Shown here: positions 1-46,177 of the stretch, piece after piece
How positions within the stretch are numbered: position 1 is the first letter of the stretch
How the letters are laid out: each line of letters begins with the position of its first letter
Origin: a virus
Length of the DNA: 46,177 nucleotides
IMG/VR virus record: IMGVR_UViG_3300005530_000037
Location: 1 to 46,177 of that record
Direction: 5' to 3' (one strand)
Notes under the pieces: generated by a model
Told to the model about the DNA's origin: nothing
Databases searched by the model: none
Seen by the model: only the letters and a program-made list of their open reading frames with translations
Position numbers and translations under genes: made by a program

Positions 1-2048
1 CCACTATCTACTACAACACCATTTTGCAAAAAAAAGAAATTAACATAACCTATCCCGGTATCAGGGAATGGCAGCGTTGTCATATTATGACTTTGCCACG
101 GGATTATTTCAGGTTCTATTACACGCGGCGAACCGTTTATCGAAAATATACTGCCACCTGTATATAAATTCCATCCCGCGTGAACCGTAAGGAATGTTTC
201 AAGTGCGTAAAAATATGAATTGCCGGTATCGGTACAATGGAATATTAAAACGTATGAATGAACCGAATTGGCAAATGAACTCAAAAATTGCGGTCGCCAT
301 TGGAATGATAGATTTGCCTGTAGGTTTGGTTGGTCTATAGGGATATTAGTTATAAGCGTGATGTAATTATTGGGTATATCAGCAGACGGATTGTATAATG
401 ACGATAATCTCAATTCCCAATTACCGCTATATGCACCAGAAAAGGGAACGTCTGGTAAAATAGGATCGTAATTACAATATGCTGTTAACAGCGTTCCGCC
501 TGTTTCGAATCCTGGCGGTAATTCCCCCTGAATAGCTCCTATTTCGAATGAATTATTCTCAAATAACAGAGCTAGCACATTAAATGAAACATCTGCCTCG
601 ATGTTATAAGCCTTATCCTTTATCAATCCTTGTGGTGGGTTCAACAACGTGAATGGCTGATCGAATCCGATAGATTGCTGTAATGGCTGCAATACATCTG
701 CGCCCGTAGCTTCAATATTTGAAAAGTCCTCCGCAAACTCATAGAAGCATCTTAAATACTCGTCAGTAACTACACCGTTATTAATGTACCATAAGTCATT
801 CCAGTTAACCAAAAAAAATGAACCACCGGATGAAATAAGGCATAGTTTTAACCCGGATAAAAGCAACTCTAATGCCGTATAGGTATCTACGGCTTTCCCT
901 GACGAATCATAAAGTATATCGCTCCATGTTCCTATATTAAGCCATAGGTTTCTGTCATATGTCGCGTTGTACCGAAGCGATGATATTACCCTTACAACGC
1001 CGTAATTATATCCTAATTGATCCAGGCACTGCTTTATTAACTTACACCATTGTGTTAGTCCGTATTGCGGTATCTGGAACGTTCCATAACCTTGTCCTCC
1101 AGATCCGTCTCCGAATGAATTGCCTTTTAAACTTGGCAGGCCATCAGTTGCAGTTATGGTAAACGGATATGGGGCATCCATATAACTATCCTGACATTCG
1201 TCTGGCAATACCCATCCCTGAAATAAAATATGGCCTATCGGAACTATGTATACCTGCACAAACCAGCTCTGTTCAGGTACCGCCGTAAACTCATCAGGTG
1301 TAAAATCAAGCCCGGTGTACCAAAGATTAATCGTAACATTATTTGATATAATAGCCGTCGTCTTATCTTCGTTAGGGTCGCCGGCTTTGAAAGTTACCGG
1401 ACTATCAGTACCGCTAATATCTTTTGGGTAGAGTGATCCGTCATAGTTATTACGCATGTCATACAAGCGCATCTCAAATTGAGTTAGCCCATCTCGACTA
1501 TTGAATGTAAGCCGGTATTTAAAATGCGTTTTAGTCGTATCGAATGGCTGTATAGTAAAATGAAAACTTTGTCCGCATCCATTCGCATCAAATGCGTTAA
1601 TATAATAATCATCTGGCGCTAATCCTGTAAAGTACCCGGTTGTGTTACTTATAACGAATCCTAAACTATTCCATAGATAATAGGTAATTACCGGGAACGA
1701 TGTTGTACAAAAGAAATTAGCAGTACCATTATTTGCTACCGATACCGTTTCGTCTGTTTTTGTTTCGCTGACAATAGCAATATCGCATGTCGGCGGTACG
1801 TATCCGCACTCAGGCGCGTTGGCGTTAATGGTTGCAACCGCATAAGGTGGGCTGGTTTGGCTGTGGTATATGTACTGGTCAACACCGAAACAATGGACGC
1901 CTAACGATGCTGTAGGCGGTGGCTGCGGTACAGAACCGGATGCCCCGTGATCGGTATAACTAACGTAAGATGGGTTATCGCTGTCGTAGAATACCGTCCG
2001 CAGCGTTGTCGGATTGGGGTTATAAGAATATAGCGTTATGAAAGCCAT
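1..2048 (-). CDS. Tail/baseplate protein, partial (3' end beyond window)
   Basis: This frame stays open from the ATG at 2048 to the left edge, giving about 682 residues without a stop, so the protein is longer than shown. It starts MAFITLYSYNPNPTTLR. The ATG shares one base with the stop codon of the tape measure gene (TAATG), so the two are probably translationally coupled. A large protein directly after the tape measure is normally a distal tail, baseplate hub or receptor-binding component. The sequence is rich in Gly, Asn, Tyr and aromatic residues, as in beta-rich structural proteins. I recognise no named domain; the role is inferred from position. Confidence 0.8.
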   Translation of the reverse strand, partial: MAFITLYSYNPNPTTLRTVFYDSDNPSYVSYTDHGASGSVPQPPPTASLGVHCFGVDQYIYHSQTSPPYAVATINANAPECGYVPPTCDIAIVSETKTDETVSVANNGTANFFCTTSFPVITYYLWNSLGFVISNTTGYFTGLAPDDYYINAFDANGCGQSFHFTIQPFDTTKTHFKYRLTFNSRDGLTQFEMRLYDMRNNYDGSLYPKDISGTDSPVTFKAGDPNEDKTTAIISNNVTINLWYTGLDFTPDEFTAVPEQSWFVQVYIVPIGHILFQGWVLPDECQDSYMDAPYPFTITATDGLPSLKGNSFGDGSGGQGYGTFQIPQYGLTQWCKLIKQCLDQLGYNYGVVRVISSLRYNATYDRNLWLNIGTWSDILYDSSGKAVDTYTALELLLSGLKLCLISSGGSFFLVNWNDLWYINNGVVTDEYLRCFYEFAEDFSNIEATGADVLQPLQQSIGFDQPFTLLNPPQGLIKDKAYNIEADVSFNVLALLFENNSFEIGAIQGELPPGFETGGTLLTAYCNYDPILPDVPFSGAYSGNWELRLSSLYNPSADIPNNYITLITNIPIDQPNLQANLSFQWRPQFLSSFANSVHSYVLIFHCTDTGNSYFYALETFLTVHAGWNLYTGGSIFSINGSPRVIEPEIIPWQSHNMTTLPFPDTGIGYVNFFFLQNGVVVDS

Positions 2049-4009
2049 TACGATAAGCGTGATTTAGTCTTTGCTGACCGTGTGTATTGCAACTGTATAT
2101 CCTGGCCACGTAATATGCCTACGATTTGCCCGTCTTGCATACCGCCGCCATGTTGCACACCGGCGAAATCTGCTAAATGCTTTGGCGTTACGATAGCTTC
2201 CGGGCCCGCTTCTGCAAATTGACCGATACGTGGAGAGGTGAATATGCCGCCTGTGGCAAAAGAACTGAAACTACCAGCACTTGTCATGCTACTGGCATTA
2301 CCGCCTGTTAATGAACCCAAACCGCTTAACTGACCGAATATTTGACCGAAACTAATAGCACTACCAAATCCTGTAGCGGATAGTAATACGGATAGTATCG
2401 CTGCTGCTGCCGCCGCTGCTACAAGTTTCTCGATCAACTGTGTTAAGAATTGCCCCATAGCCTGTACAAATGATTGCGTACCCTGCATAGCACTTTCAAA
2501 TGCTGACATTAACCCATGACCTATTACAGACGACATTTCACGTAAGGCCATACTATCGGCTTTCGTCTCGGCTTTAAGCGCCTGGTTTGCGCGTATACTT
2601 GCCCATATTTGGTTTTGCCATTCGATGTGCGCTTGTACGGCTTTTTGAACTTCGTCGGCGGTGACGTTGTCGGATTGCAATGTATTTGGTATTACAAATC
2701 TATCAACTCCCTTTCCTTTTGTCCCGTCAGCTAATTTACCCTCACCCGTACCGGAAATACCCGGTGCTGATAGTTCTATTTGCGCAGCCCCACCGCCTGC
2801 AAGTAATGAATTTTCATAGGTCTTTTTTAATTGCTGCAATCTGTATTCAGCGGTTTCCAGATCGATAGCAAGTTGTTTGGCTATTGTTGGCTTATTGGAT
2901 ATAACAGCATCCTCAAGTTTTGTTTTTATCTTTTCAATTTCAGCCTCAATTGCTTTGAACCCGTCCTTTGCCTTTTCGCCTTTAGGATCATCTTTTGGCA
3001 TAAATGACCAGTGATGTTGCCCGGCTATTGCAGCGGCTTTGCTTTGGAAGTCATCAAATATTTTAAGCAGTGTGTTTTGATCGTCTGTAAACTTCTGCTT
3101 TTCTTTGGCACGGTTAATGTCAGCAATTTGATTTATTTGATCGCTTGCATTTGTGACAGGGCCTGCGCCGGTAGCACCCGGAGCCATCGTGCCGCCACGT
3201 ATAGCCATTTCAGTAAATGAACTTGGCTTAAATTCCTCTTGTGGTTTTAATGCTACTTTTGCCGCCTCTAATGCCTTGTCGCTTGCCTCTTTCAGTGCGG
3301 TTTGCGCCGCCGCCTTATACAACATCATTTTGATGTAATCCTGACCACCAGCAATAAGTTTACGTTCAACTTCATCGAGGCTTTTAACGGCCCCCATAGT
3401 TTTGCCTAAAGTTTCGTTATACTCTTTAACAACTTCTGTCTTGGAAATAAACCCGTCTTTAGCTAATTGAATGTTTTTAGTCAATTCAGCAACATTTGAA
3501 ACTGCTGTTGCATAGCTACTATCTAATGTGGCTGCAACTTGCTTTTGAGCATCTAAAGCAGAAGTGAAATTATTTGCCGCGTCGTATGCTTCTTTTTCAC
3601 CCTTGCCTAGTTTCTGAAATAGTTCAAAAGCCACAGTTAATCCCAATATAATACCGCCTGGGCCTAAAAGTGAACTCCCCAATGCTCCAAATGCACCTTT
3701 TAGTGACCCTGTTTCATTAATTAATGAGGTAAAGTGGTGGCCAGCGGCCATGAACATGAGATCCATTCTTTGGCCGCCTGATGCAACACCCATCATTACA
3801 TCTCTTGTTGCCGACAACCCACTTCGCATTTGCATGAAACGCATGCTCATAGATTGGACTGAACCACCTAATGCATCGCTTGATTTTGCAACATCTGCTA
3901 ATGATTTTGTAGCGTCAGATGAGAATGTTTCAGCCGTTTTAGCTGCATCGGCTAATCCCTGTTTATAAGTTGAAATATCAGCGCCTATTTTAACGTTCAG
4001 ATCACTCAT
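2048..4009 (-). CDS. Tail tape measure protein
   Basis: 653 residues. The N-terminus (residues 1-80) is Ala/Ser/Lys-rich and helical, typical of tape measure proteins that set tail length. A hydrophobic Gly-rich stretch (about 100-135) and an Ala-rich segment near 540-570 are likely membrane-active parts used in DNA ejection. The C-terminus has the classic tape-measure ending GGIFTSPRIGQFAEAGPEAI. It follows the G/GT chaperone genes, the invariant order in long-tailed phages. The size suggests a fairly short siphovirus tail. Confidence 0.9.
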   Translation of the reverse strand: MSDLNVKIGADISTYKQGLADAAKTAETFSSDATKSLADVAKSSDALGGSVQSMSMRFMQMRSGLSATRDVMMGVASGGQRMDLMFMAAGHHFTSLINETGSLKGAFGALGSSLLGPGGIILGLTVAFELFQKLGKGEKEAYDAANNFTSALDAQKQVAATLDSSYATAVSNVAELTKNIQLAKDGFISKTEVVKEYNETLGKTMGAVKSLDEVERKLIAGGQDYIKMMLYKAAAQTALKEASDKALEAAKVALKPQEEFKPSSFTEMAIRGGTMAPGATGAGPVTNASDQINQIADINRAKEKQKFTDDQNTLLKIFDDFQSKAAAIAGQHHWSFMPKDDPKGEKAKDGFKAIEAEIEKIKTKLEDAVISNKPTIAKQLAIDLETAEYRLQQLKKTYENSLLAGGGAAQIELSAPGISGTGEGKLADGTKGKGVDRFVIPNTLQSDNVTADEVQKAVQAHIEWQNQIWASIRANQALKAETKADSMALREMSSVIGHGLMSAFESAMQGTQSFVQAMGQFLTQLIEKLVAAAAAAAILSVLLSATGFGSAISFGQIFGQLSGLGSLTGGNASSMTSAGSFSSFATGGIFTSPRIGQFAEAGPEAIVTPKHLADFAGVQHGGGMQDGQIVGILRGQDIQLQYTRSAKTKSRLS

Positions 4010-4021
4010 GCTATAAATCTA

Positions 4022-4764
4022 TTACTTTTTTCCACGATTAGCAAATTGCCTTATACGTTCTTCAGCTTTACGCTGTAATTCCGCTTTATCTTCAGAGGTT
4101 GGTGCCTTTATGGCTTTTGGAATTGGATCGGTCAGTAATGGCATTACTTCAGTTATAGCCGGTATTTTTTCGGTCGAATTAACCCGCAATAAAATATCCC
4201 ATATCTTTCGCGTATGCTCCCATTTACGTGCATTATCAAACTCTCGCCTGCAAATAATGCAACGATATTCATACATGGTCATGTTGTAAAACTCATCGGG
4301 CATCAACCCCATGTGAATTACAGCATCCTCAAACATTTCTTTGAAAGTTATTTCTTTTGGCGTGGCGTCTTGGTCTGGTTGTTCGTCTGCGTTAAGTTTT
4401 TTTTTATACGCTCTTCGTAAGCCTTAATTTGCTCCTCGCTGGCTTTGGGTATACCCATTATAGAGGCGAACTCATCCCAAACAGATTGAAACTCATTTTG
4501 GTCAGCTTCGTCAACCCATTCAGAAACTTGCTGTAACGTTAGCCCATGTTCGTAATTGCCGATACGTTCCTGGTAGGCACAAAGGCCGCAATATATGATT
4601 GAAGTTAGGGCGCGTAATGGATTTGCTTCGGCTATGTCAATAACCTTAGTTTGAATATTTAAAGGTTCGCATTTGAGATGTATGCCTAAAAGCAGAATGA
4701 AGTTATTGTTTAATGATATTGCCCTCGGTTCACCACCGATATTTACCGTAGTTATCCCCCGCAT
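4022..4764 (-). CDS. Tail assembly chaperone G-GT fusion made by −1 frameshift
   Basis: After the heptamer AAAAAAC (4402-4396 read on the minus strand), the −1 frame continues from CTT at 4396 through 20 open codons (LNADEQPDQDATPKEITFKE) straight into the frame beginning MFEDAVIHMGL at 4336, which ends at 4022. The predicted fusion is about 247 residues: 123 from the zero frame, 20 linking and 104 from the second frame. The second frame has a CxxC pair (RCIICRRE) near its residues 26-32. The arrangement matches lambda G-GT and equivalents in most long-tailed phages. The ATG at 4336 could start a separate protein, but the open linker argues for the fusion. Confidence 0.85.
4348..4764 (-). CDS. 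Tail assembly chaperone, G-like (zero-frame product)
   Basis: 138 residues, lying between the tail tube gene and the tape measure gene, where tail assembly chaperones are found. These bind the tape measure and guide tube polymerisation. The acidic helical part (residues 78-120, containing VSEWVDEADQNEFQSVWDEF) fits the family. Codons 121-123 read AAA AAA AAC, containing the slippery heptamer A AAA AAC. Ribosomes that do not slip read a further 15 residues, basic and Gln-rich, to a stop at 4348. Ribosomes that slip back one base make the longer product described separately. Confidence 0.85.
   Translation of the reverse strand: MRGITTVNIGGEPRAISLNNNFILLLGIHLKCEPLNIQTKVIDIAEANPLRALTSIIYCGLCAYQERIGNYEHGLTLQQVSEWVDEADQNEFQSVWDEFASIMGIPKASEEQIKAYEERIKKNLTQTNNQTKTPRQKK
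4396..4402 (-). promoter_or_regulatory. −1 programmed ribosomal frameshift slippery site AAAAAAC
   Basis: The coding strand reads ATA AAA AAA AAC TTA; the last seven bases before TTA are A AAA AAC in the correct zero-frame phase for simultaneous P- and A-site slippage. It lies within nine consecutive A residues (4405-4397), so transcriptional slippage is an alternative. No strong downstream hairpin is evident by eye. Confidence 0.85.
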
Positions 4765-4767
4765 AAA

Positions 4768-5214
4768 TTAAGAAACAGGAACTTCAGTAATCACACCGGA
4801 CGAATCAAACGTGTACGAATAGCGCACAATCTCGTCAAATTTACCCGATTGTTTGATGTTAGTCAGGTAGCCGTCGCAGCCGTAGAAATTCGGGCCGATC
4901 ATAACGCTGCAAAAAACCTTTTCTTTTGTAATGGCAAGGTGCATTAATGATGCGCCGGATATTTCGGTATCAGCGCCACCGCTTTGGCTCTTATCCAGTA
5001 CAGAAAACCCGGTTCCGGTTATCTTCATTGAAGTTGACAGTGCAATCATTGACCCGAACAAGTTACCGCTTGCATCAACCGTACATTTATTGGAATTGTC
5101 GAAGGTTTTTATAACCATCTCGACATCGCAGTTTTCATCACATCCAATGGCAACACCATTAATGTAGATAAACATGTCCTTACCTGGGAAGTATACGGGA
5201 TTAGTGTCTGCCAT
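4768..5214 (-). CDS. Major tail tube protein
   Basis: 148 residues, beginning MADTNPVYFPGKDMFIYING. Length, beta-rich composition and place (between the tail-completion genes and the chaperones) fit the major tail protein that polymerises into the tail tube. Several repeats of short Gly/Ser-rich turns (DASGNLFGS, KSQSGGADTEISGAS) alternate with hydrophobic strands. It has a promoter of its own (5230-5259) with a short predicted leader of about 10 nt, as expected for an abundant structural protein. The family is inferred from context; sequence motifs here are weak. Confidence 0.75.
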   Translation of the reverse strand: MADTNPVYFPGKDMFIYINGVAIGCDENCDVEMVIKTFDNSNKCTVDASGNLFGSMIALSTSMKITGTGFSVLDKSQSGGADTEISGASLMHLAITKEKVFCSVMIGPNFYGCDGYLTNIKQSGKFDEIVRYSYTFDSSGVITEVPVS

Positions 5215-5229
5215 TTTCTTAATTTTTTA

Positions 5230-5259
5230 TAAATATAATCAAAAATCGGTATTTGCAAA
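5230..5259 (-). promoter_or_regulatory. Bacteroidota-type promoter for tail tube gene
   Basis: Minus strand shows TTTG (5259-5256), an 18-bp gap, then TATATTTA (5237-5230), one base from the TAnnTTTG consensus. The start site would be near 5224, about 10 nt before the ATG at 5214. Confidence 0.5.
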
Positions 5260-5263
5260 TTTA

Positions 5264-5407
5264 TTATTTAATATGCCTCGACCGCCAAACATCATTAGCC
5301 TTATTTATCTGTTCGGTATAATCCGGTTCTGCGCGTTTGCGTATCTGTTCTGCGATTTTTTCATCGACATTTGACGGTTCTTCAACTTGTTTTTTCTTCC
5401 TTGCCAT
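5264..5407 (-). CDS. Small basic/acidic protein of tail operon
   Basis: 47 residues, beginning MARKKKQVEEPSNVDEKIAE. The ATG at 5407 overlaps the stop codon of the preceding gene by one base (TAATG), the same junction as between the tape measure and the next gene, which supports real coupled translation. Charged, helical, no membrane segment. No family recognised. Confidence 0.6.
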   Translation of the reverse strand: MARKKKQVEEPSNVDEKIAEQIRKRAEPDYTEQINKANDVWRSRHIK

Positions 5408-5853
5408 TAGTATATCCCCTGTAAAATATGCTGATACCTGATCAATTTACGTGTTACGGTGGTTGTAGGTGTTTGGGTAATAATGTCGTTAGAGTTAAGC
5501 ATCTGCGTATTCAATACAGCGAACGGTGGTATTGCCAAATCGTTCTGACCGATCAAATCAACAATATCTGATATTTGCTGCTCGATGTTTTCCACTACAG
5601 CCCTATCGACATAACCTTGCTGCTGCTCATATACGATGTCAAGCAATATGGAACACTGCCAATTATGCCCACATTTATTCGTATTATGCTGTGTTTTGGT
5701 TTGGGTGGATAGCATAATGCGTATAGGTGCAATTGCAGCATCCTTTGGCACCTGGCTATCGTATGTCGGCACATCAACCGAATTGTATTGAATCCCGGCA
5801 AAAGCGGCAATGTATGCTTTACGAATGTTTGGATCGGGATTAACCATAGCCAA
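5407..5853 (-). CDS. Tail terminator/completion-like protein
   Basis: 148 residues, beginning MAMVNPDPNIRKAYIAAFAG. It lies between the HK97 gp10-like protein and the tail tube gene, where the tail terminator normally sits. It combines an N-terminal helix, a central strand region (WQCSILLDIVYEQ, typical of the fold of terminator proteins measuring a sampled value) and a helix with VVENIEQQISDIVDLI. The assignment is by gene order and length. Confidence 0.55.
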   Translation of the reverse strand: MAMVNPDPNIRKAYIAAFAGIQYNSVDVPTYDSQVPKDAAIAPIRIMLSTQTKTQHNTNKCGHNWQCSILLDIVYEQQQGYVDRAVVENIEQQISDIVDLIGQNDLAIPPFAVLNTQMLNSNDIITQTPTTTVTRKLIRYQHILQGIY

Positions 5854-5858
5854 ATATA

Positions 5859-6401
5859 CTAACTTTGTTTAGACTTTAACAACTCACTCAAAGCCGTTTG
5901 CAACATTGGGATTAATTTGGCTGATTGCGCTACAAATGCGGGGTAAAGGAATGGTTGGGGTTGCAGGCCGTCGCGTAGTATTGCACGTGCCATAGGCCAT
6001 GCGATTTGTTCCGGTGTTTCGTTTTTAGTTCCCATTATCCCATGCCGTTCGATCCACCCGGTCAATGCCACTATAAAATCAGCCATCCCGCCGCCGTTTT
6101 GCCCCTGAAATTGTGAAGCTACATCGGCCATTTCTGCCGGAACATCAACCTTGCCACCTGTCCCAAATTCTTGAAATACGCTTTCAGGTGCGGTCGCAGC
6201 GATCATAACCTGGAACTGTGATAATTGCTCTTTGATAATTCCCTGCCTGATTTTACCCAAATCTGCCGGTGCCATTTGTTTAGCATCGGCTACAATCAAA
6301 TCGCCAACCGCGTTAACTGATGCTGATGCTATGCGTTCACCCTGTACGCCTAAATCGGCAAACTTGGCTAATAGTTGTGGTAGGCCGGTGACGGTGTTCA
6401 T
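5859..6401 (-). CDS. HK97 gp10-like tail completion/neck protein
   Basis: 180 residues. The N-terminal helix (LPQLLAKFADLGVQGERI), then the motif ADAKQMAPADLGKIRQGI and the hydrophobic strand with EFGTGGKVDVPAEM are the signature of HK97 gp10/minor tail family proteins, which sit at the head-tail interface. The EFGTG element and the C-terminal LRDGLQPQPFLYPAF (family form: R-P-F-L-x-P-A) are clear. It lies two bases after the head-closure gene and before the terminator-like gene, the usual order. Confidence 0.8.
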   Translation of the reverse strand: MNTVTGLPQLLAKFADLGVQGERIASASVNAVGDLIVADAKQMAPADLGKIRQGIIKEQLSQFQVMIAATAPESVFQEFGTGGKVDVPAEMADVASQFQGQNGGGMADFIVALTGWIERHGIMGTKNETPEQIAWPMARAILRDGLQPQPFLYPAFVAQSAKLIPMLQTALSELLKSKQS

Positions 6402-6403
6402 AC

Positions 6404-6811
6404 CTACACCCTCAACTTCGCCAAAATAAACACATAAACCTGATCCTTATAAACCTGCTGGTCGGTATTCTGAAAGGTAGACTTCGAACCGGGCTGATAG
6501 GGTAGTATTGAATGAACCGTATAAACATTACCAGGATTGTTCAAATCCTCGAATATCATACTTTTGGTTATTTGCACCGATTTACGATAACGGATAACAG
6601 CAACCCGGTCACTATCCAGTACCGTAGCAAACCCCTCTAACCGAACCTGTTCCCATTGCTTGATCGGTTCTAAGCTACCCCATGTAGTATCAGTAGGCAC
6701 TGTATCGGAAATAACTACCGGCGTAGTCGTAACCGTTGCGCCGCCTGAATCGTTTGGTATCGATACCTGCTGTGAGAATTTTAAGCGGTGGTTGAGTTTG
6801 CCGGGGTTCAT
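6404..6811 (-). CDS. Head-tail joining (head closure) protein
   Basis: 135 residues, starting MNPGKLNHRLKFSQQV. This opening (M-x-x-G-x-L-x-x-R-x-x-F) with the mid WGSLEP and the later IRYRKSVQITKSMIFED, and YTVHSILPY, match the phage head-tail joining family (SPP1 gp16-like) that closes the connector after packaging. It overlaps the upstream gene by four bases (ATGA). Confidence 0.85.
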   Translation of the reverse strand: MNPGKLNHRLKFSQQVSIPNDSGGATVTTTPVVISDTVPTDTTWGSLEPIKQWEQVRLEGFATVLDSDRVAVIRYRKSVQITKSMIFEDLNNPGNVYTVHSILPYQPGSKSTFQNTDQQVYKDQVYVFILAKLRV

Positions 6812-7065
6812 GGTAAACGTTTAAATTCAATAGTTGCTCCAGTATCGTTAGTTGTTAATATAACATCATATAAAGGAACAACTTCACCTTCTTTTATATC
6901 ATCAAACTGGTTTGAATACCCCCAATAAATCAATTGTTCATCCATTGGGTTGTCTTGAATGTAAACAGGTATAAATTGATTGAATACTAAGTATAAGTCA
7001 CTTATTTCAGAGCGCCTAACATCATTTATATAGGTTCGGCTTATTTTTATTTTACCTGCTTTCAT
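6808..7065 (-). CDS. Small protein of connector cluster, unknown function
   Basis: 85 residues, beginning MKAGKIKISRTYINDVRRSE. It overlaps its neighbours on both sides by four bases (7062-7065 and 6808-6811), so it is embedded in the connector operon between the gp6-like adaptor and the head-closure protein. Composition suggests a small beta-sheet fold. No family recognised; a role at the neck is only an inference from position. Confidence 0.6.
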   Translation of the reverse strand: MKAGKIKISRTYINDVRRSEISDLYLVFNQFIPVYIQDNPMDEQLIYWGYSNQFDDIKEGEVVPLYDVILTTNDTGATIEFKRLP

Positions 7066-7622
7066 ACTATCCCCGAAAATCTTCTATACTTACTCAACAA
7101 CATGGTAATATTTGATGGCATATCTACTTTAGCCATATCCCTGTTTTCATAGGTGTATGAAACAATCTGCTTAACTGCCGTCATTAAATCACCGGGGATA
7201 TTTGCGGTATCGGCATAACCAACGTCAAGTGTCAAAAGGAACGTCACATCCTGGTCTGCGTGAATCGTATAGTAATAATTGGTAAAGAACTCATACCATG
7301 CATTCCAGTAGATGTATCCGTTAGCCCATCCAATTATCGTCCTCAATGTTTCATAGCGCAACTTCGGCGTATAAGTATTGGTATCTGCTGAATCCTGATT
7401 AACTACCGATGCGCCATTTAACGGATACTGAAAGGCCGTATAGTAATACTTACCGGTAGTCATGATGACTTCATTACGCTGATATAGTCGGTAATTGGTA
7501 TCTTGCTCGACATAACCCACAGCCGCAATTATTAATGCTTCGATCAGATCGTCATCATCTGCAAAATCCACGCGCAAGAATACTTTGGCATCTGCAACGC
7601 TTAAAACATCTGTTGGCCCCAT
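7062..7622 (-). CDS. Head-tail connector (HK97 gp6-like adaptor)
   Basis: 186 residues. The N-terminus has VADAKVFLRVDFADDDDLIEA, followed by LIIAAVGYVEQDTNY, the hallmark of gp6/gp15-type adaptors (L-x-x-A-K-x-x-L-R-V-D, D-D-x-L-I, A-x-x-Y-I-E). The C-terminus (IPGDLMTAVKQIVSYTYENRD) also fits. The protein would form the ring beneath the portal. It is separated from the capsid gene by the glycosyltransferase block, which is not usual. Confidence 0.85.
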   Translation of the reverse strand: MGPTDVLSVADAKVFLRVDFADDDDLIEALIIAAVGYVEQDTNYRLYQRNEVIMTTGKYYYTAFQYPLNGASVVNQDSADTNTYTPKLRYETLRTIIGWANGYIYWNAWYEFFTNYYYTIHADQDVTFLLTLDVGYADTANIPGDLMTAVKQIVSYTYENRDMAKVDMPSNITMLLSKYRRFSGIV

Positions 7623-7638
7623 GTATCAAATATATTAT

Positions 7639-8601
7639 TTATATTTTGATTTTTCCTAACCATTCATTCAGTTTAACTAATTCAGTCGCGGACATTTCAC
7701 GTACACGCATAGCCCGTTGGTAAACGATCTCACTTTGACGCCAATAATAGGTATCATTTTGCATCAGACTGGCTATAGCAGATACCCAACTATCAATATT
7801 GTTCCTGTCAATAAATATACCTGCATCCGATAGGTTTTCACGAATACCCGGACATGGATGAGCAATAACCGGGATACCGCACTCCATAGCCTCGCTACCA
7901 ACCTGCCCGTAACTTTCAAATTCACTTGGCATGAGCAATACCCGTGTTTGCGCATATACAGCGCTCATATCGCTTTTATTCGGCAAATAGGTAATGTTAG
8001 GTAGGTGCGCTTCGATCTGCTCACCATAGCCGCCAAATACGCCTAAAAGCTGATATTGCGGCAACCTGGATGCTATTTCAGCAAATATATGACCGCCTTT
8101 GTTATGATTGCAGTTTATGAGTGTTATTTTGGTGCCGGTTCCGCGCTGCTGTGCGAATCCGAACGGATGCAGCACCATACCTCTGAAATGCCCGAAAGCC
8201 TTATGCAAGTCATCTCTTAATTGATAAGAGTTATAAATCACATACGTCCGGTCAATTTCACCATGAATCGGTGCATAGTTTTTGGAATTATTATGAGCTA
8301 TGAATATTAGCGGTTTGTTATGCTGATTAGCCCGATTGTATCCGTATGCAGATCCGAGCAAATGCGTAATAATCACATCACACCATTTAACCAAATCGTT
8401 ATGTTCGGTAAACAGTTGCAACCCGTCGCCTTGCGGAAAACATTCTATACCACGCTCGTCGGTGTATGCAGTTTCACCACCTACAATAGCACGTATTTCA
8501 TGACCTTGATCCAGCAGGTATTTTGACAGGCGCATGAGGTAAACTTCGCCGCCTGCTATTGTGGAGTGCTGCCAGTTGTAGGGGCAAAGGAGGAATTTCA
8601 T
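7639..8601 (-). CDS. Glycosyltransferase, GT4 family (GT-B fold)
   Basis: 320 residues. The N-terminal half has the GT-B opening HSTIAGGEVYLMRLSKYLLD (donor-side Gly loop and helix); the C-terminal half has TRVLLMPSEFESYGQVGSEA, the GT4 E-x7-E motif, and MECGIPVIAHPCPGIRENL. It transfers a sugar from an activated donor, retaining the linkage. It lies just after the phage sugar-modification genes and just before the connector genes, in the same orientation. Substrate and acceptor are unknown. Confidence 0.85.
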   Translation of the reverse strand: MKFLLCPYNWQHSTIAGGEVYLMRLSKYLLDQGHEIRAIVGGETAYTDERGIECFPQGDGLQLFTEHNDLVKWCDVIITHLLGSAYGYNRANQHNKPLIFIAHNNSKNYAPIHGEIDRTYVIYNSYQLRDDLHKAFGHFRGMVLHPFGFAQQRGTGTKITLINCNHNKGGHIFAEIASRLPQYQLLGVFGGYGEQIEAHLPNITYLPNKSDMSAVYAQTRVLLMPSEFESYGQVGSEAMECGIPVIAHPCPGIRENLSDAGIFIDRNNIDSWVSAIASLMQNDTYYWRQSEIVYQRAMRVREMSATELVKLNEWLGKIKI

Positions 8602-8681
8602 AATTTAAGCGCCAGGCTAACTACAACCTGCCGCGCACAATTTTAAACTGCCCCGTCGTAGGTGGTGGCGTACCATTTATC

Positions 8682-8891
8682 TTAAAATGTAGATACTAAT
8701 ATATTTGCCTTTTCAGACAATAGCTTTCCTTGCTCGTAAATACATCTTAATTTAACGTAGTCCCATATTTTGCATTTTATTTGACCGGATTGATAACATC
8801 TTGCCAGGTTCGAGGCCGTTCTCAACTGTTCGATAGTTACACAACTATCAATTACTTTAAATACTCTCGGATGTATCGTTTCTGTTTCCAT
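8682..8891 (-). CDS. Small protein, unknown function
   Basis: 69 residues from METETIHPRVFKVIDSCVT. The frame is open further upstream, but that extension runs inside the large glycosyltransferase gene; the ATG at 8891, two bases after that gene's stop, is the sensible start. The protein has Cys at about residues 17, 32, 40 and 50 and no evident zinc motif. The pattern of short helices (IEQLRTASNLARCY, WDYVKLRCIYEQGK) hints at a small helical fold. Between here and 8601 nothing convincing is seen. Confidence 0.5.
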   Translation of the reverse strand: METETIHPRVFKVIDSCVTIEQLRTASNLARCYQSGQIKCKIWDYVKLRCIYEQGKLLSEKANILVSTF

Positions 8892-8892
8892 C

Positions 8893-10791
8893 TTAATGTA
8901 AAATATACGGTTTGCTATGAATAAACTGCGTGTACGAGAACCCAACCTCACCCCACAGGCCTCCACGATTATATAAGTGTATCGGCATATCCAATTGCAT
9001 AGCCTCAAGCATGTATAAAATTGATGTATTTGCCGCATGTATTTCGGTAGCGTTCTCAATTATCAAGCCCCAATCGAGCAGTGTATAGCCGGGTATGGGT
9101 TTCATTTCTACTACACGCAACTCTGAATTTATTTGAGGTTGTATCTTAAACTGCCCTTGCGCCCCGAATAGGCGATTAGCTAAGATGTATGGCTTGCAGC
9201 ATTTAACAACTAAATCATATAATTCAGCCTCTTTATGATAATCCCGCTCCCAAGTCAACTCCCTAAACATCTTCCAATCGTGCCCAAATAGGCGATACTT
9301 CGCATCCATGCAGTTACGCAGCGTCAAACCCATATTTTCAGAAGCAAACCGGTATGGCAACCACCGCCCATAAGGTGTTTCAACAACACGGCGAGATTCA
9401 TAGTCAATAGGTATCTGATTGCGGTCAACAAAGTTCAAATCAGGAAAGTGTTTATCCAAACAAACATATTCCGGATTGACAGGCCATAAAACCGTATTAC
9501 CCTCGGCTTGTAAGGCACGTATTAATGGAACTAACCAAAGTATATCGCCTAAACTTGCGAATTGCCCTACCACATACTTATTATTCGCCCTCTTAACTGG
9601 TTCGGTACGAATATAATTGCCGTGCTTTCCAAATTGATCTTTCAGGAATTTATCCGGCTGCCTGAATCCCTCGAAGCTGAACTTTTCAGCAACTTCTTTC
9701 GGCGCGAAACGGATGTTATAGGTTTGTTCCAAATAAGTTCGATACGTCCGGCATATTTGATGATCTTCCGGGTGAAACTCTTTGATACGCGGGTCGGTAG
9801 CCACAATTTGCATTAATCGCTGTGACCGTAACGAGAAGCCACCATTACCAACATCGTGCCCGTCATTATACCACCAGGGCGCGCCGATATAATCATACTG
9901 AAGCCAATCGTTATCCCATGCTTTCCAGTTGTTCACATAGCCGTCATGCTGAAATATGAGAACGTGTGAAGTATGGATATGCTTGTACGATTCGTACATC
10001 ATGAAGTGGGAGTATTCTTCTTTGGACTTTATGTCAGGTGATAAGAGTTGCACCTGTCCAAAGTTGATTTGCTCGGTGCACTTTGCCAGTGCCGATTGCA
10101 GGCGACCGGGCTGACTATCCACGCACATTAACGTAACATCGGGCAAATCCCAATATTTGAAGTCATCTGCAACGTCCGGGGTATCGTGGTGACCTAAAGA
10201 ACTTTCGAGGCCGATGTGCTGTACTACGGATTGTTTGAGGCAGTAGGCACCGTCACGGCAAGCCGAATGATCCCAATTGCCAACGGGCTCTTTAAGGGCC
10301 GGTTTGATATACTTCTCATAAGCCTGCCTATCCACGCAAAAGTTTATACCGCCGACAGATTGTTTTTTGTATAGCGTTTCCGTTTCTTCTATTATAGGAT
10401 GCCGTCCCATCGTCGTACAATGGAAGCCGGTCAGTAGCGTTCCTGGTATGTAGTGTTTTACCAGCTCTGTTACGGCGTTTGGTTTGATTAGGGTGTCTGA
10501 GTCGAAGTTGATGACGTGGGTGCAACCTTGCGCAAATAGCGCCTCGTAACCCGATAAGAGTGTTTTCTTGACACCTAAATTAGTATCATTTGTCCGCATC
10601 CTTATAGTTTGCCTATGCTCATTTATCCGGAAGTATTCATTAAGCATAATATTAACCGCAGCATCTGTACTTGCATCATTGATAACCATTAATATATGGT
10701 TATCCGGCAACTCCAGCCTCTCCAAAGACCATAGCGTTTCTTTTAGGTATTGCTGGCGATTGTAAACTGGGATTAGGATGCCGATTTTCAT
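8893..10791 (-). CDS. Three-domain glycosyltransferase: GT2 + DUF5672-like + GT9-like
   Basis: 632 residues. Residues 1-210 are a GT-A domain of the GT2 type: GILIPVYNRQQYLKETLWSL, VINDASTD, and FDSDTL as the metal-binding DxD. Residues about 215-395 resemble DUF5672, with HVLIFQHDGYVNNWKAWDN, YIGAPWW and GNGGFSLRS. From about 400 a GT-B-like domain begins with GQFASLGDILWLVPLIRAL, typical of ADP-heptosyltransferase/GT9 proteins, and ends with ATEIHAANTSILYMLEAMQL. One polypeptide could thus add sugars in sequence. The start overlaps the small gene before it by ATGA. Confidence 0.8.
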   Translation of the reverse strand: MKIGILIPVYNRQQYLKETLWSLERLELPDNHILMVINDASTDAAVNIMLNEYFRINEHRQTIRMRTNDTNLGVKKTLLSGYEALFAQGCTHVINFDSDTLIKPNAVTELVKHYIPGTLLTGFHCTTMGRHPIIEETETLYKKQSVGGINFCVDRQAYEKYIKPALKEPVGNWDHSACRDGAYCLKQSVVQHIGLESSLGHHDTPDVADDFKYWDLPDVTLMCVDSQPGRLQSALAKCTEQINFGQVQLLSPDIKSKEEYSHFMMYESYKHIHTSHVLIFQHDGYVNNWKAWDNDWLQYDYIGAPWWYNDGHDVGNGGFSLRSQRLMQIVATDPRIKEFHPEDHQICRTYRTYLEQTYNIRFAPKEVAEKFSFEGFRQPDKFLKDQFGKHGNYIRTEPVKRANNKYVVGQFASLGDILWLVPLIRALQAEGNTVLWPVNPEYVCLDKHFPDLNFVDRNQIPIDYESRRVVETPYGRWLPYRFASENMGLTLRNCMDAKYRLFGHDWKMFRELTWERDYHKEAELYDLVVKCCKPYILANRLFGAQGQFKIQPQINSELRVVEMKPIPGYTLLDWGLIIENATEIHAANTSILYMLEAMQLDMPIHLYNRGGLWGEVGFSYTQFIHSKPYILH

Positions 10792-10907
10792 TTGAGTTTG
10801 AACAATTTAGCTATTATAGAATACGATCTAATAATCCAATGTTTTCTTAACTTGTCGATGTCTTTCATTATTTCAGGATCAACCTTTACCCATCCTGCTA
10901 CTTTCAT
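10788..10907 (-). CDS. Micro-protein in sugar-modification block
   Basis: 39 residues, MKVAGWVKVDPEIMKDIDKL followed by a basic tail. It overlaps the preceding gene (ATGA at 10904-10907) and the following one (ATGA at 10788-10791) by four bases each, good evidence that it is translated. No family recognised. Confidence 0.55.
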   Translation of the reverse strand: MKVAGWVKVDPEIMKDIDKLRKHWIIRSYSIIAKLFKLK

Positions 10908-11545
10908 CCTTTTAGTCTTAAATGCAACCTTTTCAAACTATCAATATCCCGCACTCTATCCCGCACATCATTCGATGTCTTAGCCCTAAAATGCCAGCCG
11001 TCAAACGAGTGAAATCCATCCACATCAGCATCAATACGGTTATTACGGGCAATAGGTGTAATACGGCCTTGCAGTATCTGCCCAATCAACACATCTTCAG
11101 CGCCATGTTCATTGATAGTCAACTCACCTCGCAGCAAGTCCAAAACATCAGGCGAAAAGAATATACCAGCCCCGGAAATGTAAGGCAACGCGCCGACATT
11201 ATCAGGCCAGCCATTTAACCAGCCCGCATAACATCCGGTACGTGGTAGTGTACTGGCTTCGCGGATCAATCCGTCTTTTACAATGTACGAACATGAGTTA
11301 GTCCGAAATATAAAATCATATTCCTGGTAATCAATAGCATCCAAAGCAAGTTTGAATTTCCAGTGCATCATTTCGTATTTGTCGGAGCAGTCTACGGATA
11401 ATTCGTTACCGTGCCATCCTTTATTGCCCCCGTAGTAATACACAACGTCAACATCATTATGCGGCTGATCGGTTCGCTGCTGTAACTGCATGAACTTGTC
11501 GAAAGGCCATGTTGTGTAGGACAAAACGAGGATGAGGATTTTCAT
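10904..11545 (-). CDS. Putative glycosyltransferase, GT-A/GT31-like
   Basis: 213 residues beginning MKILILVLSYTTWPFDKF. Strand-helix order and short motifs resemble galactosyltransferase-type GT-A enzymes: a region DFIFRTNSCSYI where the metal-binding DxD would lie (here R-T-N), then PYISGAGIFFSPDVLDLL (family G-x-G-x-x-x-S), then AEDVLIGQIL (family E-D-V-x-x-G). The DxD is not preserved, so catalytic activity is uncertain. It is in the same operon as the other sugar enzymes, overlapping its neighbours by ATGA. Confidence 0.6.
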   Translation of the reverse strand: MKILILVLSYTTWPFDKFMQLQQRTDQPHNDVDVVYYYGGNKGWHGNELSVDCSDKYEMMHWKFKLALDAIDYQEYDFIFRTNSCSYIVKDGLIREASTLPRTGCYAGWLNGWPDNVGALPYISGAGIFFSPDVLDLLRGELTINEHGAEDVLIGQILQGRITPIARNNRIDADVDGFHSFDGWHFRAKTSNDVRDRVRDIDSLKRLHLRLKG

Positions 11546-11781
11546 ATCTTATCTCCGTATAAATTAAACCCCATATCGCAAAGCAGATTTAAATATTTAT
11601 AATATCGTCTGTTCGATGTTCCGTAAATATAATACCAAAATTCACAAAGCAACTTGTAGTACCACCATTTTACTGGTTTCTCAAGTGGTTTGTTTACTTT
11701 TGAAAAATGAAGTCTACTAAAGGCTATTTTTAGTTGCCAACCGGATATTAAACCACAAATAAAATCAATTAGTGTGTTCAT
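11542..11781 (-). CDS. Small aromatic-rich protein, unknown function
   Basis: 79 residues, beginning MNTLIDFICGLISGWQLKIA. It is rich in Tyr, Trp and Lys (KWWYYKLLCEFWYYIYG), with an amphipathic N-terminus that may touch a membrane. It overlaps the next gene by four bases and lies two bases after the epimerase gene. No family recognised. Confidence 0.5.
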   Translation of the reverse strand: MNTLIDFICGLISGWQLKIAFSRLHFSKVNKPLEKPVKWWYYKLLCEFWYYIYGTSNRRYYKYLNLLCDMGFNLYGDKI

Positions 11782-11783
11782 AA

Positions 11784-12491
11784 TTATATCATCCTACTTA
11801 TCCCATCCTCAAACACCAAACACCCCGTAATACCCGGCTTTGCAACGCTAACCAGCATATCTGTAGGATCTGATTTGATGTAGTTTACTTTTACCTGCTG
11901 CTCTACCGCATCACTAATCTTATTCAGTGCCTGCTCGATAGTCATACCTATTCCGGTGCCGACTTCGATGATCTTTTCGGTACTATCCAATGCATCAATA
12001 ATAGCCCGTACAACATCGTCAATATAAATAAAGTCTCGTATCTGCAAGCCGCCGGCAACGGTTAATATCTCACCTGATTTGGCGCACTCTATGGCTTTTT
12101 TGACTATGCCTTTAGAATTGTTCGGCCCGTACACGTTGAAGAAACGCAAGCCAGTTGAATTAATAGCCATGCCTAAATGTTCGGCATAACGTTTGGTATG
12201 GGCATATATGTTTGTCATTTCGGCCGCACTGGTTGATGAGGCGTAAATGACTCTATCAAATAAGTGTGATGCCATTACATTGTACGTATACAAAATATTG
12301 CTATTAAAAATACGTGGGTTAAATTCATTTGACGTAGTAGTAACGGCTGCTAAATGGATGAGGTAGTCGTAATTAACTTTAGGCAATTCATCGCGCCCAC
12401 CACAATACACATTGTACCCCAATCCAACCAACTTTGGCAGCAAATGCCTGCCAATAAATCCTTGTGACCCGGTGAGGAAGATAGTTTTCAT
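11784..12491 (-). CDS. NAD-dependent epimerase/dehydratase (extended SDR)
   Basis: 235 residues, shorter than the usual 300-330. The Rossmann motif is TGSQGFIGRHL (residues 7-17). HLAAVT and YASSTSAAE follow. The active site is Y-A-H-T-K (Y-x3-K) near residue 96, and LRFFNVYGPNN is the substrate-binding segment. IRDFIYIDDVVRAI is conserved in nucleotide-sugar epimerases. It probably makes or interconverts a nucleotide sugar used by the neighbouring glycosyltransferases. The short C-terminus may limit substrate choice. Confidence 0.85.
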   Translation of the reverse strand: MKTIFLTGSQGFIGRHLLPKLVGLGYNVYCGGRDELPKVNYDYLIHLAAVTTTSNEFNPRIFNSNILYTYNVMASHLFDRVIYASSTSAAEMTNIYAHTKRYAEHLGMAINSTGLRFFNVYGPNNSKGIVKKAIECAKSGEILTVAGGLQIRDFIYIDDVVRAIIDALDSTEKIIEVGTGIGMTIEQALNKISDAVEQQVKVNYIKSDPTDMLVSVAKPGITGCLVFEDGISRMI

Positions 12492-13123
12492 AGATTCCCT
12501 TTGATTAGGTTATAATGTTCTTGGCTACCATCATACTCTTTAGTGTCTCCAGAATATGGTATAGTTTTTGAATGGGTTATATCGGTCGCGCCTTTTTCAG
12601 ATGTTACCATTAGATGTTGTTGTTCACACTTCTCCGCCACCACCACAAAACTATGATTCCAGTCGCACCCTGATTCCCAAACCTTATGCCCTAACTTTTC
12701 AAGGTAGCCACCGATTTGTCCCGGCTGAAATTGGTGTACATGCTTTCGGTTATTTTCCGGGTGCCAATATTCCTGGTCTTTGTGAGGCAGGTATAAAAAC
12801 AGGATGCCGCCGACTTTTATTTTGGATAACCAGTAGTCTAAAACGTTATAAACATTCTCTTTGACGTGTTCCAAACAGTGTGAGCTGTGGATATAATCGA
12901 ACTGTCCTTTAGGCAATCGCATAGCATCGAAGTGCGGATCAATTGACGGCTCGATACCGATAGCGCCGGGTAGCATCCACTTCTCTTTTGAGTATCCAAT
13001 ATCCAGCCCCGTGCCAACGCAGTAATATTGCGCTAATGGGCGTATCCATAAGGATGCACCGCCTATGGTTTCGTGGATAGGGTATTGCTTGCTGTTAAAG
13101 GTTATAAATTGTAGTGGTGTCAT
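12488..13123 (-). CDS. SAM-dependent methyltransferase, class I
   Basis: 211 residues. GTGLDIGYSKEKW (about residues 36-48) is the SAM-binding motif I. PKGQFDYIHSSHCLEHVKEN is the motif IV region of small-molecule methyltransferases of the type 11 family, followed by LSKIKVGGILFLYLPH. It sits at the head of the sugar block with ATGA overlaps on both sides, so methylation of a sugar or of a glycosylated product is the likely role. Not a DNA methyltransferase: there is no D/N/S-PP-Y/F motif. Confidence 0.8.
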   Translation of the reverse strand: MTPLQFITFNSKQYPIHETIGGASLWIRPLAQYYCVGTGLDIGYSKEKWMLPGAIGIEPSIDPHFDAMRLPKGQFDYIHSSHCLEHVKENVYNVLDYWLSKIKVGGILFLYLPHKDQEYWHPENNRKHVHQFQPGQIGGYLEKLGHKVWESGCDWNHSFVVVAEKCEQQHLMVTSEKGATDITHSKTIPYSGDTKEYDGSQEHYNLIKGNL

Positions 13124-13377
13124 GCGTCGATTGTAATTTGCTTTACAATAGGTGATTTGTTTAATCGCTTTTCATCGTAATACCTTTTACACTTACCAAT
13201 CCAGTTTTCAGCGTCGGATAAACTGTCAAAAACTACTGTGAAATAATCACCACCATTGCCTTGTACAGCCTTTTCATTGACCCATATATACCAAAATAAA
13301 AATCTGTACCGCCTTTGTACAATATATTGTTGATGGCTATAGCCTTTGTAAACTTCTTTTATTCTGTATGTTTTCAT
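13120..13377 (-). CDS. Small protein, unknown function
   Basis: 85 residues, beginning MKTYRIKEVYKGYSHQQYIV. Basic and aromatic with alternating beta strands and one helix (SLSDAENWIGKCKRYYDEK). This pattern (strand-strand-strand-helix) occurs in small phage host-factor-like proteins but no family is recognised. It is the first gene of the sugar block; the 148 bases upstream show no good promoter. Confidence 0.5.
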   Translation of the reverse strand: MKTYRIKEVYKGYSHQQYIVQRRYRFLFWYIWVNEKAVQGNGGDYFTVVFDSLSDAENWIGKCKRYYDEKRLNKSPIVKQITIDA

Positions 13378-13525
13378 GATTATGAGGTTTTAAAGGTTAT
13401 GAGGTTGATGGGCATATTAATTGATAATTATTCGAATTATTTGATGGTTTAATATAAGCCAATCGTATTTTATGAATAGCTGTAATTTTCCTATAAAAAA
13501 GCATGATGTGCATTTGTTAACTATT

Positions 13526-13702
13526 CTATTTGCCACCATACTCTTTCTTTGGTTGATGCTTTTCACCCTCACGATTCTCGACGTGCTTTGTCAATACTGT
13601 ATCCACATGATTTGAGAACTTCTCGCCATCTTGTTCGGCATGTTCCTTTAGCTTATCCTGCGTGGTTTGCCGTACACGGGCGTTTAATTTTGGTTTTTGC
13701 AT
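13526..13702 (-). CDS. Ribbon-helix-helix DNA-binding protein
   Basis: Begins MQKPKLNARVRQTTQDKLKE at 13702; a TTG codon eight residues upstream is in frame but the ATG is preferred. The strand LNARV followed by two helices (TQDKLKEHAEQDG and SNHVDTVLTKHVE) fits the Arc/CopG fold, which binds operators as a dimer. It has its own perfect promoter and a leader with a terminator-like hairpin, so it is regulated separately from the capsid genes. It may control the late cluster. The C-terminus is charged and disordered. Confidence 0.65.
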   Translation of the reverse strand: MQKPKLNARVRQTTQDKLKEHAEQDGEKFSNHVDTVLTKHVENREGEKHQPKKEYGGK

Positions 13703-13713
13703 TTTACTGATTT

Positions 13714-13750
13714 TAAATAAAGGCAACCTTAGTATCGCACCTCGGTTGCC
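13714..13750 (-). promoter_or_regulatory. Terminator-like hairpin in leader of RHH gene
   Basis: The minus-strand RNA would fold GGCAACC (13750-13744) with GGTTGCC (13728-13722), loop 15 nt, followed by TTTATTT, 12 nt before the ATG. A hairpin with a U tract between promoter and start codon suggests attenuation. Upstream of it is AAGGTTTAGGTT (13765-13754). Confidence 0.45.
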
Positions 13751-13787
13751 TCTAACCTAAACCTTATCACAATTTTTGATGTGGATA

Positions 13788-13818
13788 CAAATGTAGTCAT
13801 TTGTGGGACAATTGCAAA
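13788..13818 (-). promoter_or_regulatory. Consensus Bacteroidota promoter for RHH gene
   Basis: TTTG (13818-13815), 19-bp gap, TACATTTG (13795-13788) on the minus strand: an exact match to TTTG-N19-TAnnTTTG. Predicted leader about 80 nt. It lies between the HNH terminator and the RHH gene, so it restarts transcription after that terminator. Confidence 0.7.
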
Positions 13819-13830
13819 TTATTTCAAATA

Positions 13831-13864
13831 AAAAAATCCCGCAGCCATTTAAACTACGGGATTT
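13831..13864 (-). terminator. Rho-independent terminator after HNH gene
   Basis: Minus-strand RNA: AAATCCCG (13864-13857) pairs with CGGGATTT (13841-13834), followed by a T-rich run. It lies 30 bases after the HNH stop codon. Confidence 0.75.
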
Positions 13865-13893
13865 AATCAACTATAAACCCTTACTTACTAAAG

Positions 13894-14403
13894 TTAAGCA
13901 ACTTTTTTAATATATATCTTATTACCAATTATTTTACAGATAGTTGATTCCGACGCATTAAACATTTCCATCAGCTTTTTAACGCGGACTTTTTGCTTTC
14001 GTAGTTGACGTATTTCTTCGGCCTGTTCCCATGTTAGGCAGGCAAGGTTGTTATCTGCTCCATATTTTTTTGCCTTTAGCCCGGTATCCCATGCATGTTG
14101 ATTATTTTCTGAATGTGTACACCATTCTAGGTTTTCTACTCTATTGTCAGTTTTTATACCGTTTATATGATTGACTACCCGATAATTATTTGGATTTGCA
14201 ATGAAAGCAAGTGCAACTAAACGATGTATTTTAGGTGTCGTTCTTTTATTATTTACGTATAGTTCCGCACATAAATAACCACCTGTTGTTATCCATTGGC
14301 TTAAGTCTTTCCATCCTTTACCGCTTCGATATGAGCAATAGTTACCTAAATTACTAACTTTATAACATCCAAAAGTTCCTTCAACATTACGCCAAATTTC
14401 CAT
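13894..14403 (-). CDS. HNH homing endonuclease (NUMOD4-HNH)
   Basis: 169 residues. Residues 1-50 form a NUMOD4-like DNA-binding module (EIWRNVEGTFGCYKVSNLG). The nuclease core is IHRLVALAFIANP then NHINGIKTDNRVENLEW, the H-x-N-G-x-x-x-D-N-R-x-x-N-L-E form of HNH_3 enzymes. The C-terminus (LTWEQAEEIRQLRKQ, ASESTICKIIGNK) is a helix-turn-helix-like targeting module. It is a selfish free-standing gene just downstream of the capsid gene, bounded by terminators on both sides and preceded by a structured leader. It cuts DNA lacking its insertion. Confidence 0.9.
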   Translation of the reverse strand: MEIWRNVEGTFGCYKVSNLGNYCSYRSGKGWKDLSQWITTGGYLCAELYVNNKRTTPKIHRLVALAFIANPNNYRVVNHINGIKTDNRVENLEWCTHSENNQHAWDTGLKAKKYGADNNLACLTWEQAEEIRQLRKQKVRVKKLMEMFNASESTICKIIGNKIYIKKVA

Positions 14404-14414
14404 AACATAAAAAT

Positions 14415-14489
14415 GCCTTTAACGAGTTCAGGCGTGCAGGCCATCCCCCGTTAAAGGCTAAATGTCTTTAAAGTCGTTCTGCACAACGA
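14415..14489 (-). promoter_or_regulatory. Two-hairpin leader with complementary 6-nt loops (kissing-loop candidate), before HNH gene
   Basis: In the minus-strand RNA, hairpin 1 is TCGTT-GTGCAG-AACGA (14489-14474). Hairpin 2 has a perfect 10-bp outer stem GCCTTTAACG/CGTTAAAGGC (14458-14449 with 14424-14415) and an apical hairpin GGC-CTGCAC-GCC. The two apical loops, GTGCAG and CTGCAC, are exact complements, each exactly six nt. Hairpin 2 is followed by ATTTTTAT and the HNH ATG 11 nt after the stem, so it could act as terminator or block translation. Confidence 0.6.
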
Positions 14490-14501
14490 TTTATTTACAC
14501 C

Positions 14502-14509
14502 CAAATATA
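14502..14509 (-). promoter_or_regulatory. Possible −7 box for HNH transcript
   Basis: TATATTTG on the minus strand matches TAnnTTTG and lies directly after the capsid terminator. No TTTG is present at the proper −33 distance, so it is weak evidence. The start site would be just upstream of hairpin 1 of the leader. Confidence 0.3.
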
Positions 14510-14510
14510 C

Positions 14511-14538
14511 AAAAAAAGCCGAATATTTCATCGGCTTT
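14511..14538 (-). terminator. Rho-independent terminator after major capsid gene
   Basis: Minus-strand RNA: AAAGCCGA (14538-14531) pairs with TCGGCTTT (14522-14515), loop 8 nt, followed by further T residues. It lies 26 bases after the capsid stop codon and should end the head transcript. Confidence 0.8.
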
Positions 14539-14563
14539 AGTATGTTTTTATTTTGGTTTTTAC

Positions 14564-15853
14564 TTATGAACCCGGGTTCACAAATGTGCCATATTCGAAA
14601 GCATCGTTGTAATAAATAACGTTTGCAACGCGGCCTTCCACCCTTACGGTGATCTGGTTGTTCTTCACGTTATCACCATCCTGCTCGAAAAACTCAACAA
14701 TTGGGTCCTCGCGGAATAGCAATTGAGCACCCATACTCCAGTCGCCGGTCAGGAACTTGTTAGCCGATTGTGCGGTTGATTTGTATGAAGTTGTGCCTGC
14801 CACCTCAAGACCGGTTGCTGCACCGCCGTAGCTTACCAAACCACCAGGCAGCGAATAGATACCAGCAGTTGATCCAGCCGATTGAGATAACAGCACGTTG
14901 TTATAACCGATAGGGTCAAGCAATATGCCTGTCGCAGTATGATTCAGCACCTCAAGTTGGCTGATCGAATCCACCAGCATTTCAACCGATTTGGTTTTGC
15001 CACCCGCATAGGCGATTGAGTTACCAGCTTTATAAAAGCCCTGTAATTCACCGTTTGCACCCGTGCCGTTCAGGATACCGTTATCCTCTGCATCGAGGTA
15101 TTTTTGCAGCAACCTGAAAGCCAAATTACTTTTCAGTGCAGGAATATCATCCAGCGACTTGCGAGAAATACGTATCCAGCCTGCAACAAATTCAGCTTCG
15201 GCGCTTTGCTCCTTGTAACGGATATCAAACTGTGGCTTTGCGCCGCTGTTTTCCTGCCATGTACCTATAGAGCCATCAAAACCAATTTCCTGTAAGTAGT
15301 TATACAAGGATGTGGTCATGCGGCCAGTTGCCATGATATCGCGCAAGTGAACTTTACGGGACGGGAACGGCACGATACCGGGCGCAACCTGCACGTTTGC
15401 AGCGGTCAGGTTTGTTATGCTGGACAAGCCCATATCGCCAACGGCCTTTAACTCCATACGTACCTTATTGGCATTTTTAAGTTTACCGGCTGCGAACGCT
15501 TTAATGTCGTCCATGTTTTCGTCCATAGCATCGTTAAATGCCTGGCCGAAAGACACACCCTGTTCTGCCGATTTTTTGTTAGCATCACGGAAACGGTTCA
15601 ACTCCAGTAACGCAGCTTCGTGTTCACCCAACTTGGCTTCCATAGCGGCCTTTTGGGTAAACATTTCTTCAATTTTACCTTTCAATTCCGTATTGGAATC
15701 AACAGCTGCTTTTACTTCTGTTGCGAATGCCTCTTTGACTTCCTTCGTCAGCTGCGTGGCATTCTCACCGCTTTTAACGTAGACAAGGTTAAGTTTTTCC
15801 TTAACCTGTTTCACTTCGGGACTGTCCCCCGCCTCAATTGGAAATATTTCCAT
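14564..15853 (-). CDS. Major capsid protein, HK97 fold
   Basis: 429 residues. Residues about 10-120 are a charged coiled-coil scaffold-like delta region (VKQVKEKLNLVYVKSGENAT...FTQKAAMEAKLGEHEAALLE), normally removed by the prohead protease. The body follows: RKVHLRDIMATGRMTTSLYN, ISRKSLDDIPALKSNLAFRL (family E-S-x-x-x-L-D-D... segment), a nucleotide-like GILLDPIGYNNVLLS and LTGDWSMGAQLLFREDPIVE near the end. It lies five bases after the protease gene and before a terminator. Confidence 0.92.
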   Translation of the reverse strand: MEIFPIEAGDSPEVKQVKEKLNLVYVKSGENATQLTKEVKEAFATEVKAAVDSNTELKGKIEEMFTQKAAMEAKLGEHEAALLELNRFRDANKKSAEQGVSFGQAFNDAMDENMDDIKAFAAGKLKNANKVRMELKAVGDMGLSSITNLTAANVQVAPGIVPFPSRKVHLRDIMATGRMTTSLYNYLQEIGFDGSIGTWQENSGAKPQFDIRYKEQSAEAEFVAGWIRISRKSLDDIPALKSNLAFRLLQKYLDAEDNGILNGTGANGELQGFYKAGNSIAYAGGKTKSVEMLVDSISQLEVLNHTATGILLDPIGYNNVLLSQSAGSTAGIYSLPGGLVSYGGAATGLEVAGTTSYKSTAQSANKFLTGDWSMGAQLLFREDPIVEFFEQDGDNVKNNQITVRVEGRVANVIYYNDAFEYGTFVNPGS

Positions 15854-15858
15854 TTTGT

Positions 15859-16776
15859 TTAAAATTTAAAACCTGTGAATGATTCTGTTAATTGAAATCC
15901 AAATCCATCAACGAGGCTCTTTCGGCTTGGTTCATTTGGAGTGCTTTTTTGAAACATGCATTTACATTCAGGACATTCAATATCGCCGGTAATATCTTCG
16001 TCACCATCCGGCATAAATTCAGCCTTGCATTCAGGGCATGTTAGCATAGCGGCTCCCTTGCTTTCAAGTGAAACTCTTTTGCCTAAATTATAGTATTCGG
16101 TATTTATTTGTTTTACTTCAAGTTCCAATGCCATGTACGTTTCGTCACGCATACCCGGCTCGCGCAAGGCTTTCAATAGCTTTTGCTGGCGTTGGTACAA
16201 TTCGTCAGGTGTACGGGCTGACTTCATACCCTGCATCCTTGCTTCAGGATTTGCAGCCCATGTAACAGGTGACATTTCAGCTAAATTCAATTCGTACAAC
16301 TCGCGATACCATGTCGTCCAGTCCTGCGCGTCGGGTTGAATGATTGCCGATTTAACCGTTTGAAAGCCGATAGAGTTTTCCTCTACCAGCCCCGCTATGA
16401 TTAACTTTACAGCATCTTCGGCGAACGTTGCGCCGCTGGTAACTTCGGCCTCATAGTACAATCCTTTTGAATCTTCCTGCAATACTTTAGGCTTGCACAA
16501 TACTTGCCATGTGATGTGCTGGTTAAGAACGAGTATGGTGTTTGTACCACCAGGCCCGTTTTCGGCTATTGACTTTTTGAACGCACCCGGCATGATAATA
16601 TCGTCATCCAAATCTTTATTGCCAAAAATAGCCGCGTATGCAGTCCATGTCTTTTTTGATGGATCGGCATCGGTTATTGTAGCGGGTGTAGCGAAGTACT
16701 TCTCTTCCCACATTCCTTTCGGTATCGGGATCAATCCGCTTTGTGATTTTTGATAATTGCCGGGTTGTTTATGCAT
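15859..16776 (-). CDS. HK97-type prohead protease with C-terminal zinc ribbon
   Basis: 305 residues. The protease domain (about 25-190) has the U35-family signature: AYAAIFGNKDLDDDIIMPGAF, the catalytic His in LNQHITW, and the catalytic Ser in EENSIGFQT, with LYELNLAEMSPVTWAANPEA. It cleaves the capsid delta region and itself. Residues about 240-280 carry two CPEC motifs (LTCPECKAEF and IECPECKCMF), a zinc ribbon not typical of the family, perhaps for scaffold or portal binding. Confidence 0.88.
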   Translation of the reverse strand: MHKQPGNYQKSQSGLIPIPKGMWEEKYFATPATITDADPSKKTWTAYAAIFGNKDLDDDIIMPGAFKKSIAENGPGGTNTILVLNQHITWQVLCKPKVLQEDSKGLYYEAEVTSGATFAEDAVKLIIAGLVEENSIGFQTVKSAIIQPDAQDWTTWYRELYELNLAEMSPVTWAANPEARMQGMKSARTPDELYQRQQKLLKALREPGMRDETYMALELEVKQINTEYYNLGKRVSLESKGAAMLTCPECKAEFMPDGDEDITGDIECPECKCMFQKSTPNEPSRKSLVDGFGFQLTESFTGFKF

Positions 16777-16808
16777 TTGCGTATAAATTTAGGTTATGCA
16801 ATTAGTAT

Positions 16809-16839
16809 TTTGTAGATTGTCGCAAATGTTGTACATTAG
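16809..16839 (+). promoter_or_regulatory. Promoter for XRE regulator, predicted leaderless
   Basis: TTTG (16809-16812), 19-bp gap, TACATTAG (16832-16839), one base off the −7 consensus. Only five bases separate the −7 box from the ATG at 16845, so transcription should start at or near the start codon. Confidence 0.5.
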
Positions 16840-16844
16840 CAAAC

Positions 16845-17048
16845 ATGAATATTAACCCGATACGTGAAAAACGGGCACATGAATTAAAACAAATGCGGAT
16901 TGAAAAAAATATCAGTCAAGAAAAGCTATCGGAAATATCAGGATTGCATAGAGCGACAATAGCACGTATCGAAAGTGGTAAAATAGGGTGGAATATTGAT
17001 AGTGAATTGGTTTACTTTACAACCCTATTTGAGTATCGGGATGCCTGA
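16845..17048 (+). CDS. XRE-family helix-turn-helix regulator
   Basis: 67 residues. LKQMRIEKNISQEKLSEISG followed by LHRATIARIESGKIGW is a complete Cro/C1-type HTH (about residues 14-50). It is the only gene in the late cluster on the plus strand and overlaps the end of the minor head protein gene tail-to-tail by 24 bases. It lacks any sensor or dimerisation domain. It could repress the head genes or the nearby promoter, and its transcript is antisense to the head transcript. Confidence 0.8.
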   Translation: MNINPIREKRAHELKQMRIEKNISQEKLSEISGLHRATIARIESGKIGWNIDSELVYFTTLFEYRDA

Positions 17049-17849
17049 TTCCGAAAGGATAGGCACATACGCCACTACGCACCTACAATTTGCTACCTCT
17101 CCAACAGGCAAGCTAACATCGCCAGGGTACATGGCCTCATAGCCTCCTACAATAAAGAAATCATCACTGGCAACCTGCTGTCCTGATGCATCAATATGGT
17201 CAGGTCGTGTGTTAGCATCCAATACAGCAAGCCATGTTTTAGCCGTTAAATAGTCGGCTGATTCATTCCCCAAACTTGCGCCGTAATTAGCTGCGGTAGT
17301 TGATTCGGTACGAGCTATCAACATAGCCCTTACACGGTTAAAATCAGGATCAGCTAAAGCATCTTCAATATAGGTTGCAGTTTCGCTTGTGGTCAATCCT
17401 TGTTCGTTTGCCTCATCTAATAATTTTTGTATCTGAGCTTTGGTAGTATCGGTAACACCCTGTATACGCTCTGCTGACTGCGTGTTGTAGAATAACGACA
17501 TTAATTTACGCCAGTACTCGCTAAAAAAGCCGGGTGTATCTGTTGCGGCCTTTCGCTTTCCGGCGCGTTGTATACTGGCATAGGAAAACTGCGCACCGCG
17601 TACACCAGCTTTTTGATAGGCTGTATTATACGCAACTTGCATAGGCTGTTTAGATACCAATACGCTTAGATGGCTTGACAGGTCGGCAAACGGATGGGTT
17701 TTAACAAAGTCCCGAACCGGGTTAGTTTGCGCTGTTAACGCAGCTTTAAATATTGGGTATAACTGCTGTTCGATGTTATGATGCAGTCGTTTCCAGTCCC
17801 GCACATACTGCTCTGAATTAAAACGAACGGTGCTTATTTCAGCTATCAT
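17025..17849 (-). CDS. Minor head protein, SPP1 gp7 / Mu gpF-like
   Basis: 274 residues. The C-terminal half carries the family signature: ALADPDFNRVRAMLIARTES, TTAANYGASLG, TWLAVLDANTRPDHIDASGQ and the Cys-rich end VANCRCVVAYV. Such proteins bind the portal and are ejected or packaged with DNA. It overlaps the portal gene by ATGA at 17846-17849. Confidence 0.9.
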   Translation of the reverse strand: MIAEISTVRFNSEQYVRDWKRLHHNIEQQLYPIFKAALTAQTNPVRDFVKTHPFADLSSHLSVLVSKQPMQVAYNTAYQKAGVRGAQFSYASIQRAGKRKAATDTPGFFSEYWRKLMSLFYNTQSAERIQGVTDTTKAQIQKLLDEANEQGLTTSETATYIEDALADPDFNRVRAMLIARTESTTAANYGASLGNESADYLTAKTWLAVLDANTRPDHIDASGQQVASDDFFIVGGYEAMYPGDVSLPVGEVANCRCVVAYVPILSESGIPILK

Positions 17850-19312
17850 AACTTACCTGGTGCAGCCATTCCAGCGGCTTGTGTGAATTGCGCATCAGTT
17901 ACGGAAAGGTCATCGATCAGCATCATGTTATTTGGCACAAGTACCTTATCCATGTTCGGCTCCGTAGATGTCTCAAAGCCCATACCTTGCAGCTTTTGAT
18001 TAGCAGTTGTCCACCATGCAGTATTAAACCATGTAGCTACCTTTGTCATATCGTCCTGCATATCAGGTAGTGTAGTGGGATCGATCTGAATAACGTAGGT
18101 TTTACCGTTTGTGTTATACGGTGGGCAAATATCACGGGTTAGCTTATCGCTAATCATATTTGCCAATGGAATGATGACGTTATAGATAAACTGCTTCATA
18201 TGTGCCGATACATTATTGTCGGTACTGGCGCTCATGTCATTTAATAATGTAATTGGTATGTGATAGGCATTGGCTATATCCTTGCGGTCAAAGTTTAACG
18301 ACTCCAATAGCATCATATCCGCTACGGCCAAACCTATCTGCTGAAATTCAATCGGCGTACCTGAAGCAAATAACCTGTCAACTACATCGCCGCCCGAATA
18401 GCGGTTTTTCTTCATTAACTGATCCTTGAAGTCCTGTCCCTGGTCGGCAGTCCATTTCGTATTGCCATCTTTAGGAGACACTATTCCAAGTGGCCCACCA
18501 TTAACAACCTGCTTATTACCCTCAATCCTTGTGTCCTTATTTTTCTGCAAGGTCATGCGGTACGCCATTAGCGGAGATTGTCCATAGAGCTGTGAACCGT
18601 AGTTATTATAATTTGGATTGAATGATTTAAGATGAGATACCGATGTCGCCTCGAAATCAAACATATCAGAACCAAAGAAACGTTGATTAATGACACGGTA
18701 TCCTTTTACTGGTTGCATTGGGCCACCTGATATGATCTGCATGAACTGTGCCGGCAATACGTACATTTCACCCCATTTTCTGTTAGCCGGGTTGATACCG
18801 TTGTAATAGTTGTATGAATTTCCAGTAAGTAAGTAAAACCCGGCATAATTACGCAACCAGTCACCCCATGATTGTAGCTTATTTGGGGTCATCAATAAAT
18901 CTGATATAGGCGGAAAGTAGGTTTCTTTCATTGCCTTTAACTCAATGGCTCTGGCTTTTATCCTTGCCTCTGCGGTATCGGACTGTAATAAATTACGGTA
19001 TTTCTGAACTTGAGATGTTTTATCCTTACTGACTTCATAGACATTGACACCACATTGGCAAAGTTTAGTTAATATCAAATCCACACACGTAAATACGTCA
19101 GCGTTCATTTGATAACCGGCCTGTATATATGTGAATGTGTTATCGGCAAGCTGGACTGGCTGCCCGTTATTCAGCCATCCGTATAGTGTAGTTTGATAAC
19201 CTGATAATTGTGTAAGTGCGGTTTCAAGTTGCCCGTTTAGCTGTTTCTTTTCTTCTTCGACACGTAGGATGTCTTTCTTTGTCGCAAGTCCAAATATATC
19301 AGCTAAACTCAT
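17846..19312 (-). CDS. Portal protein, HK97 family
   Basis: 488 residues. The segment NADVFTCVDLILTKLCQCGVNV, the later YLLTGNSYNYYNGINP, and LESLNFDRKDIANAYHIPITLLNDM are typical of HK97-family portals (the last is the wing/crown helix region, with I-A-x-x-F/Y-x-I-P). It forms the dodecameric ring for DNA entry and exit. An N-terminal coiled coil (about 10-40, EEEKKQLNGQLETALTQL) precedes the conserved domain. Confidence 0.9.
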   Translation of the reverse strand: MSLADIFGLATKKDILRVEEEKKQLNGQLETALTQLSGYQTTLYGWLNNGQPVQLADNTFTYIQAGYQMNADVFTCVDLILTKLCQCGVNVYEVSKDKTSQVQKYRNLLQSDTAEARIKARAIELKAMKETYFPPISDLLMTPNKLQSWGDWLRNYAGFYLLTGNSYNYYNGINPANRKWGEMYVLPAQFMQIISGGPMQPVKGYRVINQRFFGSDMFDFEATSVSHLKSFNPNYNNYGSQLYGQSPLMAYRMTLQKNKDTRIEGNKQVVNGGPLGIVSPKDGNTKWTADQGQDFKDQLMKKNRYSGGDVVDRLFASGTPIEFQQIGLAVADMMLLESLNFDRKDIANAYHIPITLLNDMSASTDNNVSAHMKQFIYNVIIPLANMISDKLTRDICPPYNTNGKTYVIQIDPTTLPDMQDDMTKVATWFNTAWWTTANQKLQGMGFETSTEPNMDKVLVPNNMMLIDDLSVTDAQFTQAAGMAAPGKL

Positions 19313-19328
19313 TTCTTTATATTTCCCG

Positions 19329-19360
19329 TAAATATAATTTGTAAATATCGTATTAGCAAA
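19329..19360 (-). promoter_or_regulatory. Possible promoter before portal gene
   Basis: TTTG (19360-19357), 20-bp gap, TATATTTA (19336-19329) on the minus strand. The start site would lie about 10 nt before the portal ATG at 19312. One base from consensus and a gap slightly long. Confidence 0.35.
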
Positions 19361-20629
19361 TTACCAACTCCAACTCTCAACGGTGCCTAATACTAATTCA
19401 GTGGCACCCCATACCAATGCATCGATCCTGTTTGGTGACTTTTCACCAACCTTTGCGCTCCAGCTTGTCATTTCCAATTCCAATTCGGGCAATTCGCCGA
19501 CGTGGTGCGCTTTGCCTTGTTCGTATAATGCAGCCACTGGTTCGGCGCGGGTTAATTTATCGCGAGTGGCGTGTACTGACTTGTATGATACATTCTCATC
19601 CACCTGCCTGATAACAGCTTCTATCAGGTCTCCACCATTGTTTACCTCGCCTATTATCCGGTCGGCTTTATACTTACGGTACAATAATACTGCTTTTTTC
19701 GCCCATTCAGCCGGTGTATAAATATCGCTTTGATCCTCCAGCACATAGAGATGTCCGTCAAAACCTTCTGCGGTTACAACTATGCCAGTTTCGTCGGATG
19801 TATCTTTGCTGGTTACAGCCGGGTCTATTGATATGACTATGCGCCGGTAAACAGGGCCTTTACTTTCCAAACTCCATGCACCTGAAAATGGTACACGGTT
19901 ATTATTGATGAGTTCATCAGTCCATAACGCACCCTCTGTTTCTTCAGCAAACTCACCTTTTAAAAACCGCTTCTTTTTTCGTGCAGGTAAACTATCAAGC
20001 AACTGCATGTAATCAGGGCTAATATTTTCCAAGTTATCAACCGGGTTCATGTGCAACGTGCCGTATTGGTCTACATGAGATAGCGATATATTCGTTTCAG
20101 GTTCAACACCCTGTATGAATACTTTGTATGACCAATGTTTTTTAGAAGGTGGGTTCTCATCAATAAATAACAAATTCCTGGCACCGGGTATCATTTGCGC
20201 CAACCTGGTTAATAGTGTCGTATACGCCTCGTAGCTTATTTGGCTGGCCTCATTAACGAATATGGTTAAAAACTCCATACCCAATATTTTTTCGGCACGT
20301 TCCTTATCATCCAATCCGCCTATCCATATTTCAGATCCATTCGGTAGCGTGATATAGTAATCTGAATTATTCCATTTTACGATCAACTGCGGGAAACATA
20401 GTTTTAATACTTTTTTTAGCGTATCCAACCATATTGAGTTTTTGACGTGGTTAAACCGGAAACGGCATATCAGGTGGCGACTGCCAGGAAAACGGCAGGC
20501 GATAACTATTTGCGCAAAAACAATAATGAATGATTTACCAGAACGCGATCCACCGTATAGTAAGAATTTTGATTTACCAGAAGTAAATAGTTTTATGGCT
20601 AATTTTTGGATTGTGGTTTTGATAAACAT
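19361..20629 (-). CDS. Terminase large subunit
   Basis: 422 residues. Walker A is LYGGSRSGKS (residues 24-33). Walker B is EFLTIFVNEAS (about 117-127). The C-terminal RNase H-like nuclease shows IVISIDPAVTSKDTSDETG, IGEVNNGGDLIE and SPNRIDALVWGATEL with conserved acidic residues. It fits the PBSX/Terminase_3 plus 6C families. It pumps DNA into the prohead and cuts the concatemer. It overlaps the small subunit gene by one base. Confidence 0.93.
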   Translation of the reverse strand: MFIKTTIQKLAIKLFTSGKSKFLLYGGSRSGKSFIIVFAQIVIACRFPGSRHLICRFRFNHVKNSIWLDTLKKVLKLCFPQLIVKWNNSDYYITLPNGSEIWIGGLDDKERAEKILGMEFLTIFVNEASQISYEAYTTLLTRLAQMIPGARNLLFIDENPPSKKHWSYKVFIQGVEPETNISLSHVDQYGTLHMNPVDNLENISPDYMQLLDSLPARKKKRFLKGEFAEETEGALWTDELINNNRVPFSGAWSLESKGPVYRRIVISIDPAVTSKDTSDETGIVVTAEGFDGHLYVLEDQSDIYTPAEWAKKAVLLYRKYKADRIIGEVNNGGDLIEAVIRQVDENVSYKSVHATRDKLTRAEPVAALYEQGKAHHVGELPELELEMTSWSAKVGEKSPNRIDALVWGATELVLGTVESWSW

Positions 20630-21030
20630 TATAAACCCAACTCAGCGTCATCTTTTTGTATATTGATAGCTATCGTACCCATATTATCAATTTCAGTTCG
20701 CTCAATATACCCACGTTTCTTACCCCTTGTCTTTAAGAAAAATATAACAGCTGTATCTGACGGTGGTTGTTCATAAATAACAGGTTCGCCTTTAGAGTTA
20801 TAGGTTTGAACTGTGACACCGTTGATTTTTTCCATCAACTTACCTTCAACAAAATCAATAGCTGTTTCCTGTATATCTAAAACAGCATCTTTAAACTCCT
20901 GATCTGTTTCGAGCCATTTATAATAAGTTGAACGAGGTAAATCTATTGATTTACAAGCAATCGTGACTATCCCGTGAGATAATTCCAATGCTTCTAACGC
21001 TTTCTTTTTTAAAGTGTCCACTTTGTACAA
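20629..21030 (-). CDS. Terminase small subunit
   Basis: 133 residues if started at the TTG at 21030; a GTG at 21021 is the alternative and no ATG is near. An N-terminal helix-turn-helix (LEALELSHGIVTIACKSI, then LPRSTYYKWLETDQEFKDAV) matches phage small terminases, which recognise the packaging site. It sits directly before the large subunit. The gene-free repeat region upstream (21081-21388) may include the packaging site or the origin. A weak −7-like TAACTTTG overlaps the start. Confidence 0.8.
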   Translation of the reverse strand: MYKVDTLKKKALEALELSHGIVTIACKSIDLPRSTYYKWLETDQEFKDAVLDIQETAIDFVEGKLMEKINGVTVQTYNSKGEPVIYEQPPSDTAVIFFLKTRGKKRGYIERTEIDNMGTIAINIQKDDAELGL

Positions 21031-21080
21031 AGTTAACTATATTTTCTCATCTTTTCCAAATAGGAGAATTAGGGGGTGAA

Positions 21081-21388
21081 TAGGGCAGGTAGGGCAGGTT
21101 TGAAAATCTTAGGGCAACTCGTAGGGCAAGTATGAAAAGTTTCGTATATAGTCTCATTGGCTTGAAATGGCATTTTTAGCATTTTAGGGCAGGTAGGGCA
21201 ACTCATTTTATATATTTTCGCGTATGTGAATGTGATTTTATATATTATATATTAGGTTTTTGAATTGCCCTACTTACCCCAAAATGCGTTTCCAATTAGT
21301 TATGGCACTTTTTTAGGGCAACTCGACTATAACTAAAAGTTTAATACATGCCCTAATAGGGCAACTCAACTCAGTTTAGGGCAACTCA
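21081..21388. repeat. Cluster of about eleven TAGGGCA repeats (iterons/operators), possible origin or pac region
   Basis: This is the main content of the 355-base gene-free stretch between the terminase small subunit and SF3 helicase genes. TAGGGCAACTC occurs at 21110, 21194, 21314, 21357 and 21377. TAGGGCAGGT occurs at 21081, 21090 and 21185, and TAGGGCAAGT at 21122. Two copies are inverted (TAGGGCAATTC near 21262-21272, TTAGGGCATG near 21346-21355). AT-rich blocks TTTTATATATT lie between copies (near 21206 and 21236). The last copy overlaps the stop codon of the SF3 helicase gene. One more copy is at 44984. Confidence 0.75.
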
Positions 21389-22786
21389 AAATATAAAATT
21401 CCAAATACCGTTGGTTTTTTGCTCGTGGCAAACTATTTTATGAAACTCACAATATTTCATTAACATAGAATAAAATGTTCGACTGGCAATACGCGATGTT
21501 TTATACTGCTCTTTGAATTTATTATAAAAGGCAGTTCGGGTAATAGATTCGCCAGGTTGTAATAAATTCTCATCAATAAATTCTGCAAACTCCGGTGATA
21601 TTTCAGCCATTAAACGTTTCTCAGGTAGATTTATTAATTCTTGAACTACTAACCCATTGTTTAAATAAAATTGACAGCACTCTATTATAAAACTATCAAA
21701 ATAAAAAAATTCATTCTCATCCCATTCAATGAACATCATTTTTGAAAAGTCATCTAACGGGGTATGATTTTTATTATAAAATTGAGATATTTCCAATTCA
21801 AATCTACGGCGCTCGTGTGAGTTTCCGGCCCCTTTTATAGCATAATTTGTAGTGATCGCTATTTTTGGGGAGTCTAAAAAAGAGTAATGAATAGATTGTA
21901 ACCCTTTTTTTTCAACATTTATACCGTCTGTTAAAACACTGAATAATCGCTCAAAGTCAAAGGATCTGTTTACATCCTGAAATGATAATAATTTAGTATC
22001 TGAATTAACGGCCTGATAAACAAAGTTTTTGTCGAAATTAAATGTTTTACCCTCGATTACTACAGTGTTAATAAATTGCTCAACGGCTTTAAGTAATATT
22101 CCTTTACCAGTGCCACCCTCTGGGTGATCACTTATCACCTCATCATTAAGGATTATAGCAGGGCAATAACCGGGTGATTTATAATTATGAATAAGAAAAC
22201 CAATAGCGGAGCAAACTGATTGGTAGCGTTTATCATCCTGGCTGGAAATATTATAACAAAATCGTTTAAAGTCACTATCTTTTATTTCAATATCAGAGTT
22301 ATAAGAACGAGGTAATATTTGACTTTCCCATATATAACCATCAAGTTCAGCATATGAATGTGTTGTGACTTTTTTACCTGTTATTTTTACGATACAGTTT
22401 TGATAATAGAATTGCATCGCATCTTTACGATCCTTTCTGAACTGAACATCTTTAGCGGGTAATGTGCGTAAAAATTCGTCTGAAAAAAACCGACTTATAT
22501 TAGTTAGAAATGCTTCATAAACTCCTCGTTCCTCATGGTCATGTATGAAGTTTAAAACCTCGTCAACCAAATCCTTTTTGCCCACCTCGCACACTATATT
22601 ATCCATTATTCTGATAAAAATATGCTTGCTTACGCTTGTTCTGTAAAGAAAATATCCACGGGTTATTAGAAAGGAAATGATATTAACACGATCTGCCTCG
22701 ACTTTATTTTTGGGGTTTCTGTAATAGAGATCAAAATTAGGTAGATCTTTATTTTGTGCTAAATGAGCGATAGATAGTTTACTCAT
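21386..22786 (-). CDS. SF3-type replicative helicase / primase C-like protein
   Basis: 466 residues. The core (about 190-380) has Walker A HPEGGTGKGILLKAVEQF, a Walker B-like LLSFQDVNRSFDFERLFSVL and sensor ITTNYAIKGAGNSHERRRFE, matching the DUF5906/primase-helicase superfamily. It should unwind DNA at the origin. No primase zinc or TOPRIM motif is seen in the N-terminal half. A winged-helix-like region ends the protein (GESITRTAFYNKFKEQYKTS). The repeat cluster starts immediately after it, supporting a role as initiator helicase. Confidence 0.8.
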   Translation of the reverse strand: MSKLSIAHLAQNKDLPNFDLYYRNPKNKVEADRVNIISFLITRGYFLYRTSVSKHIFIRIMDNIVCEVGKKDLVDEVLNFIHDHEERGVYEAFLTNISRFFSDEFLRTLPAKDVQFRKDRKDAMQFYYQNCIVKITGKKVTTHSYAELDGYIWESQILPRSYNSDIEIKDSDFKRFCYNISSQDDKRYQSVCSAIGFLIHNYKSPGYCPAIILNDEVISDHPEGGTGKGILLKAVEQFINTVVIEGKTFNFDKNFVYQAVNSDTKLLSFQDVNRSFDFERLFSVLTDGINVEKKGLQSIHYSFLDSPKIAITTNYAIKGAGNSHERRRFELEISQFYNKNHTPLDDFSKMMFIEWDENEFFYFDSFIIECCQFYLNNGLVVQELINLPEKRLMAEISPEFAEFIDENLLQPGESITRTAFYNKFKEQYKTSRIASRTFYSMLMKYCEFHKIVCHEQKTNGIWNFIF

Positions 22787-23193
22787 AGATTTTCGGTATG
22801 TAATTGTAAACGGCGTTTTAGGTCATTGATCTCGGTAAACTGAAGATGTATTTTGGTTTCTGCATCGCGTAATGATTGTTTTAAGGATATATTAGAGGTC
22901 TGAATTTTAGCCAATATATCCAGTTGGCTATCGAGTAAGCATAACCGTTTTTGGGATTTTTCAACCCGATCAGAATTGCCGTTCTTTTGTTTAAATTGGA
23001 GTAAATCGGATTGTAACTCAACATATATCCCCTGAAGTATGATTATCGCAGCGTGTACCGCCGTATCGTCATCGTATGTTAATTGATACATACCTGAAAG
23101 CCCCTTATAATGGTCGCGATCTTTCCTGGCCTCACGGGTGAGTTTATGTGCTTCTTTAATAGCGCCTGATTGTGTTTCAACTTCGGTTATCAT
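22783..23193 (-). CDS. Coiled-coil protein of replication cluster
   Basis: 136 residues, almost wholly helical, with a long coiled coil (about 60-130, LLQFKQKNGNSDRVEKSQKR and ISLKQSLRDAETKIHLQFTE). It overlaps both neighbours by four bases. No family recognised; a scaffold or loader role for the helicases is only a guess. Confidence 0.65.
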   Translation of the reverse strand: MITEVETQSGAIKEAHKLTREARKDRDHYKGLSGMYQLTYDDDTAVHAAIIILQGIYVELQSDLLQFKQKNGNSDRVEKSQKRLCLLDSQLDILAKIQTSNISLKQSLRDAETKIHLQFTEINDLKRRLQLHTENL

Positions 23194-24416
23194 CTGTTTA
23201 CAATTATTTTAAGTCCTTTAGGTGTTCTGACGCGGGAAAGTGCAGTATATAATTGACCCGGCGAAAAAAATGGCAATGTCATATCGATAGTTATTTCATC
23301 GAATGTCAACCCCTGGGCTTTATGAATTGACAAAGCATAAGCAAGTTTAATTGGTAATTGAGTGATGCTGCCTATTTCCTGTAATTCGAGCCGATCAACC
23401 TTTATTTTTTTGCCGTCACGTATTTGTATATCCTGAACTAAAACATATTCTTTTTTAGTATTTATGACAGCTTCAAGCGGGTATAATACTTCATTAACTT
23501 CAATAAAATAACAGTTATCGCCTTTGGTATTTGGCTTATATATAAATGTACCTAAAGTCCCATTAACCAACGGATTATTCTTTGAATTTGAAAGGTACAT
23601 TATTTTACAACCATTTTTAACTGTAATAAGGCTATCCATATTAAAATCTTCAGCCTTTAAGTTCCCGGTTGTTATAGCCTCGAATTTATGCTCCAGCGCT
23701 GTAATTGATTTTAGGCCAGCTTCATTATATTTTTTAACGGTTGAATTGTGCGGAGCTAATACAATACCATGATAGTCTTTTGATAGGAACTGCCTGAAAT
23801 ATTCACTTTTGCCACCGTCACGTATAATATTAAGATGATGCAAAAATTCTTCGTCTGTCTGCCTCTTAACCTCATCCAATTCGATATCAACACATTTTAA
23901 TGAGTTATAGCAATCGGCATTATAGAACTCAATGCCATTGTATTTCTGAAATAATACAGACATTGTATTATCATTAACGACAGGTGGTAATTGTTTAAGA
24001 TCGCCTATTAACACAATTTGAATATCGCGGAGTGATCCGCAACCGTTCTTTAATAAAGTCCAATTTATACCGTCAAGTATATCGGGCCGCAGCATCGAAA
24101 CTTCATCTATAAAAATAATATCGACCTTATTAATCAGCTTTCGTTTCTCTGATTTTAAAAAGTTACAAGCCTCGAAGTCCAATACTCCAAATGGGGGCAA
24201 TGAGAAAAATGAATGAATAGTTTGACCCTCTATATTATTCGCAGCAACACCAGTAGGAGCGAGAGCGACTATGTTTTTATGATTTTCTTTTAGTTGTCTT
24301 ATAGCCTCTTTTACCACAAACGATTTACCCGTGCCAGCTTTGCCTGTTAAGAAAACACTTTTACCGGCTAATATCAGATCGATAAATTTTTGCTGTTTAG
24401 TGGTAAGTTCACTCAT
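23190..24416 (-). CDS. PIF1-like SF1B DNA helicase
   Basis: 408 residues. Motifs in order: Walker A FLTGKAGTGKSFVVKEA (residues 18-34), Ia ALAPTGVAANNIEGQTIHSF, II IFIDEVSML, III IVLIGDLKQLPPV, and the C-terminal YALSIHKAQGLTFDEI and LYTALSRVRTPKGLKI (V and VI). It is close to PIF1/Dda-type 5'-to-3' helicases. The gene is preceded by a structured leader containing a terminator-like hairpin only 12 nt from the start codon, so expression may be attenuated. Confidence 0.9.
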   Translation of the reverse strand: MSELTTKQQKFIDLILAGKSVFLTGKAGTGKSFVVKEAIRQLKENHKNIVALAPTGVAANNIEGQTIHSFFSLPPFGVLDFEACNFLKSEKRKLINKVDIIFIDEVSMLRPDILDGINWTLLKNGCGSLRDIQIVLIGDLKQLPPVVNDNTMSVLFQKYNGIEFYNADCYNSLKCVDIELDEVKRQTDEEFLHHLNIIRDGGKSEYFRQFLSKDYHGIVLAPHNSTVKKYNEAGLKSITALEHKFEAITTGNLKAEDFNMDSLITVKNGCKIMYLSNSKNNPLVNGTLGTFIYKPNTKGDNCYFIEVNEVLYPLEAVINTKKEYVLVQDIQIRDGKKIKVDRLELQEIGSITQLPIKLAYALSIHKAQGLTFDEITIDMTLPFFSPGQLYTALSRVRTPKGLKIIVNR

Positions 24417-24428
24417 TTTATATAGGTC

Positions 24429-24533
24429 AAAAAAGCCCGATAGCCAAATGTGTGAGAAGTGCTACCGGGCGGATAATTTAAATATAAACCTAAATCAATG
24501 CAAAACTACTACTTCTCACTGAAATAGTTTTGC
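24429..24533 (-). promoter_or_regulatory. Two-hairpin leader with complementary loops and terminator (attenuator candidate), before PIF1-like helicase
   Basis: Minus-strand RNA. Hairpin 1: GCAAAACTA (24533-24525) pairs with TAGTTTTGC (24508-24500), loop 16 nt containing GTGAGAAGT (24519-24511). Hairpin 2: GCCCGGTAGC (24470-24461) pairs with GCTATCGGGC (24444-24435, one G-U), loop 16 nt containing ACTTCTCAC (24460-24452), followed by TTTTTT. The two loop segments are exact 9-nt complements. The ATG is at 24416. The layout is the same as before the HNH gene: two hairpins with pairing loops, the second carrying a U tract just before the start codon. Confidence 0.6.
24435..24470 (-). terminator. 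Rho-independent terminator-like hairpin before helicase gene
   Basis: 10-bp stem GCCCGGTAGC/GCTATCGGGC on the minus strand, followed by six T residues. Either ends the upstream transcript (VRR-NUC gene) or acts as an attenuator in the leader. Because it lies so close to the next start codon, no separate promoter fits between. Confidence 0.7.
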
Positions 24534-24577
24534 CCTGATTAATATTGCAATATACTAAAATCCCTCAAACATGCAAA

Positions 24578-25036
24578 TTAAAACGATAGATACAAATCAA
24601 CCAATTCCTTAGCCTCATCAAATCCGCAAACGAACCTGGCATAATATCCTTTTGCGTTCAGTAAGTTCAAGCATGTTAGTTGAGCTGTGATATGATCCGA
24701 CTTTATCATTGTACCATTTTTGTTATACAAACTATCCCGGTCGCGCTTTAGTTCGATAAATAATCCATGATAGATGCCCGCAGGATGGGCCACAAATATA
24801 TCAGGCCAGTCATGATCGCTCTTTTGCGCCTTTTGCCGCATAGCCATACCTTGTGTCATTTTAATGCCGGCTGCAAAGTCGGAAATGAACATAAGCTGTT
24901 TGAGTTTGAGATACTTACAAACGGATGAATGCACGTCTAATTCTGAATGTTTTTTTACGCGCTTCTGCGGCGGTATATAATACCCAGGCGCTAAGGATTG
25001 GAGTTGTTTGCGGGTGAGGGGTTTATTTGAGTCCAT
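24578..25036 (-). CDS. VRR-NUC domain nuclease
   Basis: 152 residues from MDSNKPLTRKQLQSL at 25036; an earlier in-frame ATG at 25099 would overlap the upstream gene by 77 bases, so the later start is chosen. The catalytic core shows SDHDWPDIFVAHPAG and HGLFIELKRDRDSL (D...E-x-K of the PD-(D/E)xK fold), then HITAQLTCLNLLNAKGYYA, the VRR-NUC signature. Such phage enzymes act as structure-specific endonucleases at recombination or replication forks. The stop is followed by the structured leader of the helicase. Confidence 0.85.
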   Translation of the reverse strand: MDSNKPLTRKQLQSLAPGYYIPPQKRVKKHSELDVHSSVCKYLKLKQLMFISDFAAGIKMTQGMAMRQKAQKSDHDWPDIFVAHPAGIYHGLFIELKRDRDSLYNKNGTMIKSDHITAQLTCLNLLNAKGYYARFVCGFDEAKELVDLYLSF

Positions 25037-25208
25037 ATCGTTCTTTAATAGCCTGTATAGTTTCAGGGTCTTTGGTTTTCTTATAAATGATCCTGTCACG
25101 TTCGCGCCAGTATTCAGACAGATCGAGCGTTATTACACGTGGCTTCGCCCGTCTTTTCACCTCCGGCACATAATCCTCATGGCTGCTATCGTGCAGGATT
25201 TTTTTCAT
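25023..25208 (-). CDS. Small basic protein, unknown function
   Basis: 61 residues, beginning MKKILHDSSHEDYVPEVKRR. Strongly charged; the last part (ETIQAIKERYGLK) is helical. It overlaps both neighbours by 14-23 bases in the same direction. No family recognised. Confidence 0.55.
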   Translation of the reverse strand: MKKILHDSSHEDYVPEVKRRAKPRVITLDLSEYWRERDRIIYKKTKDPETIQAIKERYGLK

Positions 25209-25422
25209 AAATATGATGTTTTTCTATATAGTTTGGTAGCGCAGACAATTTCTCATAGCTAAAATAAGCTTCATAATTAGCCGCATCAAATCGAATATCA
25301 GAAACGCCGCTGTCGCGATAACCGCCATTGAGCCTGTTATCCATAGCTATGCCTGCCGCTTTTGCTTTCGGTAGTTTATCGCTGTCGGCGTAGAATATAT
25401 CGGCCATTAATGAGTAGTTCAT
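25186..25422 (-). CDS. Small protein, unknown function
   Basis: 78 residues, beginning MNYSLMADIFYADSDKLPKA. It follows the SANT/Myb-like gene at once and overlaps the next by 23 bases. No domain recognised; AAGIAMDNRLNGGYRDSGVS is Gly/Asn-rich. Confidence 0.5.
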   Translation of the reverse strand: MNYSLMADIFYADSDKLPKAKAAGIAMDNRLNGGYRDSGVSDIRFDAANYEAYFSYEKLSALPNYIEKHHIYEKNPAR

Positions 25423-25423
25423 A

Positions 25424-25807
25424 TCAATAATACCTCACTGCTACAAGCCCTTTAAGTCGCCTTACTATGCACCGTTCGCTCATGATAGCCTTGCAAGTAC
25501 GACCAGGCAATAATGCCATTAAATCCTGCGCCCTGACTGTATTATTGTCAATCAGGATAGCTCTTTCCTCATCCGACCATGCAGGTTTGTTATTGGATTT
25601 AGCCGCAAGCATAAAGGGCGTTACATTTGGGATTGATTTTGAAATTGGTTGCATAACATAGCAAAAATAACAATCCTTTTTAAAACAAGTATGGGTGCTT
25701 ATTCGTTCATTTTCAATATGAGCCAGTGTATTTTTGTTTATCATACTGTGAAATATTTCCAGTAACCGTAATCCGCTTTCGCTCCATTCAAATTGTTGTG
25801 ATGGCAT
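25424..25807 (-). CDS. SANT/Myb-like small protein
   Basis: 127 residues. The C-terminal half has AWSDEERAILIDNNTVRAQD, then LMALLPGRTCKAIMSERCIV, the tryptophan-led three-helix pattern of SANT/Myb-like phage proteins (W-S-x-E-E-x-x-x-L... L-P-G-R-T-x-x-A-I). The N-terminal half contains CFKKDCYFCYV, a possible zinc knuckle with four Cys. It shares one base with the fusion methyltransferase start (25807). Confidence 0.65.
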   Translation of the reverse strand: MPSQQFEWSESGLRLLEIFHSMINKNTLAHIENERISTHTCFKKDCYFCYVMQPISKSIPNVTPFMLAAKSNNKPAWSDEERAILIDNNTVRAQDLMALLPGRTCKAIMSERCIVRRLKGLVAVRYY

Positions 25808-27960
25808 TACAATTCCATTAACATTTGACCTTTACCAATTTCAGCATTGCGGCAATTTTGAACGGCGATGTTAAAGTAAGATGTTTTCAACTCGCCGCCT
25901 ATAGCCGACCGCCCCATTTTAATCGACTGGAACAATTCAGATCCTATCCCGGCAAATGGAGTGTAAACAGTGTCGCCTTTATTTGTCCATAAATGTACCG
26001 CCCGTTCAATGGTTTCAAGCTGAAGCGGTGCTATGTGCTTCTCGTCGGCTTCATCCCTTGCACCGTTTCTATTGAGCGTATTGCCATAGTTTATATCGTG
26101 CCAAACAGGACTGGCATACTTTTGCCAAAGATCAACTGGAATATCGCATTTAACAGGGTGTAGATGTTCGCCTGGTTTACGGAATATCATCAGATAATCG
26201 GGAATGCCAACCCGAGACATTGAACTGTCCTTTTTGACCTGCTTATGTAATAATCCCAACGCCTTTGTCCGCTGCATTTCAACTACTGGGTCTTTCCAGA
26301 TTGTGACACGAGAATGGTATATAAATCCAGCGTCTAAAAATGCGCTAAGTATCATACCTGAAAAATCACGCAGCCCGATATAACCCTCCTTGCCTTTCTG
26401 TATCGGTAAATCCATACAATGTACAGCTACATTGCGGCCCGACCATAAGATGCGGAACAGGTCAGAAACAATAAACCTAAAGGCGTATAAAAACTCATTG
26501 TAATCTTTTGAGTTGCCCATATCCTCCAGTTCGGAACTGTATGTATAAAGTTCAGCGAACGGTGGCGAAAATACAGAAAAGCCTATACTTTCATCCGGGA
26601 TCAGCTTTATAGTTTTTACGCTATCGCCCAAGTATAAAGTGAAGTGTTTACCTGTTTCGGTTCGTTCCTCACGCGAAACAGTTAATTTCGCTTCGCTGCG
26701 TATATTTTTTGTTACGGCTTTTGCCATTGATTGTTGCATGTGTTCGAATTGTTTTTGTTTACGCTGAATTGATTGGATAACGTTTGTCATAGTATCAGTA
26801 GTTATCAGGTAGATATTAACCGGGTGCAATTGCCCGAAGCGATAAGAACGGCGTATACCCTGATATAAGCCCTCGAATGAAAAATCCAACGAGGCAAATA
26901 TTTGATTATGACATAGCTGAAAATTCATACCGAGGCCGGCGATTTTAACCTTGCTTATTAAGATGCGAAAATCACCATTTGCAAAACCGAGTAGCTTTTC
27001 TTTTTTATAATCAATACTATCAGATCCTTTTACTTCAATAGCACCGGGTATAAGTCGCTTCAAATATTCGCCCTCTTCATTTTGCTTTACCCATATAATA
27101 AAGATTTCGTCGGAATTGCTAACAATTTCGGCAACTTGATCCAACCGTTCTATTTTGGTAAACCGCAGTTCCTGGTTAAAATTAGTCGCACTCACGGCGG
27201 TATCATTGAATAGTTTGCCGTTGTCCCGTTGCGTTGTAGCAATTTTATGCTCGATCAATTTCAACTCCGGTAAATTATATCCCGGCATAGGAAAACCAAT
27301 ATCATCGGGTTTGGACAACATAATAGCCCATTCCGATACCCATTCATAAAAGCGTTCCTTTGCGTGTCCTTTCAATCGCCATTTGGCTGTTTCGCCGCCG
27401 TCATGCACAAAGTACATAGCAAGCATTTCATTGTATGGCATCACATTTAAAAACTCACTATGATTGCCTAACTCCATCGGATCGTTAGGGCTTGGTGTAG
27501 CTGTGCAGGCCAGTTTATAAGGTGTATTTGCGAAATTATCAATAATGAGTTTCCGGGTAGCGCCATCAAAGTTTTTGATTATACTACTCTCATCCAGCAC
27601 GACACCGACAAACTTTGAGCAATCTATATTGTCCAGTTGCTCATAGTTGGTAATCGTAATATTATAAAGCGGTATATTGAAATGCGTGGCCTCTTGTTCG
27701 GTTTGTGCCGTAACTGCTAACGGGGCCAGAATCAAAACTTCGCTGCCGGTATGCTTTACAACTTCGTGCGCCCAAACCAATTGCATAAAACTTTTGCCCA
27801 TGCCGCAATCGGCAAATATGGCAAACTTACCTTTACGCAAAGCGGTTTCGGTAACGAACTTTTGAAATGGGAATAACAGGGGATTAAGTTCGCCGCAAAT
27901 AAAACCAGCATCGGTTATAGTCCTGCGTTTTTGTTCGAGAAAAGTGTCGTAGTCGATCAT
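25807..27960 (-). CDS. SNF2-like helicase fused to DNA methyltransferase
   Basis: 717 residues. Residues about 25-430 form an SF2/SNF2 helicase: FADCGMGKSFMQLVWAHEVV (Walker A), VLILAPLAVTAQTEQEA, VGVVLDESSIIKNF (DESS in motif II), KLACTATPSPNDP, and QGIRRSYRFGQLHPVNIYL as motif VI. Residues about 450-717 are an amino-methyltransferase: FSVFSPPFAELY (catalytic S-P-P-F, cytosine N4-like or adenine N6) and TPFAGIGSELFQSIKMGRSA (SAM-binding motif), in beta-class order. It probably methylates phage DNA, moving along it. Confidence 0.88.
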   Translation of the reverse strand: MIDYDTFLEQKRRTITDAGFICGELNPLLFPFQKFVTETALRKGKFAIFADCGMGKSFMQLVWAHEVVKHTGSEVLILAPLAVTAQTEQEATHFNIPLYNITITNYEQLDNIDCSKFVGVVLDESSIIKNFDGATRKLIIDNFANTPYKLACTATPSPNDPMELGNHSEFLNVMPYNEMLAMYFVHDGGETAKWRLKGHAKERFYEWVSEWAIMLSKPDDIGFPMPGYNLPELKLIEHKIATTQRDNGKLFNDTAVSATNFNQELRFTKIERLDQVAEIVSNSDEIFIIWVKQNEEGEYLKRLIPGAIEVKGSDSIDYKKEKLLGFANGDFRILISKVKIAGLGMNFQLCHNQIFASLDFSFEGLYQGIRRSYRFGQLHPVNIYLITTDTMTNVIQSIQRKQKQFEHMQQSMAKAVTKNIRSEAKLTVSREERTETGKHFTLYLGDSVKTIKLIPDESIGFSVFSPPFAELYTYSSELEDMGNSKDYNEFLYAFRFIVSDLFRILWSGRNVAVHCMDLPIQKGKEGYIGLRDFSGMILSAFLDAGFIYHSRVTIWKDPVVEMQRTKALGLLHKQVKKDSSMSRVGIPDYLMIFRKPGEHLHPVKCDIPVDLWQKYASPVWHDINYGNTLNRNGARDEADEKHIAPLQLETIERAVHLWTNKGDTVYTPFAGIGSELFQSIKMGRSAIGGELKTSYFNIAVQNCRNAEIGKGQMLMEL

Positions 27961-29027
27961 ATTACCATCGGCATTATAAGTGAAAAATTAATATCATCTC
28001 CAGGTTGTTTTAAGAGAATAGCTTTCGCTTCGGATTGCCAGTAAATATCAATAACATCACTGCTAAAATGACTGGCCGCCGCTAACAGATACGAACCGTT
28101 TAAACCGATTTTAATTTCAGCAGCATTAATTAGTGTCAATCTTTCGCTTGCGGACTGCTTATAAGCCTCATCTTGGCCGGATATCAATAGTTCCGTATTC
28201 GATGATAAGATTATTTTTTGTTCTTTATTGGTGAACTCCAAGACCCGTTTTATAGCGGAAATTAACGCATTTCGATCTACCGATATTTTAGTTTCGTTAA
28301 CGGGTATAACGCCCATATAATCCGGGTATATCTCATCCATGAGCATAGATTTTAAAATAAGATTATCATACTGGAATGAGATAGATTTTTCCGAATAGCA
28401 TATTTTGCAATCACCCTGCATTTGTAATCCCAATAACGCGGTTACGATACCGGGCGCAAGAACTATATTTATAGCTTTAAATTTACCCGGTAGATTAAAA
28501 ATTGATAACCTATGATGTGAGCAACCGGCAAATATTAATTTATTCTTTTCGGCAACGATATTTAGCCCGGTAAATTTTGGCTGTAACTTATCAACCCCTC
28601 TCGCGTATTCGGTTATATAAATCGCCTCTGCCAAATCATCAGCCGATACCGTTGCCTCGAAATCAGTTTCGGTATTGATAACCGGGTAATCTTCGGCTGA
28701 ATAACCGGATAGTGCATACTCGCCAGATGCGGCTTTGATGGTTATATCCAAATCGGTTATTTCGAATATTAACGGCTGATCCGGTAGTGATGCTAATAGC
28801 CGCGTTACTTTTTCAGCAGGTATTAGTATATCCAGGTCGTCGGCGATCTCGCAAGGAAGTGAAGTTTGCATAGATATTTCGAGGCTGCATGTTTCGATTT
28901 GCAGTTGATCACCGACCTTGTGTAATCGGTAACAGGACGTAGCGGGTACAACATTATTAGTATTGATACCTTTTGCCGTCAGGTTTAAAGCCGATAGCAG
29001 AGATTTTGAGTTTATTGTAAATTTCAT
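27957..29027 (-). CDS. dnaN: DNA polymerase sliding clamp (beta subunit)
   Basis: 356 residues, close to bacterial DnaN (about 366). Begins MKFTINSKSLLSALNLTAKG with three tandem clamp folds: domain 1 to about 115 (ILIPAEKVTRLLASLPDQPL), domain 2 about 120-235 (FTGLNIVAEKNKLIFAGCSH, HRLSIFN), domain 3 to the end (EIKIGLNGSYLLAAASHFSS, ILLKQPGDDINFSLIMPMVI). It has no partner polymerase gene in the window, so it may recruit the host polymerase III or keep repair enzymes on phage DNA. It overlaps its neighbours by ATGA. Confidence 0.9.
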   Translation of the reverse strand: MKFTINSKSLLSALNLTAKGINTNNVVPATSCYRLHKVGDQLQIETCSLEISMQTSLPCEIADDLDILIPAEKVTRLLASLPDQPLIFEITDLDITIKAASGEYALSGYSAEDYPVINTETDFEATVSADDLAEAIYITEYARGVDKLQPKFTGLNIVAEKNKLIFAGCSHHRLSIFNLPGKFKAINIVLAPGIVTALLGLQMQGDCKICYSEKSISFQYDNLILKSMLMDEIYPDYMGVIPVNETKISVDRNALISAIKRVLEFTNKEQKIILSSNTELLISGQDEAYKQSASERLTLINAAEIKIGLNGSYLLAAASHFSSDVIDIYWQSEAKAILLKQPGDDINFSLIMPMVI

Positions 29028-29179
29028 ATTTTGTTAGGTTTCAGTGTGTAGTTTTGGTTTACGAAGTCGGTAACTACGCGTAGTTTTTCTTCTAACGAGT
29101 TGGCGTGTTTCAAATCTTCTTTAAATGTCCAGCTATCCTCGATCTTCTCAAAAATAAGCTCTTTCAATGGTTCGTTCAT
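29024..29179 (-). CDS. Small acidic protein between clamp and nuclease genes
   Basis: 51 residues, MNEPLKELIFEKIEDSWTFK at the start. It begins five bases after the nuclease stop and ends inside the clamp start (ATGA). Helical, charged. No family recognised. Confidence 0.6.
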   Translation of the reverse strand: MNEPLKELIFEKIEDSWTFKEDLKHANSLEEKLRVVTDFVNQNYTLKPNKI

Positions 29180-29183
29180 TTTT

Positions 29184-30110
29184 TCAGTTGTTGGTGTTAG
29201 ATGTGGTCAAGTTAAACTTATCAGTCAAATCCAAATGTAATTGATTCAGATATTTGCGCCCGTCTGTGATTTTCTTCTTTAGCAATTCAATATCGGCATC
29301 ATTGCGCTCAATGGTATACTCCAGTAATTTTTCAGCCAATGGAATATCGTCATAAGTTAACGATTTTTCAAGTTCAGCGCAAGCATCAATGAAATTACCG
29401 TCCGTTTCTTCCGGCCTGCCTAACTTATACCATAGATTACGTTTTTCAGCCTCTATAAGCGGTTCGGGTGTGTTTACAAGGCAGTATGCCAAATTAAAAA
29501 GTTTTGCGCCTGTGAGCCACATATAGCCCAATCCCTGCCAATAATAAACGCTATTCATATCTTTAGTAAACGTCCGCAGAAAAGTATAAATATTCCAGGA
29601 ACATTTAATGTCGATAATGGATAACGCCTCATGTATCTTTGTCCCGGTGTAAAGATCTGGCGTGCCTTGTATGAATAGGTTTTTTAAACGTTCCTCGTTT
29701 TTAAGAAACATGGTTTTTTTGATTCGGCTGTAAATCGTTATTCCATCTTCCTCGACCATAAGTCCCTTTTTAATATACTTATTCTCGATGTCGGTATTTC
29801 GCCCGTAGCGTTCGGATATGTAAATATCCATTAGGTGCGTTTTTGCGCCTTCGGAAAGGGTTATGTCGTCTTTTATCTTGGAAAGTTCATCCAAATTATC
29901 AGCTATTTTTTTTAATTTAACAGCCAAGTTTTGATATGATTTCATTTCGTTGCCCTTAGCGTCATAACGTTTGGCGTTACCAAGTTCGTTTTTAGTTTTA
30001 TCCAGGAGTGACTTTACCTCGTTATACCTATCAATATTGGACTTGCCGCGTTCTTCACTCATCAGGTGTCCCAAAGCGGAACACCTGAATAGATAGTGTG
30101 AAAAGTCCAT
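29184..30110 (-). CDS. RecB/YqaJ-like exonuclease, partner of RecT
   Basis: 308 residues. The nuclease core is GTPDLYTGTKIHEALSIIDI followed by KCSW: a D in G-T-P-D, then D-I-K (D-x-K), the PD-(D/E)xK pattern of phage exonucleases. The N-terminal half is mostly coiled coil (about 30-90). It sits next to RecT, the usual pair for single-strand annealing recombination: the nuclease makes 3' tails, RecT anneals them. The function call is partly from context. Confidence 0.75.
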   Translation of the reverse strand: MDFSHYLFRCSALGHLMSEERGKSNIDRYNEVKSLLDKTKNELGNAKRYDAKGNEMKSYQNLAVKLKKIADNLDELSKIKDDITLSEGAKTHLMDIYISERYGRNTDIENKYIKKGLMVEEDGITIYSRIKKTMFLKNEERLKNLFIQGTPDLYTGTKIHEALSIIDIKCSWNIYTFLRTFTKDMNSVYYWQGLGYMWLTGAKLFNLAYCLVNTPEPLIEAEKRNLWYKLGRPEETDGNFIDACAELEKSLTYDDIPLAEKLLEYTIERNDADIELLKKKITDGRKYLNQLHLDLTDKFNLTTSNTNN

Positions 30111-30111
30111 A

Positions 30112-31038
30112 TTATTCGCCCCCTAATTCGCGATACTTCTGATTGAATATGCCCTCAATTGTATCATTTGTTACCAGTGTTCGGTAGTTTTCAAGTTCTG
30201 CAATCGTTGTGCAATCTTCAATCAGGTGCATAACACGTTCTGTTTCCTTGCTTTCAATTTGAAGCGGTTCGGCATCGGTGTATGATATATCCTCGGTTTC
30301 AGCATTGCGTATGATACCCTGATCCATTTTTACCGATGACTGCATTTCGATTGACAGCGGCGCAAACTTTGAAAGCAACAATTTTATAACCGTCTTTTTG
30401 CACATGGCATCGAAATTATCTTTCCATTGACCATACCCTTTTTTGAAAGTTTGGCTATAGGATGTGCCATGTTTTTTCAGTTCGTCAACGCTCATGTAAA
30501 GCGTTTTTTCAAACCCGTTTATAAGGCTGAAAAATGCAGCGTAGCCAATAGGGTCACCGACGGGCTTAACGGTGAAGTCAAACACAAACCCGGTCAATGG
30601 GTTTTGTTCAACCAATTGACCGTCATAAATAGCGGAATAGGAAATGGTTTTGAATTGTCCGCTGCGTAGTGCTAACTGGACAAAGCCCTTTGCGCCCATT
30701 TGAAACTGCGCCACAGTGCGCCACGTATCGGGTTGCCCATTCTCGCCTTTCACCTTTTCATTATATGGGATGATATAAGCAAACCCCAGGTTATTGTTAA
30801 TCGGCAGATCGAGCGTCGCGGCAACCATAGCGGCCTGTAAAATGGTATTAGGTTCGGCTTTTGCAAGGAGTGAATTTTGCGACGTTACCTGTAATACCGA
30901 AGTTACAAAGCCTGTAGATTTTTTGCCAAGTATCTCGTTAAATTTTGCCATTACATCATCCCTTTGGAATAATGATTTTACCGTCGTGGCCGGCTTGTTT
31001 TCTGTTGCGGTCTGTACCGCTGTGTTTGTTTTTGCCAT
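30112..31038 (-). CDS. recT: RecT family single-strand annealing protein
   Basis: 308 residues. KFNEILGKKSTGFVTSVLQV, then SLLAKAEPNTILQAAMVAATL, DLPINNNLGFAYIIPYNEK, AQFQMGAKGFVQLALRSGQ and GYAAFFSLINGFEKTLYMS make up the RecT signature (L-P-I-N-x-x-L-G-x-A-Y-I-I-P-Y and Q-x-G-x-x-G). It anneals complementary strands at phage recombination and repair. It is followed one base later by its nuclease partner. Confidence 0.93.
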   Translation of the reverse strand: MAKTNTAVQTATENKPATTVKSLFQRDDVMAKFNEILGKKSTGFVTSVLQVTSQNSLLAKAEPNTILQAAMVAATLDLPINNNLGFAYIIPYNEKVKGENGQPDTWRTVAQFQMGAKGFVQLALRSGQFKTISYSAIYDGQLVEQNPLTGFVFDFTVKPVGDPIGYAAFFSLINGFEKTLYMSVDELKKHGTSYSQTFKKGYGQWKDNFDAMCKKTVIKLLLSKFAPLSIEMQSSVKMDQGIIRNAETEDISYTDAEPLQIESKETERVMHLIEDCTTIAELENYRTLVTNDTIEGIFNQKYRELGGE

Positions 31039-31105
31039 TATATGTTAAGTTAAGTATCTACCAGTTAGTTTCTCCATGTGCCTCCCCACCCAAACCGGGT
31101 TAGTT

Positions 31106-31330
31106 TTACCGGGAGTGACGGCGTTTCCACCAGGCCTTTTTAACAGGCTCTATCTTTGGTGCGTTTATTTCGGCTATCCTGCGCTTAACATGACTGATAG
31201 GCTTAGGCTGTTCGCTGTCTATCGGAAAGTCCGGTTTAACCAATTCTGGTTTAACATATGGCCGATCTGTTGCCCATGTTTCACTGGTCTGTTCGGCAGC
31301 GACGACTTTTAATATTCTGTCTGTTTTCAT
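31106..31330 (-). CDS. Small basic protein, unknown function
   Basis: 74 residues from MKTDRILKVVAAEQTSETWA at 31330. A longer in-frame start exists but would overlap the upstream gene by over 170 bases, so it is rejected. Pro/Lys-rich middle and a strongly basic end (KKAWWKRRHSR) suggest nucleic-acid or membrane contact. It lies four bases after the upstream stop. Confidence 0.5.
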   Translation of the reverse strand: MKTDRILKVVAAEQTSETWATDRPYVKPELVKPDFPIDSEQPKPISHVKRRIAEINAPKIEPVKKAWWKRRHSR

Positions 31331-31334
31331 GGTA

Positions 31335-31640
31335 TTAACAATTTGTTGATACATATTTATGGGCATCTGAATATATTTCAGATTTGCCTCGCCGTTGACA
31401 TTCATCATAGCAAGCATCACACATCCAATGATAATCAGATCTCGGATTGTTACTTGCATATGCAGACAGCCATATATCGGTTTCACAGGCTTTCCGCAAT
31501 TCCTCATTTGTCATAGATATTAATTTTAACAGATACGATATTTTAGGCTTTCCGTAATTGTCATTACCTATATAGCGCCCACTAAATTCACCCATTTTAA
31601 GTAGTTCATCAATAGGTGTTATTTCTTTTTCCGTTTTCAT
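31335..31640 (-). CDS. Small protein with Cys pair, unknown function
   Basis: 101 residues, beginning MKTEKEITPIDELLKMGEFS. A possible metal site is WMCDACYDECQRRG near residues 72-85 (three Cys). It overlaps the preceding 22-residue gene by ATGA. No family recognised. Confidence 0.55.
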   Translation of the reverse strand: MKTEKEITPIDELLKMGEFSGRYIGNDNYGKPKISYLLKLISMTNEELRKACETDIWLSAYASNNPRSDYHWMCDACYDECQRRGKSEIYSDAHKYVSTNC

Positions 31641-31705
31641 AACATTTGTTGGTTTCGCGGCTTTATGAGGCCGTGTTTGATGAGTAGGTGGCGGAGGGTT
31701 TTCAT
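31637..31705 (-). CDS. 22-residue micro-protein
   Basis: MKTLRHLLIKHGLIKPRNQQ, two further residues, then TGA. Basic amphipathic helix. It overlaps the preceding gene (ATGA 31702-31705) and the next (31637-31640), continuing the overlap chain exactly, which is strong evidence of translation despite its size. Confidence 0.5.
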   Translation of the reverse strand: MKTLRHLLIKHGLIKPRNQQML

Positions 31706-31935
31706 TTGAGTTGCTTTAGTAAATTTTCAATACCCCTGCCGTCTTTAATGCCTTTACCAGTAAACCAGCCGGAGTAAACATATAGCCTTATTTTTTCGCA
31801 TTTATACTGAATCCATATACTATACTTATCGAAATCTATGATGGGAATATTTCTAGCCATAAATTGATACTTTGCATACTGCATGCGCTTGGGGTTGAGT
31901 TTTTCCTCCCTAGTTTTGTCTAGTCTATTGCTCAT
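31702..31935 (-). CDS. Small basic protein, unknown function
   Basis: 77 residues, beginning MSNRLDKTREEKLNPKRMQY. Basic and aromatic; a beta-strand pair (YSIWIQYKCEKIRLYVYSGW) precedes a C-terminal helix (GIENLLKQLK). Part of the ATGA chain. No family recognised. Confidence 0.55.
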   Translation of the reverse strand: MSNRLDKTREEKLNPKRMQYAKYQFMARNIPIIDFDKYSIWIQYKCEKIRLYVYSGWFTGKGIKDGRGIENLLKQLK

Positions 31936-32108
31936 TTCAATCTCGGTGAGTTTACATTTTCACAATTCATCATAGCATTATACAGCCTGATGGATATTTT
32001 CAGGTAGCGGATGGCTTCGGTGTATACGCCAAGTTCGCGATACATATTTGAGGCCCATTCAGCATCGAGCCACATGCGGCGGAGTTGCGGGTAGGTTAAG
32101 CAGGTCAT
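31932..32108 (-). CDS. Small helical protein, unknown function
   Basis: 58 residues, MTCLTYPQLRRMWLDAEWAS at the start, then a TPR-like helix pair (YRELGVYTEAIRYLKISIRL). It overlaps both neighbours by ATGA. Confidence 0.55.
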   Translation of the reverse strand: MTCLTYPQLRRMWLDAEWASNMYRELGVYTEAIRYLKISIRLYNAMMNCENVNSPRLK

Positions 32109-32278
32109 AGTCTGTCCAATAAATTTAAGCGGTAAGTAATTAGCCTGTTAGTAATAGCCACATAGGCGCTAAACCTATCGTGTTGGCCGCATTTTTGCAT
32201 AGCCTTAGCCATCAGTAACGCCCTGTCGATAAGTTCGGCAGCGTGTTGTTCGCGGGTATCAAACCAAGTGTTGTTCAT
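32105..32278 (-). CDS. Small helical protein, unknown function
   Basis: 57 residues, MNNTWFDTREQHAAELIDRA at the start, then LLMAKAMQKCGQHDRFSAYV. Helical. It overlaps both neighbours by ATGA (32275-32278 and 32105-32108). Confidence 0.55.
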   Translation of the reverse strand: MNNTWFDTREQHAAELIDRALLMAKAMQKCGQHDRFSAYVAITNRLITYRLNLLDRL

Positions 32279-32454
32279 GACTGTAATTCTTTATATTCAG
32301 CTATATATTTGTCCAAGTCACCCAGTGACTTTTTTAATTCATGAAGAAAAAAATCACTATCCGGCGATGATGCTTTTGGTATCATGCCGCCAGCATGGGC
32401 AATATCTTGCCTAACCTCTCTAATCACAATCCTTAGTTCCTCTTTTCGTGTCAT
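32275..32454 (-). CDS. Small helical protein, unknown function
   Basis: 59 residues, MTRKEELRIVIREVRQDIAH at the start, ending DLDKYIAEYKELQS. A short helical bundle is likely. It overlaps the upstream gene by ATGA at 32451-32454 and the downstream one at 32275-32278. Confidence 0.55.
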   Translation of the reverse strand: MTRKEELRIVIREVRQDIAHAGGMIPKASSPDSDFFLHELKKSLGDLDKYIAEYKELQS

Positions 32455-32705
32455 GACTGCAGCCTCCTCTTACTACTTTCGATCAGTGCTTTGCCGCGTT
32501 CAATGGCGGCTTGTGAATTATGTGTTGCCGCGTATTCGTGGCATTCATCGTAAAGCCTGGATGCTGTGAATTGATTGAATGTAGCCTCGGTGCCATCGCA
32601 TAGCTTTTTTACTGAATGTATAACGATGTTGCCATTATTAGCGGTGAAGTCGATAACCACATTGTAGTCATCTTCGTCAATTTCAATTTGTGAGTGTAGT
32701 TTCAT
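32451..32705 (-). CDS. First gene of early minus-strand operon, unknown function
   Basis: 84 residues from MKLHSQIEIDEDDYNVVIDF at 32705; the frame is open further up but the promoter at 32748-32777 predicts a start after it. A beta-strand half is followed by a helical half with DECHEYAATHNSQAAIERGK. Being first after the switch region, it is among the earliest phage products. Confidence 0.6.
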   Translation of the reverse strand: MKLHSQIEIDEDDYNVVIDFTANNGNIVIHSVKKLCDGTEATFNQFTASRLYDECHEYAATHNSQAAIERGKALIESSKRRLQS

Positions 32706-32747
32706 CTTTTCTGCATTTTTAACCGGAATAGCCCGGCGTTGACATTT

Positions 32748-32777
32748 CAAAGGTAATACAATATTTTGAATTGTCAA
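32748..32777 (-). promoter_or_regulatory. Early leftward promoter
   Basis: TTGA (32777-32774), 18-bp gap, TACCTTTG (32755-32748) on the minus strand: exact −7 box, near-consensus −33. The start site would be near 32742, about 36 nt before the ATG. It drives the replication and recombination operon. Confidence 0.6.
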
Positions 32778-32826
32778 TAGCAAAATGATATTATTTTACT
32801 TTTTATTCTTTTTTTTTATTTTTCAC

Positions 32827-32856
32827 TTTGAAATTACAATAATATCACTATCTTTG
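32827..32856 (+). promoter_or_regulatory. Rightward promoter, consensus, predicted leaderless
   Basis: TTTG (32827-32830), 18-bp gap, TATCTTTG (32849-32856). Exact boxes. The ATG of the RHH gene is at 32862, five bases after the −7 box, so the mRNA should be leaderless. With the leftward promoter it forms a divergent switch. Confidence 0.65.
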
Positions 32857-32861
32857 ATGCC

Positions 32862-33032
32862 ATGACAGAGTTAAACGAACAGCAAGCTATCGAAAAATTC
32901 TTATTGCGTATTAATAAGGACGTGAAGCAACTGGCCGAAAAAGAGGCGATTAAAAATGATCGTTCCTTAAATGGTCACATAGTCAACCTCATTAAAGAGG
33001 ACTTAAAAATTAAAGGTGTCTTACAAGCCTAA
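32862..33032 (+). CDS. Arc-type ribbon-helix-helix regulator
   Basis: 56 residues beginning MTELNEQQAIEKFLLRINKD. The strand FLLRIN, helix DVKQLAEKEAIKNDRSLN and helix GHIVNLIKEDLK follow the Arc/Mnt repressor pattern. It lies at the divergent promoter region, so it probably represses one or both promoters. It is predicted to be translated from a leaderless mRNA. Confidence 0.7.
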   Translation: MTELNEQQAIEKFLLRINKDVKQLAEKEAIKNDRSLNGHIVNLIKEDLKIKGVLQA

Positions 33033-33058
33033 AACCCCCTTGAGTTAAGAGAGAAGAT

Positions 33059-33340
33059 ATGAAAAAACACCTCACCATAACAACCGCACTAATTCTATGC
33101 AGCATAGGATTGTTTGCCCAAACCAAACTCGCCGACACAACCCGGATCAAACTAACACCCGCCCAGGTCATCGCCATATCGTCAAAAGTTGACAGTATGC
33201 AAATGTTACTAACCAATACCAGTACGTTGCCGGCGAATCAGATTGCAGCATTTAATTCCCGGGTGCAACTGGCCTTTATAGTGCTATGGAAACAGGTGCA
33301 ACAACAAGTTGTGGCGGATAAAGCTAAGGGGGCGAAATGA
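33059..33340 (+). CDS. Exported small protein
   Basis: 93 residues with an N-terminal signal peptide (MKKHLTITTALILCSIGLFA, cleavage after residue 20, AQ). The mature part is helical and threonine-rich (LADTTRIKLTPAQVIAISSK). Periplasmic or surface location is likely. No family recognised; superinfection exclusion is a possible role. Confidence 0.65.
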   Translation: MKKHLTITTALILCSIGLFAQTKLADTTRIKLTPAQVIAISSKVDSMQMLLTNTSTLPANQIAAFNSRVQLAFIVLWKQVQQQVVADKAKGAK

Positions 33341-33381
33341 TACACGAATGTTAAGAAATGTAAAATCCAAAACAAATTGAT

Positions 33382-33651
33382 ATGAAAAAAATAGCAATAC
33401 GAACCGAAAGTAAGCAGTCTTTAAAATGCGTAAACGATGGCATGTTGGCAGGAAGTGGATATAAGCCAGCCGTTAAAACAGGTGAAAACTATAGCCTTGA
33501 AAACTCATGCCTATGTGGCTGCGGCCAAGTTCATTACGATGTCGGGTTAGTATCAAAACTAAATTACGTATCATGCTATAAATGCGGTCGTAATTTACCC
33601 GAGTCCGATAAAATACATTGGGCTAATTCAACACGCTTTGAATTTAATTAA
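33382..33651 (+). CDS. Small zinc-ribbon protein
   Basis: 89 residues, beginning MKKIAIRTESKQSLKCVNDG. NSCLCGCGQVHYD followed by SCYKCGRNLPE forms two Cys knuckles typical of small zinc ribbons. No further function evident. Confidence 0.65.
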   Translation: MKKIAIRTESKQSLKCVNDGMLAGSGYKPAVKTGENYSLENSCLCGCGQVHYDVGLVSKLNYVSCYKCGRNLPESDKIHWANSTRFEFN

Positions 33652-33654
33652 CCC

Positions 33655-33789
33655 ATGATCCGCAACCTACTCATAGCCATAGCCCTGATCGTAACATCGC
33701 CATTATGGATAATTTTAATAATTGTAGCATTTATTTTAGGGGCGTATTTTGATGAGGAAATAAACGATACTAACGCCCGTTCTTTATAA
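33655..33789 (+). CDS. Small single-pass membrane protein
   Basis: 44 residues, MIRNLLIAIALIVTSPLWII at the start, hydrophobic over residues 4-32, ending acidic (DEEINDTNARSL). Starts three bases after the upstream stop. No family recognised. Confidence 0.55.
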   Translation: MIRNLLIAIALIVTSPLWIILIIVAFILGAYFDEEINDTNARSL

Positions 33790-33819
33790 CAGTTAAATGT
33801 TGTGCATCCCGTGGCGTAG

Positions 33820-40172: not shown

Positions 40173-40826
40173 ATGACAACAAAACCTATAATAGTTAAAG
40201 ACGGCATCGGGCGCGAGAAAAATCCGCACAAATTTTACAAGATCGATTGGAGCCAAAATTGGGAGAATGGCGAAACCGAGGCTTATGAAAGTTCCAATGA
40301 TAGATTTGAACGCTTCGAGCAAACCATCCACAAACTATTCGCTTTCACCCCCGATGGTAAAGTACCCGCAGATGGAAGTTATGAGGCTGAAATCGGTTAT
40401 CAATATCAATACGATGATGGTACTTGGGTTACTTGCTATAAAATGGCTTATGATGCTATCGAAAATCGAAACAATCAAAATGATGGTATGCCAAAAGAAC
40501 CTATACGTCAAATTTGGCTTATATCTGATGTAGTACAAGGGGAACAGCCGGAGGGGGAAGATAACATTGAAAATCATTTTTACTTACAAACCAAAGTCGG
40601 GCCGGTTCATGTGAATATGAATAAAAATTCCTCCAAAGAAACATTTGATGCCGTTCAAAAGATGGTAGAATTAGCTCACGACATGCCATCTAACCCCCAC
40701 CAACCCCTTTACACCGAAGAAGAAGTGAAGGAGATAGCCCGGTCTTACGCGCGGATGTTGGTAGGCAATTCAATTAGTTTCGATGAATGGTGGCAATCAA
40801 CTAATTTAAATAAAGGGAAGCAATGA
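40173..40826 (+). CDS. Phage accessory protein, unknown function
   Basis: 217 residues. Two parts: a conserved N-terminal region with an acidic segment (NWENGETEAYESSNDRFERF) and a C-terminal part with PHQPLYTEEEVKEIARSYAR. A linker region contains QGEQPEGE, encoded by a 24-bp sequence that is exactly repeated at 41085-41108 in another gene, which points to recombination. Overlaps the next gene by ATGA. Confidence 0.6.
   Translation: MTTKPIIVKDGIGREKNPHKFYKIDWSQNWENGETEAYESSNDRFERFEQTIHKLFAFTPDGKVPADGSYEAEIGYQYQYDDGTWVTCYKMAYDAIENRNNQNDGMPKEPIRQIWLISDVVQGEQPEGEDNIENHFYLQTKVGPVHVNMNKNSSKETFDAVQKMVELAHDMPSNPHQPLYTEEEVKEIARSYARMLVGNSISFDEWWQSTNLNKGKQ
40536..40559 (+). repeat. 24-bp direct repeat, copy 1 (QGEQPEGE)
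   Basis: CAAGGGGAACAGCCGGAGGG then GGAA. Identical to 41085-41108, in frame in both genes. Confidence 0.85.
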
Positions 40827-40993
40827 AAATATTTAGACTTATCTATTATGAATGCCCGTATTGCGCCTGGTTATCTATTTTTTATCCGATAGGTGGAAGG
40901 TGCCCGGATTGTGGAGCTACAGTAAAAACAAATTCTATGACAAAGCACTTAACCAATAACTTAATAACACCCAATTATGGAAACAAAAGATAA
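40823..40993 (+). CDS. Small zinc-ribbon protein
   Basis: 56 residues, starting at the ATGA overlap with the preceding gene. ECPYCAWLSIFYPIGGRCPD then CG gives C-x2-C...C-x2-C. Its end overlaps the next start by 17 bases, in a repeated region (40938-40987) also found at 41461-41506. A near relative lies at 41497. Confidence 0.6.
   Translation: MKIFRLIYYECPYCAWLSIFYPIGGRCPDCGATVKTNSMTKHLTNNLITPNYGNKR
40938..40987 (+). repeat. Cassette-boundary direct repeat, copy 1
   Basis: TGACAAAGCACTTAACCAAT ... ACACCCAATTATGGAAACAA. Second copy at 41461-41506 differs by a four-base length change in the middle. Confidence 0.8.
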
Positions 40994-41159
40994 AAAGGCG
41001 TCTGATGGGAAAACATCATTTGATATATATCAAATGCCTGAATGCCCTATAAAATGCCACGTGCAAGAAATAATCGACATTATGCAAGGGGAACAGCCGG
41101 AGGGGGAAACAACCGTTCTTGAAAAAATTCAAAACTATTTAAAAAAAATAAACAAATGA
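40977..41159 (+). CDS. Small protein with QGEQPEGE repeat segment
   Basis: 60 residues, METKDKKASDGKTSFDIYQM at the start, with CPIKCHVQ and QGEQPEGE shared with the 40173 gene. It overlaps the next by ATGA. Probably a fusion of repeated linker pieces. Confidence 0.5.
   Translation: METKDKKASDGKTSFDIYQMPECPIKCHVQEIIDIMQGEQPEGETTVLEKIQNYLKKINK
41085..41108 (+). repeat. 24-bp direct repeat, copy 2
   Basis: Identical to 40536-40559; encodes the same QGEQPEGE segment in the 40977 gene. Confidence 0.85.
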
Positions 41160-41482
41160 AAAATTTAAAAATAAGTGATTATTGCGGCGGTACGCTTGAA
41201 GTTTCACAACACTCCGATGGTACTCTTTTTATTGAATTGGCCTTTAGGGATGATAAGCAAACTTTCGCTATTGATGATGGTGACGTTTCAAAATTAATAA
41301 ATCATCTTCAAGAAAAGAGCGGATTACCTACCTATAAACAAATAGCGGAATCAGTTCGGGATGAATTATTGAAAGACATTCCACAAGCGGGATCCGATGC
41401 CGATAAATACCGCTATAAGATAGGCCAGTACATTTTAAATGTTGATGTTGATTCTATAATTGACAAAGCACTTAACCAATAA
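41156..41482 (+). CDS. Small phage protein, unknown function
   Basis: 108 residues, beginning MKNLKISDYCGGTLEVSQHS. Beta-rich first half (FIELAFRDDKQTFAIDDGDV), then helical and ends VDVDSIIDKALNQ. The tail DSIIDKALNQ is encoded by the repeated block. No family recognised. Confidence 0.55.
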   Translation: MKNLKISDYCGGTLEVSQHSDGTLFIELAFRDDKQTFAIDDGDVSKLINHLQEKSGLPTYKQIAESVRDELLKDIPQAGSDADKYRYKIGQYILNVDVDSIIDKALNQ

Positions 41483-41506
41483 ATAAACACCCAATTATGG
41501 AAACAA
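41461..41506 (+). repeat. Cassette-boundary direct repeat, copy 2
   Basis: Same blocks as 40938-40987. Both precede an ATGGAAACA start, so the repeat carries stop, linker and start of neighbouring genes. Confidence 0.8.
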
Positions 41507-41670
41507 CGTATCAATATGAATGCTTGGAATGTGGCTGGAGATCAATGTCAATTAAACGCCCTTATAGATTAATATGCCCCGATTGTAAACGCATCGTTAC
41601 CGAGCTTCCATTTAACATCCATAACCCCATGAGTAACACACCACAATCAAAAATGGAAACACATAGATAA
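41497..41670 (+). CDS. Small zinc-ribbon protein, paralogue-like of 40823 gene
   Basis: 57 residues. YQYECLECGWRSMSIKRPYR then LICPDCKRIV gives C-x2-C...C-x2-C. The start region METTYQYE lies in a block repeated before the 40977 gene, suggesting cassette duplication. Confidence 0.6.
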   Translation: METTYQYECLECGWRSMSIKRPYRLICPDCKRIVTELPFNIHNPMSNTPQSKMETHR

Positions 41671-41672
41671 CT

Positions 41673-41831
41673 ATGGCAAAATATTCAAAACTTGCTGTTA
41701 CGCAAACACTAATAGACGGAACGCCAATAGCATATATGCGTATTTATATTAAAAAAACAGAGTACAATAAATTAAAAAATGCTGAATTTTTGGAAGCACC
41801 GGAAAAAGTATATGGTAAACGATCAAGATAA
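41673..41831 (+). CDS. Small basic protein, unknown function
   Basis: 52 residues, MAKYSKLAVTQTLIDGTPIA at the start, basic end (KVYGKRSR). Follows the zinc-ribbon gene by two bases. No family recognised. Confidence 0.5.
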   Translation: MAKYSKLAVTQTLIDGTPIAYMRIYIKKTEYNKLKNAEFLEAPEKVYGKRSR

Positions 41832-41866
41832 GTGGCTAAATCACTTTTACGTAAGGCGGGAAGGAT

Positions 41867-41945
41867 TTACTGCCACTCACCACGTGTTGGGAACGCCGAC
41901 AGCCCGCAGTAAGAATACCTACCAGTGGCGGGGATCGTTACCCCG
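41867..41945 (+). ncRNA. Structured RNA candidate between 41831 and 41983 genes
   Basis: TTACTGC (41867-41873) pairs with GCAGTAA (41906-41912). Inside, TGTTGG (41885-41890) pairs with CCGACA (41896-41901, one G-U), loop GAACG. A second hairpin CGGGG-ATCGTTA-CCCCG is at 41929-41945. An open frame through this region is judged spurious. The transcript reads through from the cluster, so it may be processed or act in cis on the next gene. Confidence 0.4.
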
Positions 41946-41982
41946 ATTCAGCACTAATAAACCATTTTAACCCCCCAATCAA

Positions 41983-42234
41983 ATGAGTAACACACAATCA
42001 AAAATGGAACAGAACGAAAGTAAGCCTTATATACTGTTAAAGTTCGGTAGTATTAAGTACGCTGACTTTACTGATAGCCCCGAAGCAATGGCACTTCAAG
42101 ATAAACAAGGGTTCAACCATTCAACCCAAGATCAAGTTGAATTGATTAAGCTATTTAACGGTGACTTTCATTTATGGTGGGAGGATCGTAAATGCAGCAA
42201 ACAAGAGGCTATTGATTATATTTTAAATTATTAA
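41983..42234 (+). CDS. Small acidic protein, unknown function
   Basis: 83 residues, MSNTQSKMEQNESKPYILLK at the start. Similar start sequences MSNT(P)QSKME occur inside the 41497 gene and at 42239 (MSNTNEAG), so linkers are shared. No family recognised. Confidence 0.55.
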   Translation: MSNTQSKMEQNESKPYILLKFGSIKYADFTDSPEAMALQDKQGFNHSTQDQVELIKLFNGDFHLWWEDRKCSKQEAIDYILNY

Positions 42235-42238
42235 TCAG

Positions 42239-42814
42239 ATGAGTAACACAAACGAAGCCGGAAAGACGGCAACGGAAATAATAGATATTATTGAAACCTG
42301 CTTATTAAATGCCCCGGTAGATTTTTTAGGTACTGGCGGTGATTGGAGATATGCAGAAAAGCAAGAAAGGAAATGGTTTAAGGATTGGAAAGCCGCCATT
42401 TCAGAACTTAAACAACAATCATCCGAAAAGGATATAGAAAAAGCCCGCAAGGACGAAACCATTAAAAGGCTCGATATAAAACTTGTAGATAAAGAAGTTG
42501 AAATTGCGGGACTTGAAAAGGAAATTCAACGACTACGGGCTGCGCTGGCCGGAGTAGTCAATAAGCTAACCCCTGTAAAAACAGGTATATGCGCAAACTG
42601 TGGTGGTGATTATGGTATTCACAGATCATCCGATAGCGCATGTCCGCTAAATGGCATGGAAATATCAGAGGCCGCTATTGACAGGGGATTAAGGCAACAA
42701 TGGTATGATGATAAGTCATTTATCGATGATGGTGATCCTGATACATATACAGCCCTAAATAATAGCTACCACCGCTTTAAAACCAACAGAACAATAGGAA
42801 ATGAAAACTTATGA
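42239..42814 (+). CDS. Coiled-coil protein with zinc knuckle, unknown function
   Basis: 191 residues. A helical N-terminus, a coiled coil (about 65-105, RKDETIKRLDIKLVDKEVEI), then GICANCGGDYGIHRSSDSAC (C-x2-C...C), a possible zinc site. The end overlaps the next start by 14 bases. Confidence 0.6.
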   Translation: MSNTNEAGKTATEIIDIIETCLLNAPVDFLGTGGDWRYAEKQERKWFKDWKAAISELKQQSSEKDIEKARKDETIKRLDIKLVDKEVEIAGLEKEIQRLRAALAGVVNKLTPVKTGICANCGGDYGIHRSSDSACPLNGMEISEAAIDRGLRQQWYDDKSFIDDGDPDTYTALNNSYHRFKTNRTIGNENL

Positions 42815-43202
42815 AATTGGGGCAATATACACTTGTCCATTACCAACGGCAGCTAATATATATATGGTGACTGAAGTAAAAAACGGATGGGTTTATTATC
42901 AGCAGTTATTTTCTATTTCACTTGGAAGTGGTGCTTTTTGTATTGGTAGTAAAATGTGTGACGAAAGTAAACCATACGATTATGATAAACCTGTAGAGGA
43001 ATTTGTAGAATACGCATTGATGGTTAAGAATGTCATTCGAGAAGCAGGGTTATTTCCGCAGGATACAATGATGAGTCTACCTCAATTGTACGCTAATTTC
43101 AGATCGCAAGTCCCATATGAAAAGTGCGGTAAGAAATTAATAAGAAGTATATCAACAGCCAGAAAGTTAGAACGTACACGGAAAAAATCACGCAAGAATT
43201 GA
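42801..43202 (+). CDS. Small phage protein, unknown function
   Basis: 133 residues, beginning MKTYEIGAIYTCPLPTAANI. Beta-rich first half; second half helical with a very basic end (KLERTRKKSRKN). Might bind nucleic acid. No family recognised. Confidence 0.6.
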   Translation: MKTYEIGAIYTCPLPTAANIYMVTEVKNGWVYYQQLFSISLGSGAFCIGSKMCDESKPYDYDKPVEEFVEYALMVKNVIREAGLFPQDTMMSLPQLYANFRSQVPYEKCGKKLIRSISTARKLERTRKKSRKN

Positions 43203-43223
43203 GTCTTTAAAACCAACAGAACA

Positions 43224-43595
43224 ATGAACGAACAAACCGGAAACTATACGCTAATACCTATGTCAGAAATACGTGACGAGCCGCGTAAAATAGCAGTAGC
43301 ATGGCATGAAAGCGCATCAAACTGGATAGGGGATAAACATAAACTTGCCAGCGATATTCAGAATTATGCTGATTTTGTATCGTCTGAAAAAGATATAGAA
43401 ATAGCACGGTTAAAACAAACGCTCATAAATGTTAGCAATGAAATTGGTACAGATTATCGCAACCAATGTGATGAAGTTGACTGGTATAATAACAATATGC
43501 CCGGTGTGGGTCAGACATTTGATTATAAATCACGGCCAATAAAGCCATTGGTATTGCAAATTATTGATGACGCTTTAAAACAAACAGAACAATGA
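43224..43595 (+). CDS. Small phage protein, unknown function
   Basis: 123 residues, beginning MNEQTGNYTLIPMSEIRDEP. Contains a coil (SEKDIEIARLKQTLINVSNE). Linker CTTTAAAACCAACAGAACAA precedes it and recurs before 42801 and 43592. Overlaps the next by ATGA. Confidence 0.55.
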   Translation: MNEQTGNYTLIPMSEIRDEPRKIAVAWHESASNWIGDKHKLASDIQNYADFVSSEKDIEIARLKQTLINVSNEIGTDYRNQCDEVDWYNNNMPGVGQTFDYKSRPIKPLVLQIIDDALKQTEQ

Positions 43596-43855
43596 GTTGC
43601 TTAAAAAATCCGAAAAAGCTCCTTTGGATCAAATACAATGGGGATCATACGTATAAGCCCGTACAAGTTTGGAAGTTTATGGATTGTTCTGATGATTTCT
43701 GTGTTCGCTTTCGGTGTTTGTTATGTGGCGCAGAAACAACAGAACATTTTATTGAATGGGATGAACTACAAGGTTATGGGCTAACTAATGAACAAATTAA
43801 TCGTATAGGCACAATTAGACCATTTTCAGATGAATCGCTAACCATAAATTATTAA
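43592..43855 (+). CDS. Small zinc-binding-like protein
   Basis: 87 residues, beginning MSCLKNPKKLLWIKYNGDHT. CVRFRCLLCGAETTEHF has Cys in C-x4-C-x2-C. Beta-rich. Probably a small zinc ribbon. Confidence 0.55.
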   Translation: MSCLKNPKKLLWIKYNGDHTYKPVQVWKFMDCSDDFCVRFRCLLCGAETTEHFIEWDELQGYGLTNEQINRIGTIRPFSDESLTINY

Positions 43856-43867
43856 ACAACCACAGCA

Positions 43868-44200
43868 ATGAACGAACAACTTAAACAGCGATTTGAGGAG
43901 ATAATAAGAAAACGTCTTTGGCTTATACCAATGGATGAAATACTTGAAGTTTTCCAAGAGGTTTACAACCTCGGCAGGTCTGAACAAAGTAAATGGGTGT
44001 CAGTAGATGAACGGCTGCCGGAAAATGACGAGTGGAAAATAGTTTGCCTTGACGGTGTGCCAAGTATTATCCCGTGTTGCCATAACGGTAACGGGGAATG
44101 GTATGAGTATGGTGGCTACGCATCATTCAGACCGAGGATTACCCACTGGAAAGAGTTTAATGATTTACCACCCGATATGTCAAAGAACACTACAAAATAA
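43868..44200 (+). CDS. DUF551-like protein
   Basis: 110 residues. The N-terminal helix pair (ERF/EEIIRKRLWLIP...LEVFQEVYNLG) precedes the DUF551 domain: KWVSVDERLPENDEWKIVCL and ITHWKEFNDLPP (family W-I-x-V-x-x-R-L-P and V-T-H-W-x-x-L-P-x-P-P). The family is common in phages; function unknown. Confidence 0.75.
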   Translation: MNEQLKQRFEEIIRKRLWLIPMDEILEVFQEVYNLGRSEQSKWVSVDERLPENDEWKIVCLDGVPSIIPCCHNGNGEWYEYGGYASFRPRITHWKEFNDLPPDMSKNTTK

Positions 44201-44207
44201 AATAGAG

Positions 44208-44393
44208 ATGAAAAATAAAAAAACTAAGACAATTGAAGATCAACGATTAGAGGTTGCCATTCATTATCAACAACGCCTTAACAACCTTGAGGAATCGGTA
44301 TCTAAATTATCAGCAGTTGTACTCGACTTAGCAACGTCTGTCAGGCAGGCATTAGAGCGGCTTGATAAACAAAAAATATCACACAATGAATAA
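44208..44393 (+). CDS. Small coiled-coil protein
   Basis: 61 residues from MKNKKTKTIEDQRLEVAIHY at 44208; a longer open frame upstream overlaps the previous gene and is rejected. A heptad region (LEESVSKLSAVVLDLATSVR) suggests a coiled coil. Confidence 0.55.
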   Translation: MKNKKTKTIEDQRLEVAIHYQQRLNNLEESVSKLSAVVLDLATSVRQALERLDKQKISHNE

Positions 44394-44454
44394 TTACACC
44401 CGCCACCGCCGCACCAAAATACTAACCCATTACCGGGTAATAACGGAGTTTTAA
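44386..44454 (+). CDS. 22-residue micro-protein
   Basis: MNNYTRHRRTKILTHYRVIT at the start, basic, overlapping the preceding stop by eight bases. Only positional support. Confidence 0.3.
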   Translation: MNNYTRHRRTKILTHYRVITEF

Positions 44455-44465
44455 ATTGAGATGAT

Positions 44466-44693
44466 ATGAAACACCTGAAGCAAAAATTCAACATCGTATT
44501 TCAGCCAAATGATCAACGGTATAAAAAAGACGGTAACAGGTGCAAGAAGTTTGCCATTTCGGTAAATAGACTGGCTGATTATATCGGGCCACGTAACGCC
44601 GGCAAAGTTATATTCCTATTAGAAAATTCCCTGGATGAAAAATGGCAGATGAAGTTTCGTAAATATGGCAAACTATGGATTTACGGCAAGTGA
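44466..44693 (+). CDS. Small basic protein, unknown function
   Basis: 75 residues, beginning MKHLKQKFNIVFQPNDQRYK. Basic; WQMKFRKYGKLWIYGK at the end. Could bind DNA. No family recognised. Confidence 0.6.
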   Translation: MKHLKQKFNIVFQPNDQRYKKDGNRCKKFAISVNRLADYIGPRNAGKVIFLLENSLDEKWQMKFRKYGKLWIYGK

Positions 44694-44796
44694 TTTAAGC
44701 CTATTTTAAGCGCCTGTATTAAACGATAATTTTTGAATGACAACAAGTACTTGACGTGACAGAAGTACAGCCGACCGCTGGATTAACTAAGTATAA

Positions 44797-44943
44797 ATGG
44801 CAAAGCAAAAACAATGCAACCACTCTACCCAAATCCAGGTACAAAACCCCGGCATATTAGAGTGCTACTGCGCGGACTGTTACGAACGATTAAGCAAGGT
44901 TACGACTAAGCGGTATGATGGGGAGCGGAATGTGGGGAAATAA
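44797..44943 (+). CDS. Small protein with Cys cluster
   Basis: 48 residues, MAKQKQCNHSTQIQVQNPGI at the start, then LECYCADCYERLSK. The C-x-C-x2-C pattern with the early C-x-H suggests zinc binding. Last gene of the plus cluster; faces the 44998 gene. Confidence 0.5.
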   Translation: MAKQKQCNHSTQIQVQNPGILECYCADCYERLSKVTTKRYDGERNVGK

Positions 44944-44970
44944 AAAAAGCCCCGATTAAAAACCGAGGCT
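44942..44970 (-). terminator. Rho-independent terminator of 44998 gene
   Basis: Minus-strand RNA: GCCTCG (44969-44964) pairs with CGGGGC (44954-44949), followed by seven T residues (44948-44942). Confidence 0.75.
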
Positions 44971-44983
44971 AAATTAACCGTTA

Positions 44984-44995
44984 TAGGGCAACTCG
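44984..44995 (+). repeat. Distal copy of TAGGGCAACTCG repeat
   Basis: Exact match to the form found at 21110 and 21314, but 23 kb away, just after a stop codon on the minus strand, as the copy at 21377. Confidence 0.6.
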
Positions 44996-44997
44996 AA

Positions 44998-45387
44998 TCA
45001 ACCTAATTGGTTAATGGCTTTATCAATAGCATTTTCAGCGGCTTCACGATCAAGAACACACTCATCTAAACCATCAATACAACGTCCGCAACATTTTGAT
45101 GGATTTAACTCTTGTTCAAGTTTTAATGTACGTTTTTCTTTGAATATCTCTTGTTCTTTAGTTAAAGCCGACAATACCGCATCCTTGCTTTTACCTGAAA
45201 TGTAAATCGGATTAGGATTTTCATCATCTGAATGGCCCATTTCTTTAATAAGTTTCTGTATTTTTGGGCCGTTTGGTATTATAAGTAGTTCCTTATGTCC
45301 GGCGAATTTTTGATAAGTGCTTATGTTTTTATCGCAACTTTCAATTGCGGCTATCGTGCATTTAATAGCATTAAGGTCTCTTTTCAT
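44998..45387 (-). CDS. Phage accessory protein, unknown function
   Basis: 129 residues, beginning MKRDLNAIKCTIAAIESCDK. The region SKCCGRCIDGLDEC near the end has four Cys. It is a single-gene unit with its own promoter (45426-45456) and terminator. That separation suggests early or constitutive expression. No family recognised. Confidence 0.65.
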   Translation of the reverse strand: MKRDLNAIKCTIAAIESCDKNISTYQKFAGHKELLIIPNGPKIQKLIKEMGHSDDENPNPIYISGKSKDAVLSALTKEQEIFKEKRTLKLEQELNPSKCCGRCIDGLDECVLDREAAENAIDKAINQLG

Positions 45388-45425
45388 TTCTGTGAGATTT
45401 TACCGCCCATTAATTGAGGCTTATT

Positions 45426-45456
45426 CAAATATACAACTTTTTCACTCACTCTCAAT
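45426..45456 (-). promoter_or_regulatory. Promoter for 44998-45387 gene
   Basis: ATTG (45456-45453), 19-bp gap, TATATTTG (45433-45426): exact −7 box, one base off in −33. Start site near 45420, about 33 nt before the ATG. Confidence 0.6.
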
Positions 45457-45510
45457 CGGTTTACTCAGCCACAACATAAGCAGGCCGAACAGGATGACTA
45501 ATACGTTCAT
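45442..45510 (-). CDS. Doubtful 22-residue membrane peptide
   Basis: MNVLVILFGLLMLWLSKPIE then SE. One hydrophobic helix. It overlaps the promoter of the downstream gene; only its composition supports it. Confidence 0.25.
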   Translation of the reverse strand: MNVLVILFGLLMLWLSKPIESE

Positions 45511-45529
45511 AGTTAAAGGTAAAGATTTA

Positions 45530-45560
45530 TTTGCAAATATCGAATATAGTAGTACCTTTG
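45530..45560 (+). promoter_or_regulatory. Consensus promoter for repeat protein gene
   Basis: TTTG (45530-45533), 19-bp gap, TACCTTTG (45553-45560): exact match. Start site near 45566, about 20 nt before the ATG. Confidence 0.7.
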
Positions 45561-45585
45561 ATTTAACATTAAAGTATTCCAAAAA

Positions 45586-46177
45586 ATGTCAAAGACAAAA
45601 TCAATGTCTACCGAACAAGGTTCGATAGCATCTGGTACTAAGCGTACCACAAAAAAATTCAACCTTTCAACCTACAAAATCCCATCCGGAAAAGTTTTAA
45701 TTCTCCGTTCCTGTAAATCAGATATGTCATCTTACAATGGCTTTATTTGGCCCATAAGTGGATATGTAGAAGCTAAAGACTTCAACCCTGTAAAAGAATG
45801 CGGGCAAGGTCTTCACGGCTTCTTAAAAGGTGAAGGCGACGGCTCATTGGCTTCATTCGAAGTTGACAGCAAATGGCTTGTTTGCGAAGTTGATGAAAAT
45901 CTTATCATAGAATTAAATGGTAAAGTAAAATTTAAACATTGCGAAGTTATCTTTTGTGGTTGCCAAAAAGATGCCTCTCAAATAATGTTGCAATTATATC
46001 CCGGATGTAAAGTAATAGGAGGCACGGCAACAGCGGGCAACAGAGGCACGGCAACAGCGGGTTACAGCGGCACGGCAACAGCGGGTGACAGCGGCACGGC
46101 AACAGCGGGTGACAGCGGCACGGCAACAGCGGGTGACAGCGGCACGGCAACAGCGGGTGACAGCGGCACGGCAACAG
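45586..46177 (+). CDS. Repeat protein with DUF7666-like head and GTATAG octapeptide repeats, partial
   Basis: 197 codons to the right edge. The head (about 30-140) has YNGFIWPISGYVEAKDFNPV, ECGQGLHGF and WLVCEVDENLI, resembling the DUF7666-type phage proteins that precede repeats. From about residue 146 an octapeptide, GTATAGxx, repeats (G-T-A-T-A-G-N-R, -Y-S, then -D-S), probably a left-handed beta-helix. The end is outside the window. Its function is unknown; related repeat proteins occur in phages and in their hosts. Confidence 0.7.
   Translation, partial: MSKTKSMSTEQGSIASGTKRTTKKFNLSTYKIPSGKVLILRSCKSDMSSYNGFIWPISGYVEAKDFNPVKECGQGLHGFLKGEGDGSLASFEVDSKWLVCEVDENLIIELNGKVKFKHCEVIFCGCQKDASQIMLQLYPGCKVIGGTATAGNRGTATAGYSGTATAGDSGTATAGDSGTATAGDSGTATAGDSGTAT
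46021..46177 (+). repeat. 24-bp tandem repeats inside 45586 gene
   Basis: Six complete units (start positions 46021, 46045, 46069, 46093, 46117, 46141) plus 13 bases of a seventh. Consensus GGCACGGCAACAGCGGGTGA then CAGC. The first two differ at two or three bases; the last four are identical. Repeat number should vary by slippage without changing frame. Confidence 0.9.

Follow-up and report, generated by a model that had tools for sequence, protein, structure and literature searches.

A leader RNA with kissing hexaloops precedes homing endonuclease and replication genes in phages that probably infect Bacteroidota

The window analyzed here, a 46,177-nucleotide stretch of viral DNA (IMG/VR record IMGVR_UViG_3300005530_000037), carries a two-hairpin leader on its minus strand, from 14489 to 14415, directly before a homing-type endonuclease gene. 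The apical loops of the two hairpins are exact complements and could kiss. Judged from comparative sequence evidence, this leader is one member of an RNA family with 17 distinct members, and a chance fold is excluded. The family is a new one among phage leader RNAs, although its general kind, the structured leader or attenuator, is already known. We infer that the RNA exerts control, and it probably acts as an on/off gate for the genes that follow it.

Both the sequence and the predicted fold confirmed the element in the window (Table 1). Read 5' to 3' on the minus strand, the locus consists of the capsid gene, a terminator, a -7 box, hairpin 1, a linker, hairpin 2, a U-tract and the AUG. The earlier note had described two six-nucleotide loops, GTGCAG and CTGCAC, as exact complements, and a 10-bp outer stem followed by U-rich sequence and a start codon 11 nt farther on; all of this was borne out, on a strand that had been left unnamed. 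That account, sound for the hairpins and loops, missed the GGAU/UGAA internal loop of hairpin 2 and the promoter box. The fold of the window leader outperformed 200 shuffled sequences (z -3.4). Pairs of hairpins with 5-bp and 3-bp inner stems and exactly complementary hexaloops within at most 90 nt occurred once in the window, whereas 20 dinucleotide shuffles averaged 0.05. Elsewhere in the window, at 39432-39586 on the plus strand, an Rfam tRNA match is stretched over 155 bases; ARAGORN does not call it, and it may be either a tRNA carrying a large insertion or a product of chance.

Table 1. Features of the leader locus in the window
Feature	Positions	Strand	Basis or remark
Major capsid protein gene, upstream of the leader	14564..15853	minus	Pfam Phage_capsid, E 6e-20
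Terminator between major capsid gene and leader	14515..14538	minus	terminator scan, sequence
Bacteroidota -7 promoter box TATATTTG (TAnnTTTG)	14502..14509	minus	exact box in 12/17 members; consensus from PMC6847099; start expected at about 14497
Hairpin 1: 5-bp stem TCGTT/AACGA, hexaloop GTGCAG (14484-14479)	14474..14489	minus	sequence, fold
A/U-rich linker, loosely conserved ACATT	14459..14473	minus	found in most members; ACATT dispensable, absent in L026
Hairpin 2: outer stem, 4x4 internal loop, 3-bp inner stem, hexaloop; GCCTTTAACG GG GGAT GGC-CTGCAC-GCC TGAA CT CGTTAAAGGC	14415..14458	minus	fold near-uniform across members; outer stem of 10 perfect pairs, 12 bp if a G-U pair is counted
Internal loop GGAU/UGAA and inner stem GGC/GCC of hairpin 2	14446-14443 opposite 14430-14427 (internal loop)	minus	
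Hairpin 2 loop CTGCAC, exact complement of loop 1 (putative kissing partner)	14434..14439	minus	compensatory loop changes, seven complementary loop pairs
U-tract AUUUUU directly 3' of hairpin 2	14409..14414	minus	U-run after the stem in every member
NUMOD4-HNH homing-type endonuclease gene, 169 aa, behind the leader	13894..14403	minus	Pfam HNH_3, E 1.7e-9; NUMOD4, E 1.5e-4, just under gathering score; ATG at 14403, 11 nt past the hairpin 2 stem and outside the hairpin

Relatives of the window carry the same element. In L016/L029, whose capsid protein is 62% identical to that of the window, a related nuclease follows right after the capsid gene, and its leader has the same core with different stems. 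A pattern search for the leader core recovered nine IMG/VR contigs and a Saprospiraceae MAG (L036). Seven members served to build a covariance model (R1), which, together with two patterns in which both loops were free, brought the set to 17 distinct sequences, all with E < 1e-4 under R1. In the rebuilt model (R2), every member scored an E-value of about 1e-8 or lower, and the next match had E 3.7. Identical and near-identical copies were counted once (L122/L128/L131/L133; L123/L126/L129/L130; L124/L132; L025/L027/L028/L032). The members come from uncultured phage contigs and two bacterial assemblies, and the viruses carrying the leader probably infect Bacteroidota; a covariance search of about 900 Bacteroidota genomes produced two solid matches, G001 and G299. 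A further match in G306 (E 7e-4) was rejected, as it resembles an ordinary perfect terminator. We also set aside L033-L035, three of the four matches in genome_contigs, which look like coding sequence from other phyla, and discarded by eye the unrelated, mostly coding-looking matches of the patterns with loop 1 fixed, with loops only and with loops free.

No family of Rfam 15, including c4 antisense RNA, matched over the element at the gathering score; at E <= 10, only sub-threshold STnc430 and Trp/Phe leader matches appeared around the element and the capsid terminator. The element was rejected as part of a group I or group II intron for want of an Rfam match. Three leaders compared by blastn with 50,697 isolate phage records returned short chance matches or none, and no paper describing this leader RNA was found in the literature searched, which was covered in part.

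The kiss is supported by the covariation among members. The loop hexamers are exact complements in 17 of 17 members, which use seven different sequence pairs (Table 2), the opposite of the missing loop conservation and compensation that the earlier note had named as grounds for refutation. In our alignment (A3), which was fitted to the two stems with the loop-loop pairs outside the model, 16 of 17 rows are exact over 6 nt; in L136 the exact complementarity is in an 8-nt loop that the model match does not reach. Changes on both sides were found in 22 of the 25 pairs of the stems and the loop-loop helix together. Among the six loop-loop pairs, four showed compensatory changes and two were invariant, while hairpin 1 covaried at all five stem pairs and both the outer and inner stems of hairpin 2 covaried as well. 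The internal loop GGAU/UGAA is instead conserved in sequence, except for UGAU/UGAU in L120 and GGAG/CAAA in the second L030 copy. Paired cells made up 96.2% of A3 versus 70.6% after shuffling, and at most 47.9% when partners were slid by one to three columns (41.2% and 47.9% for one column). Cells changed on both sides numbered 92 versus 20.2 in shuffles, although the sequences are related and the cells do not count as independent events.

The pairs that close the two loops also bear on the nature of the contact. Hairpin 1 closes with CG in 8 members, UA in 4, AU in 2 and GC in 1, whereas hairpin 2 keeps C-G in 15 of 17, indicating that the matching stops at the loop nucleotides, as it would in a true kiss. 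A longer loop-loop duplex was rejected since the closing pairs do not co-vary. Moreover, the phage G002 (75 kb) has two leader copies with different, mutually orthogonal loops, which favors pairing in cis.

Table 2. Loop pairs of the 17 members and the genes behind their leaders
Member	Loop pair	Gene or genes behind the leader
Window	GTGCAG/CTGCAC	NUMOD4-HNH type
L029	GTGCAG/CTGCAC	NUMOD4-HNH type
L031	GTGCAG/CTGCAC	HNH_3
L030, first copy	GTGCAG/CTGCAC	177-aa protein, no Pfam match, by eye like HNH/AP2-type nucleases
L120	GTGCAG/CTGCAC	GIY-YIG (T5orf172/MUG113)
L025	GTGCAG/CTGCAC	68-aa ORF, then DUF3987 protein
L026	GTGCAG/CTGCAC	HTH_36
L036	GTGCAG/CTGCAC	replication-initiator-like gene, no Pfam match, after DnaG-like gene
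L122	GGGCAG/CTGCCC	Lin1244_N protein, then DnaG-zinc-finger/Toprim/DnaB-type protein
L123	GGGCAG/CTGCCC	DUF6291
L125	GAGCAG/CTGCTC	DnaG-zinc-finger/Toprim/DnaB primase-helicase type directly (by sequence resemblance)
L124	GTGCCG/CGGCAC	large ORF like that of L025
L135	GTGCCG/CGGCAC	large ORF like that of L025
L137	GTGCCG/CGGCAC	same order as L122
L109	TGCCGG/CCGGCA	78-aa ORF, then DUF5906 protein (just under gathering score)
L030, second copy	GTTCAG/CTGAAC	HNH_3
L136	CGTGCC/GGCACG, within 8-nt loop	61-aa ORF of unknown kind

The leader appears to bring its own promoter. The published Bacteroidota -7 consensus is TAnnTTTG, with its G at position -5 (PMC6847099). An exact box was present upstream in 12 of the 17 members compared with 4.8% of shuffled sequences, and most of the remaining members have one with a single mismatch. 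In L125 and L136, the best match of the scan falls inside the element; L125 has TATCTTCG at the usual place. By the published spacing, hairpin 1 would begin roughly at +1 in three members (L026, L036 and L122) and roughly at +9 in the window, and in nearly all members the box is predicted to make hairpin 1 begin the transcript or lie close to its beginning. The capsid gene has a terminator of its own, which makes the leader a separate transcription unit and led us to reject hairpin 2 as the terminator of the capsid gene.

The genes behind the leader encode homing-type nucleases (NUMOD4-HNH, HNH_3 or GIY-YIG) or constitute the head or part of a replication module. The suggestion of an undescribed leader class before selfish or replication genes has therefore held, with HNH, GIY-YIG and replication genes following and Rfam unmatched. 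In L120 (G299 contig 87, 198-780, plus strand), the leader, a GIY-YIG gene and a DUF6291 gene stand in a row, and in L123 a leader of the same family directly precedes DUF6291 with no nuclease in between. Apparently, a nuclease was inserted in L120 between a replication leader and its gene. In the window, the leader-HNH cassette sits directly behind the capsid stop codon. In the relatives L012 and L018, which have no such cassette, the sequence behind the capsid gene can be aligned with the stretch that follows the HNH gene in the window (L012, score 35 against a shuffle maximum of 23; L018, score 30 against a 95th percentile of 23 and a maximum of 31), which implies that the leader traveled or was gained with the nuclease. 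The simplest reading of these gene orders is that the leader is native to replication operons and was probably captured from them by nucleases.

On balance, we lean toward a cis-acting leader RNA of about 85-95 nt, transcribed from its own promoter, that works as a transcription attenuator for the following gene. Hairpin 1, lying at the very 5' end of the transcript or close to it, would form first and could catch loop 2 on emergence, and hairpin 2 would dock on it by a 6-bp loop-loop kiss. The internal loop GGAU/UGAA, which is able to form consecutive sheared G-A pairs, would stiffen the arm of hairpin 2 and hold it straight for docking; the UGAU/UGAU variant in L120 retains the tandem G-A. 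Hairpin 2 and the U-tract would together make an intrinsic terminator, a gate just before the AUG, and the kissed structure would set the frequency with which RNA polymerase terminates before the gene. A condition or factor, such as a phage or host protein or a competing RNA, could shift the balance by acting on the kiss or the internal loop, and the kiss itself may favor or hinder termination. The leader would serve phage DNA-replication operons, and homing endonucleases would have captured it as a means of keeping the nuclease low or well timed.

All members have a stable hairpin with a U-tract directly after it upstream of the start codon, and the U-run is also present in members that were found without selecting for it. 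A simple terminator scanner did not flag hairpin 2, which it misses because of the internal loop. Prefix folding of the members gave no conserved antiterminator alternative; the sole recurring one was a long-range helix of the two loop hexamers, which can form a plain duplex as long as the 3' strand of hairpin 2 has yet to be transcribed. Both results count against attenuation, and so do two further points. The role of hairpin 1 would be unusual for a plain terminator, and the U-rich stretch before the AUG could serve ribosome entry instead. Bacteroidota do without Shine-Dalgarno sites (PMC6847099).

We regard translational control as possible but unlikely, with the kissed structure, ending about 10-30 nt before the AUG, blocking or aiding ribosome loading. 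The AUG is indeed close behind hairpin 2 in every member, RNA hairpins restrain homing endonuclease genes elsewhere (PMC2988022, PMC3014915), and the repZ loop-loop switch of plasmid IncI-alpha (cited in PMC10724649) offers an intramolecular precedent. However, no conserved pairing covers the AUG or the A/U-rich stretch in front of it, both of which fall outside the conserved structure, and termination better explains a U-run beside the stem. The AUG outside hairpin 2 and the U-tract after it favor transcription attenuation over a translation block of the T4 style, which the earlier note had invoked; we retain a presumed control role, but the T4 analogy is weak.

Still less probable is an RNA that acts in trans or confers immunity, in which the terminated leader would accumulate as a small RNA, kiss the leaders of transcripts that are incoming or newly made and cause those transcripts to terminate. 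The position at the head of replication operons, the self-complementary loops, the terminator-like end and the orthogonal pairs in one phage would all suit such an RNA, and the P4 CI RNA and the P1 c4 RNA are immunity precedents for a small RNA causing termination. The c4 RNA is among those listed in PMC2864571. Nevertheless, the partner is only 30-50 nt distant on the same RNA, so that pairing in cis should prevail, and no separate antisense gene was seen. We consider it improbable that the leader is a put-like element whose nascent folded RNA binds RNA polymerase and causes later terminators of the replication operon to be ignored. The resemblance lies in a nascent RNA with two hairpins, of about the same length and close to an early promoter of a phage: putL and putR of HK022 are about 70 nt with two stem-loops, and putL lies just 3' of its promoter (PMC9378689). 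That paper mentions no kissing loops for putRNA, however, and neither the terminal U-tract nor single-gene nuclease cassettes need long-range antitermination. Chance hairpins without function, for which one could cite that an isolated hexaloop match might arise somewhere in 46 kb, are hardly credible, being refuted by the covariation and by conservation, compensatory changes and a fixed gene position in 17 distinct members.

Complementary loops are also found in leaders outside this family. The PIF1 helicase leader of the window (24545-24417, minus strand, with the gene from 24416) has 9-nt complementary loops, GTGAGAAGT/ACTTCTCAC, a terminator-like hairpin 2 and then the AUG. In L146/L167, where the helicase is 67% identical, the loops are kept and both stems are changed. 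The earlier grouping of this leader with the nuclease leader was right as to the common architecture, but the two belong to different sequence families. L005, chosen solely for its HNH protein (44% like that of the window) and thus an independent case, has a leader unmatched by the model at about 300-435 on the plus strand, with the HNH gene at 435. The first hairpin of this leader has 6 bp and the loop sequence TGCGGG, and the second, which resembles a terminator, has an inner stem of 3 bp and the hexaloop CCCGCA; the two sequences are exactly complementary, and TTTTTTT and the start codon come next. In the minimum-energy fold of hairpin 1 alone, one extra pair forms inside the TGCGGG loop. 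Across the window and 14 further phage records, there were 12 cases, some loci being counted twice, in which a terminator-like hairpin ahead of an ATG has a loop matching that of an upstream hairpin over at least 7 nt, against a permuted mean of 3.2 and a maximum of 10 in 300 permutations. When loop complementarity was scanned for at 6 nt, no excess appeared (23 versus 17 expected).

The helicase and L147-type cases, few of them independent, suggest a wider leader design. Tentatively, Bacteroidota phages may share an RNA-only switch in which a 5' element recognizes the loop of a pre-start terminator, realized in several unrelated families and captured with its promoters by selfish nucleases. 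The candidate families are the class described here, the helicase leader, L160, L162/L170 and L147/L150/L152.

Several further leaders were noted in passing. In L162 (minus, 14895), L170 (plus, 1851) and L160 (minus, 7119), leaders before replication-like genes have a terminator loop that matches a 5' segment, the matches being AAGTAAGGAG/CTCCTTACT and AGTGAAGC/GCTTCAC. In L147 (plus, 2284), L150 (plus, 11968) and L152 (plus, 891), a 5' segment and the loop of the pre-start hairpin share 11-13 nt of exact complementarity (e.g. CGCAGAACAATTT); these three are among the longest such matches, and each begins a short way past a promoter-like box, which is clearest for L147 and L150. An HNH leader in L003 (about 2900-3000, plus) has a hairpin loop, CTTGGCGG, complementary to the start-codon sequence CGCCAAG, which looks like a pseudoknot over the start.

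Little is known about gene timing in Bacteroidota phages, and the leader makes RNA-based timing of replication directly testable. It is compact and supported by covariation, with a defined promoter and kiss and with interchangeable orthogonal loops, and it is common to replication operons and homing endonucleases, suggesting that selfish nucleases borrow the control RNA of their phage hosts. The leader could also be developed into a small, designable regulator for use in a phylum where genetic tools are scarce.

Known systems resemble the leader in part. The T4-type hairpins before homing endonuclease genes (I-TevI, mobE, segB; seg43) are likewise structured RNA right before such phage genes, and in the window and several relatives the leader indeed lies directly upstream of a homing endonuclease gene, with replication genes in that place elsewhere. 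T4-type hairpins sequester the ribosome site (PMC2988022, PMC3014915), whereas neither the window nor any other member has a sequestered ribosome site or start codon; the unusual hairpin of seg43 in Aeromonas phage 25 likewise lies just upstream of the ribosome site and leaves it uncovered (PMC2988022). The T4-type hairpins are single and mostly hide the ribosome site, no kissing partner or U-tract has been described for them, and, unlike our family, they have no conserved core common to replication genes. In the P4 and P1-c4 leaders, short complementary RNA segments decide the premature termination of a replication operon. These (c4 is Rfam RF01695) are replication-operon phage leaders as well, but their partners are separate RNA segments instead of two hairpin loops of one compact element, and our leader has no Rfam match. 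The repZ loop-loop pseudoknot of enterobacterial plasmids is a translational switch with an antisense RNA partner. Such leaders of IncI-alpha, IncB and IncL/M plasmids (references in PMC10724649), in which two leader hairpin loops pair before a replication gene as here, are likened to ours by description and differ in the enterobacterial plasmid setting, the antisense partner and the translational output. Finally, HK022 putRNA, too, is a nascent RNA with two hairpins that is made close to an early promoter of its phage (PMC9378689); it acts on RNA polymerase far downstream with no kiss described, whereas our leader places a terminator-like hairpin just before the AUG.
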